Assembly: GCA_903872155.1 (NCBI GenBank)
Contig: CAIQJP010000092.1
Span: 1 to 64,000, forward strand
From: an uncultured Actinomycetes bacterium
GTDB taxonomy: Bacteria; Actinomycetota; Acidimicrobiia; Acidimicrobiales; Ilumatobacteraceae
Direction: 5' to 3'
DNA: 64,000 nt
Shown here in pieces: positions 1 to 64,000 of this stretch. The notes beneath the pieces are model-generated. The model was not told the DNA's origin. It did no database searches and worked only from the letters and a program-made list of their open reading frames with translations. A program made the position numbers and the translations under genes. Each line of letters starts with the position of its first letter. Positions within the stretch are counted from its first letter, which is position 1.

Positions 1-278
1 ACCTCAATCAGCATTTCACGCAAAGTGTCGGTGGGTCTCGACATACCGACGTCTTGAGTCATTGACAGCATCGTGCCATTGATAGTGAAGTCACCACCAT
101 CGCATTCGTATTCGCCAGTCAAGATTTTGAGAATGGTGCTCTTGCCAACGCCGTTCGCGCCAACCAATGCGGCGTGTTCTCCTGGTGCAACACCAAAACT
201 CACATCAAAGAAAAGCTGGTCGGCTCCGGGAGGTGCGTATTCGAGTTCGGAGATGACGATGCTGCTCACACTGTCCAT
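1..278 (-). CDS. ABC-F type ATPase, N-terminal part (cut by window edge)
   Basis: Only the first 92 codons lie inside the window; the gene reads leftward off the left edge. Walker A GANGVGKST sits at about residues 40-48 and is followed by a short strand-rich segment ending in GDFTING. This pattern fits the first nucleotide-binding domain of soluble ABC-F proteins (Uup/EttA-like, acting on ribosomes) better than a transporter ATPase. It starts 21 nt after the CurA-like gene stops, so it may be co-transcribed. ATG at 278 was chosen; the GTG three codons on is possible. The second ATPase domain and linker that would settle the family are outside the window. Confidence 0.75.
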   Translation of the reverse strand, partial: MDSVSSIVISELEYAPPGADQLFFDVSFGVAPGEHAALVGANGVGKSTILKILTGEYECDGGDFTINGTMLSMTQDVGMSRPTDTLREMLIE

Positions 279-299
279 TCTCGCTGGAAAAGTGCGGGA

Positions 300-1304
300 C
301 TACACCTTGAGAAGCAATTTGCCGTAATGGCCGCCTGTCATCAACAAGTTCATGACAGTGGGGAAGTTCTCAACACCTTGTTCAATCTGCTCACGCACCA
401 CTAGCTCGCCGCTACGAAGCCAATCGGCCAGATTCTTCTCGGCGCGGGCATAGTGATCAGAGAAATGGAAAACCGCAAATCCCTCCATACGAGCGTGGCG
501 TTCGGCGAGCTTCATGTAATTCTTTGGCCCACGAACATCATCCATGTTTTCGTACTGAGAGATGCCGCCACAGATCACGATGCGTGATCCTTCGACGATG
601 CGCATCAACACGTCATCAAGAATGTTGCCACCAACATTGTCAAAAAAGACATTGATGCCATCGGGAGCCAACTCATCGAGTCGTTCGGCAACATTCTCGT
701 TCTTGTAATCGATGGCCGCATCAAACTTCAGATCATCAACCAAGAACTTTGATTTATGTGCGCCACCAGCGATACCGATGACTTTGCTCGCACCACTCAG
801 TCGAGCAATTTGTCCAGCAACTGATCCGACTGCACCGGCGGCACCAGAAACAACAACCGTGTCACCAGGCTTGACTTGACCGACGTCAACGATTCCGAAG
901 TATGCAGTGAGCCCAGTGGTTAAGCCGAGCGCGCCGAGATAAGCCGAGGCTGGTGCAACGGTCGTATCAATTTTCTTCATTGTGAACGCCGGCATCACTG
1001 CGTGAGTTTGTGAACACAATGGTCCAAAGACATGGTCGCCAGCGGCAAAACCTTCTGCCTTACTTTCAAGAACAACTCCAACTCCGAGAGCTGGAATGAC
1101 TCCGCCAATTTCGGCGCCGCGGTGAAAGCTGCCTTCATTCAATGTGGTGCGAATAAATGCGTCAATACCGAGGAGATCAACTTTGATGAGCAACATGCCA
1201 TCAGTGAGTTCTGCGGTTTGTTCTTCGCGATATTCAAAGTTTGAGTCATCAGGGCGAGCTGCTGGACGACTCTTCAAAACAATTTTCTTGTTTAACTCGG
1301 TCAT
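300..1304 (-). CDS. NADPH-dependent oxidoreductase, CurA/PTGR-like MDR family
   Basis: A 334-residue medium-chain dehydrogenase/reductase without structural or catalytic zinc ligands. The nucleotide-binding loop reads SGAAGAVGS near residue 155, and the C-terminal half holds FFDNVGG, typical of CurA (curcumin/prostaglandin reductase-like) enzymes that reduce the C=C bond of enones with NADPH. ATG at 1304 has GGAGG six bases upstream; a GTG at 1307 is a weaker choice. The start overlaps the stop of the upstream SDR gene as TGATG, so the two are translationally coupled. The natural substrate cannot be read from the sequence; enoyl ketones from aromatic or terpenoid breakdown are plausible. Confidence 0.88.
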   Translation of the reverse strand: MTELNKKIVLKSRPAARPDDSNFEYREEQTAELTDGMLLIKVDLLGIDAFIRTTLNEGSFHRGAEIGGVIPALGVGVVLESKAEGFAAGDHVFGPLCSQTHAVMPAFTMKKIDTTVAPASAYLGALGLTTGLTAYFGIVDVGQVKPGDTVVVSGAAGAVGSVAGQIARLSGASKVIGIAGGAHKSKFLVDDLKFDAAIDYKNENVAERLDELAPDGINVFFDNVGGNILDDVLMRIVEGSRIVICGGISQYENMDDVRGPKNYMKLAERHARMEGFAVFHFSDHYARAEKNLADWLRSGELVVREQIEQGVENFPTVMNLLMTGGHYGKLLLKV

Positions 1305-2059
1305 CACAAACCTCCGTCAATTCCGATGACTTGACCCGTCACCCAACTAGATGCGGGAGAAACGAAATACAAAACCGCTTGTCCTAAATCTTCGGGTGTA
1401 CCTAAGCGGCGCATAGGTAGGCGCAACATTTTTTCGAGCTTGGGCAGATCGTCATCTTCAAGACGTAATGCCTTCATCATGATTTCGGTTGGTACTGCGC
1501 CAGGCATGATGCAGTTCACGCGAATACGCGGACCAAGTTCTTTTGCGTAGGTAACTGTCAGTGAGTTCACTGCGGCTTTGGCGGCCGCATAGTGACCACT
1601 ACCCATCACAGTGTTGACAGCAGCCTTCGATGAAATATTCACAATGCGTCCACCATCGCGCATGAGTCGAGCAGCAACATTGGTGCACACCCAAACAGAT
1701 GTGATGTTGAGTCGCATCGTTGCATCCCATTCGTTGGGATCAAGATTGGTGAGTGGTGCTTGAATGGGCGAACCACCGGCGTTGTTGACCCAAATATCAA
1801 GGTGGCCAAATTCGCTGATGGCTTTTTGAGCGAGAGCTTCGACGGCAGCGTTGTCGGTGACGTCAGTCGGCATGGCAATAGCGCGTCCGCCTGCAGCACG
1901 AATTTCTGAGGCCACTCGTTCAACTTCGTCAACGCGTCGAGCTGCGCACACAACCGCAGCACCGGCCTCGGCCAAGGTTTTTGCGATGCCCTCGCCGATG
2001 CCGCGACCAGCACCAGTCACGACTGCGACATCATCGGACAGATCGAATAATCCACTCAT
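1304..2059 (-). CDS. SDR family oxidoreductase
   Basis: A 251-residue classical short-chain dehydrogenase. The NAD(P) motif VTGAGRGIGEG is near the N terminus, NNAG follows at about residue 90, a serine-containing NISSK segment comes next, and catalytic YAAAK (YxxxK) lies at about residue 155. The C terminus ends GIDGGL, as in FabG-like members. The ATG at 2059 was chosen because GGGGG precedes it by six bases; an open frame extends 33 codons upstream without a usable signal. It heads a leftward operon with the CurA-like reductase and is divergent from a TetR regulator that may control it. Substrate unknown. Confidence 0.9.
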   Translation of the reverse strand: MSGLFDLSDDVAVVTGAGRGIGEGIAKTLAEAGAAVVCAARRVDEVERVASEIRAAGGRAIAMPTDVTDNAAVEALAQKAISEFGHLDIWVNNAGGSPIQAPLTNLDPNEWDATMRLNITSVWVCTNVAARLMRDGGRIVNISSKAAVNTVMGSGHYAAAKAAVNSLTVTYAKELGPRIRVNCIMPGAVPTEIMMKALRLEDDDLPKLEKMLRLPMRRLGTPEDLGQAVLYFVSPASSWVTGQVIGIDGGL

Positions 2060-2082
2060 CAGAATTCCCCCATTGCATTTTG

Positions 2083-2098
2083 AACTTGGGTGAAAGTT
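2083..2098. promoter_or_regulatory. Short inverted repeat in SDR/TetR divergent region
   Basis: AACTT and AAGTT are separated by six bases in the 119-bp region between the SDR and TetR starts. Position and symmetry suit a TetR-type operator, but the arms are only 5 bp, so chance is a real alternative. Nothing else clear is seen in this intergenic stretch. Confidence 0.22.
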
Positions 2099-2178
2099 AC
2101 CAGCAGTAAGAAACCTGGCGATAGGGGCAATTTCAAGAAATCTTTGGCACGGTGTCAATAGTGGGGCAGACTGTCGGC

Positions 2179-2790
2179 ATGTCTGCTTCGTCGCCGCGTC
2201 GTCCCGGTCGCCCGATTGGTGGGCAATTGGTGATCGATCGTGATCATGTGCTTGATGCTGCCGAACGGGTCATTAAGCGAGACGGCCCAGGGGCCTCACT
2301 CGAAACAGTTGCAGTCGAAGCCGGCGTGACCAAGCCCATTGTGTATGACCGGGTTGGGGGGCGAGCAGAACTGGCTGACGCCTTGGCCGAACGCCTGTCT
2401 GACCGAATGCTCGAGGCAACTGAGGTCGCAATCGCCGGAGAAACGTTGAATCAGGCCAGTTTGTGTCGTCTGGTGCGGGCAAATCTGCTTTCTGTGGCCG
2501 AACATCGCGAACTTTTCTTGTATGTCACGGGTGGAAACACCGAACAGACCGCTATCGGACGCCTGTCATTGGCCGAACGCTCGACGACTCCTTTGGCCAA
2601 AACCCTCGCCTTTTGGCGAAAAAGCCAAGGTCACGACCCCAAAGTGGCTGATGCCTGGTCGTTTGCCATTGTCGGAATGCTGCAAATGATCTCGGTGTGG
2701 TGGATCACCCAACCCGAGCGGGCCGTGGATGAGGTAGCTGGTCAAATCAGCGACTTGATGTGGAACGGACTACAAGGCCCCCATAAATAA
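2179..2790 (+). CDS. TetR family transcriptional regulator
   Basis: A 203-residue protein with an N-terminal helix-turn-helix of the TetR type: ASLETVAVEAGVTKPIVYD at about residues 38-56, followed by the usual GGRAELADAL helix. The C-terminal ligand domain is unlike anything I can name. ATG at 2179 is preferred; GTG codons at 2152 and 2161 are in frame and would add nine or six residues. It is divergent from the SDR-CurA operon and 78 bp upstream of the PNPOx-oxygenase-Liv operon, so it could regulate either side. TetR proteins usually repress and are released by a small ligand. Confidence 0.88.
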   Translation: MSASSPRRPGRPIGGQLVIDRDHVLDAAERVIKRDGPGASLETVAVEAGVTKPIVYDRVGGRAELADALAERLSDRMLEATEVAIAGETLNQASLCRLVRANLLSVAEHRELFLYVTGGNTEQTAIGRLSLAERSTTPLAKTLAFWRKSQGHDPKVADAWSFAIVGMLQMISVWWITQPERAVDEVAGQISDLMWNGLQGPHK

Positions 2791-2811
2791 CTTACGAGGG
2801 GTAGATATAGC

Positions 2812-2840
2812 TTGACAGGCGTGTTACTGTCGTCACATAT
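2812..2840 (+). promoter_or_regulatory. Sigma70-like promoter for the PNPOx-oxygenase-Liv operon
   Basis: A perfect -35 box TTGACA (2812-2817), a 17-base spacer and a -10 box ACATAT (2835-2840) stand 28 bases before the ATG of the PNPOx-like gene. It is the best consensus promoter I see in the window. Confidence 0.6.
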
Positions 2841-2845
2841 TGATC

Positions 2846-2853
2846 AACTAGTT
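2846..2853. promoter_or_regulatory. Palindrome AACTAGTT just after the promoter
   Basis: A perfect 8-bp palindrome lies six bases downstream of the -10 box, near the expected transcription start, flanked by TTGATC and AGTTAAG. A repressor bound here would block the operon; the neighbouring TetR protein is the obvious candidate. Confidence 0.35.
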
Positions 2854-2868
2854 AGTTAAGGGAACGAA

Positions 2869-3369
2869 ATGTCCAATCACGACAGTTATGAAGATCTCAC
2901 CGAATGTGCGCTCACACCTGAGCTTGAAAGCAAGTTGGTGAATTCACTGGGTGAATGTGTTTTCATGTGGGTCAACGGCAAAGGCGAGCCGTTCGGTGTT
3001 GTGATGTCGTACCTTCCTAAAGACGGCAAGTTGTGGTTGACCGCAGCCGAAACTCGTAAGCGCATTCCGGCGTTACGCCGTAACCCACGTTCATCGATCT
3101 GTATCAACAGCACCGGCTCAAGCCTTGGTGGTGGCAAGACCATTACATACAAGGGTGACTGCTTTATTCACGATGATCGCGCCACCAAAGATTGGTTCTA
3201 TCCAGAGTTCGCGAATCGTTTGCGTCCCGACAGTCAGCAGGCTGCCGATGAATTCCGCAAGTTCCTTGATTCACCACATCGTGTGATCATGGAATTTATT
3301 CCCGATTATTCACTGAGCTTTGACGCCACCTTGATGTGGGCTCGATCACCAGACGCAGTCAAGAAGTAA
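2869..3369 (+). CDS. Pyridoxamine 5'-phosphate oxidase-like split-barrel protein
   Basis: 166 residues with the split-barrel flavin/F420-binding fold: a MWVNGKGEPFGVV strand pair near residue 35, then GKLWLTAAETRKR and an RRNPRSSICI strand, which in this family frame the cofactor phosphate. Such proteins bind FMN or F420 and reduce or oxidise small molecules; the exact cofactor is not decidable here. The start has AGGGAAC eight bases upstream. It leads an operon with a carotenoid-oxygenase-type enzyme 44 bp downstream, suggesting that it acts on the same compound or its cleavage product. Confidence 0.8.
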   Translation: MSNHDSYEDLTECALTPELESKLVNSLGECVFMWVNGKGEPFGVVMSYLPKDGKLWLTAAETRKRIPALRRNPRSSICINSTGSSLGGGKTITYKGDCFIHDDRATKDWFYPEFANRLRPDSQQAADEFRKFLDSPHRVIMEFIPDYSLSFDATLMWARSPDAVKK

Positions 3370-3413
3370 GCAATTTACATTCTTCATTAACCCTCATACA
3401 CAGGAGACACATC

Positions 3414-4754
3414 ATGTCAATGCTTGAAGAAATCCCGGCCCACCTTCAAGGTAACGGTCGTCCGACGCAAGAAGAACTCACGCTGACCGATCTGAAAGTG
3501 GTGGGACACATTCCCACCGAACTTGATGGTCGTTACTTGCGTAATGGAGCAAATCCGTTGACTGGCATGAGCGATCACCCGTTCTTTGGTGACGGAATGA
3601 TTCACGGTATTCGTCTACAAGATGGTGCAGCTAAGTGGTATCGCAACCGCTATGTACAAACACCGTTCATTAAGGATCCATCGATCAACATTCTTGATCC
3701 TTCTGTCACGATGGACATGACATGTTCGAAAGCCAACACACATGTGGTTGGACACGCCGGCCAGATTCTTGCGCTTGAAGAAGGCCACTTCCCGTATGTG
3801 CTTGACGGCAACTTGAACACCATCGGTTCAACCGATTACAACGGCGTCTTGAAGGGTGCATTTACTGCGCACCCGAAAATTTGTCCGACAACGGGTGAGA
3901 TGTTGGCATTTGGTTACGCACCACTGCCCCCGTACCTCACGTACTTCCGTGTATCGGCCGACGGCAAAATGGTGCAGCGCGAAGAAATCACCGTGACTGG
4001 TTCAACCATGATGCACGACTTCAACATCACCGAAAATTATGTGGTGTTCATGGACCTGCCCGCAGTGTTCGACCTCAACTTGGCTATCGAAGGCAAGATG
4101 CCCATCACGTGGAGCGACACCTACCCGGCACGTCTCGGTGTGATGCCCCGTAACGGAAACGATTCGCAAGTCAAGTGGTACGACATCAACCCGTGTTATG
4201 TCTTCCACCCCATGAACAGTTACGAAGAGGGCGACAAGATCATTCTTGATGTTGCTCGCTTTGAACACATCTGGAAAAAAGATGCAATGGACTTCCCGCC
4301 GCCCAACTTGTGGCGTTGGACCATCAACACCACCACTGGCAAAGTCACTGAAGAACAAATCGACGATCGTGGAGCAGAATTCCCACGAGTGAACGATGCA
4401 GTGATCGGTAAAAAGCACCGCTACGGCTACGAAATGTCGATGGGTAACGCAGGCTTTGGTGAAGTCGACGAAGGCGCAATTTTGAAGTACGACCGTCAGG
4501 CCGGAACGTGTGCCGAAATCAAACTCGGCAAAGGTCGCACCTGTGGCGAAGTCGTGTTCGCTCCAGCCGAAGGTGCAAAATCTGAAGATGATGGTTATTT
4601 GATGACATACATCTATGACCAACACAAGGACGCAAGTGAGTTCGTCATTGTGGACGCCAAGTCCATGAGCAGCGATTTCATTGCAACTGTTCAATTGCCA
4701 CGAATCCCCTTTGGGTTCCACGGCAGTTGGGTACCGGCCACAGTGGCCAACTAA
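3414..4754 (+). CDS. Carotenoid cleavage oxygenase family protein (RPE65/lignostilbene dioxygenase type)
   Basis: 446 residues forming the seven-bladed propeller of carotenoid/stilbene cleavage oxygenases. The four iron-binding histidines are in the expected contexts: H153 (TAHPK), H201 (MMHDF), H265 (VFHPM) and H436 (GFHGSW). YLRNGANP near residue 41 is the family's conserved start motif. The enzyme should split a C=C bond with O2 using non-haem Fe(II), in the cytoplasm. ATG at 3414 follows AGGAGA at a good distance, so the 26 upstream open codons were dropped. Its neighbours are a Liv-type uptake system, suggesting import and cleavage of an apocarotenoid or lignostilbene-like compound. Confidence 0.93.
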   Translation: MSMLEEIPAHLQGNGRPTQEELTLTDLKVVGHIPTELDGRYLRNGANPLTGMSDHPFFGDGMIHGIRLQDGAAKWYRNRYVQTPFIKDPSINILDPSVTMDMTCSKANTHVVGHAGQILALEEGHFPYVLDGNLNTIGSTDYNGVLKGAFTAHPKICPTTGEMLAFGYAPLPPYLTYFRVSADGKMVQREEITVTGSTMMHDFNITENYVVFMDLPAVFDLNLAIEGKMPITWSDTYPARLGVMPRNGNDSQVKWYDINPCYVFHPMNSYEEGDKIILDVARFEHIWKKDAMDFPPPNLWRWTINTTTGKVTEEQIDDRGAEFPRVNDAVIGKKHRYGYEMSMGNAGFGEVDEGAILKYDRQAGTCAEIKLGKGRTCGEVVFAPAEGAKSEDDGYLMTYIYDQHKDASEFVIVDAKSMSSDFIATVQLPRIPFGFHGSWVPATVAN

Positions 4755-4760
4755 GTAAGC

Positions 4761-4775
4761 GCCGCAAACCGCGGC
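4761..4775 (+). other. Small hairpin between oxygenase and binding-protein genes
   Basis: GCCGC and GCGGC flank five bases in the 40-bp gap before the solute-binding protein gene. There is no T-run, so this is more likely an mRNA-processing or stabilising stem than a terminator. Confidence 0.35.
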
Positions 4776-4794
4776 ATACAACTGAGGGGGAAAT

Positions 4795-6165
4795 ATGACA
4801 CGATCCATGAGTTTGGGGACTCCAGGATCACGGCGGCGCTCACGCGCGCTCGCCGCGGTCGTTGCTGGTGGTCTGTTCTTTGTTGCCTGTGGTGGTGACG
4901 ATGGCGGTAGTACGCCAGCGGCGACCGAAGCACCGGTAACAAGCGAAGCTCCAGCGACTGATGCACCGATGACTTCGGATGTATCAGCCACTGATGCACC
5001 TGCTGGCGAAGATGGCCCGCCGACAGGTCCAGAAATGCTGGTCGGAATGGTGAACACTGAAGGCAATCCCAACGGACTTGACTTCCCAGACATTCGTCGT
5101 TTTGCCGAGGCAAGTTTTGAATACATGAATGCGCATGGCGGCTTTGGTGGTCGACCAGTCAAGCTTGAGACCTGTGTCGCTGGCGGAACTCCAGAGACAT
5201 CACAAGCCTGTGCACAAGAGTTGGTTGGTAAGGGTGTCGAGTTAATCCTTCTCGGGTTGGACTTGTTCCCAGACTTCGCAACCTATGAAGCAGCTGGCGT
5301 GCCGGTTATCGGCGTATTGCCGATCTTGCCGCCTGACTTCACTGCTAACGCATTGTTCTTGACCGGCGGAAATGCGACGACGACTGCTGTGATGGCAGTC
5401 ATCGCTCAGGACCGCTATCAGGCCAAGACTGTCGGCATCATTCATGCTGACAATGCTGGAGCTAACTCGACTGCCGCAGGCGTTGAAGCGGCTCTTGATA
5501 AGGCTGGAATTACTTGGAAGGCCGTCAAGGGTGGAGACAACGAAACCGATGCTGGCTATCTCGGTTTGATGCAGGCTGCCAATGCTGATGATCCTGATCT
5601 TTTGATCTCGCTCTACGCAGACGCTGGCTGTATCGGAACCATTCGTGGCTACGCCACTGCTGGAATCACCAAGCCCGTGTTGACAACCAGCATTTGCTCA
5701 GACAGTGACGTCATTTCTCAAGTGGGCGATGATGCAACTAATTGGGTATTCGTTGGTGCAACTCCCGAGCGCGACACGCCTGAAAAGGCATTGCTGCAAT
5801 CGATTGTGGCTCCTTTCATCAAGGATGAGGCAACTGGCGAAATGGGTATCGAGCCCGCTGATGTCAAGACAGGTGCTCTTGGTCTTGGTGGTTTGGGTAC
5901 CGTTTTGGTGTTGTCGCTTCGCAACTTCGCCGCAGAAATGGTTGCTGGTGGAACCGAAATGACTGGTCAGAATCTGTACGACTTCTTGAAGTCAGCCGAT
6001 GGCCTGTTCTTGTACGGAGGCATCACACCAGTCAAGTGTGGTCTTGCCACACCGAGTTACCCGTCAATTTGTTCGTACGTCTTTGAGGCGACCGAATACA
6101 AAGATGGCGCGGTCGTTTCCGTTGATGATGGCAAGTTGTGGGACAGCACCCCACTTCTTCCCTGA
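4795..6165 (+). CDS. Branched-chain amino acid-type ABC transporter substrate-binding lipoprotein
   Basis: 456 residues: a signal peptide with arginines, a hydrophobic stretch and lipobox FVAC (Cys about residue 33), then a Thr/Ala/Pro-rich tether of some 45 residues, then a type I periplasmic-binding fold of the LivK/Peripla_BP_6 kind beginning at LVGMVNTEGNPNG. GAGGGGG precedes the ATG. Liv-type receptors bind amino acids but also aromatic acids, amides and other small solutes. With the cleavage oxygenase upstream and the fused permease 45 bp downstream, I infer a receptor for that enzyme's substrate. No LivG or LivF gene accompanies it in this cluster. Confidence 0.9.
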   Translation: MTRSMSLGTPGSRRRSRALAAVVAGGLFFVACGGDDGGSTPAATEAPVTSEAPATDAPMTSDVSATDAPAGEDGPPTGPEMLVGMVNTEGNPNGLDFPDIRRFAEASFEYMNAHGGFGGRPVKLETCVAGGTPETSQACAQELVGKGVELILLGLDLFPDFATYEAAGVPVIGVLPILPPDFTANALFLTGGNATTTAVMAVIAQDRYQAKTVGIIHADNAGANSTAAGVEAALDKAGITWKAVKGGDNETDAGYLGLMQAANADDPDLLISLYADAGCIGTIRGYATAGITKPVLTTSICSDSDVISQVGDDATNWVFVGATPERDTPEKALLQSIVAPFIKDEATGEMGIEPADVKTGALGLGGLGTVLVLSLRNFAAEMVAGGTEMTGQNLYDFLKSADGLFLYGGITPVKCGLATPSYPSICSYVFEATEYKDGAVVSVDDGKLWDSTPLLP

Positions 6166-6210
6166 CCTGTTAACCACTACTGAGCAACAAATGAGACGGA
6201 GAATTTTACG

Positions 6211-8202
6211 ATGATTGATTATCTGTTTTATTTGTTGCTCGGTTGTGGGGCCGGGGCCATCATCGCTGGATTTGCGATGGGCCTCGTGATTAGTTATCAA
6301 GGTTCTGGCATTGTCAATTTCGCTTATGGGGCAATTGCAATGTGGAGTGCCTATGTCTATGCAGAACTCCGGAATGGGGCATATCTTTTCCCCATTCCGG
6401 GACTGCCAGACCGTTACCGCTTTAATCATGATGTCGGTTTCACATGGGCTTTTAGTCTGGCTTTATTGACTGCGGCCCTCATGGGTTTATTGATTTATGC
6501 GCTGATCTTTCGCCCGTTGAGAGATGCCCCGGCGTTGGCGCGTGTCGTGGCCAGTGTCGGTTTGATCATTGTCATGATTGGGCTCAAGGATCGCCGTTTC
6601 CCCGATCAGTTGGCGATGCGCGTCGATCCAATTTTGCCTCGCGAGGTAGTAACGATTACTGACAAGTTGCGCGTACCGCGTGACGGTTTGTGGTTGCTTG
6701 CAATCGTGCTTCTGATCACGGTTGTTGTGTGGGCCGCGAGCAAGTATTTACGTTTTGGGTTAGCCACGCGTGCAGCGGCTGAAAACGAAAAAGGAGCTGT
6801 ACTCCTGGGGCATTCGCCAGATTTCTTGGCCGCCTCGGGCTGGGTTATTTCATCGGTGGTTGGCGCCGTGATTGCAATTTTGGCCGCACCGTTGGTGCAG
6901 TTAAACGGTTCGATCTTTACCTTTGGCTTTTTAATCCCGGCCTTAGGTGCCGCCCTCATCGGAAAGTTCCGACATTTCTGGCCCACGGTATTAACGGGTG
7001 TCGCCATCGGAATGGTGCAAAGTACTTTCACCAAAATGCAACTTGATTTTAGTTGGTGGCCTCAATACGGAATGCGTGAAGGTCTGCCGTTTCTCGTCAT
7101 CATCGTCACGATGATTGTGTCGGGAGAGCGTCTTCCCGAAAGGGGTTCGGTGGGCGGTTGGAAATTGCCATTCGTTCCGCTGGCCAACGTGACGCGGCTC
7201 TCGGTTGGCGCTCCCCTCCTGATTGCATCGGCCGGAATTATCTTCCTTGGACCGCTGTGGCGGGCCGCCATTATGAGTTCGTTGATTGCATCGGTCTTGG
7301 CTTTGTCTTTAGTCGTTCTGATCGGTTTTGGCGGTCAGACATCGCTGGCACAAATGGCCTTTGCTGGCATTGGCGGATTTGCGCTGTCAAAGTTGGCGGG
7401 CAATTACTCGATCCCTTTTCCGATCGCGCCAATTCTTGCTGCTGCTGGCGCGGCGATTTTTGGGCTTTTGGTTGGGCTTCCCGCACTCAGAGTGCGCGGC
7501 ACCAACCTGGCGATTGTGACTCTCGCTGGTGGTGTCACCATTGCTGAATTCGTTTTCAAACAACCATGGGTGATCGGCGGGGTGAACAACGGGGGAGCCA
7601 AGGTCCCTAATCCATCACTAGGTGGCTGGAACCTGGGTCTCATTTATGGCAATAAAACGTCTCGACCTATTTTCGCCTTCTTCTTGCTAGCGATCTTGAC
7701 GATTTTGTGTTTGATGGTTGCCAACATTCGTCGTAGTGGTTCGGGACGCGTGATGTTGGCTGTTCGCAGTAACGAACGGGCATCAGCGGCCATTGGTATT
7801 AACAACACCCGGGTAAAGATGATGATGTTTGCTCTCTCATCGTTTATCGCCGGAATGGGTGGCGCATTGCTGGCTTATCGGTTCGGAGCAGTCTCTGATC
7901 TTTCCTACGGAACTATCGCTTCGCTGACTGCGTTGTCGTTCGCATATCTAGGTGGCATTACGAGCGTCAGTGGCGCAATTGCAGCAGGTGTTTCGGCAGC
8001 ATCGGGGGTTTCTTTCTTCGCTATGAATCAAGTATTTGGTTCGTTTGGTCGTTGGGAGGCTCTCATCGGTGGAGTGTTGTTAATTGTGACGGCGATTTTG
8101 AACCCTGAAGGAATCGCCGGCGGAATTCGTATGCAGGTTGCTGCCAAACGCCAACAAAAAGAATTGGCCAAACAGGAAAATGCCGTGTTGGCTTCGGCCT
8201 AG
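6211..8202 (+). CDS. LivH-LivM fusion permease of a Liv-type ABC transporter
   Basis: 663 residues containing two membrane permease domains normally made as separate proteins. Residues 1 to about 310 match LivH (GSGIVNFAYGAIAM near residue 30, and the coupling segment with RAAAENEKGAVLLGH). Residues about 340-640 match LivM (GQTSLAQMAFAGIGGFAL, then LPALRVRGTNLAIVT and AVRSNERASAAIGI). At least 15 hydrophobic segments are visible. ACGGAG precedes the ATG. It must pair with ATPases encoded elsewhere, possibly the LivF or LivHMG proteins at 47-51 kb. A lipoprotein series follows 47 bp after the stop. Confidence 0.92.
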   Translation: MIDYLFYLLLGCGAGAIIAGFAMGLVISYQGSGIVNFAYGAIAMWSAYVYAELRNGAYLFPIPGLPDRYRFNHDVGFTWAFSLALLTAALMGLLIYALIFRPLRDAPALARVVASVGLIIVMIGLKDRRFPDQLAMRVDPILPREVVTITDKLRVPRDGLWLLAIVLLITVVVWAASKYLRFGLATRAAAENEKGAVLLGHSPDFLAASGWVISSVVGAVIAILAAPLVQLNGSIFTFGFLIPALGAALIGKFRHFWPTVLTGVAIGMVQSTFTKMQLDFSWWPQYGMREGLPFLVIIVTMIVSGERLPERGSVGGWKLPFVPLANVTRLSVGAPLLIASAGIIFLGPLWRAAIMSSLIASVLALSLVVLIGFGGQTSLAQMAFAGIGGFALSKLAGNYSIPFPIAPILAAAGAAIFGLLVGLPALRVRGTNLAIVTLAGGVTIAEFVFKQPWVIGGVNNGGAKVPNPSLGGWNLGLIYGNKTSRPIFAFFLLAILTILCLMVANIRRSGSGRVMLAVRSNERASAAIGINNTRVKMMMFALSSFIAGMGGALLAYRFGAVSDLSYGTIASLTALSFAYLGGITSVSGAIAAGVSAASGVSFFAMNQVFGSFGRWEALIGGVLLIVTAILNPEGIAGGIRMQVAAKRQQKELAKQENAVLASA

Positions 8203-8249
8203 TTGACTAAGGTCGGGGCAAATATTTACACAATCGCCTGGAGGCAAAA

Positions 8250-8585
8250 GTGAAGAAGTTTGTCGGTTTAGTGGTTTCAGCAGTTGCGGTCATTGGCTTG
8301 TCATCATGTGGTGGCGATGATGGTGGCACCGGATCAGGCTCCGGTTCGGGCGATGCCCAAAAAGTGATCGATGCCCTCGTGAGTTCGGCGTCCGAATCAG
8401 ACGTGACTATTGACGCGGCGTGCGTCGCGGACGTGGTCAACAAACTTGGCGAAGCAGATTTGGCCCTTGTTGTGGACAATCTTGCTGGCTTGGTCGATGG
8501 TTCAGTCGACATGACAACTTTGGACATTTCCGAGGAGGGCATTGCCACTCTTGAATCAACTTTTGATTGCGCCGTCGGCAGCTGA
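8250..8585 (+). CDS. Small secreted lipoprotein, member 1 of three
   Basis: 111 residues. The GTG start has GGAGG seven bases upstream. A short signal peptide ends in lipobox LSSC (Cys about residue 20), then an acidic Gly-rich GGDDGG linker and a mature domain of some 80 residues with two cysteines (DAACVADVV and FDCAVG) that could form a disulfide. The two following genes share this plan. The family looks typical of small acidimicrobial lipoproteins but I know no function. A TTGACT box overlaps the stop of the permease gene, with TACACA 18 bases on, a weak promoter candidate. Otherwise it could be read through from the Liv operon. Confidence 0.75.
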   Translation: MKKFVGLVVSAVAVIGLSSCGGDDGGTGSGSGSGDAQKVIDALVSSASESDVTIDAACVADVVNKLGEADLALVVDNLAGLVDGSVDMTTLDISEEGIATLESTFDCAVGS

Positions 8586-8639
8586 TCTGGCCTAAAAGTT
8601 GAAATACCCCTGTTTTCTAGGGAGCCTTGTTATAGTGAC

Positions 8640-8659
8640 TTTGTAATACGCAATTGCAT
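8640..8659 (+). promoter_or_regulatory. Upstream element of lipoprotein cassette, copy A
   Basis: TTTGTAAT, five bases, then ATTGCAT. The same arrangement recurs at 9228-9247 before the sister gene, while surrounding bases differ, so this part of the upstream region has been kept. It may be a promoter or activator site. Confidence 0.4.
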
Positions 8660-8677
8660 ATTACACACATAACGAAC

Positions 8678-8742
8678 GCGCTGGGAGGCGACATGAAAAA
8701 GGTATTAGGAATTTTGGCTGTATCAGCAGCTCTCGTTGGTTT
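8678..8742 (+). repeat. 65-bp exact direct repeat, copy A (RBS plus signal-peptide codons)
   Basis: Identical, base for base, to 9258-9322 at an offset of 580 bp. It covers the GGGAGG ribosome site, the ATG and the first 16 codons of the lipoprotein gene; divergence begins right after, at the lipobox. Confidence 0.9.
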
Positions 8743-9067
8743 TACCGCTTGTGGCGGAGACGACTCGGCTAACGAGGTCGGTACTGCGGCCGGCATTTTG
8801 GCTGCTCAACTTGAAGAAAAGGGCGCCGCTGAAGGTATCGCAATTGACGTCGATTGCGCAATCAAGAAATTGGTGACCTTGAGTGCTGAAGACCTCACAA
8901 TTTTGAGCGACAACATTGATGCGGACGTTGAAGACCTGACTGAAATTGGTGCATCTGAAAAAGCCAATACGGTACTTGGTCAGGTCGCTGACGAGTGCGC
9001 ATCGGCAAGCGAAGACGCTGCCGACGGCGGAGCTGATGACGGTAGCGCCGACACCACAATGCCCTGA
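8693..9067 (+). CDS. Small secreted lipoprotein, member 2 (tandem copy A)
   Basis: 124 residues. ATG at 8693 was chosen because GGGAGG stands just upstream and the sister copy begins identically; 13 further upstream codons are ignored. The lipobox is FTAC (Cys about residue 19), followed by GGDDS. The mature part carries IDVDCAIKKLVTLSAEDL and a second cysteine in ADECAS, then an Asp/Ala-rich tail ending DTTMP. The cysteine pair and SAEDL-type helix are shared with the next gene. It should be anchored on the outer face of the membrane; role unknown. Confidence 0.8.
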   Translation: MKKVLGILAVSAALVGFTACGGDDSANEVGTAAGILAAQLEEKGAAEGIAIDVDCAIKKLVTLSAEDLTILSDNIDADVEDLTEIGASEKANTVLGQVADECASASEDAADGGADDGSADTTMP

Positions 9068-9113
9068 TAGTTGCTCGTCTCGATTTATTTTGAAACACAA
9101 CTTGTAACAACTG

Positions 9114-9165
9114 AATCACCCGCTGCTGACGAAGCCAGTCTCGCCCGCAGCGGGTGATTTGTTTC
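9114..9165 (+). terminator. Hairpin terminator after lipoprotein copy A
   Basis: A 13-bp perfect stem pairs 9114-9126 with 9147-9159 (core TCACCCGCTGC/GCAGCGGGTGA) around a 20-base loop and runs into TTTGTTTC. The same hairpin recurs after copy B. Confidence 0.75.
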
Positions 9166-9227
9166 ACGAGGCCCGGCGAGGGGGATCTCGGACATTCAAA
9201 AGGTTCGTTGTTAGGGTGCGGGGGCAA

Positions 9228-9247
9228 TTTGTAATCACATATTGCAT
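9228..9247 (+). promoter_or_regulatory. Upstream element of lipoprotein cassette, copy B
   Basis: TTTGTAAT, five bases, then ATTGCAT, matching 8640-8659. It lies 25 bases before the ATG here and 33 before it in copy A, so the spacing to the gene has changed by 8 bp. Confidence 0.4.
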
Positions 9248-9257
9248 TCACATCTAG

Positions 9258-9322
9258 GCGCTGGGAGGCGACATGAAAAAGGTATTAGGAATTTTGGCTG
9301 TATCAGCAGCTCTCGTTGGTTT
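9258..9322 (+). repeat. 65-bp exact direct repeat, copy B (RBS plus signal-peptide codons)
   Basis: Exact partner of 8678-8742. Perfect identity including third codon positions next to a strongly diverged mature region points to recent duplication with fast change, or to gene conversion limited to the 5' end. Confidence 0.9.
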
Positions 9323-9632
9323 CACTGCCTGTGGCGGAGACGACTCCACTGACGCACAGGCCCAAGCAGTTGCTTCATTGGCGGCACAGGTCGAGGCAAA
9401 AGCCACCGAAGTTGGCGCAACGTTTGACGCGGAGTGTGCGATCAAGGAATTAGCCACCCTCAGCAGCGAGGACATTCAGCTTTTGACGGACAACATGGAT
9501 TCCGATGGGGACCCAGCCGACTACGGAGTCTCAGAAAAGGGTCAGGCCGCAGTTGAGAAGATAGGCAACGAATGTTTGGACTTGAGTGGCGCGCTTGCCG
9601 ATGACGGTAGTGCCGACACCACAATGCCCTGA
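9273..9632 (+). CDS. Small secreted lipoprotein, member 3 (tandem copy B)
   Basis: 119 residues, paralogous to the gene 206 bp upstream. The signal peptide is identical, with lipobox FTAC and GGDDS. The mature part keeps AECAIKELATLSSEDIQLLTDN and the second cysteine (GNECLDLS), but most other positions differ. The tail ADDGSADTTMP is again nearly identical to copy A. Signal peptide, cysteines and tail are therefore conserved and the surface between them has drifted. Function unknown; a surface-exposed or ligand-binding role for the variable part is a guess. Confidence 0.8.
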   Translation: MKKVLGILAVSAALVGFTACGGDDSTDAQAQAVASLAAQVEAKATEVGATFDAECAIKELATLSSEDIQLLTDNMDSDGDPADYGVSEKGQAAVEKIGNECLDLSGALADDGSADTTMP

Positions 9633-9680
9633 TAGTTGCCCGTTTCAATCTATTTCGAAACACAACATATAACTACTACA

Positions 9681-9731
9681 TCACCCGCTGTTGACGAGAC
9701 CAGTCTCGCCGGCAGCGGGTGAATTCTTTTT
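9681..9731 (+). terminator. Hairpin terminator after lipoprotein copy B
   Basis: Stem TCACCCGCTG (9681-9690) pairs with CAGCGGGTGA (9713-9722), with a possible inner stem CGAGA/TCTCG, followed by ATTCTTTTTC. It is the duplicate of the hairpin at 9114 and has a better T-run. Confidence 0.8.
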
Positions 9732-9734
9732 CTG

Positions 9735-9746
9735 GGTCATATGACC
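9735..9746. promoter_or_regulatory. 12-bp perfect palindrome GGTCATATGACC
   Basis: A fully symmetric 12-bp site directly after the copy B terminator and about 95 bp before the next gene. It may be an operator for the following lipoprotein/secreted-protein pair. The rest of this 208-bp gap holds only small inverted repeats (ACAACG/CGTTGT at 9783-9798) and an isolated TTGACA at 9780. Confidence 0.35.
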
Positions 9747-9840
9747 TATAGATCGTCTGTTTTTTACTCGTCATCTTCGTTGACAACGACACCGTTGTGG
9801 GGTTCCGAAGTCCCACAGTGTCGGCACGAAGGGAAGATTG

Positions 9841-10428
9841 ATGAAACGAAAATGGTTGATAACAGCGCTATGGGTTTTGGGTGCGTGTGGTGGAACATCA
9901 GGTGCCGTCGTTGGTGAGTTGCCCAGTACTGGACTTAATCCACTTGAGACAACTTCAAAGGTTCGCTCAACAACAACGATGCCCGCAGAAAAGTTTGAAC
10001 CGACCACTTTGACAATTGCTGCAGATCTTGAAAGTTCATTTGCCCAATTGATGCAAGCACGAATTGAGTGTGGTCGAGATCCATATTCATGTGATGTCGC
10101 GACCTTCACCGAAGTGAACAGTCCGATCTATCAAGACCTTAAGCAGCTCATTGAGACACGACGAAGTGCACATATCACCGCGACCGGTGGCGGATCGATT
10201 CGATATCGAATTGACAAAACGCAGGCCCTCTCTGATTCAAGTGCTCTTGTAGATACTTGCATTACCGATGATGTGGTGTTGGTTGATGGCGACATCATTT
10301 TTGATGACTCGATGATGAGCTCATTGGTGACTTTCACGTTGGTCAAGGTCGATGATCAATGGCTATGGAATAAGGGAACTCCCACTCGATGGATGACCGA
10401 GGAGGACTTATGCAACTTCGACGCATGA
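9841..10428 (+). CDS. Lipoprotein of unknown function, paired with a secreted protein
   Basis: 195 residues. The signal peptide begins MKRKW and ends in lipobox LGAC (Cys about residue 16). A Thr-rich linker leads to a domain of some 135 residues with DLESSFAQLMQARIECG, a predicted strand-rich half (VDTCITDDVVLVDGD), and a final VDDQWLWNKGTPTRW segment. The overall plan, helices first and a curved sheet later, resembles NTF2/SnoaL-like domains, but I make no firm assignment. ATG at 9841 has AGGGAAG upstream; a TTG at 9838 is the alternative. The next gene starts inside its last codons, so the two are coupled. Confidence 0.65.
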   Translation: MKRKWLITALWVLGACGGTSGAVVGELPSTGLNPLETTSKVRSTTTMPAEKFEPTTLTIAADLESSFAQLMQARIECGRDPYSCDVATFTEVNSPIYQDLKQLIETRRSAHITATGGGSIRYRIDKTQALSDSSALVDTCITDDVVLVDGDIIFDDSMMSSLVTFTLVKVDDQWLWNKGTPTRWMTEEDLCNFDA

Positions 10429-11258
10429 GTCTGGTTGGCCTTATTGTTTCATTGCTTGTGATGGTCTGTGCAGATGTGCATCGTCAAGTCCTTGCTGTCG
10501 ATGCACCGGTTGGAAGCGGTGGCGCCGATGGTGGTTCGATTTGGGCCGGTGTCCAAACATCTTCGCCACCGAATGGATCTGGTGTTGATTCATCGGGATA
10601 TCGATGGGTACCGGCAACCATTTACGACAGCGGCATCGGAGCAACAACTGGAATTACGAAGTTGGTCGGTTCAATTCGTTACGACCTATATGAACGACAC
10701 GCACCAGATGGTGGAATGACGTTGGTGTGGATCCCACGTCCGTCCACTGTACAACTGGCTCAGAATGCAGCGATCTTGGTGAGAGGTCGATTACCTCAAC
10801 CATCGGTGATGACCGCTCCACCAACTGATCATGTCGTAGTGAATGTTGGGATGTGGATGTGGGCGAATACCGACTGGTGGCATTCGGTAACGGCTATGGC
10901 GTGGGTTCCGACAGTGTTTGGTTCGGCGTGGGCGCGCACGACGGCAACTCCGATTCGACTTCGTTTCATTTCTCAAGATGACGGGACATCGAATGGTGGT
11001 TTAGTCGGAGCAATGGAGTGTGATGGGCCTGGCTTTGAATGGAGCGTTGCGATTGGTGACGAAGCGACATCGCCGTGTATGTACACCTATCAACATTCAT
11101 CTGCTAGCCGCGATGGGGGAGTCTTCGTTGGTGTTGTGTCAGTTGAATGGGAAATCTCATGGACGTCAAACACCGGCGGAAGTGGTTCATTGCCGTCGTA
11201 TACAACGAGTTCGTTTATCGCATTGAGGGTTGACGAACTTCAGGCACTCGTTGAATGA
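10410..11258 (+). CDS. Conserved actinobacterial secreted protein of unknown function
   Basis: 282 residues. ATG at 10410 follows GAGGAGG at ideal spacing and overlaps the upstream gene by 19 bp; the seven upstream codons are excluded. A hydrophobic signal segment (LVGLIVSLLVMVCA) precedes a secreted domain with WMWANTDWW, MECDGPGFEW, PCMYTYQHSSA and VEWEISWTSNTGG. From memory, this motif series recurs in actinobacterial exported proteins often mislabelled ATP/GTP-binding; no nucleotide motif is present. The single CDGPG and CMYTY cysteines may form a disulfide. Its 3' end overlaps the convergent EamA gene by 19 bp. Confidence 0.65.
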   Translation: MQLRRMSLVGLIVSLLVMVCADVHRQVLAVDAPVGSGGADGGSIWAGVQTSSPPNGSGVDSSGYRWVPATIYDSGIGATTGITKLVGSIRYDLYERHAPDGGMTLVWIPRPSTVQLAQNAAILVRGRLPQPSVMTAPPTDHVVVNVGMWMWANTDWWHSVTAMAWVPTVFGSAWARTTATPIRLRFISQDDGTSNGGLVGAMECDGPGFEWSVAIGDEATSPCMYTYQHSSASRDGGVFVGVVSVEWEISWTSNTGGSGSLPSYTTSSFIALRVDELQALVE

Positions 11259-12166
11259 ACTTCGGCGGCGTCACCATCTGTGAATTCACTCGGCGTGCGT
11301 TGTGACCACACCACTCCAACGATGACAAGTGCGGCTCCGAGTAACTGAATGGCTTTGAGTGAATCTCCGAGAATGACGACAACCCAAATCAACGTGAGCA
11401 CTGGCTCGGTTGTTGCCACAAGCGCTGCCGAAGCCGGCCCAAGATGTCGAACACCTAAGAAGAATCCCATACTGGCAATGACCGTGCTGATGAGGGCCAA
11501 TCCAAATATTGATCCAATTCCGTTGAAAGTATTTGGAAAGTCGGGCGGCCATTTGATGACTGCGATAACGGCAGCGAACGCCAACGATCCAGTCAAGCTC
11601 CATGCGGATGCAACTAGACCATCACCAGCTTGATCGCCTCTCACTAAACGTTCGCTGAAGATCATGTATGCGGCATACATCAGCGCGTTACCGAGGGTCA
11701 GCACGAGTCCAAGAATTGTTGCCCCACCAGCGCCATCAAGAACTTCTGGAACTGTGAGTGCGATACCGACGAGAGTGATCGCTACTGCAATCCATACATG
11801 CTTTGATGCGGGTCGTCCTAAGAGAGATGCACCGACGGCAACCATGGCGGGGTAGGTGTAAATGATGACGATGTATAACGCACCAGGCATGCGGTCAAGC
11901 GCGGCAAAACCTAACCACGACACCGAACCGAAAACGAGGCCGGCTGCAAAACGGGGTTTCCATGCCACAGAGAACGGACTCGGGCCACCACGGCGATGGC
12001 GGATAACGATGAAAATCCAGGCAGCAGGGACAGCAATGAAGAAGCGCCACAGTAAAACATCAACGGCATCAAGTTCTTTAAGAACGGTTTTGCCGAAAAT
12101 GGTGAACATCGAATATGCGCTGGCGCTGATGAGCATCCATATGACACCAAGTTTTTTCGACGACAC
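11240..12166 (-). CDS. EamA/DMT superfamily transporter
   Basis: 308 residues with about ten hydrophobic helices in two repeated halves, each ending in the EamA pattern (first half AAWIFIVIRHRR then GSVSWLGFAALDRMPGAL; second half STVIASMGFFLGVRHLG then EPVLTLIWVVVILGDSL). Such inner-membrane proteins export or exchange amino acids, nucleotides or other metabolites. GTG at 12166 was taken because a later ATG would cut the first helix; the Shine-Dalgarno is weak. It lies 12 bp after the GGDEF/EAL gene and is probably the last gene of that leftward operon. Substrate unknown. Confidence 0.85.
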   Translation of the reverse strand: MSSKKLGVIWMLISASAYSMFTIFGKTVLKELDAVDVLLWRFFIAVPAAWIFIVIRHRRGGPSPFSVAWKPRFAAGLVFGSVSWLGFAALDRMPGALYIVIIYTYPAMVAVGASLLGRPASKHVWIAVAITLVGIALTVPEVLDGAGGATILGLVLTLGNALMYAAYMIFSERLVRGDQAGDGLVASAWSLTGSLAFAAVIAVIKWPPDFPNTFNGIGSIFGLALISTVIASMGFFLGVRHLGPASAALVATTEPVLTLIWVVVILGDSLKAIQLLGAALVIVGVVWSQRTPSEFTDGDAAEVHSTSA

Positions 12167-12178
12167 GAAAGAGAAACG

Positions 12179-13657
12179 CTACGCCATCAGACCGTCGGTA
12201 GCGCGCTCTGCGGCCATTTTTAAGATCATGTCTTCGAGTGCGGTGGCAGTAATAGCGGGAGAGTAGAGATGGCCTTGATGGGTCGTGCAACCAAGCGCCA
12301 GCAGTGCGTCGGCTTGGGCCCCACTTTCAACTCCGTCAGCCGAAATGCTCAGACCCAGATCTTTAGCCAAATTGACCATGGCGCGCACAACGGCTCGGTC
12401 GTTGGCATGAGAGGTGAGAGAGTCAACGTGAAGGCGATCAACGCGTACTTCATCAAGTGGCAGTGAACGCAACATTGACAAAGATCCGCCACCGCGTCCA
12501 GCATCTTCGAGACACACACGAGCGCCGAGTTGACGCATTTCGGTTAAAACACCGGCAGCACCAACAAGATCGCTGAACATCGCAGTTTCGTAAACGTCAA
12601 GTGTGAGCATGCTCGGTTCAATACCAGTGAAGTACGACGCCACTTGACCATCACGCCAAGCTCGGGGAGTGCAGCGATGAGGCAAGTTGACGCGGAAACG
12701 AAATCCGGTGGGAAGTCCAAGTGCAACGAGGCGGCGAATCACGGGGCGTGATTGTTGCATGATGACCGAAGTGAGTCGCTCGAGCGTGCTGGCATCCTCG
12801 GCCATCGTGAGCATCGCTCCAGCACTCGTAATTGTTCCGTCTCGTCGGACCCATCGAGCCAAAATTTCTGCGCCAATGATTTGCCCAGTGCTGGCATCAA
12901 ATTCTGGTTGGAAAAATGGCACAACATCGCCGGCATCAATGGCGAGACGTAACGAGCGTTCTTCGGCCGCTCGACGTTGCATTTCGAATCGAATATCAGA
13001 CGTGAAGATTTCCACACGATCGCGACCGGCATCTTTTGCGCGATGCAATGCGACGTTGGCAAAACCGATCAGCTCACTTGCGGTGTCGTTGGCATCGGGT
13101 CCGATAGCAACACCAATGCTGACTGAAATGCGAACAAGGCGACCACTTAGTTCAAGCGGTTCACTCATCACTTGTGTCAGGCGATGTGCAACATCGGAAA
13201 CTTGAGAAACATCTGATGCTTCGTTAATCACAATGATGAACTCATCACCACCAAGCCGTCCAGCGATACAGCCAGTTGGCATGACTGTGCGCATACGTCG
13301 ACCCATGACTTGGAGAAGTTGATCGCCGGCTCCGTGACCAAGCGAATCGTTGATGCTCTTAAAGCGATCGACATCCATGAAGAGCACTGCGATTTTGTGT
13401 GAGTTTCGACTATGAGAAATTTCCTGTTCGAGGTGCTCAATGATCCCTTGACGATTAAGTAGTTCGGTCAACGAGTCATGTGAGGCAACGTGAGCCAAGC
13501 GGTCGTTGGCTTGAGCAAGTTGTTCTTGTTCGGTTTGCAGACTGACGACGAGTTGTTGAGTTCGCGAGTGCTGTCGTAACAAGTTGGCAACGCTGACAAT
13601 TGACAGCAATGCGACGGCTACCAAGAGAGCCGGAATCACAGTCGTCGCAATAATCAC
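12179..13657 (-). CDS. Membrane GGDEF-EAL protein, EAL domain degenerate
   Basis: 492 residues: one N-terminal membrane helix (5-27), a short coiled segment, a GGDEF domain (about 60-220) with intact GGDEF at 136-140, and an EAL-fold domain (about 235-485). The cyclase half looks able to make cyclic di-GMP and lacks an upstream RxxD inhibitory site. In the EAL half key positions have changed: EIL for EAL (264-266), EDAG for DDFG (384-387), VRVD for the usual K-x-D (404-407) and ADGVES for AEGVET (440-445). It is therefore probably not an active phosphodiesterase. GTG at 13657 is the first start after an in-frame stop. Confidence 0.88.
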   Translation of the reverse strand: MIIATTVIPALLVAVALLSIVSVANLLRQHSRTQQLVVSLQTEQEQLAQANDRLAHVASHDSLTELLNRQGIIEHLEQEISHSRNSHKIAVLFMDVDRFKSINDSLGHGAGDQLLQVMGRRMRTVMPTGCIAGRLGGDEFIIVINEASDVSQVSDVAHRLTQVMSEPLELSGRLVRISVSIGVAIGPDANDTASELIGFANVALHRAKDAGRDRVEIFTSDIRFEMQRRAAEERSLRLAIDAGDVVPFFQPEFDASTGQIIGAEILARWVRRDGTITSAGAMLTMAEDASTLERLTSVIMQQSRPVIRRLVALGLPTGFRFRVNLPHRCTPRAWRDGQVASYFTGIEPSMLTLDVYETAMFSDLVGAAGVLTEMRQLGARVCLEDAGRGGGSLSMLRSLPLDEVRVDRLHVDSLTSHANDRAVVRAMVNLAKDLGLSISADGVESGAQADALLALGCTTHQGHLYSPAITATALEDMILKMAAERATDGLMA

Positions 13658-13693
13658 CCTTGTGTATCGGTCAGTTGATCGACCGACTTGACA

Positions 13694-14599
13694 CTATTTA
13701 CGCAGGCGAGGCAAGACCATCGGGGTGTTGGCTTTGTAGGTTTCCCAACCAGGGCGACGCTCGGCGCTGCGCTTTTCGGCAATCGGAATGCTGGCCGCAA
13801 AGAACATGACAGTCATGGCCAAGGCTCCGACACCGGCCCACCACGACCTGGGGTTGGCGGCAAGGACGAAGATGAAAAGTGACCACCACCAGCACATTTC
13901 TCCGAGATAGTTGGGGTGGCGAGAGCGGGACCACAAGCCAGTGTTGAGCACATCTCCGGGCTGTTTGGTGCGATTGAAGCGACGTAAATCAAGATCGGCA
14001 AACTGCTGCAAGGCGACGCCAGTCAGGGCGATGACGACGGCCAAAACGTCAAGGACCCCAAAGGAACGACCAGAATGTGAGGCAATGACAGCCATCGGAA
14101 TGGAACCCAATGTCACGACAATCAGTGGGAAAAGGTGCACCGAAGTGAAGCTGACCGCCCAACGGGGCATAGGTGCGGTCTCGTACAACATGCGGTAGCG
14201 CCAGTCCTCGTGGTCGAGACCCGTCCAGCCAATCGCCCAGTTAGCAGTGAGCCGAATTCCCCACAGCGTGGCACAGACTGCGACAGCGAGGCGTCGAAGA
14301 TCGGCACCAGAGAATTGGCCAGGGTCATCGAGCACGAGGCAGAACCAGATGGCGAAACTTGGGGGCATGACGCTCCACCAGGCGTCAAAGGTTGACCCGT
14401 TACCGACGATTTGGCTGGCGATATAGAGAAAGGCGACTGACGCGCCGTATCCCCAGATCAGCCCTTTGGCGGGGTGGTCTGTTCCGATGATCGAGGCGAT
14501 CACGAGCGCTCCGGTGACGGCGATGACGTACAAAGCCAAGATCAATGCAAAGGATCGCGACCGTGTCCACGACGATGTGCCAGCAGAATTCATGCACAC
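13694..14599 (-). CDS. DUF1295 membrane protein (steroid reductase/ICMT-like), copy 1
   Basis: 301 residues with six or seven membrane helices. The family signature SRHPNYLGEMCWWW lies near residue 225, preceded by FNRTKQPGDVLNTGLWSRSRHP. DUF1295 proteins share this C-terminal fold with steroid 5-alpha-reductases and isoprenylcysteine methyltransferases, so NADPH or SAM chemistry on a lipid is plausible but unproven. A paralogue sits at 15675 on the other strand, with a lipid acyltransferase between. Two ATGs lie close together; the first (14599) is used. It leads the leftward operon with the GGDEF and EamA genes. Confidence 0.85.
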   Translation of the reverse strand: MCMNSAGTSSWTRSRSFALILALYVIAVTGALVIASIIGTDHPAKGLIWGYGASVAFLYIASQIVGNGSTFDAWWSVMPPSFAIWFCLVLDDPGQFSGADLRRLAVAVCATLWGIRLTANWAIGWTGLDHEDWRYRMLYETAPMPRWAVSFTSVHLFPLIVVTLGSIPMAVIASHSGRSFGVLDVLAVVIALTGVALQQFADLDLRRFNRTKQPGDVLNTGLWSRSRHPNYLGEMCWWWSLFIFVLAANPRSWWAGVGALAMTVMFFAASIPIAEKRSAERRPGWETYKANTPMVLPRLRK

Positions 14600-14604
14600 A
14601 TCTT

Positions 14605-14618
14605 GACCTAAAGAGGTC
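14605..14618. promoter_or_regulatory. Small inverted repeat between divergent DUF1295 and acyltransferase genes
   Basis: GACCT and AGGTC flank four bases in the 75-bp divergent region; with looser pairing the arms extend to TCTTGACCT/AGGTCTTGA. It could be an operator shared by the two lipid-related transcripts. Confidence 0.25.
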
Positions 14619-14674
14619 TTGATTGGCGGGTTCTGCGTCTCTCGTTCACGCTCAACGAGATCTACGCTTGGTCT

Positions 14675-15682
14675 ATGAAGCGCCGCCTCGTGAGTATTAG
14701 TGGGCTGATGATTGGTGCCGTGCTTTTGACAACGACCATCATCTTTTGGCTTCCATTGGTTCTGGTGTTTGACGCATGTCGATTGAAATGGCGTTTCCCG
14801 CTAGCGCGACTGTTGTTGTTTGCCGTGTGTTGGGCTTGGCTCGAAACTGCGGGAGTCTTATGTTCGGTGCTGTATTGGCTAACCGGACAAAGCAAGAACT
14901 TGCCAAAGCATTATGCGTTACAACGATGGTGGGCTGATCGACTCTTGCGAGCATTGAATGCAACATGTGGCTTTTCGGTTGAGGTTGAAAATATTGACGC
15001 ATTGCAACCTGGGCCGGTCTTGATGTTCGCTCGCCACGCCAGTTTGGCTGATTCACTAGCTTCGGCATATGTCATCACGACCCTGGCGCGTATGAATCCG
15101 CGGTATGTCTTAAAACGTGAACTTTTGGCCGATCCCTGTCTTGATGTTGTGGGTCAACGTTTACCCAATCATTTTCTTGATCGCCACGCAACCGACTCGA
15201 CTCCCGAATTACAAGCTCTTGAAGCTTTGGTAACAAATATTGATGCTTCAACGGTTGGGATCATTTTCCCAGAGGGCACTCGCGCCAATGACAAGAAGCG
15301 TACGCGTGCATTAGAAAAGATTGCTCTCATTGACGCCGACCGCGCCGATCGTTTGCATGAGATGAAACATTTGTTACCACCACGACCAGCCGGGACTGCG
15401 GCAATGTTACGAGGTTGTCCAAATGCTGACGTCGTCTTTGCCTGGCACGTTGGCTTTGAGGGTCTTGATACTTTCGGCGGAGTTTTGAGAGCAATTTCTT
15501 CTCGCATGCCACCCATTCGATTTCATTTGCGCCGAGTTGAGCGTTCCGCGATTCCTAACAACTCACAAATTGACACTGACGAGTTAACAAGGTGGTTAGA
15601 TGGTGAGTGGATGCGCATGGATCGCGAAGTTGATGAAGCATTAATTGCAAGAAATGAGATGAGGAGAAATCATCGTGGGTGA
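14675..15682 (+). CDS. Lysophospholipid acyltransferase-like protein (PlsC superfamily)
   Basis: 335 residues. Two hydrophobic N-terminal segments (about 5-30 and 45-68) are followed by the acyltransferase core: the HX4D motif RHASLAD near residue 122 and FPEGTRAND near residue 198, the substrate-phosphate motif. The C-terminal 100 residues are a family extension. The enzyme should pass an acyl chain to a lysolipid at the inner membrane. Its stop overlaps the GTG start of a DUF1295 gene by 8 bp, so the two are coupled, and a second DUF1295 gene is divergent 75 bp away, which suggests a common lipid-modifying job. Confidence 0.85.
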   Translation: MKRRLVSISGLMIGAVLLTTTIIFWLPLVLVFDACRLKWRFPLARLLLFAVCWAWLETAGVLCSVLYWLTGQSKNLPKHYALQRWWADRLLRALNATCGFSVEVENIDALQPGPVLMFARHASLADSLASAYVITTLARMNPRYVLKRELLADPCLDVVGQRLPNHFLDRHATDSTPELQALEALVTNIDASTVGIIFPEGTRANDKKRTRALEKIALIDADRADRLHEMKHLLPPRPAGTAAMLRGCPNADVVFAWHVGFEGLDTFGGVLRAISSRMPPIRFHLRRVERSAIPNNSQIDTDELTRWLDGEWMRMDREVDEALIARNEMRRNHRG

Positions 15683-16451
15683 AGTGATGTTGAGTTCGGC
15701 TGTGGGAATCGTTGCCTTAATGGTGACAACCTGGATTATTAGTTTGATCAAAAAGAACGCGTCCATTGTGGACATTGTGTGGGGCCTTGGATTTGTATTG
15801 GTGGCCTGGATTTCGCGTGCCGTTGCCGACGGTGATAACGCCCGTCAATGGATCTTGACCGTGATGACCACTATTTGGGGTTTGCGACTTGGTCTGTATT
15901 TGTTGTGGCGTAACGCAGGCCATGGTGAAGACTTCCGCTACCGCTCAATGCGCAAGCACTGGGGACCTCGATTTCCGATCATTAGTTTGGTGACTGTTTT
16001 CGGCTTACAAGGAACATTGATGTGGATTGTTTCGTTGCCAGTTCAGATTGGTGAATCAGATGCAACGCCGAAAGTCGGATTTATTGCTTTCGTTGGAATC
16101 GCCGTGTATTTGATCGGTTTGTTCTTTGAAGTTGTCGGCGACGCACAACTCGCTCGATTCAAAGGTGATGCATCAAATGCAGGCAAGGTCATGGATCAGG
16201 GTTTGTGGAAGTTCACTCGACACCCGAACTATTTCGGTGATTCGTGTGTGTGGTGGGGAATCGCGATTGTTGCCGCCGAAACCGGAAGTGGGGCGTGGGG
16301 CTTTATCGGTGCAGCGGTCATGACATTCTTCTTACGTCGTGTGAGCGGTGTGACTTTGTTAGAGAAGTCTTTGAAGAAGCGCCGTGAAGGTTATGACGCT
16401 TATATTGCGCGAACGAGTCCGTTCTTCCCGCGTCCGCCCAAAAAGATATAA
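15675..16451 (+). CDS. DUF1295 membrane protein (steroid reductase/ICMT-like), copy 2
   Basis: 258 residues with about six membrane helices. TRHPNYFGDSCVWW matches the family signature, preceded by KVMDQGLWKF, and SLKKRREGYDAYIARTSPF closes the protein in the usual way. It shares the signature and ending with the copy at 13694 but is shorter at the N terminus and clearly diverged. GTG at 15675 has AGGAGA nine bases upstream and overlaps the acyltransferase stop. The reaction is not known; reduction or methylation of a lipid tail is the family-based guess. Confidence 0.85.
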   Translation: MGEVMLSSAVGIVALMVTTWIISLIKKNASIVDIVWGLGFVLVAWISRAVADGDNARQWILTVMTTIWGLRLGLYLLWRNAGHGEDFRYRSMRKHWGPRFPIISLVTVFGLQGTLMWIVSLPVQIGESDATPKVGFIAFVGIAVYLIGLFFEVVGDAQLARFKGDASNAGKVMDQGLWKFTRHPNYFGDSCVWWGIAIVAAETGSGAWGFIGAAVMTFFLRRVSGVTLLEKSLKKRREGYDAYIARTSPFFPRPPKKI

Positions 16452-16456
16452 CTCTT

Positions 16457-16515
16457 TTGTGATTCTGGTGTCGTTTTATTCGGATATACCAACTAAATCA
16501 ACACCAGAATCACAA
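16457..16515. repeat. 15-bp perfect inverted repeat with 29-bp spacer
   Basis: TTGTGATTCTGGTGT (16457-16471) and its exact reverse complement (16501-16515) flank 29 bases, directly after the DUF1295 stop and 33 bases before the YczE-like start. No T-run follows, so it is a poor intrinsic terminator. A regulator site, an mRNA stem or a small mobile-element remnant are possible. Confidence 0.7.
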
Positions 16516-16548
16516 TGGATGTTGGAGTACAGCACCTAGTGTGGGCGG

Positions 16549-17196
16549 GTGACTCATAGCGAAACGAGAATTGAGAAGAAGTCGTTTCGTTTTCGTGCTG
16601 CCGCACTATTGCTTGCCATCGTGATGGTTGGTACTGGAATCTCCATGATGGTGTCAGCACATCTCGGTGTTGCGCCAGCTGATGTGTTCTCAACTGGTGG
16701 CGCAAAACAACTCAATATTGGTGTTGGCACCATGGGTTGGATTAGCGGTGCACTCTTTACCTTGCTCGCGATTGCAGTGAAACGTCCACCTACATGGGGC
16801 ACTTTGATCGGGACGGTTTTAGTTGGTCAAGTGGTCAACATTGTTCTGCCCCTGATGCCTGAACCATCACTGATGTTGTGGCGAGCCGTGATGATGATCG
16901 CCGGAATGGCATTGCTCTACTTTGCAATTTCAATTGGAGTTGCTACAACACTCGGAACCGGACCGATGGAGCTATTGATGCTTGGTCTGAACGACAAGGG
17001 TTTGAGTATGCAAGTCGGCCGTTGGGGTATTGAAGGAGTGGTTGTCACCGCTGGTATTTTGCTCGGCGGACAAATTGGAGTCGGCACAATTCTCTTTGTG
17101 ATTTTGACCGGACCGATATTGGCTCGAACTTTGCCACCGATGGTTCGATTCATGGGAACTGACGTGATTCAGCAACCCACAGCACTTGATGCCTAA
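16549..17196 (+). CDS. YczE/YitT-like integral membrane protein
   Basis: 215 residues with five to six membrane helices. MVSAHLGVAPADVFSTGG and GVATTLGTGPMELLMLGL are two halves of an internal repeat seen in YczE/YyaS-type proteins, whose biochemical role is unknown and which are sometimes placed near transporters or regulators. GTG at 16549 is the first start; no strong Shine-Dalgarno is seen. The gene lies just behind a 15-bp inverted repeat and ends overlapping the convergent CoA-transferase gene by 4 bp. Confidence 0.8.
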   Translation: MTHSETRIEKKSFRFRAAALLLAIVMVGTGISMMVSAHLGVAPADVFSTGGAKQLNIGVGTMGWISGALFTLLAIAVKRPPTWGTLIGTVLVGQVVNIVLPLMPEPSLMLWRAVMMIAGMALLYFAISIGVATTLGTGPMELLMLGLNDKGLSMQVGRWGIEGVVVTAGILLGGQIGVGTILFVILTGPILARTLPPMVRFMGTDVIQQPTALDA

Positions 17197-18419
17197 CTTG
17201 TTTTAGGAAGGCGACTCGACAACACTTTGTTGGCTTCGAGCGCGTTGATTTCTTCGTCATTCATGTGGAGAATGTCGCGAAGCACATTGCGATTATCTTC
17301 ACCGCGATAGCGCGGTTCTCCCGAAGTTCCGACGTGACTATGGGTGAAGTGCCACGGGGCATTCGGAATACGTACTTCGCCACCAATTCGATCGGGAACG
17401 CTCGTGATTGCGCCCCGAGCGGTTGACCAATCACTTTCGGCAATTTCACGAACACTACGCATCACGCCAACAGCAAGCCCAAATTGGGCGCAACGATCTT
17501 CAAAGGCCTGAGCAGTGGGCAGGGTGTGCGCCCAAGCGCGCATTTCATCTTGCAGTGCGCCAAGGTTTCGTAAACGCATTTGTACATCAGCAAATCGTGG
17601 ATCGGACAATAGTTGTGGTCGATCCATGGTGTTCACGATGATTTCAAAAGTTCCGCGTTCTGCGGGGTGGCCACTAATGACAACTGTGCTGCCATCAGCA
17701 ACTTGCATGATGGGATAGTCACCGGGCTGGAATGATCGAATCCAGTTGGGATCAACGACCCCGTCATACAACTCGTCGTGGACGTGTTCGTTGACGTACA
17801 ACATGGTCTCGGCCATCGAGACATCGATGCGCTCACCATTACCTGATCGTTCACGATTAAAGAGTGCGGCCAAGATTGCCGTTGTCGTTTCAAGAGCGGT
17901 GTAGGTGTCGGCATGTGACCATGGGTCGTTTGAATAGTTTCCACCGCGAGCGTCGCCCTGCATGCGCGTCATTCCACTTTCGGCACCAATCACCGTTGCA
18001 TAGGCACGGCGATGAACCCACGGACCATCAGCTCCGTAACCACTGATGGACGCGTAAATGAGTCGCGGATTAATCTTTGCCAGAGTTTCATAGCCAAGTC
18101 CGAGCCGATCCATGACTCCAGCGCGATAGTTCTCAAGAACAACATCGCTCTCTGCCGCGAGACGGCGAAAAATGTCGGAGCCTTCTGGTGTTGATAAATC
18201 GAGACTGATGCATTTTTTGCCGGCATTTTGTTGAATGAAATAAGTTGCCAATGAACCGACCCGTGGACTCGAGAATCGTGTGAGGTCGCCGTCAGGTGGT
18301 TCAACTTTGATGACTTCAGCGCCATAGTCGCACAACATGCGGCCGCAGTGTGGACCAGCAAGAACCCTCGTCAGGTCAAGAACTCGAATTCCTGAGAGCG
18401 GTGACGGCGACTGATTCAT
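17193..18419 (-). CDS. CaiB/BaiF family (class III) CoA-transferase
   Basis: 408 residues, full family length. The N-terminal GIRVLDLTRVLAGPHCGRML and GAEVIKVEPP bind CoA, GYGADGPW follows at about residue 140, and the catalytic aspartate is expected in SHADTYTAL (about residue 170). Class III enzymes move CoA between organic acids, for example carnitine, oxalate, formate or aromatic acids. It is divergent from an SDR dehydrogenase 66 bp away, and the pair could form a small catabolic unit. A second family member is at 46263. The substrate cannot be named. Confidence 0.92.
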   Translation of the reverse strand: MNQSPSPLSGIRVLDLTRVLAGPHCGRMLCDYGAEVIKVEPPDGDLTRFSSPRVGSLATYFIQQNAGKKCISLDLSTPEGSDIFRRLAAESDVVLENYRAGVMDRLGLGYETLAKINPRLIYASISGYGADGPWVHRRAYATVIGAESGMTRMQGDARGGNYSNDPWSHADTYTALETTTAILAALFNRERSGNGERIDVSMAETMLYVNEHVHDELYDGVVDPNWIRSFQPGDYPIMQVADGSTVVISGHPAERGTFEIIVNTMDRPQLLSDPRFADVQMRLRNLGALQDEMRAWAHTLPTAQAFEDRCAQFGLAVGVMRSVREIAESDWSTARGAITSVPDRIGGEVRIPNAPWHFTHSHVGTSGEPRYRGEDNRNVLRDILHMNDEEINALEANKVLSSRLPKTS

Positions 18420-18450
18420 CTATCTATGATGCCCGATCAAATTACGATTT

Positions 18451-18470
18451 GTTGACTTGGAGTTGACTTG
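18451..18470 (+). promoter_or_regulatory. Two 9-bp direct repeats one helical turn apart
   Basis: GTTGACTTG occurs at 18451-18459 and 18462-18470, an 11-bp period, in the 66-bp divergent region between the CoA-transferase and SDR genes. Same-face repeats of this kind suit a dimeric activator; the TTGACT inside also resembles a -35 box. Confidence 0.35.
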
Positions 18471-18485
18471 TGCGAGGATCTCTTC

Positions 18486-19340
18486 ATGTCTTCAACCCGT
18501 CACCCTCATCCCTTGTCTGGCCAAGTTGCACTGATTACCGGAGGTGGATCGGGAATCGGCCTCGGCTGTGCACGCGAATTGGTGCAAGATGGCGCGACAG
18601 TCATGTTGGCCGCTCGCAATGTTGAACGCCTTGAAGCTTCAGCAGCCGAATTACGTTCAATCGCCGAAGGTGGTGCGCAGGTACTCACGGTTGCCTGCGA
18701 TGTCACCAGCGAAGAGAGTGTTGCAAATGCCTGCACGGCGGCGAACAATGCCGGCAAATTCACGATGGTGGTTGCCAATGCGGGGTACGGCGGCGGCGGA
18801 CCCATCCACTTGACATCACTCGATGACTGGAATGGAATCCTTGGCACCAATCTCACCGGTGCGTTTCTTACTATCAAACATTCGGTGAGTCACTTAGCAG
18901 CACATGGCGGCGGTTCGATCGTGGCGATTTCGTCGATTGCTGGCCCGGTCACGCATCGCTTTATGACTCCGTATGACGTGTCAAAGGCCGGACTCGAAAT
19001 GTTGATTCGTCAAACTGCCGATGAACTCGGTTGTCGAAACATTCGCGCAAATGCGGTGCGACCAGGACTCGTACCGACCGATGCAACCGAAGGCATCATG
19101 ACACTTGATGTGATCTTGAATGATTACCTCGAACAAATGCCCTTAGGTCGCGTTGGTAGCACCGAAGACATTGGCAAACTAGTGCGCTTCTTGTTAGGTG
19201 ATGAAAGTTCGTGGATCACCGGCACCTGTATCAGTGCTGATGGTGGACACCACTTACGTCGTGGACCAAATATTGAGCCTGCAATGGAAATGGTTCTTGG
19301 TGATGCCCGCTATCCCGCGGGACCTGTCTCAAACTCCTGA
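18486..19340 (+). CDS. SDR family oxidoreductase
   Basis: 284 residues of classical SDR type: ITGGGSGIGLG near the N terminus, VANAG at about residue 98, a serine-rich AISSIAG segment, and YDVSK (YxxxK) at about residue 163. It ends with ADGGHHLRRGPN and a tail slightly longer than FabG. ATG at 18486 has GAGG eight bases upstream and replaces an earlier GTG. It is divergent from the CoA-transferase; together they suggest oxidation of a hydroxyacyl compound. The last 12 bp overlap the convergent amidohydrolase gene. Confidence 0.9.
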   Translation: MSSTRHPHPLSGQVALITGGGSGIGLGCARELVQDGATVMLAARNVERLEASAAELRSIAEGGAQVLTVACDVTSEESVANACTAANNAGKFTMVVANAGYGGGGPIHLTSLDDWNGILGTNLTGAFLTIKHSVSHLAAHGGGSIVAISSIAGPVTHRFMTPYDVSKAGLEMLIRQTADELGCRNIRANAVRPGLVPTDATEGIMTLDVILNDYLEQMPLGRVGSTEDIGKLVRFLLGDESSWITGTCISADGGHHLRRGPNIEPAMEMVLGDARYPAGPVSNS

Positions 19341-20558
19341 TAAGTGCCGCAGCGCGACTGCGCTGTAAATCGAGATACCGGTACTCATGCACTCTTCGTC
19401 GTAGAAGACACGGTTTGAGTGGTTGGGCGCTGCCGTTGCAAGATTTCGATCGTGCGGAGTTGCACCCAAGAAGACCATGGCGCCTGGAACATGATTCAGG
19501 ACATATCCAAAATCTTCGGCACCCATCACTGGGTTTGGAAGTTCAATAAAGCGGTCGTTTCCAATGATTTCTTTAATGATATTTCCTGCGGTATTTGCGT
19601 AGGTGGGACTATTCACAGTCACGTCATATCCATCAGTTAATTCAACGGTGACTTCAAGTCCATGGGCAGCAGCAATCCCTTCAGCAACGCGACGTACACC
19701 ATCGTGAATCATGCGACGGGTGACTTCGCTGATCGCACGAATCGTTCCAAACACTTCGGCGAATTCTGGAATGACATTAAACGCGGTACCGGCATGCACT
19801 TGCGTCACTGTTAAGACACCTGGGTTAAAGACGTTGATTCGTCGAGTAATCATTGATTGCAATGCGCCAACAATTTCACAGGCTGCCGGAATCGGATCGA
19901 GAGTTCGGAATGGTTCGCTTCCATGTCCACCGCGTCCGATGACACGAATCGCCAAAGTATCGCTAGATGCCATGATGGGACCACCACGCGTACTGATGAA
20001 ACCAGTTGGTAGTGATGACGTGGTGTGAATGGCAAACGCGCCTGTGACTTCTGAAGACGAACCGTCTGATAGCGGACCAACATCGAGCAATCCTTCATCA
20101 AGCATGAAGCGGGCTCCGGCATGACCTTCTTCGCCGGGTTGGAACATAAACACAACACGACCCTGTATTTGGTCACGGTGATTGGATAACAAGCGCGCTG
20201 CGCCAACCAACATCGCGGTGTGCGTGTCGTGGCCGCATGCGTGCATCACATTTTCTACGTGTGAACTGAATTCAACTCCGGTGTCTTCGGGCATCGGCAA
20301 AGCATCCATGTCTCCGCGCAACAACATGGTTGGTCCGGGACGCGTGCCTTCGAGTGAGGCAACGATGCCAGAGGTTGTTTCATGAAGTTTGATACCAAGC
20401 GGTAAGCCTTCAAGCGCAGCCAACACTTCGTCACGAGTTTTTGGAAGGTGGTTACCCAACTCGGGCCATTCGTGCAAACGACGTCGAAGCGCAATCGTGT
20501 CATCAAGTAGATCTAGCGATTCTTCGGTCAAAGTCGTGATGTCGGTGGGATCGGCCAT
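19329..20558 (-). CDS. M20 family metallo-amidohydrolase
   Basis: 409 residues. MHACGHDTHTAML (about 105), FQPGEEG (about 140), the dimerisation-domain motif GRGGHGSEP (about 195) and MGAEDFGY (about 355) give the full M20D metal-binding set. Relatives hydrolyse N-acyl or N-acetyl amino acids, indole-3-acetyl amino acids or hippurate, so an amidohydrolase is safer than peptidase. Cytoplasmic; no signal peptide. It is divergent from the Nudix gene by only 53 bp and overlaps the SDR gene at its 3' end. Confidence 0.9.
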   Translation of the reverse strand: MADPTDITTLTEESLDLLDDTIALRRRLHEWPELGNHLPKTRDEVLAALEGLPLGIKLHETTSGIVASLEGTRPGPTMLLRGDMDALPMPEDTGVEFSSHVENVMHACGHDTHTAMLVGAARLLSNHRDQIQGRVVFMFQPGEEGHAGARFMLDEGLLDVGPLSDGSSSEVTGAFAIHTTSSLPTGFISTRGGPIMASSDTLAIRVIGRGGHGSEPFRTLDPIPAACEIVGALQSMITRRINVFNPGVLTVTQVHAGTAFNVIPEFAEVFGTIRAISEVTRRMIHDGVRRVAEGIAAAHGLEVTVELTDGYDVTVNSPTYANTAGNIIKEIIGNDRFIELPNPVMGAEDFGYVLNHVPGAMVFLGATPHDRNLATAAPNHSNRVFYDEECMSTGISIYSAVALRHLSGV

Positions 20559-20611
20559 ATGCGTATCGTAGACCCGAGTGCAACCCAGTATTTGTGTGGT
20601 AGGTAATAGGT

Positions 20612-21124
20612 GTGGGACTCAACGCTGGAGATGAGCTCGTCGATGTAGTTGATGAGTTTGACCAAATCATTCAGGTTGTTCCCAGGCGGGTCATGCGCGC
20701 CGATCGCTTGCGCCACCGAGCAGTCTTTATTGCGATCCTTGATGGCGCGGGCCGACTCTTGGTGCATCGCCGATCGCCCCACAAAGATGTGTGGCCTAGC
20801 TGGTGTGATATCGCTGTGGGCGGAGTTGTCGGGGCTGGCGAGTCGTATCTTGAAGCAGCCCACCGTGAACTTGCCGAAGAAGTCGGTGTGAGCGCGGCGA
20901 CACTCGCAGAAATCGACCTCGGTGAGTCGCAACCGTATGACGATGACCAAGTGAGTCTGATGGCGCGTTGCTATGTGGTGACGACCCAGGGACCATTCAC
21001 GTTTGATGACGGTGAAGTGGTTGAAGCTTGGTGGGTTCATCGAGACGGGCTCGACGATTTGTTGCGTCGAGAGCGTTTTCTGCCCGACAGCTTGGCTTTG
21101 CTTTTACCTCTGATTGATTTCTAA
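20612..21124 (+). CDS. Nudix hydrolase
   Basis: 170 residues with a complete Nudix box, GX5EX7REUXEEXGU, read as GVVGAGE...RELAEEVGV at about residues 70-92. The N-terminal part (VVDEFDQIIQVVPRRVMRADRLRHRA) and WPSWCDIAVGG resemble YfcD-type Nudix proteins, which are related in sequence to isopentenyl-diphosphate isomerase. It should cleave a nucleoside diphosphate linked to another moiety; the substrate is unknown. GTG at 20612 is the start. Confidence 0.88.
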   Translation: MGLNAGDELVDVVDEFDQIIQVVPRRVMRADRLRHRAVFIAILDGAGRLLVHRRSPHKDVWPSWCDIAVGGVVGAGESYLEAAHRELAEEVGVSAATLAEIDLGESQPYDDDQVSLMARCYVVTTQGPFTFDDGEVVEAWWVHRDGLDDLLRRERFLPDSLALLLPLIDF

Positions 21125-21138
21125 TCACCGCACCAGCA

Positions 21139-21165
21139 ACGGTCATTCCCACCCTGTATGACCGT
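21139..21165 (+). promoter_or_regulatory. Hairpin 1 upstream of WXG100 gene (alternative fold)
   Basis: ACGGTCAT (21139-21146) pairs with ATGACCGT (21158-21165) across an 11-base loop. It shares CCGT with the next palindrome, so only one of the two stems can form at a time. Confidence 0.4.
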
Positions 21166-21176
21166 GATGATCACGG
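21162..21176. promoter_or_regulatory. 15-bp palindrome upstream of WXG100 gene (alternative fold)
   Basis: CCGTGAT, one base, ATCACGG: a symmetric site 22 bp before the WXG100 start. It could be an operator in DNA or the competing half of a two-state RNA leader. Confidence 0.4.
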
Positions 21177-21197
21177 CCGATCGAGAAGGGATGTCAG

Positions 21198-21485
21198 ATG
21201 TCGCAGTTCACCACCGGAGGCATGATCGGGGCCGACCCCGATCAACTGATTTCACTTGGTCACACTCTGAGTCGCCAACGGGGCGAAATTGAAGCGCTTG
21301 TGGCGATCGTCAATTCGGCACTGACCTCAACCAATTGGAACGGACCAGCCCGCCAGTCCTTTGAGCAAGATTGGCAAACTTCGTTTCGAACCGCCCTCTC
21401 TCGTTTGGGAGAAGCCTTCGACCTGGCTGGACGAGACTGTTTAATGCGAGCCAATGAACTTCGGCGTGTGATGGGCATGCCCTAA
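21198..21485 (+). CDS. Orphan WXG100 (ESAT-6-like) protein
   Basis: 95 residues, the standard size. Two predicted helices flank a turn reading NWNGPAR at about residue 51, the WXG motif, and there are no internal prolines in the helices. Such proteins are small secreted helical hairpins exported by type VII (ESX) systems, usually in pairs and beside EccC. No ESX component or toxin domain is in this window, so it would need a distant secretion locus or have another role. AAGGGA precedes the ATG. A thiamine-binding-type gene starts 17 bp downstream. Confidence 0.78.
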   Translation: MSQFTTGGMIGADPDQLISLGHTLSRQRGEIEALVAIVNSALTSTNWNGPARQSFEQDWQTSFRTALSRLGEAFDLAGRDCLMRANELRRVMGMP

Positions 21486-21502
21486 CCCAATACGATAAGA
21501 GG

Positions 21503-21739
21503 GTGCTACATGTTGAGTTCACTGTTGAGCCCTTTGTTGAAGGTCAGCCAGGACCCCATGTGCGCGCTGCCGTGGCAGCGGTCGAAGCACACGGGATCAC
21601 CGTCGAGTTTGGGCCATTCGCGACCGAGTTTGAGGCCGATGAAATAACCGTGTCGCGTGCGGTCGGCGACTTAGTGCGTGAGGCCTACGCCAATGGTGCA
21701 ACTCACGTCACTGTGCACATGGAGAAGATTGACGTATGA
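21503..21739 (+). CDS. MTH1187/YkoF-type thiamine-binding-like protein
   Basis: 78 residues, close to the family's length. VEFTVEPFVEGQPGPHVRAAV then GITVEFGPFATEFEADE and ATHVTVHMEKI follow the beta-alpha-beta-beta-alpha-beta order of MTH1187/DUF77 proteins, ferredoxin-like domains that bind thiamine or related molecules as oligomers. GTG at 21503 is the only start that keeps the first strand; AGAGG lies very close. It overlaps the following HTH gene by 4 bp (ATGA), so the ligand sensor and the DNA-binding protein are made together. Confidence 0.75.
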   Translation: MLHVEFTVEPFVEGQPGPHVRAAVAAVEAHGITVEFGPFATEFEADEITVSRAVGDLVREAYANGATHVTVHMEKIDV

Positions 21740-22110
21740 CCTCGTCACCGATCGATCTTTCGCATCCGGTACTTGCAACACTGCAGCCACTCGTCGATGC
21801 ACTTGGTTGTTCCGTCATTGACGCTGAACAGATTGAAGCTGCCGACATTCCTCTGGTGTATGAAGGTGAATTGATCGCTGCAGTTCGACTTCCCGACCTT
21901 CATGGTGCATTAGCTCGTCTGATTGATTCGGTTGAACGAGAAATGGGTCAGCAACTACCCAACATGAATCGCGAACAAAAGCAGCTGGCGATTCGTTTAC
22001 TCGATGATCGAGGGGCCTTCACTTTGCGCCGCGCAGTTGAAGACGTTGCCGATGCCATGGGCGTGTCGCGCATCACCGTGTACAACTATCTCAACGCGAT
22101 TCATCGCTAG
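21736..22110 (+). CDS. HTH regulator with YheO-like C-terminal domain
   Basis: 124 residues. The C-terminal 55 residues, from NREQKQLAIRLLDDRGAF through VEDVADAMGVSRITVYNYL, match the winged or basic helix-turn-helix that ends YheO-type regulators. The N-terminal 70 residues are an unrecognised small alpha/beta domain, much shorter than YheO's PAS-like part. It is coupled to the MTH1187-type gene, which suggests the pair senses a thiamine-like compound, though this is inference. The gene meets the convergent NodB gene almost end to end. Confidence 0.7.
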   Translation: MTSSPIDLSHPVLATLQPLVDALGCSVIDAEQIEAADIPLVYEGELIAAVRLPDLHGALARLIDSVEREMGQQLPNMNREQKQLAIRLLDDRGAFTLRRAVEDVADAMGVSRITVYNYLNAIHR

Positions 22111-22131
22111 TACTTACGAATTTGGTAAGTA
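22111..22131. terminator. Short stem between convergent HTH and NodB genes
   Basis: TACTTAC and GTAAGTA pair around a seven-base loop at the junction of the two convergent genes, overlapping both 3' ends. It could serve both directions, but no T-run follows on either strand. Confidence 0.35.
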
Positions 22132-22962
22132 GTCCTCAAGTCGACCGATGGTAAAACCTTGTTGATCAAGTGCGGCTTTAAAGGCAATTAAGTTGTCAAG
22201 TAAATCTGAGCGGAAATGGGTCAAGAAAATATCGCCGGGCTGCAATCCGGGCCGTTGCAAGATATCGACATGCCCTTCCCATAGTTCAGAATTCCAGTTG
22301 ACGACAGCATTGATTCCGCAACTTGCGGCCGCGCGACGGGTGTTTTCATCGGATGAACCATACGGAGGTCGCATGAGATGACCGGCGTATCCCAGCTCTT
22401 CGGCAATCGCATTTTTCATATTGCAAATCTCTGAAATTTGTCGATCAAGACTGAGTCCCTTGAGTTCGGGATGGTGCATGGTGTGTGAACTAATGGTTCC
22501 GCCAACAGTCAAAATTTGTGCAAAGTAAGCGGGGTCTTTGCGAAATTCACCAGAGACCAAGAACAGAGTCGCAGGCATCTTGTTGTCGACCAAAAATTGC
22601 ATAGCGGCTGGATCTTTGACGATTCCGTCGTCAATCGTGAGAAAAACCACTCGATCGGTGGTGTCAACGTGCGTGATCTTTGTGGCCATTCCGTTGACCG
22701 GAAGAATCGGAGCAATTGACGCTGTGGGGAAACCAGGTGGAAGTGTCGTCGTCGTGGTGCTTGTTGTTGTACTTGTTGTCGTTGAAGTAGTCGTAGGAGG
22801 AGAAGTGGTCGTCGGTGCCGTCGTTGAAACGGTCGTTGATTCGCTGGTGACAGAGTCACTCGAACAGGCGGTGATGACGAGCGTAAGACTGCTAAAAATC
22901 ACAAGAAGCTTGGCACGAGCCGCAAAAATAGGCGTGTTCCCTGCAAAATTGTCCCGCTTCAC
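22114..22962 (-). CDS. NodB-type polysaccharide deacetylase lipoprotein
   Basis: About 282 residues. After a signal segment with lipobox ITAC and a Ser/Thr linker (runs of TTTST), the NodB domain carries the catalytic set: FLTIDDG, SSHTMHHPE (metal histidines), RPPYGSSDE and DIFLTHF. It should remove acetyl groups from an extracellular glycan or peptidoglycan while anchored to the membrane. GTG at 22962 is taken because upstream codons would run into the divergent HAD gene; GTG at 22971 is an equal option. The gap to that gene is under 30 bp, so the two promoters must overlap coding sequence. Confidence 0.88.
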   Translation of the reverse strand: MKRDNFAGNTPIFAARAKLLVIFSSLTLVITACSSDSVTSESTTVSTTAPTTTSPPTTTSTTTSTTTSTTTTTLPPGFPTASIAPILPVNGMATKITHVDTTDRVVFLTIDDGIVKDPAAMQFLVDNKMPATLFLVSGEFRKDPAYFAQILTVGGTISSHTMHHPELKGLSLDRQISEICNMKNAIAEELGYAGHLMRPPYGSSDENTRRAAASCGINAVVNWNSELWEGHVDILQRPGLQPGDIFLTHFRSDLLDNLIAFKAALDQQGFTIGRLEDYLPNS

Positions 22963-22990
22963 ATCACGCACTCTAGAAGAATAAATACCT

Positions 22991-23692
22991 ATGGCTACTT
23001 TTGATTGCTTGGCTTTTGACGCCGATGACACCCTGTGGCACAGCGAAGATGGGTTCCATGCCGCCGAAGTTGCTTTCTACGAACTCCTTGCGCCCTTTTC
23101 GCCAGCCGGGATTGACATCAAGGCTGCTCTGACGGCGACAGAACGAGCCAACTTGCATACCTATGGATATGGCGTGAAAGCTTTTGGCCTATCAATGGTT
23201 GAGGCAGCGATCACGATCAGCCAAGGTCAAGTTTCGACTGAAGTACTCAGTCGTCTATTACAAACCGTGAGAGATTTGTTGTTGGCGCCAGTGCGTTTAC
23301 TTGAAGGCGTACCCGAGGTTTTAGAAGAACTAGCAAAGTCGCATCGCTTGATATTGATTACTAAGGGCGATCTCGTTCACCAAACACGCAAGGTCACAAC
23401 AAGTGGTCTCGATCATTTGTTTGATCATGTCGAGATCGTCCTAGAAAAAGACGTTGCGACGTATGCCAAAGTATTCCGCGATATTTCTGTCGACCCAGAG
23501 CGGGTGTGCATGGTTGGAAATTCGGTCAAGAGTGACATTCTGCCGATTCTCGAGTTGGGTGGTCATGCGGTTCACATCCCGTATCAATACTTGTGGGAAC
23601 TTGAACATGCCGAACATCCGCCAATCAATCCAAGGTTTGGGGAGCTACAAAACTTCAGAGAATTACCTGCATGGATACATCATTTATCGTGA
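22991..23692 (+). CDS. HAD superfamily hydrolase
   Basis: 233 residues. Motif I is FDADDTLWH with nucleophile Asp about residue 10; motif II is LITKGD (about 118), a lysine lies in LEKD (about 155), and the metal motif is MVGNSVKSD (about 176). The helical cap between residues 20 and 85 suggests class I HAD phosphatase. Substrate unknown, probably a small phosphorylated metabolite. GAAG lies upstream of the ATG. It is divergent from the NodB lipoprotein and followed 41 bp later by an MscS channel. Confidence 0.85.
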   Translation: MATFDCLAFDADDTLWHSEDGFHAAEVAFYELLAPFSPAGIDIKAALTATERANLHTYGYGVKAFGLSMVEAAITISQGQVSTEVLSRLLQTVRDLLLAPVRLLEGVPEVLEELAKSHRLILITKGDLVHQTRKVTTSGLDHLFDHVEIVLEKDVATYAKVFRDISVDPERVCMVGNSVKSDILPILELGGHAVHIPYQYLWELEHAEHPPINPRFGELQNFRELPAWIHHLS

Positions 23693-23733
23693 TGAACATG
23701 GATTGAGTGAAAATACGGCACACTGAGGAGGTC

Positions 23734-24630
23734 ATGTTGTTTCATTTCATTTCAACTCTTAACCCAACGCCCGATCAACCAACGACGGCCCGTGAGGCGA
23801 TTTCACGTCCGTTACTCGTTGTGATCGTTGTTGTCGGTGCCTTTATTTTTACGCGTCTTTCGCATGTCGTGATTCGTCGAGTGGTGCGATACATCGCTCA
23901 ACGCAGCATCTCTCGACCGTCACAGTGGTGGCGAACCCGTGCTCGCTATCAAGAACTTGAACAAGGCGAAGTGGGTGAGAATCGTCGTCGGCAACGTGTT
24001 GATGCCGTCTCCCGTATGTTGCATCACTTACTAGCTGTCGTGATTTGGGTCGGTGTTCTGATTGCAATTTTCCACATTCTGAAACTCAATGGTCCTCTTG
24101 TTTTGTCAAGTGCCGGCTTCCTGGGTGCGGGCGTTGCCTATGGCGCATCCCAAAAAGTTAATGATTATCTCACCGGACTTTCGGTGTTAATTGAAGATCG
24201 TTACGGCGTTGGCGATGAAGTTGAAATCAGTACGGCTTTTCCCAATGGCGTACGTGGAGTTGTTGAACATATTGGTCTCGTATCAACCCGAATTCGAGAC
24301 GGTTACAGCACGGTGCACCTTCCTCATATCGCGCTGATCGCTGTTCGTAATATCAGTCAAGAACCCGTCGCAACGAAAATCTCGATTCAACTTCCGGTCA
24401 ATGCCGAACGGGGGGAGGCGGCCCAGAAAGCTGCTGAAACAATCCGTGAACTTGCTGGCTCTGACCATCTGACTGCCGTGCTACTTGTCGATGAGATCAC
24501 GACCGCAACACCGATCGCCGGAGTTGACCAGATCGAACTGAATATTCGAACGGCGCGCCCGTTGACCGCCGGAGAGCGCGAAACTTTGGTGCGACGCACT
24601 GAAGAGCGACTTTCGGCGCAGGACTCTTAA
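23734..24630 (+). CDS. MscS family mechanosensitive ion channel
   Basis: 298 residues: a hydrophobic N-terminal helix (about 25-45), a charged stretch, a second helix around 105-125, then the pore-forming helix GAGVAYGASQKVNDYLTGL and the MscS beta domain beginning LIEDRYGVGDEVEI. This is the short MscS architecture that opens under membrane tension to release solutes. GAGGAGG stands just upstream of ATG 23734, so the nine earlier codons are excluded. The tail after residue 225 is the alpha/beta cage region. Confidence 0.9.
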   Translation: MLFHFISTLNPTPDQPTTAREAISRPLLVVIVVVGAFIFTRLSHVVIRRVVRYIAQRSISRPSQWWRTRARYQELEQGEVGENRRRQRVDAVSRMLHHLLAVVIWVGVLIAIFHILKLNGPLVLSSAGFLGAGVAYGASQKVNDYLTGLSVLIEDRYGVGDEVEISTAFPNGVRGVVEHIGLVSTRIRDGYSTVHLPHIALIAVRNISQEPVATKISIQLPVNAERGEAAQKAAETIRELAGSDHLTAVLLVDEITTATPIAGVDQIELNIRTARPLTAGERETLVRRTEERLSAQDS

Positions 24631-24659
24631 CAAACGACCTCTATCGGACTAGTGTCCTT

Positions 24660-24680
24660 ATTGTCCGTTTCTTGGACAAT
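24660..24680. promoter_or_regulatory. 21-bp palindromic site before the fucosidase gene
   Basis: ATTGTCC and GGACAAT flank seven bases, ending 16 bp before the fucosidase ATG and 30 bp after the MscS stop. There is no T-run. Size and symmetry fit a sugar-responsive repressor operator. Confidence 0.45.
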
Positions 24681-24696
24681 TGATATTGGGGGCAAT

Positions 24697-26037
24697 ATGA
24701 CGAAGTATGAGCCAACGTTTGCGTCACTATCGCAACACGAAGTTCCGGAGTGGTTTCAAGATGCCAAGTTCGGCATCTTTTCGCACTGGACGGTGGGATC
24801 GGTTCCAGCATTCGCGCCATTAGGCAAAGATCCATTCACCCTTGCTCGAGAAGAAGGCGAAGAGATGGCATTCAGCCACACGCCGTATGCCGAGTGGTAT
24901 CAGAACTCAATCAATATTCCTGGTTCGCCAGCCGCCATACACCACGAAAAAGTGTGGGGTAATTGCGACTATTCAACTTTCGTCAACATCTTTCTCGAAG
25001 CGGCCAAAGGATGGGACGCCAAGCGTTGGGAACAATTACTTGCTGCATCGGGCGCGAAGTATTGCGTGATGGTCACCAAGCACCACGACGGTGTTTTGAT
25101 GTGGCCGTCAGAAACACCCAACCCCACTCACGGTGAGAAGTGGTCGTCACAACGCGATCTTGTTCAAGAGTGTGCTGATGCTGCTCGCAATGCTGGTCTT
25201 CGTTTCGGTGTGTATTACTCGGGTGGTATCGATTGGACCTTCCAAGGACTCGGCATTAAGAGTTGGGCAACCTTGTACGGAGCCATTCCGCAAGACGACA
25301 CATATCACGCGTATGCCGAAGCCCATTGGCATGAATTGATCCGTAAGTACAACCCAGATGTTTTGTGGAACGACATTGGTTACCCACGTTTTGGTGAAGG
25401 TGCCGCGCAATTGATGGCTGATTTCTATAACGGCAACCCCGAAGGTGTCGTCAATGATCGCTTTGACTTCATTGGAGTGATGCAAGGAACAAGTCACGCT
25501 GACTTTGGTACGCCCGAATACTCAACCGAGGCTGCTGGTCCGAAAAAGATGTACGAAGTCACGCGCGGAATCGGAACAAGTTTTGGGTACACACAAGACG
25601 AAGATGACTCAACATATTTGTCGATTCCTGCACTCATCACGATGTTCGTCAACATTGTGGCCGATGGTGGAAACTTGTTGTTGAATTACGGTGCAATGCC
25701 AGGTGGCGAAATTCCATGGGCTCAGCAACTGCGATTGCTCGCAATGGGTCAGTGGTTGTCGGTGAACGGTGACGCGATCTATGGCAGTCGACCTCATGAG
25801 ATTTCAACGTTGTCGACCGATGAAGGACTCGTCGTGCGTTTAACTAAGGGTGCCGATGGTGCAACGTACGCCATGGTCATTGGCCGCCCATCAACGGCGA
25901 AGATCACAATTGATGGATTGCCAAAGGGTGATGTGAAATTACTCGGACACCATGCGCCACTGAAGCGCGAAGGTAACACAGTTACTTTGCCTAATCGTCC
26001 CGATGACACCCCCGTCTACACGTTGCGCATTCAGTAA
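24697..26037 (+). CDS. GH29 alpha-L-fucosidase, cytosolic
   Basis: 446 residues. WFQDAKFGIFSHWTVGSVP opens the barrel, TKHHDGVLMWPS (about 127-138) is the family hallmark, and the nucleophile is D226 in LWNDIGYP. The C-terminal 90 residues form the small beta-sandwich. It should release alpha-L-fucose from oligosaccharides. No signal peptide is present, so it acts on imported sugars. GGGGG precedes ATG 24697. It is convergent with the MBL-GH3 genes, and a palindrome sits directly upstream. Fucosidase with a GH3 enzyme and a sulfatase nearby suggests breakdown of a sulfated fucosylated glycan. Confidence 0.93.
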   Translation: MTKYEPTFASLSQHEVPEWFQDAKFGIFSHWTVGSVPAFAPLGKDPFTLAREEGEEMAFSHTPYAEWYQNSINIPGSPAAIHHEKVWGNCDYSTFVNIFLEAAKGWDAKRWEQLLAASGAKYCVMVTKHHDGVLMWPSETPNPTHGEKWSSQRDLVQECADAARNAGLRFGVYYSGGIDWTFQGLGIKSWATLYGAIPQDDTYHAYAEAHWHELIRKYNPDVLWNDIGYPRFGEGAAQLMADFYNGNPEGVVNDRFDFIGVMQGTSHADFGTPEYSTEAAGPKKMYEVTRGIGTSFGYTQDEDDSTYLSIPALITMFVNIVADGGNLLLNYGAMPGGEIPWAQQLRLLAMGQWLSVNGDAIYGSRPHEISTLSTDEGLVVRLTKGADGATYAMVIGRPSTAKITIDGLPKGDVKLLGHHAPLKREGNTVTLPNRPDDTPVYTLRIQ

Positions 26038-26041
26038 CGAG

Positions 26042-26830
26042 TTAGCGTCCCGACTTCACATCAAGCCAGTCACCAGTTCGTAATTCGATGAACTGAGTAC
26101 TGGTGCCAACCAATTGATTGTGTGCGTGTGCGTTACTGCCGTTTACGTAATACAAAGCCTTTTGCCAAAGTTTCATATCGCGTTGCGGTTGAGTCGCTGT
26201 TGCCACCAAGGCTCGAGCGTTTGCGAGTTTTGCAGCCTGTGCAGATTTCTTCGGACCAGCCGTTACAGGTAATACAACAGCGACAACTGATTGCGTAGGT
26301 AACACCGCGACATCAATAGTGCCTAATGATTCTGCAGTTGCCTTCGTGGGTTGATGGGGTTCAATCCATACTCGACCTGCAGAATTTTGCTCGTCATCAA
26401 AAGCCTCAAAAAGAAAGCCAACTGCAATGAGCCCAAGCGGTAGACCAGTTTGAGTCACAGTGACACGAATCTCTCCACCTTCGGTGGAGGCCACTGTGAA
26501 GGTTTCGCCAATTTGATGGGCATAAGTTGAAGTGCAGCCGGCAGCACGTGCAGCTTTAGCAGCCTTGAGATTGCCGTGGACCGGGACATCGCTCATGAGT
26601 TTGAGAGTTTCGGCACGCAAATGGTCATTCACCGAAGTGCACAGAACAATTGCGCCTATTGATCCGCTCTCAAGCTGCAAGTCACGAAGTGATGTAAACC
26701 CAGCGGGGTGTTGACGATCAAACGCACCTCGAATTGGTTCTGGAGTTAGCCACGGGTCAACAAGAATTGAAGTGCCCGCATAAGAGATCTGCCAACTCTG
26801 ATAGTCATCAAGTCTGCGAAGCAACATCAT
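26042..26830 (-). CDS. MBL-fold protein with degenerate metal site
   Basis: 262 residues in the arrangement of UlaG-like metallo-beta-lactamase-fold proteins (QISYAGTSILVDPWL at the start). The zinc motif HxHxDH is replaced by TSVNDHLRAE (about residues 66-75), keeping only the DH pair, and later histidine ligands are not obvious. It is therefore either an enzyme with an altered metal site or a non-catalytic relative. The ATG lies two bases after the GH3 stop, so it is co-expressed with that glycosidase. Two ATGs are adjacent; the first is used. Confidence 0.65.
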   Translation of the reverse strand: MMLLRRLDDYQSWQISYAGTSILVDPWLTPEPIRGAFDRQHPAGFTSLRDLQLESGSIGAIVLCTSVNDHLRAETLKLMSDVPVHGNLKAAKAARAAGCTSTYAHQIGETFTVASTEGGEIRVTVTQTGLPLGLIAVGFLFEAFDDEQNSAGRVWIEPHQPTKATAESLGTIDVAVLPTQSVVAVVLPVTAGPKKSAQAAKLANARALVATATQPQRDMKLWQKALYYVNGSNAHAHNQLVGTSTQFIELRTGDWLDVKSGR

Positions 26831-26832
26831 TG

Positions 26833-29394
26833 CTATTCACTCAAATCAATTTCATTGGAGATCGCAATAACTACTTGTTGGGCAATTTGCGCTGATGATG
26901 ATCCGATATGGATGTCATACAGCCCAGCATCAACTTGCCAGAAACCTTTTTGGTTCAACGAAATACTTGCCGATTCGCCGGTTACTTGAGGTCGCAATAC
27001 TGAGCGGTAGATATCACTCGGATTCCAGAATGCAAAGTCACGAGGTGAAAGTTCAATTGTGATGACGGTGCTTTCACCAGGACTCAAATTCACCTTGGCG
27101 AAACTCTTCAGTTCTTTCTTTGGACGTTGAACCGACGAGTTACGTGGTGCTACATAGACCTGAACAACTTCTGTTCCGGCCCGGTTGCCAATGTTTGTGA
27201 CAGGAATTCGAATCGTGACTTTTTGATCTGATGAAATTTCAGTGTCGTCGCAATCGGGTTGACCGATTTCAAATGTGGTGTACGACAGACCGTGACCAAA
27301 TGGGAAACGCACTGGCAAGTGACGAGATTCGTACCAGCGATAGCCAATGAAGACTCCTTCGCCGTAACGCACTTGTCCGTGTTCTCCAGGGAAGTTTCCG
27401 TAAGCCGGAGTGTGTTCTATTCGTTCAGGGATTGTGGTGGGGAGTCGACCACCGGGGTCGGCTTCACCAAGAAGAACATCGACAACGGCATGTCCCATTT
27501 CTTGTCCACCAAACCAGATCTGCATCACCGAAGGAACGTCGTTGGCCCACGACATGTCGACCGGTGCTCCGGTATTAACGAGAACGACGGTCTTTTTGTT
27601 TACCGCGGCAACGGCACGAATAAGTTCTACTTGTCGACCTGGAAGATCGAGAGTGTCACGATCGTGACCTTCGCTCTCCCAATCGTCGGTGGTGCCAACG
27701 ACGACAAGTGCGATATCGCATTCGGCAGCAAGTTCAACCGCACGACGTACGGGATCGTCTTGTTCAACAAACTGCAATCCGACTTGGGCGCCATGAGCCC
27801 ACTGCTTATTCGTTGCATCACATTCAAGAACAAGTTCATGTTGCTGACCGGCTACGAGATCGACGATCGCGGTCACTTCAACGCTGCCCATGCCAAAGAA
27901 AGATTGACCACGTGGAGGAATCGTTGAAGCGCCATCAACGACTAGTGCACCATCAAGTAATAGTCGGCATGGACTGACTTCAACGAGAGACACGACATAT
28001 TGACCAGTCGTTTCAACAGTGATGAGCCCTGTTGCCTTGAAGTGATAACTAGAAGTTGGAACACCAGCATCGTTGCGAGCGACTAACAAAATACGTCCAT
28101 CGGGTCGATGTACTCGGGTGAGTTCGGTGTTGTTAGATGCATCACCGTCAAAGACGACCACTTCAAATCCGGGAGTTCCATCGGGGCGCTTCACCATGAG
28201 AGGATCAACGGTGGGTGTGGTTTTGTCGATGTTGCCGCCGGCTTCGTGACGAACTGCCACCTTTGCGCCGAGTCGTTCGCGCAAAACATCAATGATCGCG
28301 GTGCGGTGATGGGGCATGACTTCAGCCGATCCACCACCCATGATGCGAGTACGTTCAGCATTTGGTCCGATGACCGCAACCGACTTCAAACCATTGGTGT
28401 TGAGTGGCAGTAGGGCCTGATCATTGACTTTTTCATTGCGTAACAAGACCATCGAACTAATAGCAGCGCGTCGTGCAAGTTGGCGATGTTCGGGGAGGTC
28501 AATTGCCATTGGAACTTGGGGTTCATCATCTAATGCACCGAGTCGTTCGAAAGTTGAGAGCAATGTGCGTACGGCACGATCAAGGTCAGCTTCATCAACC
28601 CGACCATCATTGACCGCTTCGGCCAAGAACTTTCCGTAGCCGCGTGGTGGAGCGGGCATTTCAAGATCTAGACCTGCATGCGCAGCGCCTTCGGTTGTGA
28701 ACCCAGCAAACCAATCGGTCACAACAAAACCTTCAAAGCCCCATTCATCACGGAGGATGTCTTGTAAGAGTTCGCGATTTTCGGCGCAGTACACACCGTT
28801 CATCCGATTGTACGAAGTCATGATTCCGAGTGAACCACCTTCGCGAACTGCTAACTCGAAAGGAAGCAGGTAGACCTCGCGCAAGGTGCGCTGATCAATC
28901 ACACTGTTGATAGTCATTCGTTCAAATTCAGCATCGTTACCAACGAAGTGTTTGACCGTTGTTGCTACGCCGCGTGATTGCACACCACGAATGAATGACG
29001 CAGCGAGCTTGCCCGACAGAAGTGGATCTTCGGAGTAACACTCAAAGCTTCGACCAAATAAAGGTGAGCGATGGAGATTGACGGTGGGTGCGAGTAATAC
29101 GCGTGCACCTTTTGAACGAGTTTGGTGACCGAGAGCAACACCAAGTTCTTCAAGCAATGGAACATCAAATGTTGCTCCGAGAGCCGATCCGCACGGAATA
29201 CATAGAGTCGCGACCTGAGTTCCGATACCAGGAGTAATGGGTCCCCGTGCACCAGCAGGACCGTCGGTGACCGTGACTGCTGGGATATCAAAGCGATCGA
29301 CTGGGTTCGTAGACCACATCGTGGCACCAGTGGTGAGAAGTGCCTTTTCTTCAATTGTCATCTGGTCAATAAGTTTGTTGATATCCCGCGTCAC
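26833..29394 (-). CDS. GH3 beta-glycosidase with PA14 insert
   Basis: 853 residues, no signal peptide. The first GH3 domain carries the nucleophile D227 in FVVTDWFAG. The second contains a PA14-like insert (about 400-545) and an acid/base candidate in DDWESEGHDRD (E573 or E575). A fibronectin-III-like domain ends the protein (VTIRIPVTNIGNRAGTEVVQVY). This is the BglX-like plan of intracellular beta-glucosidase/xylosidase enzymes with PA14, which gates access to short chains. GTG at 29394 has a weak Shine-Dalgarno. Specificity cannot be read; neighbours favour fucosylated or sulfated oligosaccharides. Confidence 0.92.
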   Translation of the reverse strand: MTRDINKLIDQMTIEEKALLTTGATMWSTNPVDRFDIPAVTVTDGPAGARGPITPGIGTQVATLCIPCGSALGATFDVPLLEELGVALGHQTRSKGARVLLAPTVNLHRSPLFGRSFECYSEDPLLSGKLAASFIRGVQSRGVATTVKHFVGNDAEFERMTINSVIDQRTLREVYLLPFELAVREGGSLGIMTSYNRMNGVYCAENRELLQDILRDEWGFEGFVVTDWFAGFTTEGAAHAGLDLEMPAPPRGYGKFLAEAVNDGRVDEADLDRAVRTLLSTFERLGALDDEPQVPMAIDLPEHRQLARRAAISSMVLLRNEKVNDQALLPLNTNGLKSVAVIGPNAERTRIMGGGSAEVMPHHRTAIIDVLRERLGAKVAVRHEAGGNIDKTTPTVDPLMVKRPDGTPGFEVVVFDGDASNNTELTRVHRPDGRILLVARNDAGVPTSSYHFKATGLITVETTGQYVVSLVEVSPCRLLLDGALVVDGASTIPPRGQSFFGMGSVEVTAIVDLVAGQQHELVLECDATNKQWAHGAQVGLQFVEQDDPVRRAVELAAECDIALVVVGTTDDWESEGHDRDTLDLPGRQVELIRAVAAVNKKTVVLVNTGAPVDMSWANDVPSVMQIWFGGQEMGHAVVDVLLGEADPGGRLPTTIPERIEHTPAYGNFPGEHGQVRYGEGVFIGYRWYESRHLPVRFPFGHGLSYTTFEIGQPDCDDTEISSDQKVTIRIPVTNIGNRAGTEVVQVYVAPRNSSVQRPKKELKSFAKVNLSPGESTVITIELSPRDFAFWNPSDIYRSVLRPQVTGESASISLNQKGFWQVDAGLYDIHIGSSSAQIAQQVVIAISNEIDLSE

Positions 29395-29433
29395 ACTCTT
29401 GAGTTTGTCACCTTTGAGTGCGCTGATTTGGAC

Positions 29434-30063
29434 TCAGACACCGAAGGATGTGGAGCGAACCGCCTGAACAAGTTCATCGGGACCCGAAAGCTCAACACGG
29501 GCGTGATCTTGGCGGCCATACACAAACATGATGAGTTCTCCGACCTCACCAGTGACGGTCACTGCAGGATCACCTTTTTTGGCAACGATTGCTGATCCTT
29601 GCGTGATCTGCAGGATGAGTCCGCAGGGAGACTTCCGGGCAAACAGTCGGCCGCCTTGGGTGATTGAAGTTCGTAACTGCGATTCGAGATTGTCAATCAA
29701 TGTCCGCGGCTCCCAATTGGGCTGGGCACGCCGAACATCTTCAAGGTGAACAAAGAACTCAACCGTATTGGTGAGTCGGTCCAGAAAGGCCAGTCGCATG
29801 GGCGAGATACGCGGAGGTCCGTTACGAATCGTTTCAACCAATGATTTCCATTCTCGTTGAGCAACACCTTTGCGTACTCTTTCGCCGTAGGCAGCAAGTG
29901 GCTTGATCAAAATTCCACCGGCGGCATCGGGGCGAGATTCACGAACAATGATGTGTGCCGCCAGATCGCGAGTTGTCCAACCCTCACACAATGTCGGTGC
30001 ATCTGGACCTACTTCAAGAAAGAGATTGCAAAGTGCATGTCGTTCAGACTGCGCTGGGTTCAT
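29434..30063 (-). CDS. TIGR03085-family metal-binding protein (DinB/MDMPI-like)
   Basis: 209 residues. EVGPDAPTLCEGWTTRDLAAHI and SRPDAAGGILI near the start, then NTVEFFVHLEDVRRAQPNW, match the TIGR03085 family, a four-helix DinB-like fold related to mycothiol-dependent maleylpyruvate isomerase. Histidines in AAHI and FVHLED are the expected metal ligands. AAGGAG precedes ATG 30063, and the start overlaps the sulfatase stop by 4 bp. A thiol-linked role is suggested by the family, but none is shown here. Confidence 0.85.
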   Translation of the reverse strand: MNPAQSERHALCNLFLEVGPDAPTLCEGWTTRDLAAHIIVRESRPDAAGGILIKPLAAYGERVRKGVAQREWKSLVETIRNGPPRISPMRLAFLDRLTNTVEFFVHLEDVRRAQPNWEPRTLIDNLESQLRTSITQGGRLFARKSPCGLILQITQGSAIVAKKGDPAVTVTGEVGELIMFVYGRQDHARVELSGPDELVQAVRSTSFGV

Positions 30064-31556
30064 AGTTTTTCTCCTTGTTCGGACTGTCTCCACGAAACTC
30101 CTGGTGGCCATTGGCCAATACCACCATTCTCAACGAGTAGTCCAGTATGTGTGCGATCAGCATGTCGACTACGCCAGACCAACATGCGTTGAGCCATATG
30201 CAAAATGCGTTGTGGATCGGTGACCTGAGTACGCCATGTGGGATCGGCGGCAATGTCAAAACACAGTGACGATCCATCGCCAAATTGCACGTAGGCGGTA
30301 TCAACGGTGCGGTGAACTGCGAGATGACTTTCGTTGAGTCGTTCATCCCATGGCCATTGATTTTGAACATGCGGAATCAGCGCGTAACGCCAATCAAATT
30401 CCCATGAAGCACCTTCACGCCATGTGGTGGGTTCGTCACCAGACAAGAAGGGAATGAGGGAATGACCATCGCACTGCAAAGGAATTGGTTGTTCCCAGAT
30501 TTGCGCAAGTGTCGGAAGTAGGTCAACACTTTCGGTGAACTCTGTGACGACATTTCCATGGGCGTGTGGTCGCGAAGGATCGCGAATAATCATTGGTATG
30601 TGATGACTTTCTTCAAACCATGCCACTTTTTGCACGAGTCCGTGATCACCGAGTTGTTCGCCATGATCAGCAGTCACGATGATGATGGTGTTGGCCCACT
30701 GATTGAGATCACGAAGGGTCTGCCAGAGTCGACCCATTTGTTCGTCAACGGCAGAGATCATGCCAAAGTACTGGGAACGCAGATGACGAATCTCGGACTC
30801 TTCAACTGGTGCCGCTGTCATTTCAATCTTCAGTAACAGGTCATGAAAACTATGTCGTTCTTCGGCAGGAGTAGTTGGAAGACCGACATCGGCGGGGTCG
30901 TACATATGAGCGAAATGACCGGGCGCCGAATAAGGCGGGTGTGGGCGCAGATAGCTCGCATGAATAAACCAAGGCTCGTTTGCATCGGTACTCGACAAGT
31001 AATCAATGAGGCGGTTGGTTGTGAAACTTGAAACGCTGTGTTCAACCGGCCGCTCGTGCTCGGTATCCAACATGTGCATATGACCGAGTGATGTGTCGTA
31101 GCCATGACTAGTTAAGAAGTCGACCCAAGGTTGATGAGGGCCAGTGAGATTCAGTTGCCATTCAAATCCAGGCAGAATTTCTTCATAAGTCTGTAAACGC
31201 GGATCATCGGGACTGATGGTCATTCGCGGATCTATGGATTGATCGGTGTAGCCAAAGAGTTTTCCTTGATAACCACTTCGTTGTGCAAGTCGTGCCACGT
31301 TGTCAAATCGATTATCAAGTGGAGTTCCATTTGCGACGACTCGATGGTTCATTTGATACATACCCGTGTATAGGCCAGCTCGGCCAGGTGCACACGGAGT
31401 TGATTGGGTGTAGTGGCGTGAAAAACGCACTCCCGACTGAGCTAATTCATCAAGGTTTGGAGTTTGGACAATGAAATGGTCGGCGCATGACAGCGCATCA
31501 CCACGAAATTGATCAAGAGTAATGAAGAGAACGTTTGGGCGGCTGCTCACTCTCAC
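30060..31556 (-). CDS. Type I sulfatase (cysteine type)
   Basis: 498 residues. The formylglycine motif CAPGR lies at residues 55-59 within STPCAPGRAGLYTG. Metal ligands appear in LDQFRGD near residue 16 and in TADHGEQLGDHG around residue 300. The family hydrolyses sulfate esters after the cysteine is converted to formylglycine by another enzyme, which is not in this window. No signal peptide is seen, so it would be cytosolic, unusual for polysaccharide sulfatases. GTG codons at 31556 and 31550 compete. It is coupled to the TIGR03085 gene and lies upstream of the GH3 gene. Confidence 0.9.
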   Translation of the reverse strand: MRVSSRPNVLFITLDQFRGDALSCADHFIVQTPNLDELAQSGVRFSRHYTQSTPCAPGRAGLYTGMYQMNHRVVANGTPLDNRFDNVARLAQRSGYQGKLFGYTDQSIDPRMTISPDDPRLQTYEEILPGFEWQLNLTGPHQPWVDFLTSHGYDTSLGHMHMLDTEHERPVEHSVSSFTTNRLIDYLSSTDANEPWFIHASYLRPHPPYSAPGHFAHMYDPADVGLPTTPAEERHSFHDLLLKIEMTAAPVEESEIRHLRSQYFGMISAVDEQMGRLWQTLRDLNQWANTIIIVTADHGEQLGDHGLVQKVAWFEESHHIPMIIRDPSRPHAHGNVVTEFTESVDLLPTLAQIWEQPIPLQCDGHSLIPFLSGDEPTTWREGASWEFDWRYALIPHVQNQWPWDERLNESHLAVHRTVDTAYVQFGDGSSLCFDIAADPTWRTQVTDPQRILHMAQRMLVWRSRHADRTHTGLLVENGGIGQWPPGVSWRQSEQGEKL

Positions 31557-31569
31557 AGCCTGCCACTAA

Positions 31570-32631
31570 TTAGTCCTTCAGTGTGTACTGGTAACGCCCA
31601 TCGATATCAGCACGATCCATTTCGCCGGCTAAGCGAAGATGCTCAAGGTGGGCGTATGTCTCGCTATCGGCCATTCCACCTTGTGAACGTGGTGAGAAAA
31701 GATACGTTGACATTTCCATCACTGTTGTGGGTCGGTTCACTTCGATGCAAGCATCACGTAATTTCTGGAGGCGCCCGACGTGATGTTCTTTGATGTCGTT
31801 GGCTCGCCCAGCAAGATCGGTGAAGATGTCACCGTGCGCAGGTAATGCGATCTTGACCTGCGGACCAAAGGCTGCGACTTTGTCAAGCGATTCAAAAAAT
31901 AGGTTGAGCGGATCTTTGGCGGGCATCATGCCACTGATATGTGGAGTGATGGTCGGTAACACATGGTCTCCACAAAGCATCAGTCCAAGTTCGGGGTCGA
32001 ACAAACACAAATGGTCGGCAGTGTGACCAGGAGTATGAATAGCAACCCATTCGCGACGCGCAAAACGAAAGTGTTCGGCATCGGCTAAGCGAATTGTTGG
32101 TCGAGGCAAGCGCATGAGCCTGGGAATTCGACGCGTCACCGCAATACGGGCACGCCGCTTAAAGGGGATATCCATTCCGGGTCCGCCCCACGGTGGAGGC
32201 TCCCAGGGCATGCGATGCTTTGGCGCGTTGTCTGGATCGTCGATGTCGACATCGGGTGGTTCGGTGGGATCCCAAAAGACGCGGAATTTTTCGTGCGTGA
32301 TGATGTCGCAACCAGTTTCGGCATGCAACCAATGTGCGCCACCGAAATGATCGGGATGACTATGAGTCACAATGACCGAGTGAACTCGCTTGAGGGGAAC
32401 GCCCATTTGGACGAGTCGTTTTTTGACAACTGCGTAACTGGCCTTCTCGGGAAGACCGGGGTCAACCAAAGTGACACCGCGCTCATCTTCAAGCACATAC
32501 ATATTGACGTGACCAAGCCCAGGAATTGAGATCGGCAACTGAGCTCGCAGAACACCTGGAGCAATTTCGAGAATGTCGTCTCTCGCCGGCAATTGCTCTT
32601 GTTTAGGTATTCGGGGGGCAGGTTGGGTCAT
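31570..32631 (-). CDS. MBL-fold metallo-hydrolase
   Basis: 353 residues with an intact metal site: [10 protein letters not shown] (HxHxDH, about residue 89), [13 protein letters not shown] (about 217) and a later LPAHGD (about 265). The winged C-terminal segment after residue 290 resembles that of LACTB2/MBL hydrolases acting on thioesters or RNA. Cytoplasmic. It overlaps the oligoribonuclease gene by 4 bp at its 5' end and is followed 13 bp later by the sulfatase. A glyoxalase-II-like or nuclease role is possible; unresolved. Confidence 0.85.
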
Positions 32632-33161
32632 TGAACAAAAACTTTCTCGCGGTAGAAGCGTAATTCGGCGATGCTTTCATGAACATCGTCGAGCGCGCGG
32701 TGCTTACCAACTTTGAAGGGTCGCACACTGTCGCTACCGGGATACCAACGCTTCACGAGTTCTTTGATGGTGCTGACATCAACCGAGCGATAGTGCAAGT
32801 GGTTTTCAATGTCGGGAAGATAGCGGGCCAAGAATCGGCGATCGGTGCCAATTGAGTTGCCACACAACGGAACCGTACGAGCCTCGGGAACATGAGCCTT
32901 AATGAAGTCGAGCGTTTGTTGACCGGCTTGTTCGAGGGTGATCGTGGATTCACGAATCATGGTGAGAAGACCCGACTTGGTATGCATATCGACCACAAAC
33001 TTGTCCATAGCGGCCAGCACTTCATCGGTCTGATGAATGACGAGATCGGGACCTTCGGCAATGACATTGAGTTGGTCGTCAGTGACGATCGTCGCAATTT
33101 CAACGATGACGTCTTTTTCGGGGATCAGCCCCGTCATTTCCAAATCCATCCACACAAGCAC
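32628..33161 (-). CDS. orn: Oligoribonuclease
   Basis: 177 residues of the DEDDh 3'-5' exonuclease family. WMDLEMTGL at the start supplies the first two acidic ligands, [11 protein letters not shown] the next aspartate, and [12 protein letters not shown] the final His-Asp pair. It degrades two- to five-base RNA fragments, including pGpG from cyclic di-GMP breakdown. GTG at 33161 was chosen to give the family length; the frame is open a further 38 codons with no better start. It is divergent from dut by about 98 bp. Confidence 0.9.
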
Positions 33162-33259
33162 ATCGGAGACGATACGCCATCGCTGTGGCGTTCTATCAAT
33201 GCGCCGATTCTTATTGGTCCGTTTTTCAAAATTGGTGCTTGAGCCCGTATCGTCATGGC

Positions 33260-33706
33260 ATGACCGATCTGCCACTCAGCATTTCTGTTGTTCGTCTCGA
33301 CAAACAACTAGACCTTCCGACGTACGCTCACGATGGTGATGCGGGCCTTGATTTGATGGCTCGAGAAGAAATCACCATTTCACCCGCGGGAGGCCGCATC
33401 TTGATGCCGACCGGCATTTCAATCGCCATTCCGCGGGGATATGCGGGTTTTGTATTGCCCCGAAGCGGGCTCGCCCTCAAGAACGGAGTCACCGTTCTGA
33501 ATAGTCCAGGGCTCATCGATTCGGCGTATCGCGGCGAAATCAAGGTGGTTTTGGTCAATACCGACCCCCGAAACCCGTATCGCATCAGTCGCGGTGACCG
33601 TATTGCTCAACTCGTGATTCAACCCGTCTCACAAGTGCAATGGAATGAAGTGAACAAACTCGATGACAATGACCGCGGCGGCGGTTTTGGACATTCTGGT
33701 CGTTGA
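33260..33706 (+). CDS. dut: Deoxyuridine 5'-triphosphate nucleotidohydrolase (dUTPase)
   Basis: 148 residues, trimeric dUTPase type. All five motifs are present: DAGLDLMA (1), PRSGLALK (2), [11 protein letters not shown] (3), RGDRIAQLV (4) and RGGGFGHSG (5, the mobile C-terminal arm). It converts dUTP to dUMP, keeping uracil out of DNA and feeding dTMP synthesis. ATG at 33260 has no Shine-Dalgarno and may be near-leaderless. It is divergent from orn and convergent with a PlsC-like gene one base away. Confidence 0.95.
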
Positions 33707-33707
33707 T

Positions 33708-34448
33708 TTACGCGGCAGCGCTCATTTTGGCCACTTCGGCCACGATCAAGTCTCGAACACGCTCTCGAAGTATCGGAATATCGTCTTCGGTCATACCTGC
33801 GGTGCTGATGGGTTCAAGGACGCGAACTTCAGCATTGGTGTCGCCCATTCGCCAGTCATGCTTGCGTAGCGCCGAACGGGTGCCGTGAACGGCCATCGGC
33901 AAGATGGGTGTACCAGTCGTAATAGCCAGTCGGAAAGCTCCATCTTTGAACGCCCGAATTTCTCCATCAAGACTGCGGGTGCCTTCGGGGAAAATCATCA
34001 CCGACATTTTGCGATCTAGCCAGGTCTCGCACACCTTCAAAGCTGCGGCACCACTTGAGCGGTCCCCACGTACGAGCGAAACATCACCAGACATTTTCAT
34101 CATCCATCCGACTAACGGAATCTTCAGGATCGTTTCTTTGCTCAACCACTTCATTTCGATCTTGAGGTGGCTGATCAAGAGCATGTCGACAAAGCTCTCG
34201 TGGTTAGACACCATCACATATGGGTTGCGTTTGTTCTTGGGCAATTCACCACTCGTATGAAATTTCCAAAGAGGGTTGAGCCACTGGTGCAAAACACAAA
34301 GTCGACGGAAGGTGTAGCCAGTCAAATAACGACCCTTATCAAATGGCATCGTCGCAATCCAGACGATAAAGACCAAGGGTGTCCACACGATGACGATCAC
34401 GCCGAGGGCGAACCAACTCCAAAAACTCAAAACGCTTCTTTTCAGCAC
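33708..34448 (-). CDS. 1-acyl-sn-glycerol-3-phosphate acyltransferase (PlsC-like)
   Basis: 246 residues. One hydrophobic N-terminal helix precedes the core, with NHESFVDML (HX4D, about residue 82), KRxG-like segments and FPEGTRSLDG (about residue 155). It should acylate lysophosphatidic acid in phospholipid synthesis at the inner membrane. Compared with the acyltransferase at 14675 it has the standard short length. It is divergent from the cytidine deaminase gene by 41 bp. Confidence 0.9.
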   Translation of the reverse strand: MLKRSVLSFWSWFALGVIVIVWTPLVFIVWIATMPFDKGRYLTGYTFRRLCVLHQWLNPLWKFHTSGELPKNKRNPYVMVSNHESFVDMLLISHLKIEMKWLSKETILKIPLVGWMMKMSGDVSLVRGDRSSGAAALKVCETWLDRKMSVMIFPEGTRSLDGEIRAFKDGAFRLAITTGTPILPMAVHGTRSALRKHDWRMGDTNAEVRVLEPISTAGMTEDDIPILRERVRDLIVAEVAKMSAAA

Positions 34449-34489
34449 ATTTCATGTTTGCACATGAAAAGGTGTCATAAGGTTGTTCT

Positions 34490-34939
34490 GTGAGCCATCC
34501 GATCATCGAATTCTCCAAGACACCATCAGAACACCATGTTCAGGAACTTTTTGAACAAGCAAAAGCGGTTCAAGCCCGTGCGTATGCACCGTATTCGCAC
34601 TTTTTGGTTGGCGCAGCGATCCTCACACCAAGTGGAAATATCTATGTTGGCTGCAACGTTGAAAATGCCGCATATCCAGTTGGCAATTGTGCTGAGGCGA
34701 GCGCAATTGCGGCAATGGTCGCTGGTGGAGAAAAAGAGATTTTTGCTCTCGTCACAATCTGTGACAGTGCTGACGTCGGGACATGCTGCGGTGGTTGTCG
34801 TCAGCGCGTGCGCGAGTTTGCTAAGAGTGACACCGCAATATATGCATGTGGACCAGAAGGAGTCCGAGCGATCTTTACGATGGAGCAACTCTTGCCAACT
34901 TCTTTTGGCCCTGACAATTTGGTTGGATTTGTTTCATGA
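34490..34939 (+). CDS. cdd: Cytidine deaminase
   Basis: 149 residues, homotetramer type. The zinc site is C67-A68-E69 in PVGNCAEASA with C100 and C103 in CCGGCRQ; E69 is the catalytic proton shuttle. YSHFLVGAAI and CNVENAAYP bind the nucleoside. It deaminates cytidine and deoxycytidine to uridine and deoxyuridine. GTG at 34490 is the start. Its last 4 bp overlap deoC, so the pair forms a nucleoside salvage operon, with dut encoded just upstream. Confidence 0.94.
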   Translation: MSHPIIEFSKTPSEHHVQELFEQAKAVQARAYAPYSHFLVGAAILTPSGNIYVGCNVENAAYPVGNCAEASAIAAMVAGGEKEIFALVTICDSADVGTCCGGCRQRVREFAKSDTAIYACGPEGVRAIFTMEQLLPTSFGPDNLVGFVS

Positions 34940-35667
34940 CCAATCGTCAAGCGGCCGAACGAATTTTGTCGCTGATTGATCTCACCAATTTGAATGATGT
35001 TTGCACCGACGAAGACATCGGCGAACTTTGCGCACGTGCCCACGGAGAATTTGGTACGACTGCAGCTGTTTGTATTTGGCCACGATTCGTTGATCTCAGC
35101 GCAGCGCTTTTGAAACACACTTCAATCAAAGTTGCTACTGTCGTGAATTTTCCGCACGGAGGTACTGATGTTTCTGCTGTCGTCGAATCCACTTTGGCTG
35201 CACTTGATGTTGGAGCCGACGAAATTGATTTGGTTCTGCCATATCAGTCGATGATCAAAGGTGACGAAGCATCAGTTGTTTCGATGTTGCAAGCAGTGCG
35301 CGAAATAGTTCATGCCCCCGATCATTTGAAAGTGATCTTGGAAACGGGCGAACTTTCTGATCAAGGCATGATTCGAAGAGCTTCAGAGTTAGCAATCAAG
35401 GCGGGAGCTGATTTCATCAAAACGTCGACTGGCAAAACAAAGGTGTCGGCAACTCCCGAGGCAGTGACCACAATGTTGCAGGTCATCCGTGATTCGGGAC
35501 GAACAGTTGGTCTCAAGCCATCGGGTGGTATTCGCACTGTTGCCGATGCGCAGCAATATCTCGATTTAGCCGATGGCATCATGGGACCACAGTGGGCGAC
35601 ACCTGAGACATTTAGGTTCGGGGCGAGTGGGTTGCTTGATGCAGTTGAGGCTGAACTTCGCTTGTGA
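34936..35667 (+). CDS. deoC: Deoxyribose-phosphate aldolase
   Basis: 243 residues. The Schiff-base lysine is K162 in FIKTSTGK; VNFPHGG and GADEIDLVLPY carry further active-site residues, and GLKPSGGIRT holds the second lysine. It cleaves 2-deoxyribose 5-phosphate to glyceraldehyde 3-phosphate and acetaldehyde, the end step of deoxynucleoside breakdown. ATG overlaps the cdd stop (ATGA). The usual partners deoA/deoB are not in the window. Confidence 0.95.
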   Translation: MTNRQAAERILSLIDLTNLNDVCTDEDIGELCARAHGEFGTTAAVCIWPRFVDLSAALLKHTSIKVATVVNFPHGGTDVSAVVESTLAALDVGADEIDLVLPYQSMIKGDEASVVSMLQAVREIVHAPDHLKVILETGELSDQGMIRRASELAIKAGADFIKTSTGKTKVSATPEAVTTMLQVIRDSGRTVGLKPSGGIRTVADAQQYLDLADGIMGPQWATPETFRFGASGLLDAVEAELRL

Positions 35668-35687
35668 ATTGCGCATAACCTAGAGAT

Positions 35688-36872
35688 ATGTCTGGTCAGT
35701 CGGCTCGAGTGCCTTACCTCAATTCAAAATTGCAGGGATTCGGGTCAACCATTTTTGCTGAGATGACGGCGTTGGCCGCTGAGACAAATTCGATCAATCT
35801 TGGCCAAGGATTTCCGAATTATGACGGTCCGCAAGAAGTACTTGATGCGGCCGTTGATGCGATTCGAAGTGGACAAAATCAATACCCGCCAGGTCCGGGT
35901 GTTCCCGAACTACGTCGGGCTATCTGTGAACATCAATTGCGTTTTTGGGGCTTGTCATACGACCCCGACTCCGAAGTTTTAGTGACTGCTGGAGCAACCG
36001 AGGCGCTGGCTGGAGTTTTGCTCGGTCTTCTCGAGACAGGCGATGAAGTTGCCTTACTTGAGCCGATGTATGACAGTTATCAAGCCTGCATTGCGTTAGC
36101 TGGTGCGGTCACACGTCCAGTCACATTGCGTCCTCCTCACTATCGTCTTGATCCTGATGAATTGCGCGCGGCGATTACGCCGAAGACCCGAGTGATTTTG
36201 GTGAACAGTCCGCATAATCCGACTGGTGCAGTTCTTGATCGAACCGAACTACAAGCGATTGCCGATATTGCAATTGAACATGATCTGATTGTTGTTTCTG
36301 ATGAGGTGTATGAACATCTCACCTACGACGGAATCAAACACGTCTCCATTGCTTCTTTGCCCGGAATGAAAGAGCGCACGCTGGTCATTAGTAGCGGTGG
36401 CAAGACTTTCAATACCACTGGCTGGAAAGTTGGTTGGGTGTGTGGTCCAGCCGCAATGGTCGCTGCAGCTCGTGCAGCAAAACAATTCCTCACCTATGTT
36501 TCGTCCGGACCATTTCAACCAGCGATCGCTACGGGTTTGCGTCTACCTGATTCGTATTTCACGGCCTTGGCTGCCGACCTTGAAGGTAAACGTAATCACT
36601 TAATGCAAGGGCTTACTCAAGCTGGCTTTGAGGTGTTCAAGCCCCAAGGGACATATTTCATCACTGTTGATATTCGACCGATACAAGGTGATGGCGATGG
36701 CTATGCGTTCTGTCGATCACTTCCGCACAAATGCGGAGTCGTGGGTATTCCGAATGTGGTTTTCTATGATCGTGCCCACCAACACGAAGGTCGACATTTA
36801 GTTCGCTTTGCTTTTTGTAAGCAATACGAAATGATTGATGATGCCGTTTCACGATTGAAGACGATGTCATGA
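35688..36872 (+). CDS. Class I/II PLP aminotransferase, glutamine/kynurenine transaminase-like
   Basis: 394 residues, fold type I. NLGQGFPNYDGP near residue 38 is typical of YbdL/kynurenine aminotransferase enzymes; LVNSPHNPTGAV and SDEVYEHL bind PLP, the catalytic lysine is in SSGGKTFNTTGWK (about residue 240), and RFAFCK holds the substrate-carboxylate arginine. Such enzymes transaminate methionine, glutamine, kynurenine or aromatic amino acids. Its stop overlaps the start of an omega-amidase by 4 bp, which favours a glutamine transaminase role. It starts 20 bp after deoC. Confidence 0.92.
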   Translation: MSGQSARVPYLNSKLQGFGSTIFAEMTALAAETNSINLGQGFPNYDGPQEVLDAAVDAIRSGQNQYPPGPGVPELRRAICEHQLRFWGLSYDPDSEVLVTAGATEALAGVLLGLLETGDEVALLEPMYDSYQACIALAGAVTRPVTLRPPHYRLDPDELRAAITPKTRVILVNSPHNPTGAVLDRTELQAIADIAIEHDLIVVSDEVYEHLTYDGIKHVSIASLPGMKERTLVISSGGKTFNTTGWKVGWVCGPAAMVAAARAAKQFLTYVSSGPFQPAIATGLRLPDSYFTALAADLEGKRNHLMQGLTQAGFEVFKPQGTYFITVDIRPIQGDGDGYAFCRSLPHKCGVVGIPNVVFYDRAHQHEGRHLVRFAFCKQYEMIDDAVSRLKTMS

Positions 36873-37639
36873 AGTTTGCCGCGATTCAACACGACATCGC
36901 TTGGTGCGACAGAGAAGCAAACTTTGATCACTTACGAGTGCTCATCGCCGAGGCCGAACTCAATGGTGCTGAATTTGTTCTTCTCACCGAAACATTCTCC
37001 ACGGGATTTGCCGTTGACAATTCTTCATTTGCTGAATCAACTGGCGGACCCTCATCTCAGTTCTTGGCTTCAATGGCACTTGAACATCACATCTGGATTG
37101 GCGGCACCTGTCCAGAACTTTCAGTAACACCAGGTGATGTACGACCGGCAAACACCTTCGTCGTTGTCAGCCCCGAAGGTGTTGAACATCGATACGAGAA
37201 AATTCATCCCTTTACTTTTGGGGGAGAAGACAAACATGTTCGCCCCGGCAGCGAATTTGTCACGATTGATGTTGGCGATTTACGCGTGTCGCTATTTGTT
37301 TGTTATGACTTGCGCTTTGCCGACGAATTTTGGCAGCGCGCCGAAGACACTGACGTCTTTTTGGTGCCTGCCAATTGGCCAGAGTCACGCAGTATGCACT
37401 GGTTGTCACTGTTGCAATCTCGAGCAATTGAAAATCAAACCTATGTGATCGGCTGCAACCGAGTCGGTCAGGGTGGATCATTGGTCTATAGCGGCGACAG
37501 CAGAATCTTTGATCCCTACGGTGAGACTCTTGCTCAAGGCGTACCTCATGAAGAATGCATTTTGTATGCCGACATCACGCGTGAACGTGTCGCCGAGGTA
37601 CGTGACAAATTTCGTTTCTTACAAGACCGTCGCTCGTAA
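36869..37639 (+). CDS. Nitrilase-superfamily omega-amidase-like hydrolase
   Basis: 256 residues. The catalytic triad is visible: Glu in LLTETFSTGF (about 41), Lys in YEKIHPF (about 112) and Cys in FVCYDLRF (about 146). The C-terminal DPYGETLAQG is the usual sheet. Among nitrilase branches this matches YafV/Nit2 omega-amidases, which hydrolyse 2-oxoglutaramate or 2-oxosuccinamate to the oxo acid and ammonia. That is the expected second step after the coupled transaminase upstream (ATGA overlap). Confidence 0.92.
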   Translation: MKFAAIQHDIAWCDREANFDHLRVLIAEAELNGAEFVLLTETFSTGFAVDNSSFAESTGGPSSQFLASMALEHHIWIGGTCPELSVTPGDVRPANTFVVVSPEGVEHRYEKIHPFTFGGEDKHVRPGSEFVTIDVGDLRVSLFVCYDLRFADEFWQRAEDTDVFLVPANWPESRSMHWLSLLQSRAIENQTYVIGCNRVGQGGSLVYSGDSRIFDPYGETLAQGVPHEECILYADITRERVAEVRDKFRFLQDRRS

Positions 37640-37641
37640 TT

Positions 37642-38121
37642 TCAGCGCAAAGTCTTAGCCATCAAACTGACGAGTTTTCCGCTGCCAGAGACTTGTTGAC
37701 CCACTTCAACAAAACCGAGTCGGTGGTGGAAGCGCAGCGAACCTTCATTGCGGGGTTTGAGGTTGACCTCAAGAGTAAATAGTGGTTCGGTACTGCGCGA
37801 CTCAACTTCGCTATATAGAAGGGACCCGTAACCCTTGCCTTGATGCGACGCGGTGAAGGCCACCCGATCGAGATAGATGAAATCGTCGTACTTGTCGCAG
37901 AACCATTGATAGTTCGTACTGCCATATGGCAGGCCTGGCTTCATGATGAGGCAGTAACCGACGAGTGCCTGATTGACCTCAATGCCCAAGGCAAGAAACG
38001 ACCATTCAAAAATCTGCCGCATTGTTTCTTCGTTTTCAGGACCGACCGCAGGAACGTTTTCTTGGTTGATCGCCAACATCACGTCAAGATCCTCTGCGGT
38101 GAGTTCACGAATTATGGGCAC
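37642..38121 (-). CDS. GNAT family N-acetyltransferase
   Basis: 159 residues. A GNAT fold with YLDRVAFTASHQGKGYGSLLYSEV, where HQGKGYGS is the acetyl-CoA pyrophosphate loop, and a final ASLRF-like GSLRFHHRLGFVEVG strand-helix. The length and DKYDDFIYLDR segment resemble the COG3818 group. Acceptor unknown. It is convergent with the omega-amidase gene (two bases between stops) and divergent from msrA. Confidence 0.82.
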   Translation of the reverse strand: MPIIRELTAEDLDVMLAINQENVPAVGPENEETMRQIFEWSFLALGIEVNQALVGYCLIMKPGLPYGSTNYQWFCDKYDDFIYLDRVAFTASHQGKGYGSLLYSEVESRSTEPLFTLEVNLKPRNEGSLRFHHRLGFVEVGQQVSGSGKLVSLMAKTLR

Positions 38122-38162
38122 CCGACAAAACTAGTTGGCGAAGTGGGGCGTAATATCACCTC

Positions 38163-38813
38163 ATGTTGTTTGCCAAAAAGAACACCGCAATGGTCGCTCC
38201 TGAAAATGCATTGCCTGGTCGCACCGATCAGACCATGCCAGTTCCGGAGAAGCACTTTGTCCTTGACGCACCACTTCGTGGACCGTGGCCGACTGGTACC
38301 GAAACAGCAGTGTTCGGTATGGGATGTTTCTGGGGAGCCGAGCGATTGTTCTGGCAACTAGCTGGTGTCTACTCAACAGCTGTCGGATACGCCGGTGGCT
38401 ACACACCCAACTGCACTTACGAAGAAAACTGCAGTGGACTCACCGGACACGCTGAAGTGTTCTTTGTGATCTTTGATCCCAAAGTCATTTCATATGAGTC
38501 ACTCTTGAAAGTCTTTTGGGAAAATCATGATCCCACGCAAGGCATGCGTCAGGGCAATGACATGGGTTCGCAATACCGCAGCGCGATTTACACGACGAAC
38601 GATGCGCAGGTTGTAGCTGCTCGTTTGTCGCACGACCTTTTCCAAGAAAAGCTCAAGGCTTCTGGTTATGGCGACATCACAACCGAGATCGCACCAATGG
38701 GTGAGTGGTATTACGGTGAGCCATATCACCAGCAGTACTTAGCCAAGAACCCAAATGGTTACTGCGGTATTGGCGGAACTGGTGTGTCTTGCCCGATTGG
38801 TACTGGCGTCTAG
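38163..38813 (+). CDS. msrA: Peptide-methionine (S)-S-oxide reductase
   Basis: 216 residues of the long, E. coli-like form. The catalytic C55 is in [20 protein letters not shown] and [11 protein letters not shown] complete the pocket, and the C-terminal [11 protein letters not shown] provides resolving cysteines for a thiol relay. It repairs methionine S-sulfoxide in proteins and free methionine in the cytoplasm. ATG 38163 gives the family's N-terminal extension (ENALPGRT). No MsrB is seen nearby. Confidence 0.95.
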
Positions 38814-38818
38814 CGAAA

Positions 38819-39487
38819 CTAGGCCGCTGTTTCTAATTCTGTCGGAATAGCTCGTCGCACAACGCGAAGACGTTCAATAGATTCGCCAGCAAGCCATGAC
38901 AGAGTGCGGTTGTACGAACGTTGAATGATTTGACCGCCAAGTCGTTCAAGACTTGCGGAACGGCGCCCAGATTTCGAGTTGATATCGGCGTACCAACCAG
39001 CAAATCCAAGGATCGCTGCTTGTTCGTCAACGTAACGCAAACTCTGTAGTCCGCCGGCTCCAAACCGTGCGTGACTACGCATATTGACGTGGGCGTGCAT
39101 ATCAAAATTATCTGGCAGTTCCTGACGAGTAAGTTTCGCCCCGTCAAAAACTCGACGCCAATACAGTCCCCATGTTCCGCCTCGTAGTAATCCGATAGGA
39201 GCAACAGCAAGACTCTTGACCATTAAGCGGATTGTCTGGATGTACATCCAGCGGTTGAATTTCTTTTCGTCAGCACAAATTAATACGTAGCCAACGACTT
39301 GTCCTTCGTCAGTGACAATGCAACGGCCAAGATCACGCGCATGTTCGAGATACCAACCCAAACTGACGTGAGCGAAATCATCTTGAAAGCGAATTTTGAA
39401 ATGCATTGGTTGACCCATGACGATGGTCTCCATAAAGATGTTCTTGATTTCGGCATCATCGCCAGGTTGCAATGAACGTAGTTTCAT
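38819..39487 (-). CDS. GNAT-like acetyltransferase at end of glycan cluster
   Basis: 222 residues. The first 100 residues look like a GNAT domain (LRSLQPGDDAEIKNIFMETI; CIVTDEGQVVGYVLICAD). The second half (DNFDMHAHVNMRSHARFGAGG, then VDEQAAILGFAGWYADIN) holds the acetyl-CoA loop in an unusual ARFGAGG form. Its ATG overlaps the GT4 gene stop by 4 bp, making it the last gene of the glycan operon, where it may acetylate a sugar or lipid carrier. This is inference from position. Confidence 0.65.
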   Translation of the reverse strand: MKLRSLQPGDDAEIKNIFMETIVMGQPMHFKIRFQDDFAHVSLGWYLEHARDLGRCIVTDEGQVVGYVLICADEKKFNRWMYIQTIRLMVKSLAVAPIGLLRGGTWGLYWRRVFDGAKLTRQELPDNFDMHAHVNMRSHARFGAGGLQSLRYVDEQAAILGFAGWYADINSKSGRRSASLERLGGQIIQRSYNRTLSWLAGESIERLRVVRRAIPTELETAA

Positions 39488-40647
39488 GCCACTTGTCCAA
39501 ATGTAAAGGTGTCGTGTAAGACTTTTTTATGATCGTCAAACTCAACATTTTGGTAGCTCTGCAACAAAGTAGTGGCGGTCTTTTCCCAAGTGAATTGACG
39601 CGCCCGCTCTTGGCAACAGATTTGCGCCATATTTTGATCCTGTAGTAGCAGTGTTTCGATTGCATCAGCGATGCAGATTGGAGTCAGTGAGGTAGCAACC
39701 CCGCATCCAGATGCGAGAATTTCGCGAGATGCTCCAGACTTTGCGACGATCGCAGGTGTTCCAGATGCAAGTGACTCCAAAGTTGAGAGACTAAAGGTCT
39801 CACGATCTCCTAAGTTTAGAGTGCAAAATGACTTGCGAAGAATTGAAGCAATGATTTCGCGATCAGCGATGTGTCCCAAGAATGTGATGGGCAGACCCAA
39901 CGACTGTTGAGAGAGTTTTTGCCTGAGTGGGCCATCTCCTATAACAACTAACTGGATGTCTCCGCGCAGTTCACACATCTTTCGCATCGCCTCAATTGCT
40001 AGTTGTGGGTTCTTTTCAGGCGAGAGTCGGCCAACGAGGGCAACTGTGTGATTGCGGCCATGAAATTGATGAGTGAGATTTTGTATTTCTTGGTTTGATC
40101 CAAATTGGGTGTGATCGACCCCGAGTGAAATTTTGATGGGCTTGATTCCAATTCGTTCTAACTCAAGAGCAGCAAAATGTGAAGCGCATAGAAAATTTTG
40201 TGTTCCATGGGCGATGCGCTTGTGGTGGTTATCGGCAAGTCGATTTGCTAACCACGAATTCTTCAAATGGCTTGTCAGCAAATGCGAAAGTGATTCATGC
40301 GAGAAAACAAAACTCTGAGCACCAATTTTTTGAGCGAAGTCGCCCAACCACCACAATGTGGTCTGATCGTGGTTCTCAATGACGTCGGGAACAATTTGTA
40401 TGAAGAGTTTTTTCAATTGCCGGCGGCGCCAAATGAGGCGATATCCGCCCCAACCGAGAACCTTGGGCGCTTTCAATTGGATTCTTCGAACTCCATTTTC
40501 ATCCGTATGATCAGCAAACTGATCACTCGGGGTGATGACTACAACCTGATGACCGAGAGCTCGATACTCATTTCGAAGCTCAGTCATTGTGCGAGAAATG
40601 CCACCTGAAGTTTGATGAACCAAATTCGCAATTTGAACAATCAGCAC
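39484..40647 (-). CDS. GT4 family glycosyltransferase
   Basis: 387 residues with the GT-B fold. The N-terminal LVHQTSGGISRTMTELRNEY loop binds acceptor, HEDQ-like ENHDQTT follows, and the C-terminal half carries VALVGRLSPEKNPQLAIEAM and the donor motif FSLSTLESLASGTPAIVAKSG (EX7E type). It transfers a sugar from a nucleotide donor to a growing glycan on the cytoplasmic face. GTG 40647 is used, overlapping the DUF2334 stop by 7 bp; the 26 codons before it are discarded because they lie inside that gene. Confidence 0.88.
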   Translation of the reverse strand: MLIVQIANLVHQTSGGISRTMTELRNEYRALGHQVVVITPSDQFADHTDENGVRRIQLKAPKVLGWGGYRLIWRRRQLKKLFIQIVPDVIENHDQTTLWWLGDFAQKIGAQSFVFSHESLSHLLTSHLKNSWLANRLADNHHKRIAHGTQNFLCASHFAALELERIGIKPIKISLGVDHTQFGSNQEIQNLTHQFHGRNHTVALVGRLSPEKNPQLAIEAMRKMCELRGDIQLVVIGDGPLRQKLSQQSLGLPITFLGHIADREIIASILRKSFCTLNLGDRETFSLSTLESLASGTPAIVAKSGASREILASGCGVATSLTPICIADAIETLLLQDQNMAQICCQERARQFTWEKTATTLLQSYQNVEFDDHKKVLHDTFTFGQVA

Positions 40648-41411
40648 GCTTGTAAAACCTTTGGTGCGATGAGTTCTTGATATGTGTGACTCTCGTATCC
40701 AGAATCCAAGAGTCGACGGACGCATCGTTCGCTGACATCCATCAATTTTTTATCTGAGACATCGCCAGGGTGGAGCGCTAGTCGTAGTGAACTCGGAAAA
40801 AGAAGCCGTGAAGCCGTTCCAATTTGCCACCAAAGCGCACCAGCAAAACTTAAGGTGCTGTTTGGTCGGTGTGACCAAGCAGGAATCGTGTGAGATTGTC
40901 CCGCTGCTAAATGAAGAAAGCGAGTTCGAGTAGTGAGATATGCAAAGCCCAGATCCTTCGCTGCCTGAATCGCTCCTTCAGATGCCAGCCAACCTGGAGG
41001 AACGAATCCAGTCGGAGCGAAATCGTAGTTGAGCATTTGTTTAAGTCCAAGCTCCATACGGCGAATTGCAACTGAATAGCCGAGCGAATGGAACTCATTG
41101 CAACCTCGTGTGAGAACCGCCGATTGCACACGCGACCACGAAGGTGCATCCAATTTCTCGTGGGTGTAACCGTGCTGAACAATCTCATGACCTCGTTCTT
41201 CACACTCGTGGAGCCAGTCAATGAATTTGGGTGAATCAGAAAGCGAAGCGCCATTCCATCGGCCTGGCACAACTAGTAACGAACACGTTGCCCCAAATTG
41301 CTCCATGCGACGGACTGCTCGTTTGCTCACCTGAAAGGTCGAGGGGGCGACATCATGTACAGAGATAACCAGAGTTCGACGATCGGTCATTGGCGAATTG
41401 AGCACGGTCAC
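40641..41411 (-). CDS. DUF2334 polysaccharide deacetylase-like protein
   Basis: 256 residues. LVISVHDVAPST near the N terminus, EIVQHGYTHEKLD (about 77-89), GFVPPGWLAS and RLALHPGD (about 212) mark the DUF2334 group, a NodB-like metal-dependent fold with aspartate and histidines as ligands. It probably removes an acyl group from a sugar within the pathway of the surrounding glycosyltransferases. There is no signal peptide, so deacetylation would be cytoplasmic. It touches the upstream GT4 gene by one base; ATG at 41390 is an alternative start. Confidence 0.82.
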   Translation of the reverse strand: MTVLNSPMTDRRTLVISVHDVAPSTFQVSKRAVRRMEQFGATCSLLVVPGRWNGASLSDSPKFIDWLHECEERGHEIVQHGYTHEKLDAPSWSRVQSAVLTRGCNEFHSLGYSVAIRRMELGLKQMLNYDFAPTGFVPPGWLASEGAIQAAKDLGFAYLTTRTRFLHLAAGQSHTIPAWSHRPNSTLSFAGALWWQIGTASRLLFPSSLRLALHPGDVSDKKLMDVSERCVRRLLDSGYESHTYQELIAPKVLQAC

Positions 41412-42532
41412 TAAGCGGTCCGCCGCAATTGTGGGAAGGTTCCGATGACGGCTTGATAATGATCAACAAGGTCGTTCATCACCGAAGACCATGTGCGTCC
41501 GACCACCGATGTACGACCGTGTGATGCCAAGAGCCGCCGGAGCAAAACATCTTCGTGAAGTTGCTGAACCGCACCAGCCAAACTTTCTGGGTGTTCTGGA
41601 CTCCACAACAATCCATTTTGACGATGTTGAATGATGTCAAGTGGACCACCTGCGGCAGGTCCGACGACCGGTACTCCTGAAGCCAATGCTTCTTGAATGG
41701 CTTGACAAAAGGTTTCATTGAGTCCGGTGTGAACAAATACATCCAAAGTGGCAAAGGCTCGAGCAAGTTCTTCACCGCGCAAAACTCCCGTGAAGGTCGC
41801 ATCTGGCATGGACTTTTCTAAGGTTGATCGCAGCGGTCCGTCGCCGACGATGACCAATTTGATTCCAGGTCGTCCACTCAAAACCCGTAATCGTTCAACT
41901 TCTTTTTCGCGGGCTAGTCGACCTACGTAACCAACAACTGTTTGTCCTTGTGGGGCCCACTGACGATGAAGGTGCATATCTCGTTTGGATGGGTGGAACC
42001 TCTCGGCATCAACTCCACGCGGCCAAATGGCGACGTCTTCAAGGCCATTTTCGCGCAACTGCCAACTTGTGATCGTTGAGGGAGCCAAAGTGAGATCGGC
42101 TGAAGCATGGGCGGTTCTGATTGCTCCCCAGATGGGTTTAGCAAATTTTCCGAGGTGATATCGGCGGGCGAATCCGGCGATATCTGTTTGGAATATGGCA
42201 ACGACCGGAATTCCCATACGACGTGCTGATCGACCTGCGGTTCCGCCTAACACAAGCGGTGCAGCCAGGTGAACAACATCTGGCTTAAAGGATCTCAAGG
42301 TTCGATAAACGGTGGTTCCACTGAAACCAACGCGGACATCGTCGTAAAAGGGCATTGAGCAGGCTGCCACACGAACAACTGGGGTGGAGTTGTACGAATC
42401 GTCCCCCGGACCAGGGGCAATTATGATCGCTTGGTGACCATTGCGGTGCAAGTAGTCGGCAAGTTGGCAAACAGAGTTGGTGACTCCATTTACTGATGGC
42501 AGAAATGACTCAGCGACAATCGCTACTCGCAC
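41411..42532 (-). CDS. GT4 family glycosyltransferase (PimB/MgtA-like)
   Basis: 373 residues, GT-B fold. VAIVAESFLPSVNGVTNSV at the start is the hallmark of the mannosyl/glucosyltransferases PimB and MgtA and relatives such as SqdX. The C-terminal half has VGYVGRLAREKEVERL and the EX7E donor site HTGLNETFCQAIQEALASGVPVVGP. A lipid acceptor such as phosphatidylinositol or diacylglycerol is likely from family knowledge. GTG 42532 is chosen, 23 bp inside the flippase gene end. Confidence 0.9.
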   Translation of the reverse strand: MRVAIVAESFLPSVNGVTNSVCQLADYLHRNGHQAIIIAPGPGDDSYNSTPVVRVAACSMPFYDDVRVGFSGTTVYRTLRSFKPDVVHLAAPLVLGGTAGRSARRMGIPVVAIFQTDIAGFARRYHLGKFAKPIWGAIRTAHASADLTLAPSTITSWQLRENGLEDVAIWPRGVDAERFHPSKRDMHLHRQWAPQGQTVVGYVGRLAREKEVERLRVLSGRPGIKLVIVGDGPLRSTLEKSMPDATFTGVLRGEELARAFATLDVFVHTGLNETFCQAIQEALASGVPVVGPAAGGPLDIIQHRQNGLLWSPEHPESLAGAVQQLHEDVLLRRLLASHGRTSVVGRTWSSVMNDLVDHYQAVIGTFPQLRRTA

Positions 42533-43997
42533 GAGTAGAAATGTACGAAACTGGAGTAAACAAACGTCGCACTTGTGGTTTCGAACAAGCAAATATCAAG
42601 CAGACAACAGAGGTTTTACAGATCAGAGATTGGACATTGCTCAGGTCAACTAATGCTTCAACAAATACACAAGTCGTCACGCACAAGAGGCCAATTGCTA
42701 TTTGCTGGGTCCATTCCTTCCAAGGAAAAACTTGTTTTATGGACGATTCCAAAACCCGAGCGACTCGCTTTAATACCCAAAGCCAAGCGACAACATTTGC
42801 GATCAAAGTACCGATGGCCGCACCGATGGGACCAAAGATAAGAATGAAGGCACTCGCTGCGATGGCGTTTGTAATGAGCAGAACGAGCGAGGCAAAAAGC
42901 AATTCTCGGGTTCGGCCGGCGGCCCGCAAAACGACACCGTATTCGGCAACACGATGCAACAAAATCACCGTGAAGATCACCAATATGGGTGCGCCTGATC
43001 GATATTGACGACCAAACATCAATTCAATGATCTCTGGACTGCAGATGATGAGTATTGCAACGGCAGGCACAAGGACATAGGTCAGTCGGATTGATTGTTC
43101 AATCCAAACCTTGAGAGCGACTGGATGTTCTCCTTGAGCAAGGTGATGAACGAGAGAAACAGCAATGGCCGCACCGCCTGCGACTGGGAGAATATTGATG
43201 ATGGGCAACTCTTGGGCCGCAATTGCGTACTCGCCGAGCCTTGCTGGATAGAGCGCGGCCACGAGCCATTTATCAAGGCTGCGATTGAGAACTGACACGA
43301 TGATGGTCGCTCCGAGGGGAAGAGCAAATGTGATCTGATCGCGAATTCGCGGAATAGATAAAGATTTATCAACATCGTTTCGAGAATTACCTTGCCTTGT
43401 TGCCCACAAAAGTGCGATCACAGCAGTGACCGAACGAACGACACCGGCGATGAGCAGCCCAATACATGCTGCCCGCAGTCCTTTGTTTTGAATAAAAAGA
43501 CCGAAGACGGTGATCAAGGTAACGAGACCCATTGACCCTTCCCAGATCGCTGAAAGTAGCGAGCGCTCCATTGCGACGAGGGCCATTGCACAAATAGTTG
43601 ATGGCAGCTCAACAGCAATCACAATTCCCATCAATGTGACTAGGCCAGCCAAACCGTCCCATTGTTTCGTCAGTGCGCCAGATGCGAGGTAGAGAACTGC
43701 AGCGACGACTAGTCCCGAGACCAGAAGGGCCGTCATACTTCGAAACACAACTCGTCGTTGACCGCGCGCATTGAGATGTGAGATGAAGTACGGCATTCCG
43801 TGGTGAAGCCCAAGATTGGCAACAACCAACATTGCAAAATAGACCGACATGAGATAGGCCATTTTTGACCAATCTGAGTTGCTCATCCACCGGGCTAGAA
43901 ACGTGGCAACAAGAATTTGTGAAGCCGTATGCACACCTTGACCAACGGTGATCCATGCTGTGCGACGGGTTACTTCCTTCGCAGTTTCAGTTTGCAT
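42510..43997 (-). CDS. Oligosaccharide flippase (Wzx/MOP superfamily)
   Basis: 495 residues with about 12-14 membrane helices throughout. Charged loops such as LVHHLAQGEHPVALK and the MFGRQYRSGAPILVIFTV segment are like polysaccharide biosynthesis flippases of the MATE/MOP superfamily. It should turn lipid-linked oligosaccharide units to the outer face of the membrane. Placed between GT2 and GT4 genes, with overlaps on both sides (11 and 23 bp). No polymerase is found nearby. Confidence 0.88.
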   Translation of the reverse strand: MQTETAKEVTRRTAWITVGQGVHTASQILVATFLARWMSNSDWSKMAYLMSVYFAMLVVANLGLHHGMPYFISHLNARGQRRVVFRSMTALLVSGLVVAAVLYLASGALTKQWDGLAGLVTLMGIVIAVELPSTICAMALVAMERSLLSAIWEGSMGLVTLITVFGLFIQNKGLRAACIGLLIAGVVRSVTAVIALLWATRQGNSRNDVDKSLSIPRIRDQITFALPLGATIIVSVLNRSLDKWLVAALYPARLGEYAIAAQELPIINILPVAGGAAIAVSLVHHLAQGEHPVALKVWIEQSIRLTYVLVPAVAILIICSPEIIELMFGRQYRSGAPILVIFTVILLHRVAEYGVVLRAAGRTRELLFASLVLLITNAIAASAFILIFGPIGAAIGTLIANVVAWLWVLKRVARVLESSIKQVFPWKEWTQQIAIGLLCVTTCVFVEALVDLSNVQSLICKTSVVCLIFACSKPQVRRLFTPVSYISTRASSDCR

Positions 43998-44772
43998 GAA
44001 TCAAGAGACCAAATGTGTCGGATTTGAATTCGTTGATCGCAGCGATTTCTGTGGCAGAAAGATCAAACGCATAGTGGCTAGTGATCGGGCGACGCAGGAG
44101 TTTAAGAAACATGAGAGAAACCAAACCACGCGGTGTTCTTCGGAGACGCTTCAGGAAATGTTCAAAATCCCATGTATTGCTGCCATGGAAGCAACGAATA
44201 AACAGGTGCGAATATTGCTGGTCCAAGACACATAGCCCACCCAGGTCTTTGACGGCGCGAATGAAAACAGAGTCCTCGCCTTTTCGCTGAGCGGGATATC
44301 TCGCCTCGGTTCGACGATGGACGATTGTCCCTGGGGTTGCTAAGCCGGCATCAGCGCGAAAGGGATGGTTGACCAAATCATCTGAATCAATGTGCATCAA
44401 TGTCCATTTCAGTGCACAAGCGGCTTTGTGGCTTTGTGCCATCGCCGAAATTTGAATTTCTAGACGTTCAGGGTGGTACCACTCATCATCGTCCCACTGT
44501 GCGACAAATTCTCCATGTGCACTATCGAGTGCAAGATTTCGTAATTCGCCGAGTGTGTTGTTTTCTTCTGTCTCAATATGTAATTCAGTTATCGTGACGT
44601 CTACGGGTAGATCGTCAGGAATCACATTGCAATACGAGAGGTCGCCGTCATTGACGATCAGTAATTCTCGAGGTGTATAAGTCTGTGCAATGAAACACTG
44701 AATAGCTCGTTGAGCCAAGTGTGGGCGATCGCGAGTCACCATCACGCAAGTGACTAATTCGTTACGCGGCAT
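43987..44772 (-). CDS. GT2 family glycosyltransferase
   Basis: 261 residues, GT-A fold. LVTCVMVTRDRPHLAQRAIQ opens the nucleotide-binding sheet, TPRELLIVNDGD follows, and the metal-binding acidic cluster is WDDDEWYHPERL (about residues 94-105). A C-terminal helical tail replaces any membrane segment, so it is soluble. It overlaps the flippase by 11 bp and the GT32-like gene by 11 bp. Confidence 0.9.
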   Translation of the reverse strand: MPRNELVTCVMVTRDRPHLAQRAIQCFIAQTYTPRELLIVNDGDLSYCNVIPDDLPVDVTITELHIETEENNTLGELRNLALDSAHGEFVAQWDDDEWYHPERLEIQISAMAQSHKAACALKWTLMHIDSDDLVNHPFRADAGLATPGTIVHRRTEARYPAQRKGEDSVFIRAVKDLGGLCVLDQQYSHLFIRCFHGSNTWDFEHFLKRLRRTPRGLVSLMFLKLLRRPITSHYAFDLSATEIAAINEFKSDTFGLLIHAN

Positions 44773-45784
44773 GTGGCATCTTGAGATCTACATAGGGTGA
44801 ACGGAGTAGCGATAATGCCAAGTCCCAAAAGACTCCCTGAGAATTATTCTCCATCAGCATTTCTGGAGTGAGAGATTTCAGAAGTTCTCCATGGTTGCTG
44901 CTGACGTAATGGATGAGATACGACTCTTCGGGTAACACCAAATTTCTTTCAGTAAAGAAGCGATAGCTCTGACCTGGCGGAATTGCGTAGAACGAATTGG
45001 GTTCGTGTACGTGTGCCAGGTAGGGCTCTTGTCTCACGACAGCGGTCAGCAGTGATGGCCCAAGCGAAAATCGAACAGTGGGGTTAACCAGTTGAGCATT
45101 CTCCAAAAGAGCTGTGGTGAGTTCTGATTGCGCTTGTGATGCAATGACTGCATTATTTAATGCCTGAACCAAGACCATCTTGTCAATCATTTTCTGCAAA
45201 TGCCGTGGAGGCATGAAGCGACCAGAGATCATGCAGATTTCCTTGTTCAGCCACCAATTCACTGCCCAAAGAGCAGTGGGAGCCCAGTCAATAAATTCAA
45301 GACCTTGTTGAACTCTCTTTTCGTCGAGTTTCCACACCATTTCGGCGCCTACTTGGCTGTGACTTGAATTCAAAATGTTGTCAAGGGGACGGCGAACCAA
45401 AATGTCAAAATCAAGGTAGATCCCACCACGAAGGTGTAGCAGTGCATATCGAAGCAGGTTGCTCCGTGCCGAAAGTGCCGTTTGAGGTATTCGGTTCCAG
45501 ACACTTAGCAAGTCTGATGATCGCGAAAGGTCTGAGTCACAGGCATGAAGTAGTTCGGCTACATCGATGGAGTGGATCTCCACATTTGGCAATTGACGAG
45601 TCTGTAGGAAGTCAAGAGTGAGGGGCTCAGACCCTTCAATATGGATTTCGATAGTCGCCCACGGATGATGGCGGATGACACTTTCAACAGCAAGTCGATT
45701 TGATAGACCGAAAGATTGGCCCGACCAAATGAATATGAAGCGCTCCGGAATTTTCGCCGACACTGTGAAAGTCTGACGACTCAT
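44762..45784 (-). CDS. GT32-like glycosyltransferase (Gly_transf_sug type)
   Basis: 340 residues. The DxD motif is in RGGIYLDFDILVRRPLDN (about residue 123), the core of mannosyl- and glucosyl-transferases of the GT32/OCH1 type; FIWSGQSFGLSNRLAV near the start is the usual first strand. It is the first gene of the overlapping glycan chain. A weak -10-like CATATT lies just before its start. A terminator-like stem separates it from the deoxyribosyltransferase upstream, so a promoter in the 45-bp gap is possible. Confidence 0.85.
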   Translation of the reverse strand: MSRQTFTVSAKIPERFIFIWSGQSFGLSNRLAVESVIRHHPWATIEIHIEGSEPLTLDFLQTRQLPNVEIHSIDVAELLHACDSDLSRSSDLLSVWNRIPQTALSARSNLLRYALLHLRGGIYLDFDILVRRPLDNILNSSHSQVGAEMVWKLDEKRVQQGLEFIDWAPTALWAVNWWLNKEICMISGRFMPPRHLQKMIDKMVLVQALNNAVIASQAQSELTTALLENAQLVNPTVRFSLGPSLLTAVVRQEPYLAHVHEPNSFYAIPPGQSYRFFTERNLVLPEESYLIHYVSSNHGELLKSLTPEMLMENNSQGVFWDLALSLLRSPYVDLKMPHAA

Positions 45785-45799
45785 TACAAATATGCGATT

Positions 45800-45816
45800 G
45801 CCGTCAGGTAAACGGC
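45800..45816. other. Small stem before the glycan operon
   Basis: GCCGT and ACGGC pair around seven bases in the 45-bp gap between the deoxyribosyltransferase stop and the GT32-like start. It may weaken read-through into the glycan genes; no T-run is present. Confidence 0.3.
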
Positions 45817-45829
45817 GGATTGCGAATAG

Positions 45830-46270
45830 TTAGATATGTGTTTCTGTTAGCCAATCGCGAAGTGACTGATCGAGTTCATCAAGCGAACGTACCAATTTGT
45901 CCAAGCTGCATTGCAGCATCAAGTTCACGACTTGAGTGGCCCCAGGAAAACGTCCTCGCCAATCGGTGAACAGACCGATGATGAATTTGTTGTGAGCGTA
46001 GGCGTAACCAATTTCCCAAGCAGTTCCATCGTCAGTCGTCACGCCATTGAGATTCGCAACGACAACTTGGCAGCGATCGACGCCACCTTTGTCATTGAGA
46101 AAGATTTCGCCGATGTTGTCATCGGTTTTAGGAGGATTGTCGCGATGGGGCAAAAAAGTTTCAAAGCCGGCGTCTTGAATGAGTTGATCAACCTTTTCAA
46201 TGAACCAACGTTCACCCTCATCAAAAAGTGGCCCGGCTACGTAAACGTACGGTTTTGTTGAGTTAGTCAT
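45830..46270 (-). CDS. Nucleoside 2-deoxyribosyltransferase-like protein
   Basis: 146 residues. YVAGPLFDEGERWFIEKV starts the Rossmann-like fold; GVDRCQVVVANLNG and DDGTAWEIGYAYA carry the catalytic Asp/Glu set, with the nucleophile Glu in WEIGYA. The family swaps bases on 2-deoxyribose or hydrolyses deoxynucleoside monophosphates (DNPH1-like). AAGGAG precedes ATG 46270, and it overlaps the CoA-transferase end by 8 bp. A salvage role would fit with cdd, deoC and dut, though those lie 11 kb away. Confidence 0.88.
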   Translation of the reverse strand: MTNSTKPYVYVAGPLFDEGERWFIEKVDQLIQDAGFETFLPHRDNPPKTDDNIGEIFLNDKGGVDRCQVVVANLNGVTTDDGTAWEIGYAYAHNKFIIGLFTDWRGRFPGATQVVNLMLQCSLDKLVRSLDELDQSLRDWLTETHI

Positions 46271-47447
46271 TTTGTGCTCCTTGTGTATTGGCCCAGCCAT
46301 TTTTTCTGATGTCGTCACCATCGGCGTCTTTAGCGCGACCTTCGTGACGTAACAATCCAGGTGTGGCCGACAATTTCGCGATCAAGTTCTGCATCGGAGT
46401 GTCGCCAACCATTGTGACGGCTTCGCGAAATAAGAAATGAGGATCAACAGCAATATCGGCCATATCCATTACTGGACCAATTGCGGCCTCGGCTTCTTCA
46501 AAAAGTCGAATGACTTCGTCGCGCGAACGTTGCGAACACCAATTGCGCATGAGTTCTTCAAGCGCAACGCGATTGGCAGCACGTCCGTCGAATGAGGTGA
46601 AGCGTTGATCGTCGCCGACACCAAGAAGCGCGAGCACCCGAGCAGCAACCGAATCGGACGAACTTGAAATGCCAACCCATTGTCCATCAGAACATTGATA
46701 GGTGCCGCGCGGAACCGTGTATGGCAATCCTGCTCCAAGTCGAGGTTGTAGTTCACCGGTCAAGGCAAACAGTGATGCAACCGGACCCATGATGTGAAAC
46801 ATGCTTTCAAGCAAGCTGATATCAACGACTTGGCCAACACCCGAATACAAAGCAACCATGGTTGAAAACGCACCAACTAGTCCGGTGACTTCATCAGTAA
46901 GTGCAATAGCCGGCAGCAAGGGTTGTCCATCGGCTTCACCATTGACTGCTGCAAAGCCCGACATAGATTCGGCAATTGATGCGAAACCAGGTCGTTGCGC
47001 GTACGGTCCGGTCTGTCCAAAACCACTAACTCGTGTCAGTACCAATGAAGGGTTAATGGCAAGAAGTTCATCGGGGCCAAGTCCAAGACGTTCTAGTGTT
47101 CCTGGGCGGAAATTCTCAACGACAACATGCGCATCTTTGACAAGATCTAAGAAGAGAGCTTTGTCGTCAGCATTTTTGAAATCAAGGGCGATGGTGCGCT
47201 TGTTGCGGTTGGCAATCTTCCACCACAGACCAACACCGTCACGCGGATCTTTCCAGGCCATATTGCGCAGACTGTCGCCAGTATCCGGACGTTCAACTTT
47301 GATGACGTCCGCACCGAAATCGGCGAGGTAACGCGCGCAATTTGGTCCAGCGATCACAGTTGAAATATCAAGGACCCGCATTCCCTCAAGTGGAGTTCGA
47401 GCGACATTCACGTTCACAGCCCTTAGCCTGCCAAAGGTTTTGGACAT
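46263..47447 (-). CDS. CaiB/BaiF family (class III) CoA-transferase
   Basis: 394 residues. GMRVLDISTVIAGPNCARYL and GADVIKVERPDTGDSLR bind CoA, VENFRPGTLERLGLG follows, SGFGQTGPYAQRPGF is the family loop, and the catalytic aspartate is expected in ALTDEVTGL (about residue 187). It lies 43 bp behind the LivF gene and so is probably expressed with that uptake operon: the imported acid would be activated here as a CoA thioester. Several in-frame GTG codons follow the ATG at 47447, so the N terminus is uncertain by up to about 20 residues. Confidence 0.92.
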   Translation of the reverse strand: MSKTFGRLRAVNVNVARTPLEGMRVLDISTVIAGPNCARYLADFGADVIKVERPDTGDSLRNMAWKDPRDGVGLWWKIANRNKRTIALDFKNADDKALFLDLVKDAHVVVENFRPGTLERLGLGPDELLAINPSLVLTRVSGFGQTGPYAQRPGFASIAESMSGFAAVNGEADGQPLLPAIALTDEVTGLVGAFSTMVALYSGVGQVVDISLLESMFHIMGPVASLFALTGELQPRLGAGLPYTVPRGTYQCSDGQWVGISSSSDSVAARVLALLGVGDDQRFTSFDGRAANRVALEELMRNWCSQRSRDEVIRLFEEAEAAIGPVMDMADIAVDPHFLFREAVTMVGDTPMQNLIAKLSATPGLLRHEGRAKDADGDDIRKNGWANTQGAQND

Positions 47448-47490
47448 CCACTACTTCGCCTGCAGAGTAGTTGCCTCATTGACTGGGAAA

Positions 47491-48210
47491 CTAAGCGTTG
47501 GAACCGAGGTACCGATCAAAGACATCGCTATTTTGCAGCTCTTTCGATGTCCCGTTAAACACGATTTCACCTCGCGTCATCACATAGGCACGAGTTGCCA
47601 GGGCGAGGGCTCGAGCAACGAACTGATCAACGATGAGCAATGAGGCGCCCTTACTAGCGACAGTGGCAAGAAATTCAAATATCTCATCAACCACAATGGG
47701 CGCCAAACCCAACGAGCCTTCGTCTACCAAGATCACTTTTGGATTCTGGGTATAGGCACGAGCCATGGACAGCATTTGTTGTTGACCACCTGACATAGTT
47801 CCAACTTTTTGCGCAAGTCGTTGACCCAAAATTGGGAATGCCTCAATACCTTTTTCGATTGCTTCTGCTTCATGCCCAGATTTGGCTTGCAAAGCGAGAT
47901 TTTCACGCACTGTCATCGATGTAAAAACACCACGCCCTTCGGGAATGTGACACAGACCGAGCGCCGCCCGTTTGTTGGGGGACAACGCGGTGATATCAGA
48001 GTTTTCAAAAGTGACTTGCCCAGATGTTGGGCGAATCAACCCAGAAATAGTTTTCAGCAAGGTTGACTTACCTGCTCCATTAGGACCAAGTAACGCAGTG
48101 ACCGATCCCTGGTCGACGACCAAATTGATATTGCGCAAGATTGTGGTCGTGCCATAACCAGAAGTGACATCACGAAGTTCAATTGCGGGTGAAGTGTTGA
48201 TGCTGTTCAC
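47491..48210 (-). CDS. LivF-type ABC transporter ATPase
   Basis: 239 residues. Walker A GPNGAGKST (42-50), GRGVFTSMTVRENL Q-loop region, signature MSGGQQQMLSMAR (about 138) and Walker B VILVDEGSLGLAP, with EGSLGL typical of LivF. It overlaps the LivHMG gene by 4 bp. It gives the second ATPase of a Liv-type importer whose first ATPase is fused to the permeases. It might also serve the LivHM permease at 6211, which has no ATPase of its own nearby. Confidence 0.93.
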   Translation of the reverse strand: MNSINTSPAIELRDVTSGYGTTTILRNINLVVDQGSVTALLGPNGAGKSTLLKTISGLIRPTSGQVTFENSDITALSPNKRAALGLCHIPEGRGVFTSMTVRENLALQAKSGHEAEAIEKGIEAFPILGQRLAQKVGTMSGGQQQMLSMARAYTQNPKVILVDEGSLGLAPIVVDEIFEFLATVASKGASLLIVDQFVARALALATRAYVMTRGEIVFNGTSKELQNSDVFDRYLGSNA

Positions 48211-50933
48211 GATTGAACCGCCGGCGAGAGTTCAATTGAATCGGCACCCAAGTAGGCATCGCGAACAATTTGACTCGTTGCCGTGAGTGCGGGAGTGCCT
48301 TCAAAAATGAGTCTTCCAAAATCAAGAACGTAGATGTATGCACAAACCTTCATGACGAGCGACATGTCGTGTTCAACAAGCACGATGCCACATCCTCTTT
48401 CTTGAACGACTTTTTCTAGAACAGCCGCAAATCGTTCAGTCTCTGTTCGATCTAATCCAGAAGAAGGTTCATCAAGTAGCAGAAGGTCAAATTGACCGGC
48501 CAAGCATCGCGCCAATTCGACGAGCCTGCGCTCTCCAGTCGAAAGCTCACCAGCCTGTCGAGCTGCGAGATCGACAATTCCACAAAGGCGCAGCGCATTC
48601 AGGCTCGCTTTTCGCGTTGACTTGCGAATTGATGATGAAGTCACAAGATGCTTGATCAAACTGCGTCCCGCCAAAGCACTTTCAAAGCCCAGACTTACAT
48701 TTTCCAGGACAGATAACTGATCGGCAAGGTCCATACGTTGAAAGGTGCGACCAATACCCATGCGACCTCGTGCGGGTGGGGCCAAAGCATTGATCTCTTG
48801 AGTGCGATATTTGATCGACCCTCTAATCTCGCGATTGATACCGCTGATTGCATTAAATGTCGTCGTCTTCCCCGCACCGTTTGGTCCGATGAGACCAGTG
48901 ATTCGTCCTAATGGCGCAGAGAGTGAAATGTTGTCAACTGCTCGCAAACCACCGAATGTTATTTCGAGATCTGTAATTTCTAGACCACCACCGTCTTGCT
49001 CGGTCAAGTAGTGAGTTCGCTCTAAATGTTCGTTCAGTTCATCTTGTGGCGAATCGTGATGCTCAAACCGAGCCAAGAGCGAGCGCAGCTTGAGACCCAT
49101 TGATGCATGTCCACCGCGAAGTGCAATCAGGATCGCGAAAACACCAAAGAGAATATTTAAGATGTGAGGAGTATTTGCTCCTGAAAAATACGCAGGAATC
49201 ACTAACGAGATTGCCGCAAGTAGTGCGTACCAGGGCTCACGTAACGGAGCGATTCCTAAGACTGCGATGAGTACGAGTGAATAGTACGGCTGGAAATATG
49301 TTGTCGATCCATCGACGACGGTGAGTTGCATACCGAACATCACTCCAGCAATTGATGCAAAAAATGCCGAACAACAAAAGACGATGAGTTTGGTCACATT
49401 GGTCGATAAACCGAGCGTTGATATCGCGACTGGGCTTCCTGATAGACCGCGCAACATTCGTCCCAATCGAGAACGTGAAATCATGGCGATGACAATTGCC
49501 GAGAAGACAAACACTGCCAGGATGACGTAATAACGCGTGTGGGCATTTTCGGTTCCAAAAGGTGACGGCACCTTTCGGCCACCGGCAAAAACTTTGAACA
49601 TCCAGCTCTGCGTGAAGAACAATCGAGTGACAAGGATTCCAAAACCAAAAGTTGCGAGCGCTAGATACACGCCATGTAAGCGAATCGCTGGTAAGGCGAC
49701 GACGGCACCTATCGGTACGACGATCAGCCCCGCAACGACAAGCGCCAGCAACCACGGGACATGTGCTTCAATAGTTAACCGCGAAAATGACAACGCACCA
49801 ATTCCGGCAAAAGCCGCGTGGCAGAGAGAAACTTGACCACTTGTTTTGATGAGAAGCCCGAGAGATAAGACCAAGATTGCAGTACACAGACCAAATGAGT
49901 AATACGAAAGCTTGGTACCAACGAGATTTGGGATGAAGACAAGCACCGCAAGAACGATGACCCCAGAGGTCAATCGAAAACGGCTACTACCGTGCCACTG
50001 AAGTGGTGGGCGAGATTCGGCATCTGATCGGGGAGCGAGTCGGTGCTTGGGCAGAGCAAGAAGAACGAGAAGAAGAATGAGGAATGGAAGTGCATCTGCA
50101 AGACCGTCTAAGGACTGCCAGTGATTTTTGCTCACTTCATATCCGATGAGATCTTGAGCGATGCCAATGATGAGACCGCCCAGAAATGTCATGGGAATAC
50201 TGGTGAAGCCACCAATGGCAGCAGCGCCGAAGGCATACATGGCCAAGAAGGTGAGGTTGTATGGCTGAAGGCCAACTAGCGGAAGAATCAATATTCCCGA
50301 CAATGAAGCAAAGACACAACCGATCATCCACGAAATTCTGCGGACGCGCGTCGGGTTTGTACCCATGAGGTCTAAGAGATCTGGGTCGTCAACTGCGGCG
50401 CGCATCGTAGACCCGAGTCGTGAATATCGAAAGAGTAGATAGAGGCCGGCGACGGCCACAATTGTGATTAATGCGATCACGAGTTGGTCGCCAAAGATAT
50501 TGATGTTGAAAATTCGCCATTTGTATTCTTTGCGATTGCTAAATGGCAAACCAGGAAAGCGATCAACGAAGAGGCCTTTATTGCTCTCTGGATAAAAGAA
50601 AAGGCACAGTGACGGAATCGCGACGGTGAGACCAATTGTTCCGAGAATTTTCATTGGTGTTGGTTGTCGAGACAGTGTTCGTGCAATGCGTTCCATGATC
50701 AAACCGAACAATGGGCCAGCCACGAAAATGGTTAAGACAAACGAGATTTTCCAATCCCAGTTCAGTGAAAAACGAAGGGCGTAATACACCAAAGCCGATG
50801 CAGTCAGAATTGCGCCGTGTCCAAAATTGAAAATCGCTGAAGTCTTGAAGGTGAGAACGAGACCAGTACCTGCCAGGCCATAGATCATTCCGGTCACAAG
50901 ACCAGTGACAACAAACGGAAGAAGATTGTGCAC
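48207..50933 (-). CDS. LivH-LivM-LivG triple fusion (two permeases plus ATPase)
   Basis: 908 residues. Residues 1-290 are LivH (NFGHGAILTASALV; RAAVDDPDLLDLMG coupling loop), about 320-600 are LivM (GQVSLCHAAFAGIGAL; LPAIRLHGVYLALAT), and about 637-900 are LivG, with Walker A GPNGAGKTT at 683-691, signature LSTGERRLVELAR (about 796) and Walker B LLLLDEPSSGLD (about 817). The normal operon makes these as three chains, so one polypeptide here carries a whole heteromeric half-transporter. It follows the binding protein gene after a strong hairpin and is coupled to LivF. Confidence 0.93.
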   Translation of the reverse strand: MHNLLPFVVTGLVTGMIYGLAGTGLVLTFKTSAIFNFGHGAILTASALVYYALRFSLNWDWKISFVLTIFVAGPLFGLIMERIARTLSRQPTPMKILGTIGLTVAIPSLCLFFYPESNKGLFVDRFPGLPFSNRKEYKWRIFNINIFGDQLVIALITIVAVAGLYLLFRYSRLGSTMRAAVDDPDLLDLMGTNPTRVRRISWMIGCVFASLSGILILPLVGLQPYNLTFLAMYAFGAAAIGGFTSIPMTFLGGLIIGIAQDLIGYEVSKNHWQSLDGLADALPFLILLLVLLALPKHRLAPRSDAESRPPLQWHGSSRFRLTSGVIVLAVLVFIPNLVGTKLSYYSFGLCTAILVLSLGLLIKTSGQVSLCHAAFAGIGALSFSRLTIEAHVPWLLALVVAGLIVVPIGAVVALPAIRLHGVYLALATFGFGILVTRLFFTQSWMFKVFAGGRKVPSPFGTENAHTRYYVILAVFVFSAIVIAMISRSRLGRMLRGLSGSPVAISTLGLSTNVTKLIVFCCSAFFASIAGVMFGMQLTVVDGSTTYFQPYYSLVLIAVLGIAPLREPWYALLAAISLVIPAYFSGANTPHILNILFGVFAILIALRGGHASMGLKLRSLLARFEHHDSPQDELNEHLERTHYLTEQDGGGLEITDLEITFGGLRAVDNISLSAPLGRITGLIGPNGAGKTTTFNAISGINREIRGSIKYRTQEINALAPPARGRMGIGRTFQRMDLADQLSVLENVSLGFESALAGRSLIKHLVTSSSIRKSTRKASLNALRLCGIVDLAARQAGELSTGERRLVELARCLAGQFDLLLLDEPSSGLDRTETERFAAVLEKVVQERGCGIVLVEHDMSLVMKVCAYIYVLDFGRLIFEGTPALTATSQIVRDAYLGADSIELSPAVQS

Positions 50934-50973
50934 TGCTTACCCCTCAATAAATGATTTTGTTAGATAAATACTT

Positions 50974-51012
50974 GAGGGTCACCACAGCGAATCTGTCGCC
51001 GTGGTGACCCTC
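50974..51012 (-). other. Strong hairpin between binding-protein and permease genes
   Basis: GAGGGTCACCAC (50974-50985) pairs perfectly with GTGGTGACCCTC (51001-51012), with extra GCGA/TCGC pairing in the loop, in the 108-bp gap of the Liv operon. On the transcribed strand it is followed by AAGTATTT, not a clean T-run. This is the classic position for a stem that keeps binding-protein mRNA more abundant than permease mRNA by partial termination or 3' end protection. Confidence 0.65.
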
Positions 51013-51041
51013 ATTCAGTACTACTAATGAATTGCGTTTAC

Positions 51042-52364
51042 TTAACTCTCAGCTGGGTTGCACTGGTAAGCCAGGCCACCGAGTGGGTTCTCAATTTTTC
51101 CGTCGGTTATCGAGTAGTTCCACCAACAGTTACGGGGCGGTGCAGTTTCACCCTCGGTCCATGTTGTTGGTGACACCAATCCACCAAGTGTTTCGTCCTT
51201 GATGGTGTACATATTCGCCAAGGTTTCGGCAGCAGTGGGAGCATCGGTCAACGTTGCATTTGCTTTTGCGAACATTTGCAAAGCAGCCCAAATACCAGTA
51301 GCTGTTGGGTTTTCGTAACCTTCTGGATCGACTCCAGCAGCGTCCATAACCGAGCGGTACTCGGCAACAGGTGCATCGTCAACCCACCATGGGAAACCGT
51401 TGATGGCTCCAACGACGTTATGAGTACCTTTGAGAAGTGATCCAGCAACTGAACCTTGGCTCACGCTGTAGGTTCCGGTGTAACCCTGCTCATCGCAGTT
51501 GGTCATGATCTTCTCAGCGGCAAAACCATCGACGCCCATGTTGATGAAGTCAACGCCAGCGTCAATCCAAGATAGACATTCGGCGGTGTAATCGGCGGCA
51601 GCAGAACTAATCAGTGCCAAACCAATATCTTCCATTCCCAATGTTGCGACAGTGGTGGCCCAGACGGGTCCGGCTGCCGAACAAGATGTTGCTTCGGCAC
51701 AGACAGCAAAGACTGTCTTTTTTGCGCCGAGTGCCTGAGCAACGAATGCTGGTGCATCAACAACTGCACCGAATGTTGCACTAAGCGGGAATGCATTTGG
51801 CAATGCACAAGCAAGACCATTGCTGGCATCAGGTGTGCAATCAAGTTTGAATGCCTCAATATGACCACCCCAGATTGACGGGTCATAACCAAGTCCCATG
51901 ACCGGAACACCGGTCTTTCCTAAAGCTTCTGACATTGATGCTTCGGTGAATGGATCATCGAGCAAAAAGAGCACAGGCGACTTAGCGACTGCGTCAGCGA
52001 TGATGGTCTGACTCTTGGCGGGATCTCCGGCGGTGTCTTGAATATCAACTTCGACTGGGTGTCCGCCGAGACCACCGTTGGCATTGGTCCAATCGGCCCA
52101 GGCGTTGATGACATCGGGAATGAACGGACCGCTTCCGGCACCAACTCCGGTGACGTCAACGATGGCGACAACTAAGACTGGTGAACCAGTCGGTTCGGTG
52201 ACAACTGGAGCGTCAGTACTTGCTGGCGCGTCGGTCGTGGCGGTGTCGGTTGAAGGAGCATTCGTGGCGGTTGAACCACCATCGTCTCCTCCACATGCCG
52301 CGAAAATAAAGGCTGAGGCGGCGATAACCGCCCCAAACGAACGAATCCTGGACTTTGAATGCAT
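51042..52364 (-). CDS. Liv-type ABC transporter substrate-binding lipoprotein
   Basis: 440 residues. ATG 52364 has GGGGGG upstream; 22 earlier codons are excluded. The signal peptide ends in lipobox FAAC (Cys about residue 24), followed by GGDDGG, a Thr/Asp/Ala tether and the binding fold from VVAIVDVTGVGAGSG. Cysteines at DCTPDASNGLACAL and CAEATSC suggest two disulfides. TATAGT on the coding strand at 52444-52439, 75 bp upstream, could be the -10 box. The receptor serves the LivHMG/LivF system; ligand unknown, likely an organic acid given the CoA-transferase in the operon. Confidence 0.9.
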   Translation of the reverse strand: MHSKSRIRSFGAVIAASAFIFAACGGDDGGSTATNAPSTDTATTDAPASTDAPVVTEPTGSPVLVVAIVDVTGVGAGSGPFIPDVINAWADWTNANGGLGGHPVEVDIQDTAGDPAKSQTIIADAVAKSPVLFLLDDPFTEASMSEALGKTGVPVMGLGYDPSIWGGHIEAFKLDCTPDASNGLACALPNAFPLSATFGAVVDAPAFVAQALGAKKTVFAVCAEATSCSAAGPVWATTVATLGMEDIGLALISSAAADYTAECLSWIDAGVDFINMGVDGFAAEKIMTNCDEQGYTGTYSVSQGSVAGSLLKGTHNVVGAINGFPWWVDDAPVAEYRSVMDAAGVDPEGYENPTATGIWAALQMFAKANATLTDAPTAAETLANMYTIKDETLGGLVSPTTWTEGETAPPRNCWWNYSITDGKIENPLGGLAYQCNPAES

Positions 52365-52516
52365 AATTTCCCCCCTGGTAGTGCGGCCGCGAAAACTTCG
52401 ATGAATTGACCGCGATGAAGAATTATCCATCGGTCATTACTATAGTTGTCTTTGTCACACCTTTATGAAAAAAGTCACAAATGGCTGGCAGTTGACCTGA
52501 ACAATCGAGGGAAATC

Positions 52517-53728
52517 ATGGAATTTGGAATATTCGTTAACGGCTACATTCCGGGTCCAGCGGCCCACGATTCGCAGTGTGAGCACGACGAACTCGTTGAA
52601 CAGGCGAAGTACGTCGTCTTTGCCGACAAGCACAACTGGAAATATGCCTGGTTTGGCGAACACCACGGATTGACCGAGTACAGCCATATGTCGGCCCCAG
52701 AAGTTGTCATGGGTTGGGTTGCCGCTCAGACCGATTACATCCATTTGGCATCTGGAATCACGAGTCTCCCGACCGCCAAAGAACACCCTGCTCGCATCGC
52801 CGAACGAGCCGCGATGCTCGATCACATGACGAATCGCCGTTTCGAATTTGGTACCGGCCGAGGCGCGGGAAGTCACGAATTGAAAACTTTCAACGTGATG
52901 GATCCTTCGGTGACGAAGTCGATGTGGGATGAAGTCATCCGCGAGATTCCGCGAATGTGGGAACAAAAGGACTACGACTTTCACGGTCAACATTTCACGG
53001 TTCCAACGCCGCATAACATTTTGCCGAAACCATACGGGCAAGGCCATCCACCGATTTGGGTCGCATGCGGAAACCCAGAGACATTTAAAAAGGCTGGGGA
53101 TCACGGCATTGGCGCGATCGCGTTCAACTTTGAACCGATCTACAACCTGCAAGGTCGTATTGATGCATACAAAGAAGCGATTCAAGCACCCACCAATCAG
53201 ATTGGTCAGTTCCGTAATGACAACATCATGATGACAAACACTGTCGTGTGTCTTTCAAATCGTGAGCATGCACGAGAAGTAGCCAAGCGTCGCGGCTTCG
53301 GTTATTTGGTGACGATGGTGAATATGTATCACGACACCATGCAGGCCCCTCCAGATGCAATTGTTTGGCCGAATCCTCCAGCACCCGCAGACTTTCAAAT
53401 GGATGATGACATGCTCGATATGTTGATTGGTGCCGGGTTGTTGATGTGTGGAACTCCAGAAGATGTGAGTGAGCAACTCACGCAATACTCGAAGGTTGGT
53501 TGCGATCAATTAGTTTTCGGATTACCCATCGAGCAGATGCATCCCGAAGAGGTCTACGAGATGCTTGAAGTCTTTGGTGACAAAGTCATTCCCGAGCACG
53601 ACCTTGACCGAACGCATTCAACCGATCGATATCGCGCGACGGCGAAGCCGAGGTTCCCAATGTTCCAGTATCCAGTTCCTGAATTCAATATTCCGGTGCT
53701 GCCACCAAATGCCCGAGTGCCTGCCTAA
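52517..53728 (+). CDS. LLM class flavin-dependent oxidoreductase 1
   Basis: 403 residues, bacterial-luciferase-like TIM barrel. YAWFGEHHGLTEYSHMSAPEV near residue 54 and LASGITSLPTAKEHPARIAERAAMLDHM follow the luciferase alpha-subunit pattern; FEFGTGRGAGSHEL binds the flavin phosphate. Enzymes of this class are two-component monooxygenases using reduced FMN or F420-dependent dehydrogenases. GAGGGAA precedes the ATG. It is divergent from the Liv operon by 152 bp and is the first of three LLM genes here; it resembles the one at 54769. Confidence 0.9.
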   Translation: MEFGIFVNGYIPGPAAHDSQCEHDELVEQAKYVVFADKHNWKYAWFGEHHGLTEYSHMSAPEVVMGWVAAQTDYIHLASGITSLPTAKEHPARIAERAAMLDHMTNRRFEFGTGRGAGSHELKTFNVMDPSVTKSMWDEVIREIPRMWEQKDYDFHGQHFTVPTPHNILPKPYGQGHPPIWVACGNPETFKKAGDHGIGAIAFNFEPIYNLQGRIDAYKEAIQAPTNQIGQFRNDNIMMTNTVVCLSNREHAREVAKRRGFGYLVTMVNMYHDTMQAPPDAIVWPNPPAPADFQMDDDMLDMLIGAGLLMCGTPEDVSEQLTQYSKVGCDQLVFGLPIEQMHPEEVYEMLEVFGDKVIPEHDLDRTHSTDRYRATAKPRFPMFQYPVPEFNIPVLPPNARVPA

Positions 53729-53734
53729 GAAGTT

Positions 53735-54661
53735 TTATTTGACAGCAGTGGGTGCAACTGGTCCACCGACTGAACGGGTGAGCGGCAATGGACTTGCTGA
53801 CAACAGAAAATCGTATTGACCATCTTTGGCGCAATCTTGCGACAACGTATTTAAAGACCAGTTTTGACCTTGAATTAATCCCATGTCGCGCAAATGGATC
53901 ATGTGTACGGGTAACAAAACGTTTGGATCTTCGCACGGGTAACACTCAAAGGCCATGTTGTCAGTAGCAACCGCAGCGACATCGTGATCCCTAAACCAAC
54001 GAATTGACTGTGTTGACGGACCGGGGCAGGCGTCGGCATATGCAAAGTTGTCGCCAGCGATTCGATGAAGTTCATGACCTGTTCGAAGACAAATGATGTC
54101 TCCAGCTGCAATAGTTACCTTGGCTAGCGCAACGGCAGCGTCTAGATCTTCGCCAGTAATCGCATAACCGCCAGCAAGGTATTCAACTCCTTGGGCCCGC
54201 GCGACATCAAGCAAGACTCCTCTCGACACGATTGGCCCAAAAGTTTCAATACCGTGCTCATGACTACCCTCGGCGTCAACAGTTGAGTCAGAGACATTGT
54301 TGTATAACAGGTTGTTATAGCCAGCATGAGCCAATGAATCCCAGTGAGTTGAAGATTGAACTCCCATGTTGACCGAATCGTCATTGGTACAAAAGTTGGT
54401 TGGATCACCGGTGTAGGCAAGATTCAGCATGGTCATCACGCGTTGCGCATTGTCTCGACCAGGGATACTTCCGGTCTGGGGACCAGTTTCGTCAAAAGAA
54501 AAAGACAACGAGATCACTCGTCCCTGTTTGGCAGCATCAAGCCCGCGACGAATGGCAGCAGCATCAATCAGGTTCAAAGTTCCGCGCCGATCATCCGCTC
54601 CCCATCTACCCCAGTTAGAAACTTGCTGTGCAAGATCTTGTAGATGTTGCGGAAGTGCCAT
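53735..54661 (-). CDS. Cyclase family protein (kynurenine formamidase-like fold)
   Basis: 308 residues. SSTHWDSLAHAGY (about 101-113) contains the metal-binding HxxxD of the cyclase/KynB family; SHEHGIETFGPIVSRGVLLDVAR and ICLRTGHEL complete the pocket. Length and the NWGRWGADDRRGTLNLID opening match the longer cyclase-family group near LLM enzymes, not true KynB. It should hydrolyse an amide, lactone or ester. AAGGGGAA precedes ATG 54661; 20 upstream codons are dropped. It lies between two LLM genes on the other strand. Confidence 0.85.
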   Translation of the reverse strand: MALPQHLQDLAQQVSNWGRWGADDRRGTLNLIDAAAIRRGLDAAKQGRVISLSFSFDETGPQTGSIPGRDNAQRVMTMLNLAYTGDPTNFCTNDDSVNMGVQSSTHWDSLAHAGYNNLLYNNVSDSTVDAEGSHEHGIETFGPIVSRGVLLDVARAQGVEYLAGGYAITGEDLDAAVALAKVTIAAGDIICLRTGHELHRIAGDNFAYADACPGPSTQSIRWFRDHDVAAVATDNMAFECYPCEDPNVLLPVHMIHLRDMGLIQGQNWSLNTLSQDCAKDGQYDFLLSASPLPLTRSVGGPVAPTAVK

Positions 54662-54768
54662 GATTTTTCCCCTTACGTCGAACGCATGAGCGTGACAGTA
54701 ACACAGTAAATTCATGCACATAACAAGAGCTCGTAAAGCGTGAACATAAATGAGTGCTAGTTTTCATT

Positions 54769-55902
54769 ATGAAGTTTTCACTCATCTTTGAAGCTCAGAT
54801 GAATGATTCTTCACATGAAAATGAGCAGACGGTGTTGCACAATTGTGTCAAACAAGCAGTGTTTGCTGAAGAAATGGGCTTCGATGCAATCTGGGCTGTT
54901 GAGCACCATGCATTGACTTGGTATGCACATATGAGTGCGCCCGAGATCTTCTTATCGTTTGTAGCTGCTCAAACAAGTCGTATTCGTATTGGTCATGGTT
55001 GTGTATTGATGCCTTTTGGGTTTAATCACCCAGTTCGAGTTGCCGAGCGAATCGCGATGCTTGATCTCTTGTCAAATGGCCGACTGAATGTTGGAGCCGG
55101 TCGTGGTGCGACCCAACAAGAGATGGGTATGTTTGGTGTCAAGGTTGAAGATACATATCCGCAAGTTGAAGAAACGCTAAGAATTCTCAGCAATATCTGG
55201 CGTGAAGAGTCATTTGAGTGGGATACCGAGCACATCACAATTCCTCGACGACCCATCCATCCACATCCAGTTCAAACTCCGCATCCGCCGCTTTTTATGG
55301 CTTGCACGAAAAAGGACACCGTGAAATTGGCGGCTGATCTCGGTATTGGAGCGCTGGTGATGGGATTCGGTGGTCCAAGTGAGATTGCCGAGTTACGCAG
55401 TGTGTACGACGATGCAATTTCTCATCGAACGGGTGAACGTTTAGTGAGTGACCATGCAAACAATCATCTTGCTGCTCTGTGTCCGAGCATTGTCTTGGAC
55501 AACGCCGACGAAGCACTACGTATCGGAACTCGTGGACAAAGGTTTTTCGCAGAATCAATTCATCATTGGTATGGAACTGGTTTGCCTCCTTCACTGGAAA
55601 TTGATGCAGGTGACGATCTGGAAGCGATGAAGGATGATGCCAACCGTGTTGTAGCAAGGCTGTCAGAGATGAATATCCCGGCTTCACCTTCTGCGACAAC
55701 GATCTATGAAGTTCCGCAACATGCTTATGGAGATCGAGATCAAGCGTTGAGATATGCGCGTGAATTGATCGCAGCCGGAGCAGACGAGATTATGGTGATT
55801 TGCCAACTTGGCACTGTGTCACATGAAGTTTCAATGGAGACGATTCGTCAGTGGGGCGAATATGTCATTCCAGAAATCCGCCAGGAATTTCACTATGAAT
55901 AA
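54769..55902 (+). CDS. LLM class flavin-dependent oxidoreductase 2
   Basis: 377 residues. IWAVEHHALTWYAHMSAPEI, GHGCVLMPFGFNHPVRVAERIAMLD and LNVGAGRGATQQEM give the luciferase-like barrel with its flavin-phosphate loop. The pattern is close to LLM 1, so the two are probably paralogues that may differ in substrate. ATG at 54769 is preferred to a GTG five codons earlier; neither has a clear Shine-Dalgarno. It is divergent from the cyclase gene by 107 bp. Confidence 0.88.
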   Translation: MKFSLIFEAQMNDSSHENEQTVLHNCVKQAVFAEEMGFDAIWAVEHHALTWYAHMSAPEIFLSFVAAQTSRIRIGHGCVLMPFGFNHPVRVAERIAMLDLLSNGRLNVGAGRGATQQEMGMFGVKVEDTYPQVEETLRILSNIWREESFEWDTEHITIPRRPIHPHPVQTPHPPLFMACTKKDTVKLAADLGIGALVMGFGGPSEIAELRSVYDDAISHRTGERLVSDHANNHLAALCPSIVLDNADEALRIGTRGQRFFAESIHHWYGTGLPPSLEIDAGDDLEAMKDDANRVVARLSEMNIPASPSATTIYEVPQHAYGDRDQALRYARELIAAGADEIMVICQLGTVSHEVSMETIRQWGEYVIPEIRQEFHYE

Positions 55903-55954
55903 GCGGTATAGGGTGAACAAACATTAAGAACTAAATAGTTCGAGGGGAACAACT

Positions 55955-56920
55955 ATGAACATGTTGCGATTTGATTTGCGCTTGCCAGAATTCGCGACTG
56001 TGAGTCGCACCGAGCAATATCACGCTTGCTTAGATATGTGCCAATGGGCCGACCGTGTTGGATTCAGTGGAGTTGTCGTCAGTGAACATCACGGTACACC
56101 TGATGGATATTTGCCAGCTCCCGTGACGTTGGCATCTGCGATTGCTGCATTGACAACCAAGATTTCAATTTCAATTTCAGCACTTCTGCTTCCGATGCAT
56201 GATCCGGTACGACTCGCAGAACAACTAGTTGTTCTTGATCATGTTGCACGTGGACGAATTGTTTTGATTCTGGGCAGTGGCTACCGCCAAGTCGAATTTG
56301 ACATGTTGGGAATCAAGTTCAGTGATCGCTTACAAATTCTTGAACGTAATGTTGCAGTACTTAAGCAACTCTTCACTGGTGAAGAAGTTGAATTCAATGG
56401 ACGAACTGTTCGGGTCACTCCAGTTCCGCACACACCCGGCGGTCCAACAATGATGCTCGGTGGTTCAAGCGAATCAGCGGCACGGTTAGCAGCACGACTA
56501 CACATTGGATTTGCTGCGGCAGACAACAATCCCGATCTTGATACTTGGTATCAAGACGAATGTAAAAAAATCGGCTTCGACATGGGCTTCGCGGTTGTAC
56601 CTGAACGCCTCGGCTTTATTCATGTGTCAGAAGATCCGGAACGTGATTGGAGCATCATCGAGCGTCATGCACTGTGGGACGCTCAGTCGTACGCCGCATG
56701 GCAGCGCCCAAAGCAAAATTCTGCGGTCACTGTGCGTGGCGCGACAACACTTGACGATATTCGCAATAGCGGTGTCTATCGGGTGCTCACAGTTGATGAA
56801 GCAATCCCCATGGCCCGAGAAGGTCGTTTGATGCTGCACCCATTGATGGGTGGACTCCATCCTGATTTTTCTTGGGAGAGCCTCGAAAGAATTGAAAAGA
56901 AAGTTTTGCCAGCTTTATAA
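55955..56920 (+). CDS. LLM class flavin-dependent oxidoreductase 3
   Basis: 321 residues, shorter than its two neighbours. GFSGVVVSEHHGTPDGYLPAP and ISALLLPMHDPVRLAEQLVVLDHV follow the family; IVLILGSGYRQVEFDM is the flavin loop. The sequence is of a different subgroup from LLM 1 and 2. GAGGGGAA precedes the ATG. It may supply a second oxidation step in the same route. It is convergent with the metallophosphoesterase gene. Confidence 0.88.
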   Translation: MNMLRFDLRLPEFATVSRTEQYHACLDMCQWADRVGFSGVVVSEHHGTPDGYLPAPVTLASAIAALTTKISISISALLLPMHDPVRLAEQLVVLDHVARGRIVLILGSGYRQVEFDMLGIKFSDRLQILERNVAVLKQLFTGEEVEFNGRTVRVTPVPHTPGGPTMMLGGSSESAARLAARLHIGFAAADNNPDLDTWYQDECKKIGFDMGFAVVPERLGFIHVSEDPERDWSIIERHALWDAQSYAAWQRPKQNSAVTVRGATTLDDIRNSGVYRVLTVDEAIPMAREGRLMLHPLMGGLHPDFSWESLERIEKKVLPAL

Positions 56921-56922
56921 AT

Positions 56923-57936
56923 TCAGCGTTGACGTGTGGCAAAGACAAAACATCGATCAGTGAGTGTGCCAAGTGCGTAGCTTTCGTAATCAATACCGAA
57001 GTCTTCGTACAAGTGGCGACAACGCTCGCTCCAATCAAGAGCTTGCGGAGTTGAGATGCGATGAACGACTTGCATTACTCCACCTTCAAAGACGCGGTAT
57101 TCAGCCCACGTGCCCGGGAAGTCTTTGACACATCCGATTTCAATGGTGGGAACACCACATTCCATCTGTCGGACGCGATGTCGATGAGTATGGCCTGCGG
57201 TGTAACCGATGATGTTTTGGTGTTTTGCGACAACTGCATTGAGTGCGTCACTGCTGTCTGGATTAATACCGAAGTAGCCCTGACTGCGATGACCATCGGC
57301 TTGCGCACCTGGTGTCCATTGTTGGTGATGTCCCATCACGAGTACGGGCAACTCAGTTGATGCGGCATGCTCGGCCAACCAAGTGAGTTGACCCGTTGCG
57401 ATATCACCAGTTGTTTCTGTAGGAATCGCGGTGTCCATGAGGGCAACGCAGATGCCGGGCATTGCAATCCATTGGTCTTCGTCGTATTTGTGTTGACCCA
57501 AATACGAATCATGATTGCCACGGATGACATGCAACTTTTCTCCGAGTTGGCCGTAGCAGTTTTCGAATGCGGCGAATTCTTCGTCAGATCCAAAACACGT
57601 GAGATCACCTTTGACGAATATGTGCTGCGGATTTAACGCACTGATTTCAGCAACTGCGCCACGATTCATGATCTCGGGATACGGAGGTTCGCCAGGACGT
57701 GAACGTTGAATTGGTCCCTTGGGATCGTCATCAATTTTTCCGCACTCAAGTTCACCGAAATGAACATCGTTAACTGTTGCAAACGTGCTGAGCAACTCTC
57801 CGCGTGGGCGAGTAAGTGTGGTGATTTCGATTCCGTTGAACGTGTATGACGTCGATGGTGTTAACCCGTCGTACCGATACACCGACAGGCCGTCATGGAT
57901 AACTACTAGATCATCAGCAACGGTCGTGATTTCCAT
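56923..57936 (-). CDS. Calcineurin-like metallophosphoesterase
   Basis: 337 residues. The two-metal motif set is complete: NDVHFG (D-x-H), VKGDLTCFG (GD), IRGNHDS (GNHD), VMGHHQQW (H) and GHTHRHR (GHxH). The N-terminal 55 residues are a small strand-rich extension. Phosphodiesterase activity on cyclic nucleotides, nucleotides or lipids is possible; the substrate is unknown. It starts 9 bp after the AccE stop, so it belongs to the acyl-CoA carboxylase transcript. Confidence 0.88.
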   Translation of the reverse strand: MEITTVADDLVVIHDGLSVYRYDGLTPSTSYTFNGIEITTLTRPRGELLSTFATVNDVHFGELECGKIDDDPKGPIQRSRPGEPPYPEIMNRGAVAEISALNPQHIFVKGDLTCFGSDEEFAAFENCYGQLGEKLHVIRGNHDSYLGQHKYDEDQWIAMPGICVALMDTAIPTETTGDIATGQLTWLAEHAASTELPVLVMGHHQQWTPGAQADGHRSQGYFGINPDSSDALNAVVAKHQNIIGYTAGHTHRHRVRQMECGVPTIEIGCVKDFPGTWAEYRVFEGGVMQVVHRISTPQALDWSERCRHLYEDFGIDYESYALGTLTDRCFVFATRQR

Positions 57937-57945
57937 AAGCGATTG

Positions 57946-58128
57946 TTAGGGACGGTCGCGTCGGGAGATGGTTGGTTTAGCCCACCATCGTCCACTGAAG
58001 CGCCACGCATTTTGCCGTGCCGCGACCACGTTTTCACCAACGACTGGACGTGGCCACAAAGCTTCGATCGCAGCCGCGATAACGACTGCTTCTTCGTCTG
58101 TTGGCGTTGGTGAAACTTGTTGACTCAT
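57946..58128 (-). CDS. accE: Acyl-CoA carboxylase epsilon subunit
   Basis: 60 residues. EEAVVIAAAIEALWP is the helix and NAWRFSGRWWAKP the C-terminal conserved motif of the small epsilon subunits that stabilise actinobacterial acyl-CoA carboxylases. ATG overlaps the carboxyltransferase stop by 4 bp, the expected gene order. Too small for most automated calls but well supported by context and motif. The biotinylated alpha subunit is not in the window. Confidence 0.9.
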   Translation of the reverse strand: MSQQVSPTPTDEEAVVIAAAIEALWPRPVVGENVVAARQNAWRFSGRWWAKPTISRRDRP

Positions 58129-59684
58129 AACGGCATATTGCCATGCTTGCGGCGTGGCAACTCTTCGCGCTTGGTACGCAACATCCGGAAACCAGCAACA
58201 ATCTTTTGACGAGTCTCGGCGGGGTCGATGACGTCATCGATGTAACCGCGCTCGGCTGCTGCATATGGGTTGGCGTACTTCTCGGTGTACTCGGTCACGA
58301 GTTCGGCACGACGTGCAACCGGATCGGCAGCTTGTTGCAATTCACGACGATACACAATTTCAACTGCACCGTTTGGTCCCATCACTGCGAGTTCGGCGGT
58401 TGGCCATGCGTAAGAGAGATCGGAGCCAATCGACTTTGAGTCCATCACCACGTACGCTCCGCCGTAGGCCTTGCGCGTAATGATTTGGATTCGCGGAACA
58501 GTTGCTTCGCAATATGCGTAGAGCAACTTGGCTCCATGACGAATAATGCCGCCGTACTCTTGATCGACACCAGGCAAGAAGCCAGGTACGTCAACCATGG
58601 TCAGCAACGGAATGTTGAAGGCATCACACGTGCGCACAAAGCGCGCCGCTTTTTCAGCACTTTCGATGTCAAGAACACCAGCGAGGAACAACGGCTGGTT
58701 TCCAACCACGCCAACTGAATGACCATCAATACGAACAAATCCACACACAATGCTCTTGGCCCAGTGTGGGAAGTATTCAAAGAATTCACCGTCATCAACG
58801 ATTGATGCAATGACTTTCTTCATGTCATAGGGCTGGTTAGGTGATGGAGGAAGAATGTCGCGAAGATCGGGGCACAAACGGTCGGGATCATCGCCAGTGT
58901 CGATGGTCGGCGGTTCTTCCATGTTGTTCTGCGGCATAAACGACATCAAGAAACGCACGTCATCAAGACACGACTTCTCATCGGTCGAAACAAATGTGGC
59001 AACACCGCTCTTGCTCGCGTGGCTCATTGCACCACCAAGTTCTTCAAGCGTTACTTCTTCGCCGGTCACGGTCTTCACAACATCTGGTCCGGTGATGAAC
59101 ATGTGACTGCTCTCGCGCACCATGAAAATGAAGTCAGTCATGGCGGGCGAGTACACAGCTCCACCAGCACATGGTCCGAGAATGACGGAGATCTGCGGAA
59201 TCACACCACTTGATTGCACGTTGCGGTAGAAAATGCCACCGTAACTTGCGAGTGACACCACACCTTCTTGGATACGTGCACCGGCACCGTCGTTGAGTCC
59301 GATAACCGGTGCACCAACACGCAGTGCCATATCCATCAACTTGTGAATCTTCTCAGCGAACACTTCGCCAAGTGCTCCACCGAACACGGTGAAGTCTTGT
59401 GAGAAGACAAAAACCTTGCGGCCTTCGATGGTTCCCCATCCAGTGATCACACCATCTGTGTACGGGTGCTCGTCAAGACCAGCAGCGTGAGCGCGGTGGC
59501 GAGCCAACATATCGAGCTCTTGGAATGAGCCTGGATCAAGCAAGTAGTCCAGCCGTTCGCGGGCCAGCAACTTACCTTTCTCGTGTTGACGTTCTACCGA
59601 ACGGGGTGACCCCGCATGGAGCGCTTGTTCTTTGCGCTGAAGAAGGTCGGCGAGCTTGTCTTGCATGGGGTTAGCACTAGTCAC
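58125..59684 (-). CDS. Acyl-CoA carboxylase carboxyltransferase (beta) subunit
   Basis: 519 residues, PccB/AccD type. ERLDYLLDPGSFQELD, GGALGEVFAEKIHKLMD, LNDGAGARIQEGV and GPCAGGAVYSPAMTDF form the acyl-CoA pocket; the second crotonase domain has VDVPGFLPGVDQEYGGIIRHGAKLLYA and ITRKAYGGAYVVMDSK. The enzyme transfers CO2 from biotin to acetyl-, propionyl- or longer acyl-CoA. The residue that sets substrate length cannot be read safely. It is followed by its epsilon subunit and preceded by the CopC-CopD gene. Confidence 0.94.
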   Translation of the reverse strand: MTSANPMQDKLADLLQRKEQALHAGSPRSVERQHEKGKLLARERLDYLLDPGSFQELDMLARHRAHAAGLDEHPYTDGVITGWGTIEGRKVFVFSQDFTVFGGALGEVFAEKIHKLMDMALRVGAPVIGLNDGAGARIQEGVVSLASYGGIFYRNVQSSGVIPQISVILGPCAGGAVYSPAMTDFIFMVRESSHMFITGPDVVKTVTGEEVTLEELGGAMSHASKSGVATFVSTDEKSCLDDVRFLMSFMPQNNMEEPPTIDTGDDPDRLCPDLRDILPPSPNQPYDMKKVIASIVDDGEFFEYFPHWAKSIVCGFVRIDGHSVGVVGNQPLFLAGVLDIESAEKAARFVRTCDAFNIPLLTMVDVPGFLPGVDQEYGGIIRHGAKLLYAYCEATVPRIQIITRKAYGGAYVVMDSKSIGSDLSYAWPTAELAVMGPNGAVEIVYRRELQQAADPVARRAELVTEYTEKYANPYAAAERGYIDDVIDPAETRQKIVAGFRMLRTKREELPRRKHGNMPL

Positions 59685-59709
59685 CCCGTGAACGATACTC
59701 GCAACTGGC

Positions 59710-61593
59710 TCAAGGTACCGAGGTGACGACCGTGGCTGTGACAGGTTGAATTCCGGCTGCGGGGGTCACTGCACCAGGAACCGTGGTGCCGCCAAGCGGG
59801 ACAACCACGGTTGCCGGTGAACCATCAACGACGGTGGCTAACGAGGTGGTCGTGATATCGGTTCCAGTGGTCGCCGAATCGCTGGAATTCGCCATGACCG
59901 ACACGGTGTAGGTCACCGATGGCAGTGGCCCGCCTGGCCCGTTGCCGGTCACGATGATTGTCCACAGGCCAGGCGCACCGAACGGGACTCCTTCGCTCAT
60001 AGGAAGGCGGGCTGCCCCTTCACCATCGAGTGGGACGCTCAGGGTCACGCTTGCGGTGTTATTGGTCGGCGGATTGAACTGCACTGTGAGATCGGTCAAA
60101 CCTGTTGGCGGCGAATACACATCGATACGTACTGCGTTGAGACCGACCGTGGCGGGAGTGACCTTCAGTTGAACATCAAACTCGCCACCTGATCGATCTC
60201 CGACAAAGGCGTAATTAGTGCGGTCAGATCCGGGGGGAGTCACATTGGGTGGCAAGGTTGCAACTGACCATGACGTGAAGACCAAGACCAACATGCCAAT
60301 GCCGATTTCAGAGAGAACTGCTTTACGTAATTGCTTGGCTGTGCGACCACTGAGTTCGCGCTTTTTGGCTAATTGATGATTGATGAACTGTCGTGCGGCT
60401 CCACCGACATACACCATGCCGGCGACGCCAATCACTTTGACGATGATCAAGCGACCGTGACGACTCGTCAGAATTGAGCTGCCATCCATTTGGTAAAACT
60501 GCACAATTCCAGCAATAACCGTGACGCCGATGTAGATATTTGCTTGCCGTGAAAAGGTTCGAATGGCATGCATCAGATCTTCTTCGCCTGGTCCAATCAA
60601 AACCGATTGGGCCAAGAAAACCAGGCCTCCTAGCCACATACCGGCGGCCAGAACATGCACAATTCCGGCGATGGTGCCAAGAGCCGAGAAGTCGTCCATT
60701 ACGCGAGTAAGCCCGAATGTCGCCATGGCTGCTGTAGGTAAGGCGAGTGAAATGATTTGTGATTGCGGATCAAAAATGCGGTCTGGTCGCAATGCAACGA
60801 TTGCGCAGGCGGCAATGATGACAACGCGAAGCGCTGCCGAAATACCACTGGCGCTATGGAATAGCTCGCCCCAGCCGAGGGGAATAATTGTGCTCGTGAC
60901 CGAATCACCCGAGAGCAATGATGCTCGCAACATGGCCACGACGTAGTTGCTCACTAAGGCAACGATCCATGAAATTCGCAAGAACTTGTAGGTCGCATCG
61001 TCGTTGATACCTTCGGGCCACGTCCAACGAATAAAAGCAATTCCACCGAACAGTGCAGCGAGCGAGAGATAAGCGAGAATTCGGAACAGTGCGAGGGGTC
61101 CACTCACCGGTGGAGGATCAACAGCCAAGTTGCCGCCGTCGGTGACATCGCCACCTAGATCGCCGGGATCAGCCGTAGTCGGGTCGAGGACCTCGAAGGA
61201 AAAACCGCCAGTTGCCACTTTGCCGTCGGCTTGGGGCACCGAATAGGTGACATTGCAAGTGCCGATCGGCAACGCTGCGGTCACTGTGGCGATGAGTGAA
61301 ATGCCGTCTGCACCGACCGTCACGGTGCCGATAGGGGCCGGCCGACCTTCACATACTGCCTGCATAACGGCATTATTTGGAACTGCTGCACTAAAAACGG
61401 CGACGATTTGCGTGGGCGAAGTAGCAACTTTTTCGCCGTCGGCGGGACTCGAAGAAACCAACGTTGTTTCGGCCCGTACCGGCTGGGCGCCAATGAGCAG
61501 GCCAGCGCTCAGAGCGACAAATAAACCCAAGACGGCAGCTCGCAATGTACGACGAGGGCGAGTTGCAGGTGGGGTGGCAGTAGGTACAGACAT
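59710..61593 (-). CDS. CopC-CopD fusion protein lacking typical copper ligands
   Basis: 627 residues. A signal peptide (LGLFVALSAGLLIGAQPVRA) leads to a CopC-like domain (about 43-135: SSPADGEKV, FSAAV, GGFSFEV), then a CopD-like membrane domain with about eight helices (about 165-405) and an extracellular C-terminal strand domain and Pro/Thr tail. The CopC copper ligands are missing: the mature start is ETTLV rather than a histidine, and the usual DGHP is DGKV. A cysteine pair (AVCEG, GTCNV) is present instead. ATG 61593 is used; GTG 61599 is possible. It is divergent from dnaX by about 113 bp. Confidence 0.85.
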   Translation of the reverse strand: MSVPTATPPATRPRRTLRAAVLGLFVALSAGLLIGAQPVRAETTLVSSSPADGEKVATSPTQIVAVFSAAVPNNAVMQAVCEGRPAPIGTVTVGADGISLIATVTAALPIGTCNVTYSVPQADGKVATGGFSFEVLDPTTADPGDLGGDVTDGGNLAVDPPPVSGPLALFRILAYLSLAALFGGIAFIRWTWPEGINDDATYKFLRISWIVALVSNYVVAMLRASLLSGDSVTSTIIPLGWGELFHSASGISAALRVVIIAACAIVALRPDRIFDPQSQIISLALPTAAMATFGLTRVMDDFSALGTIAGIVHVLAAGMWLGGLVFLAQSVLIGPGEEDLMHAIRTFSRQANIYIGVTVIAGIVQFYQMDGSSILTSRHGRLIIVKVIGVAGMVYVGGAARQFINHQLAKKRELSGRTAKQLRKAVLSEIGIGMLVLVFTSWSVATLPPNVTPPGSDRTNYAFVGDRSGGEFDVQLKVTPATVGLNAVRIDVYSPPTGLTDLTVQFNPPTNNTASVTLSVPLDGEGAARLPMSEGVPFGAPGLWTIIVTGNGPGGPLPSVTYTVSVMANSSDSATTGTDITTTSLATVVDGSPATVVVPLGGTTVPGAVTPAAGIQPVTATVVTSVP

Positions 61594-61706
61594 GATCACC
61601 TACAACGGTAGTTCTCCGACACCTACTGAATATGGGCACTCGGGTGAAAGCGAACTTGAGAAGTCGAAGCATCGTTCGCAACACCTCACCACTACAGTCT
61701 CAAGCA

Positions 61707-63398
61707 ATGGCTGTTCAATCTCTCTACCGCCGATATCGGCCGCAACGTTTCTCCGAACTCAAGGGTCAAGAACATGTTGTGCGCGCGCTCAAGAATGCAG
61801 TTGCCAACTCACGCGAGGGCCACGCCTATTTATTCTCTGGACCACGCGGTACGGGCAAAACCACCACCGCGCGAATTCTGGCCAAAGTTCTCAACTGTGA
61901 AAATCCACTTGATGGAGAACCATGTTGCGAATGTGGTTCGTGTTTGGCAGTACAAGAGGGCAACAGTTTTGATGTCATCGAACTTGACGCGGCAAGTAAC
62001 AACGGTGTTGAAGACATTCGCGAAATAATCGCAGCAGCTTCTCTTGGATCACCCGGACGACACAAGGTCTACATCCTTGATGAAGTGCACATGTTGTCCA
62101 AGGGTGCTTCGGCGGCGCTTCTGAAAACTCTTGAAGAACCACCGTCGCATGTTGTGTTTGTTTTGGCAACAACCGACCCCGAGAAAGTCGCCGAAACAAT
62201 TCGTAGTCGTACGCAACACTTGCAATTCCATTTGCTGCCAGTCGACGAACTTGAAGCCCATGTACGTTGGGTTGCGTCTGATGCCGGCATTGATATCAGC
62301 GATGAATCGATTCATGCAGTGCTTCGTCAAGGCGGTGGTTCGGCGCGTGACACGTTGTCAGCACTTGAACTCGCGGCAGCAACTGGTGGCATGGTTGATG
62401 AGGTCACGCCCGTCGACGAATTTGTTGATGCACTGATTGAGTACGACGCCGGCCGATTGTTGGCCGCCGTTGCGCACACCGTCAACTTCGGGCGTGATCC
62501 GCGCACCATTGTGAACGACTTGGTGCGACACATGCGTGATGCGTTCTTAACGCAGATGGCCCCCGAACTTGTGCAGTTGCCCGAAGATCGTGCGACTGAA
62601 GTTGCAGCACAAGCCGGCCGACTTGGCACACCGCGTATTGTCAAAGTCATCGAGACATTGGGTCTGGCAATTAACGACATGCGCAATGCACCCGACTCGC
62701 GAGTTGTTCTTGAGGTTGCATTAGTACGGCTCGTACATCGTGAATTGCAAATGGGAATTGAATCAATGTTGGCCCGAGTCGAAAGACTGGAAAAAGAACT
62801 GGAAAACCGGCCGCAAATCGCACCTGCACCAGTGAATCCATCAACGGGTCGTGCTGTTTTGGGTGGGCGAGTTGCGCAAGATCCAAGTGCGCCCGCCGTA
62901 CGTCCAGTAGCCCCTGCACCAAGTGCAGCTGCAGCAACTCCTGCTCCGACAACGACACCCGAGCCTGCGCCTGCTCCCGTGCCAGCATCAACAAGCGCAA
63001 TGTCAATCGCGACGGTTGTTGAAAAATGGAACGACGGTGTGATCGGCGAATTGAAAGGCATGCGTCGCGCGGTTGCTCAAATGGCCAAGCCTGTTGAACG
63101 CGATGGTCAATTAGTTCTGATGGTTGATAACGAACCGTCGGCGAAACGTGTGAATGAGTACATGCCCGATCTCTCGGCAGTCATCTTTAAGGTCGCAGGC
63201 GGCAAGTGTGCGATTGTTGTTGAAACTCGTTCTGAAGAACCGCGAGCGCCAAAAGCAAAAGTTGTTGAAGAAGTAGCCGAAGAAGAATTTGTTGACATCG
63301 AAGAAATCAAGCAGTTGCCAACCGTCTCGAATAAGGCAACCGAAACAAATTTGGCTGACGCGTTTCCTGGTTCTGAGATCCTGACTGAGGACGAATAA
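61707..63398 (+). CDS. dnaX: DNA polymerase III subunit gamma/tau
   Basis: 563 residues. [20 protein letters not shown] opens the clamp-loader ATPase; Walker [10 protein letters not shown] (45-53), zinc-binding cysteines C64, C73 or C74, C76 and C79, Walker B DEVHMLS and sensor IRSRTQHL follow. A Pro/Ala/Thr-rich linker (about 385-435) leads to a C-terminal domain for polymerase contact ([18 protein letters not shown]). ATG 61707 was chosen to match the family start; upstream codons are open but unsupported. recR begins two bases after the stop. No obvious A-rich frameshift site is seen. Confidence 0.95.
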
Positions 63399-63400
63399 GA

Positions 63401-64000
63401 GTGGCTGCTTCGTACACCATTCCTGTACAAACGTTGATTGATCAACTTGGTCGCATGCCAGGTATCGGACCAAAGTCGGCCCAACGTATTGCCTTTCATC
63501 TGCTCAAACTTTCTGATGAAGATGTTGATCGTTTGGCATCAGCAATAACTGACGCCAAGGCACGCGTTCGATTCTGCGCGCGTTGTTTCAACTTTGCCGA
63601 AGACGAACTCTGTCCCATCTGTGCCGATCCTCGTCGTGATCCGTCGGTGTTGTGCGTTGTTGAAGAAAGTCGTGACATCATTGCTCTCGAACGCACTGGC
63701 GAATTTCGTGGTCGCTATCACGTATTGCTCGGTGTGATGAATCCCATTGATGGTGTCGGTCCCGATCAATTGAAAATTCGTGAACTCGTGATGCGTCTGT
63801 CGAATGAAGAGATCACCGAGATCATCGTGTGCACGAATCCCAATACCGAAGGCGAAGTGACGGCCTCGTACCTCAGCCGAATTTTGAAGCCCTTCAATAT
63901 CCGCATCACGCGACCAGCCTCGGGTTTGCCCGTGGGTGGCGATCTTGAGTATGCCGATGAGCTCACTTTGGGCCGGGCGATCAATGGTCGCCGCGTCATC
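63401..64000 (+). CDS. recR: Recombination protein RecR (runs to window edge)
   Basis: 200 codons are present with no stop before the right edge, about full family length. [13 protein letters not shown] is the helix-hairpin-helix, [16 protein letters not shown] the four-cysteine zinc finger, [12 protein letters not shown] begins the Toprim domain, and [19 protein letters not shown] is the conserved C-terminal motif. RecR acts with RecF and RecO to load RecA at gaps. GTG 63401 is the start, two bases after dnaX. The ybaB/ebfC gene that often lies between dnaX and recR is absent. Confidence 0.95.

Follow-up and report, generated by a model that had tools for sequence, protein, structure and literature searches.

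How can two adjacent genes of one small-lipoprotein family have nearly identical ends and strongly diverged middles? The question is raised by a locus in a window of 64,000 nucleotides, the whole stretch of DNA that was analysed, from an Ilumatobacteraceae genome of 2.81 Mb in 165 contigs (G000); the relatives compared with it are metagenome-assembled genomes. Three lipoprotein genes, lipA, lipB and lipC, stand there in tandem (Table 1). Their products are predicted to be bacterial lipoproteins with an N-terminal signal, a lipobox and a +1 cysteine (read by eye and from the alignment as MKK...GFTAC and MKK...GLSSC, each followed by GGDD). All three proteins contain the lipobox cysteine and two further cysteines, and are strongly acidic, with a pI of about 4. 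lipB and lipC each form a full cassette of upstream element, RBS, lipoprotein gene and terminator, with proper limits at about 8640–9160 and 9228–9730, respectively. The initial annotation had described a tandem duplication of such a cassette, a third member just upstream and a Liv-type permease ahead of the family. The tandem cassettes are present, the third member is lipA and the permease contains two PF02653 stretches, but the start of the interval given for the duplication is that of lipA and not of the duplicated cassette. The finer features that it listed (a common upstream element, 65 bp of exact identity, a nearly identical tail with the same terminator hairpin, a drifted middle and two conserved cysteines) were all recovered in the measurements below.

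Table 1. Coordinates of the features of the lip locus in the window
Feature	Position	Strand	Description
lipA	8250–8585	+	111-aa lipoprotein, two-cysteine domain, GTG start, RBS GGAGG
lipA, cluster position	8250–8585	+	Terminal gene after carotenoid-oxygenase, Liv-type binding protein and permease genes; kept behind the permease in relatives
B–C segment replacing the phoD-like gene of relatives	8589–9736	.	Homology to G007/G016 ends at 8588 and resumes at 9737
lipB upstream element	8640–8667	+	Exact motif match at 8640–8659; 24-nt palindrome within
65-nt identical stretch, copy 1	8678–8742	+	RBS and signal peptide; identical to 9258–9322
lipB	8693–9067	+	124-aa lipoprotein; middle unrelated to the lipB middle of G004
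lipB terminator hairpin	9116–9157	+	Strong fold
lipC upstream element	9228–9247	+	Exact motif match
65-nt identical stretch, copy 2	9258–9322	+	Identical to 8678–8742
lipC	9273–9632	+	119-aa lipoprotein; 97% identical in G004
lipC terminator hairpin	9681–9722	+	Strong fold

With the window genome in so many contigs and with metagenome-assembled relatives, the array could be a chimera of assembly, and the initial annotation had named an artefactual 65-bp identity as a reason to discard its reading. However, the 489-kb contig CANGIP010000001.1 of the sister species (G004), which comes from a separate assembly, carries the same A-B-C order with the same spacing and promoters, and the array is therefore not an assembly error. 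In addition, the lipC genes of the two species are not equal. A chimera was accordingly judged highly improbable.

The likeness of the ends begins upstream of the genes. The motif TTTGTAAT-N5-ATTGCAT has its only exact genomic copies ahead of lipB and lipC; with up to two mismatches, three matches were found in the window, as against 0.2 expected by chance. The 65-nt identical run was reached in 0 of 20,000 column shuffles, the largest shuffled run being 40, and the tail and terminator regions (9032–9164 and 9597–9729) are 86% identical over 133 nt. Along the genes, lipB and lipC agree at 95% of DNA positions over the signal peptide, at about 54% over the mature middle and at 82% over the final 45 nt. 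Synonymous sites have diverged by about 0.2 in the signal peptide and to saturation in the mature part. As judged from these comparisons, lipB and lipC are tandem paralogues with ends that are alike beyond chance and beyond synonymous expectation.

Such ends could also reflect a constraint at the regulatory or RNA level, with operator, leader and terminator requiring identity and the duplication being simply old. Consistent with this explanation, a 24-nt palindrome with 11 of 12 complementary pairs, TGTAATACGCAATTGCATATTACA, lies upstream of lipB at 8642–8665; no other palindrome in the window is as good (simulations gave an expectation of 0.25), and it is a candidate operator. The pairing of the terminator hairpins is likewise preserved, with folding z-scores of −4.1 and −5.7. 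However, the first 15 signal-peptide codons are identical, silent positions included, in all four B and C copies of the two species, whereas the signal peptides of lipA vary silently (dS 0.3–0.8), which makes the regulatory explanation unlikely. The hairpin was also considered as a mobile repeat and rejected, being present in just two copies genome-wide, the lipB and lipC terminators. Compared with that of the sister species, the lipB hairpin differs in its inner part and is kept as a hairpin, with identical outer arms and flanks. A sigma-70 promoter scan gave no match, and an Rfam search of 6000–11000 returned one sub-threshold chance match and nothing else.

Two causes of this pattern had been proposed in the initial annotation: recombination of the flanks, and rapid selection on the exposed part. 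The second, in which evasion of phages or grazers would drive positive selection on the mature protein while the ends are functionally constrained, has in its favour that the variable part is the exposed part of predicted surface lipoproteins. However, dN/dS above 1 was not found there. Between the two species, the ratio was measured to be about 0.1 for lipA (0.076/0.77) and about 0.23 for lipC (0.018/0.077), values that place both genes under purifying selection. In mature lipB, dN is 0.71 and dS is saturated, so that the ratio is not interpretable. A rapid adaptive burst would have kept the synonymous sites close; because those of the divergent lipB middle are saturated too, the middle has probably been replaced as a segment, or is an old paralogue, rather than having undergone a burst of amino acid changes. 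The signal-peptide DNA of lipA, moreover, is not frozen among relatives. Positive selection is thus very unlikely.

Flank recombination, the first of the two causes, fits the low signal-peptide dS beside a saturated middle, and is borne out further by comparison of the two species. Their alignment shows 92–100% identity up to about 4990 and 56–76% from there to about 8190, a stretch that covers the binding protein and permease. Identity is near 100% where the permease ends and lipA begins, and about 80% inside lipA. It is 100% from the end of lipA across the spacer and through the signal peptide of lipB (an identical run of 154 nt), falls to 39–63% in the lipB middle, and resumes at 90–100% at 9013 and on through lipC. 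Beyond the 15 shared codons, linked silent variants at codons 17 and 19 are crossed between loci and species: TTT..GCT is found in lipB of the window genome and lipC of the sister species, and TTC..GCC in lipC of the former and lipB of the latter. In the tree, lipB of the window genome clusters with the lipC genes and that of the sister species falls outside. The crossed haplotypes and the tree are both compatible with exchange between copies.

The tree is also compatible with differential loss, in which at least three ancestral tandem cassettes were present and each species lost one of them, not the same one, by unequal crossing-over in the similar ends. The two lipB genes would then be paralogues, and no foreign DNA would be involved. 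Identical ends around unrelated middles also agree with such a history, as do three-copy arrays found elsewhere in the family (G073), but no longer B–C array was seen among the 24 genomes of the genus. Differential loss from a larger array and imports fit the data equally well; taken by itself, loss is a possible history, somewhat short of an even chance, and forms a special case of the recombination reading preferred here.

The surroundings of the array have a history of their own. Relatives carry a PhoD-like phosphatase (PF09423), encoded on the reverse strand, between lipA and the gene that follows; it is present in all relatives with an examinable permease–lip locus and absent from the window genome and the sister species; it is also missing in the further genus members G001, G010, G011, G012 and G019. 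B–C cassettes, in turn, were found in 2 of the 24 genus genomes, these same two. Because DNA homology to G007 breaks off and resumes at the edges given in Table 1, the B–C unit is a 1148-bp replacement, and by synteny the pair stands in the place of the relatives' phoD. The window permease matches its G007 counterpart at 99% identity, whereas the flanking eamA DNA is just 77–95% identical. The permease of the sister species shares 87–90% amino acid identity with those of G014, G015 and others, and 73% with the window permease; because it thus falls within a different subclade of the genus, the neighbourhood has acquired foreign alleles more than once. Compared with window positions 5000–8190, both the binding protein and the permease of the sister species are a replacement from that subclade, with its edge at the permease stop codon.

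What kind of protein is carried by these cassettes? A profile search found the two-cysteine domain (consensus D-x-x-C-V...L-S-x-x-D-A...L-S-x-E-G...C) in 59 of the 222 Ilumatobacteraceae genomes, spread over 14 of the family's 27 genera; outside, it was found in one other family of the order (f53), with a few borderline matches beyond. All 16 aligned members keep both mature cysteines. No model in Pfam or NCBIfam matched the domain above the curated cut-off, Foldseek against the PDB gave no match at E ≤ 0.001, and the best hit of a PDB sequence-profile search (E 0.037) was unusable. Nothing relevant was found in the literature on tandem small lipoproteins in Acidimicrobiia. The domain is undescribed and almost entirely confined to Ilumatobacteraceae. 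Structure models show a small helical bundle at medium confidence (pLDDT 79); the mature domain is acidic and predicted to be all-helical, and its two conserved cysteines probably form a disulfide. An EF-hand-like DGDP motif seen in the alignment was rejected, as Gly6 and Glu12 are not kept and Pfam gave no match, and the one match to viral contigs was dismissed, being confined to the signal peptide. A search of genome contigs matched G004 and G006, along with weak matches in unrelated bacteria that were read as lipobox matches.

Tandem pairs or triples were found in at least 10 further genomes, and several proteins contain two copies of the domain. Because some tandem pairs group by locus in the tree (G058, G203, G073 and G345), duplication has happened repeatedly. 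Frozen ends are not a family-wide rule: among the other tandem sets, only that of G073 has similarly high signal-peptide identity (88–95%), and, of the two pairs in this set, one is recently duplicated and alike throughout. Domain paralogues in the window genome comprise the three array genes and one distant lipoprotein of 260 aa (contig C39, 3844–4626), in which the domain is fused to a C-terminal domain with no Pfam match; all are ORFs with starts. In G042, the domain forms the C-terminus of a protein of roughly 556 aa (locus L151, 1471–3141), and Pfam matched nothing in the N-terminal part of this protein.

The likely role was read from gene neighbourhood. Within the genus, lipA-type genes come after a carotenoid-oxygenase-like gene (RPE65), a Liv-type binding protein and a fused permease. 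Across loci L039–L051, one subclade of the genus has a lipA-type gene behind the permease and the other has a shorter subtype at the same position. At 13 loci in three other genera, a TetR regulator, orthologous between these loci, faces the family gene in convergent orientation. Enoyl-CoA hydratases, a P450 and Liv-type binding proteins occur in the vicinity of some family members; genes for TetR regulators and enoyl-CoA hydratases are both of common types. This neighbourhood weakly suggests substrate uptake. Because of these neighbours, the most likely role of Lip would be that of an exported accessory in substrate uptake and catabolism, an assignment offered tentatively and at less than even odds; the recombination account is much firmer.

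Overall, the explanation given the highest weight, with a probability of about 0.72, is as follows. lipB and lipC are transcription-ready cassettes of a lineage-specific small lipoprotein, born by tandem duplication. Their near-identical 5′ ends and 3′ tail and terminator may serve as crossover arms for homologous recombination between copies and with related strains, so that ends stay alike while whole middles are swapped or deleted. The exposed proteins are constrained rather than fast-evolving. They may act as exported partners in Liv-type uptake and in CoA-dependent catabolism, the substrates being small organic acids or hydrophobic compounds; lipB and lipC would be separately promoted copies. 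Alike ends and swapped middles are what the alignments contain, and from them we infer the recombination events; the B–C pair is known in two species, and strain mixing in metagenome-assembled genomes could create local mosaics. A more far-reaching version, in which the locus is modular and the middle of the new acidic two-cysteine domain is exchanged between strains through the conserved cassette ends to give a strain-specific uptake accessory or phage-exposed surface protein, is doubtful. The lip locus offers a small, well-bounded case in which exported proteins of abundant freshwater bacteria would change through cassette swaps instead of rapid point mutation. The locus also brings to light a domain that is widespread in Ilumatobacteraceae, repeatedly duplicated and missed by annotation libraries, with a possible and testable role beside Liv-type transporters.

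How does the locus compare with known systems? DUF732-type actinobacterial secreted proteins are short, exported and helical and contain two cysteines. Lip would resemble them in these features, and differs in having no Pfam or NCBIfam match above the curated cut-off. The pilE/pilS and vlsE-type cassettes of antigenic variation similarly have conserved ends around an exchangeable centre of a surface protein, but each lip copy comes with a start, RBS and terminator of its own; none of the four paralogues in the window genome is a silent promoterless donor copy. As a check for a diversity-generating retroelement, a crude YxDD scan was run; its one match lies within a long frame at 58.2 kb. The evolutionary mechanism itself is familiar. 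As in the concerted or mosaic evolution of tandem secreted-protein paralogues, which proceeds by gene conversion at conserved ends, the ends are homogenised at both 5′ and 3′ sides, the centre is divergent, the order is tandem and silent variants are crossed, although the lip array has just two to three copies compared between two species. Freshwater bacteria with larger genomes (>2.1 Mb) preferentially keep distant imports in exported proteins (PMC11039613). The present genome, at 2.81 Mb, lies above that size; that study was genome-wide and statistical, whereas a single locus is resolved here, and the recombination account of lip agrees with it.
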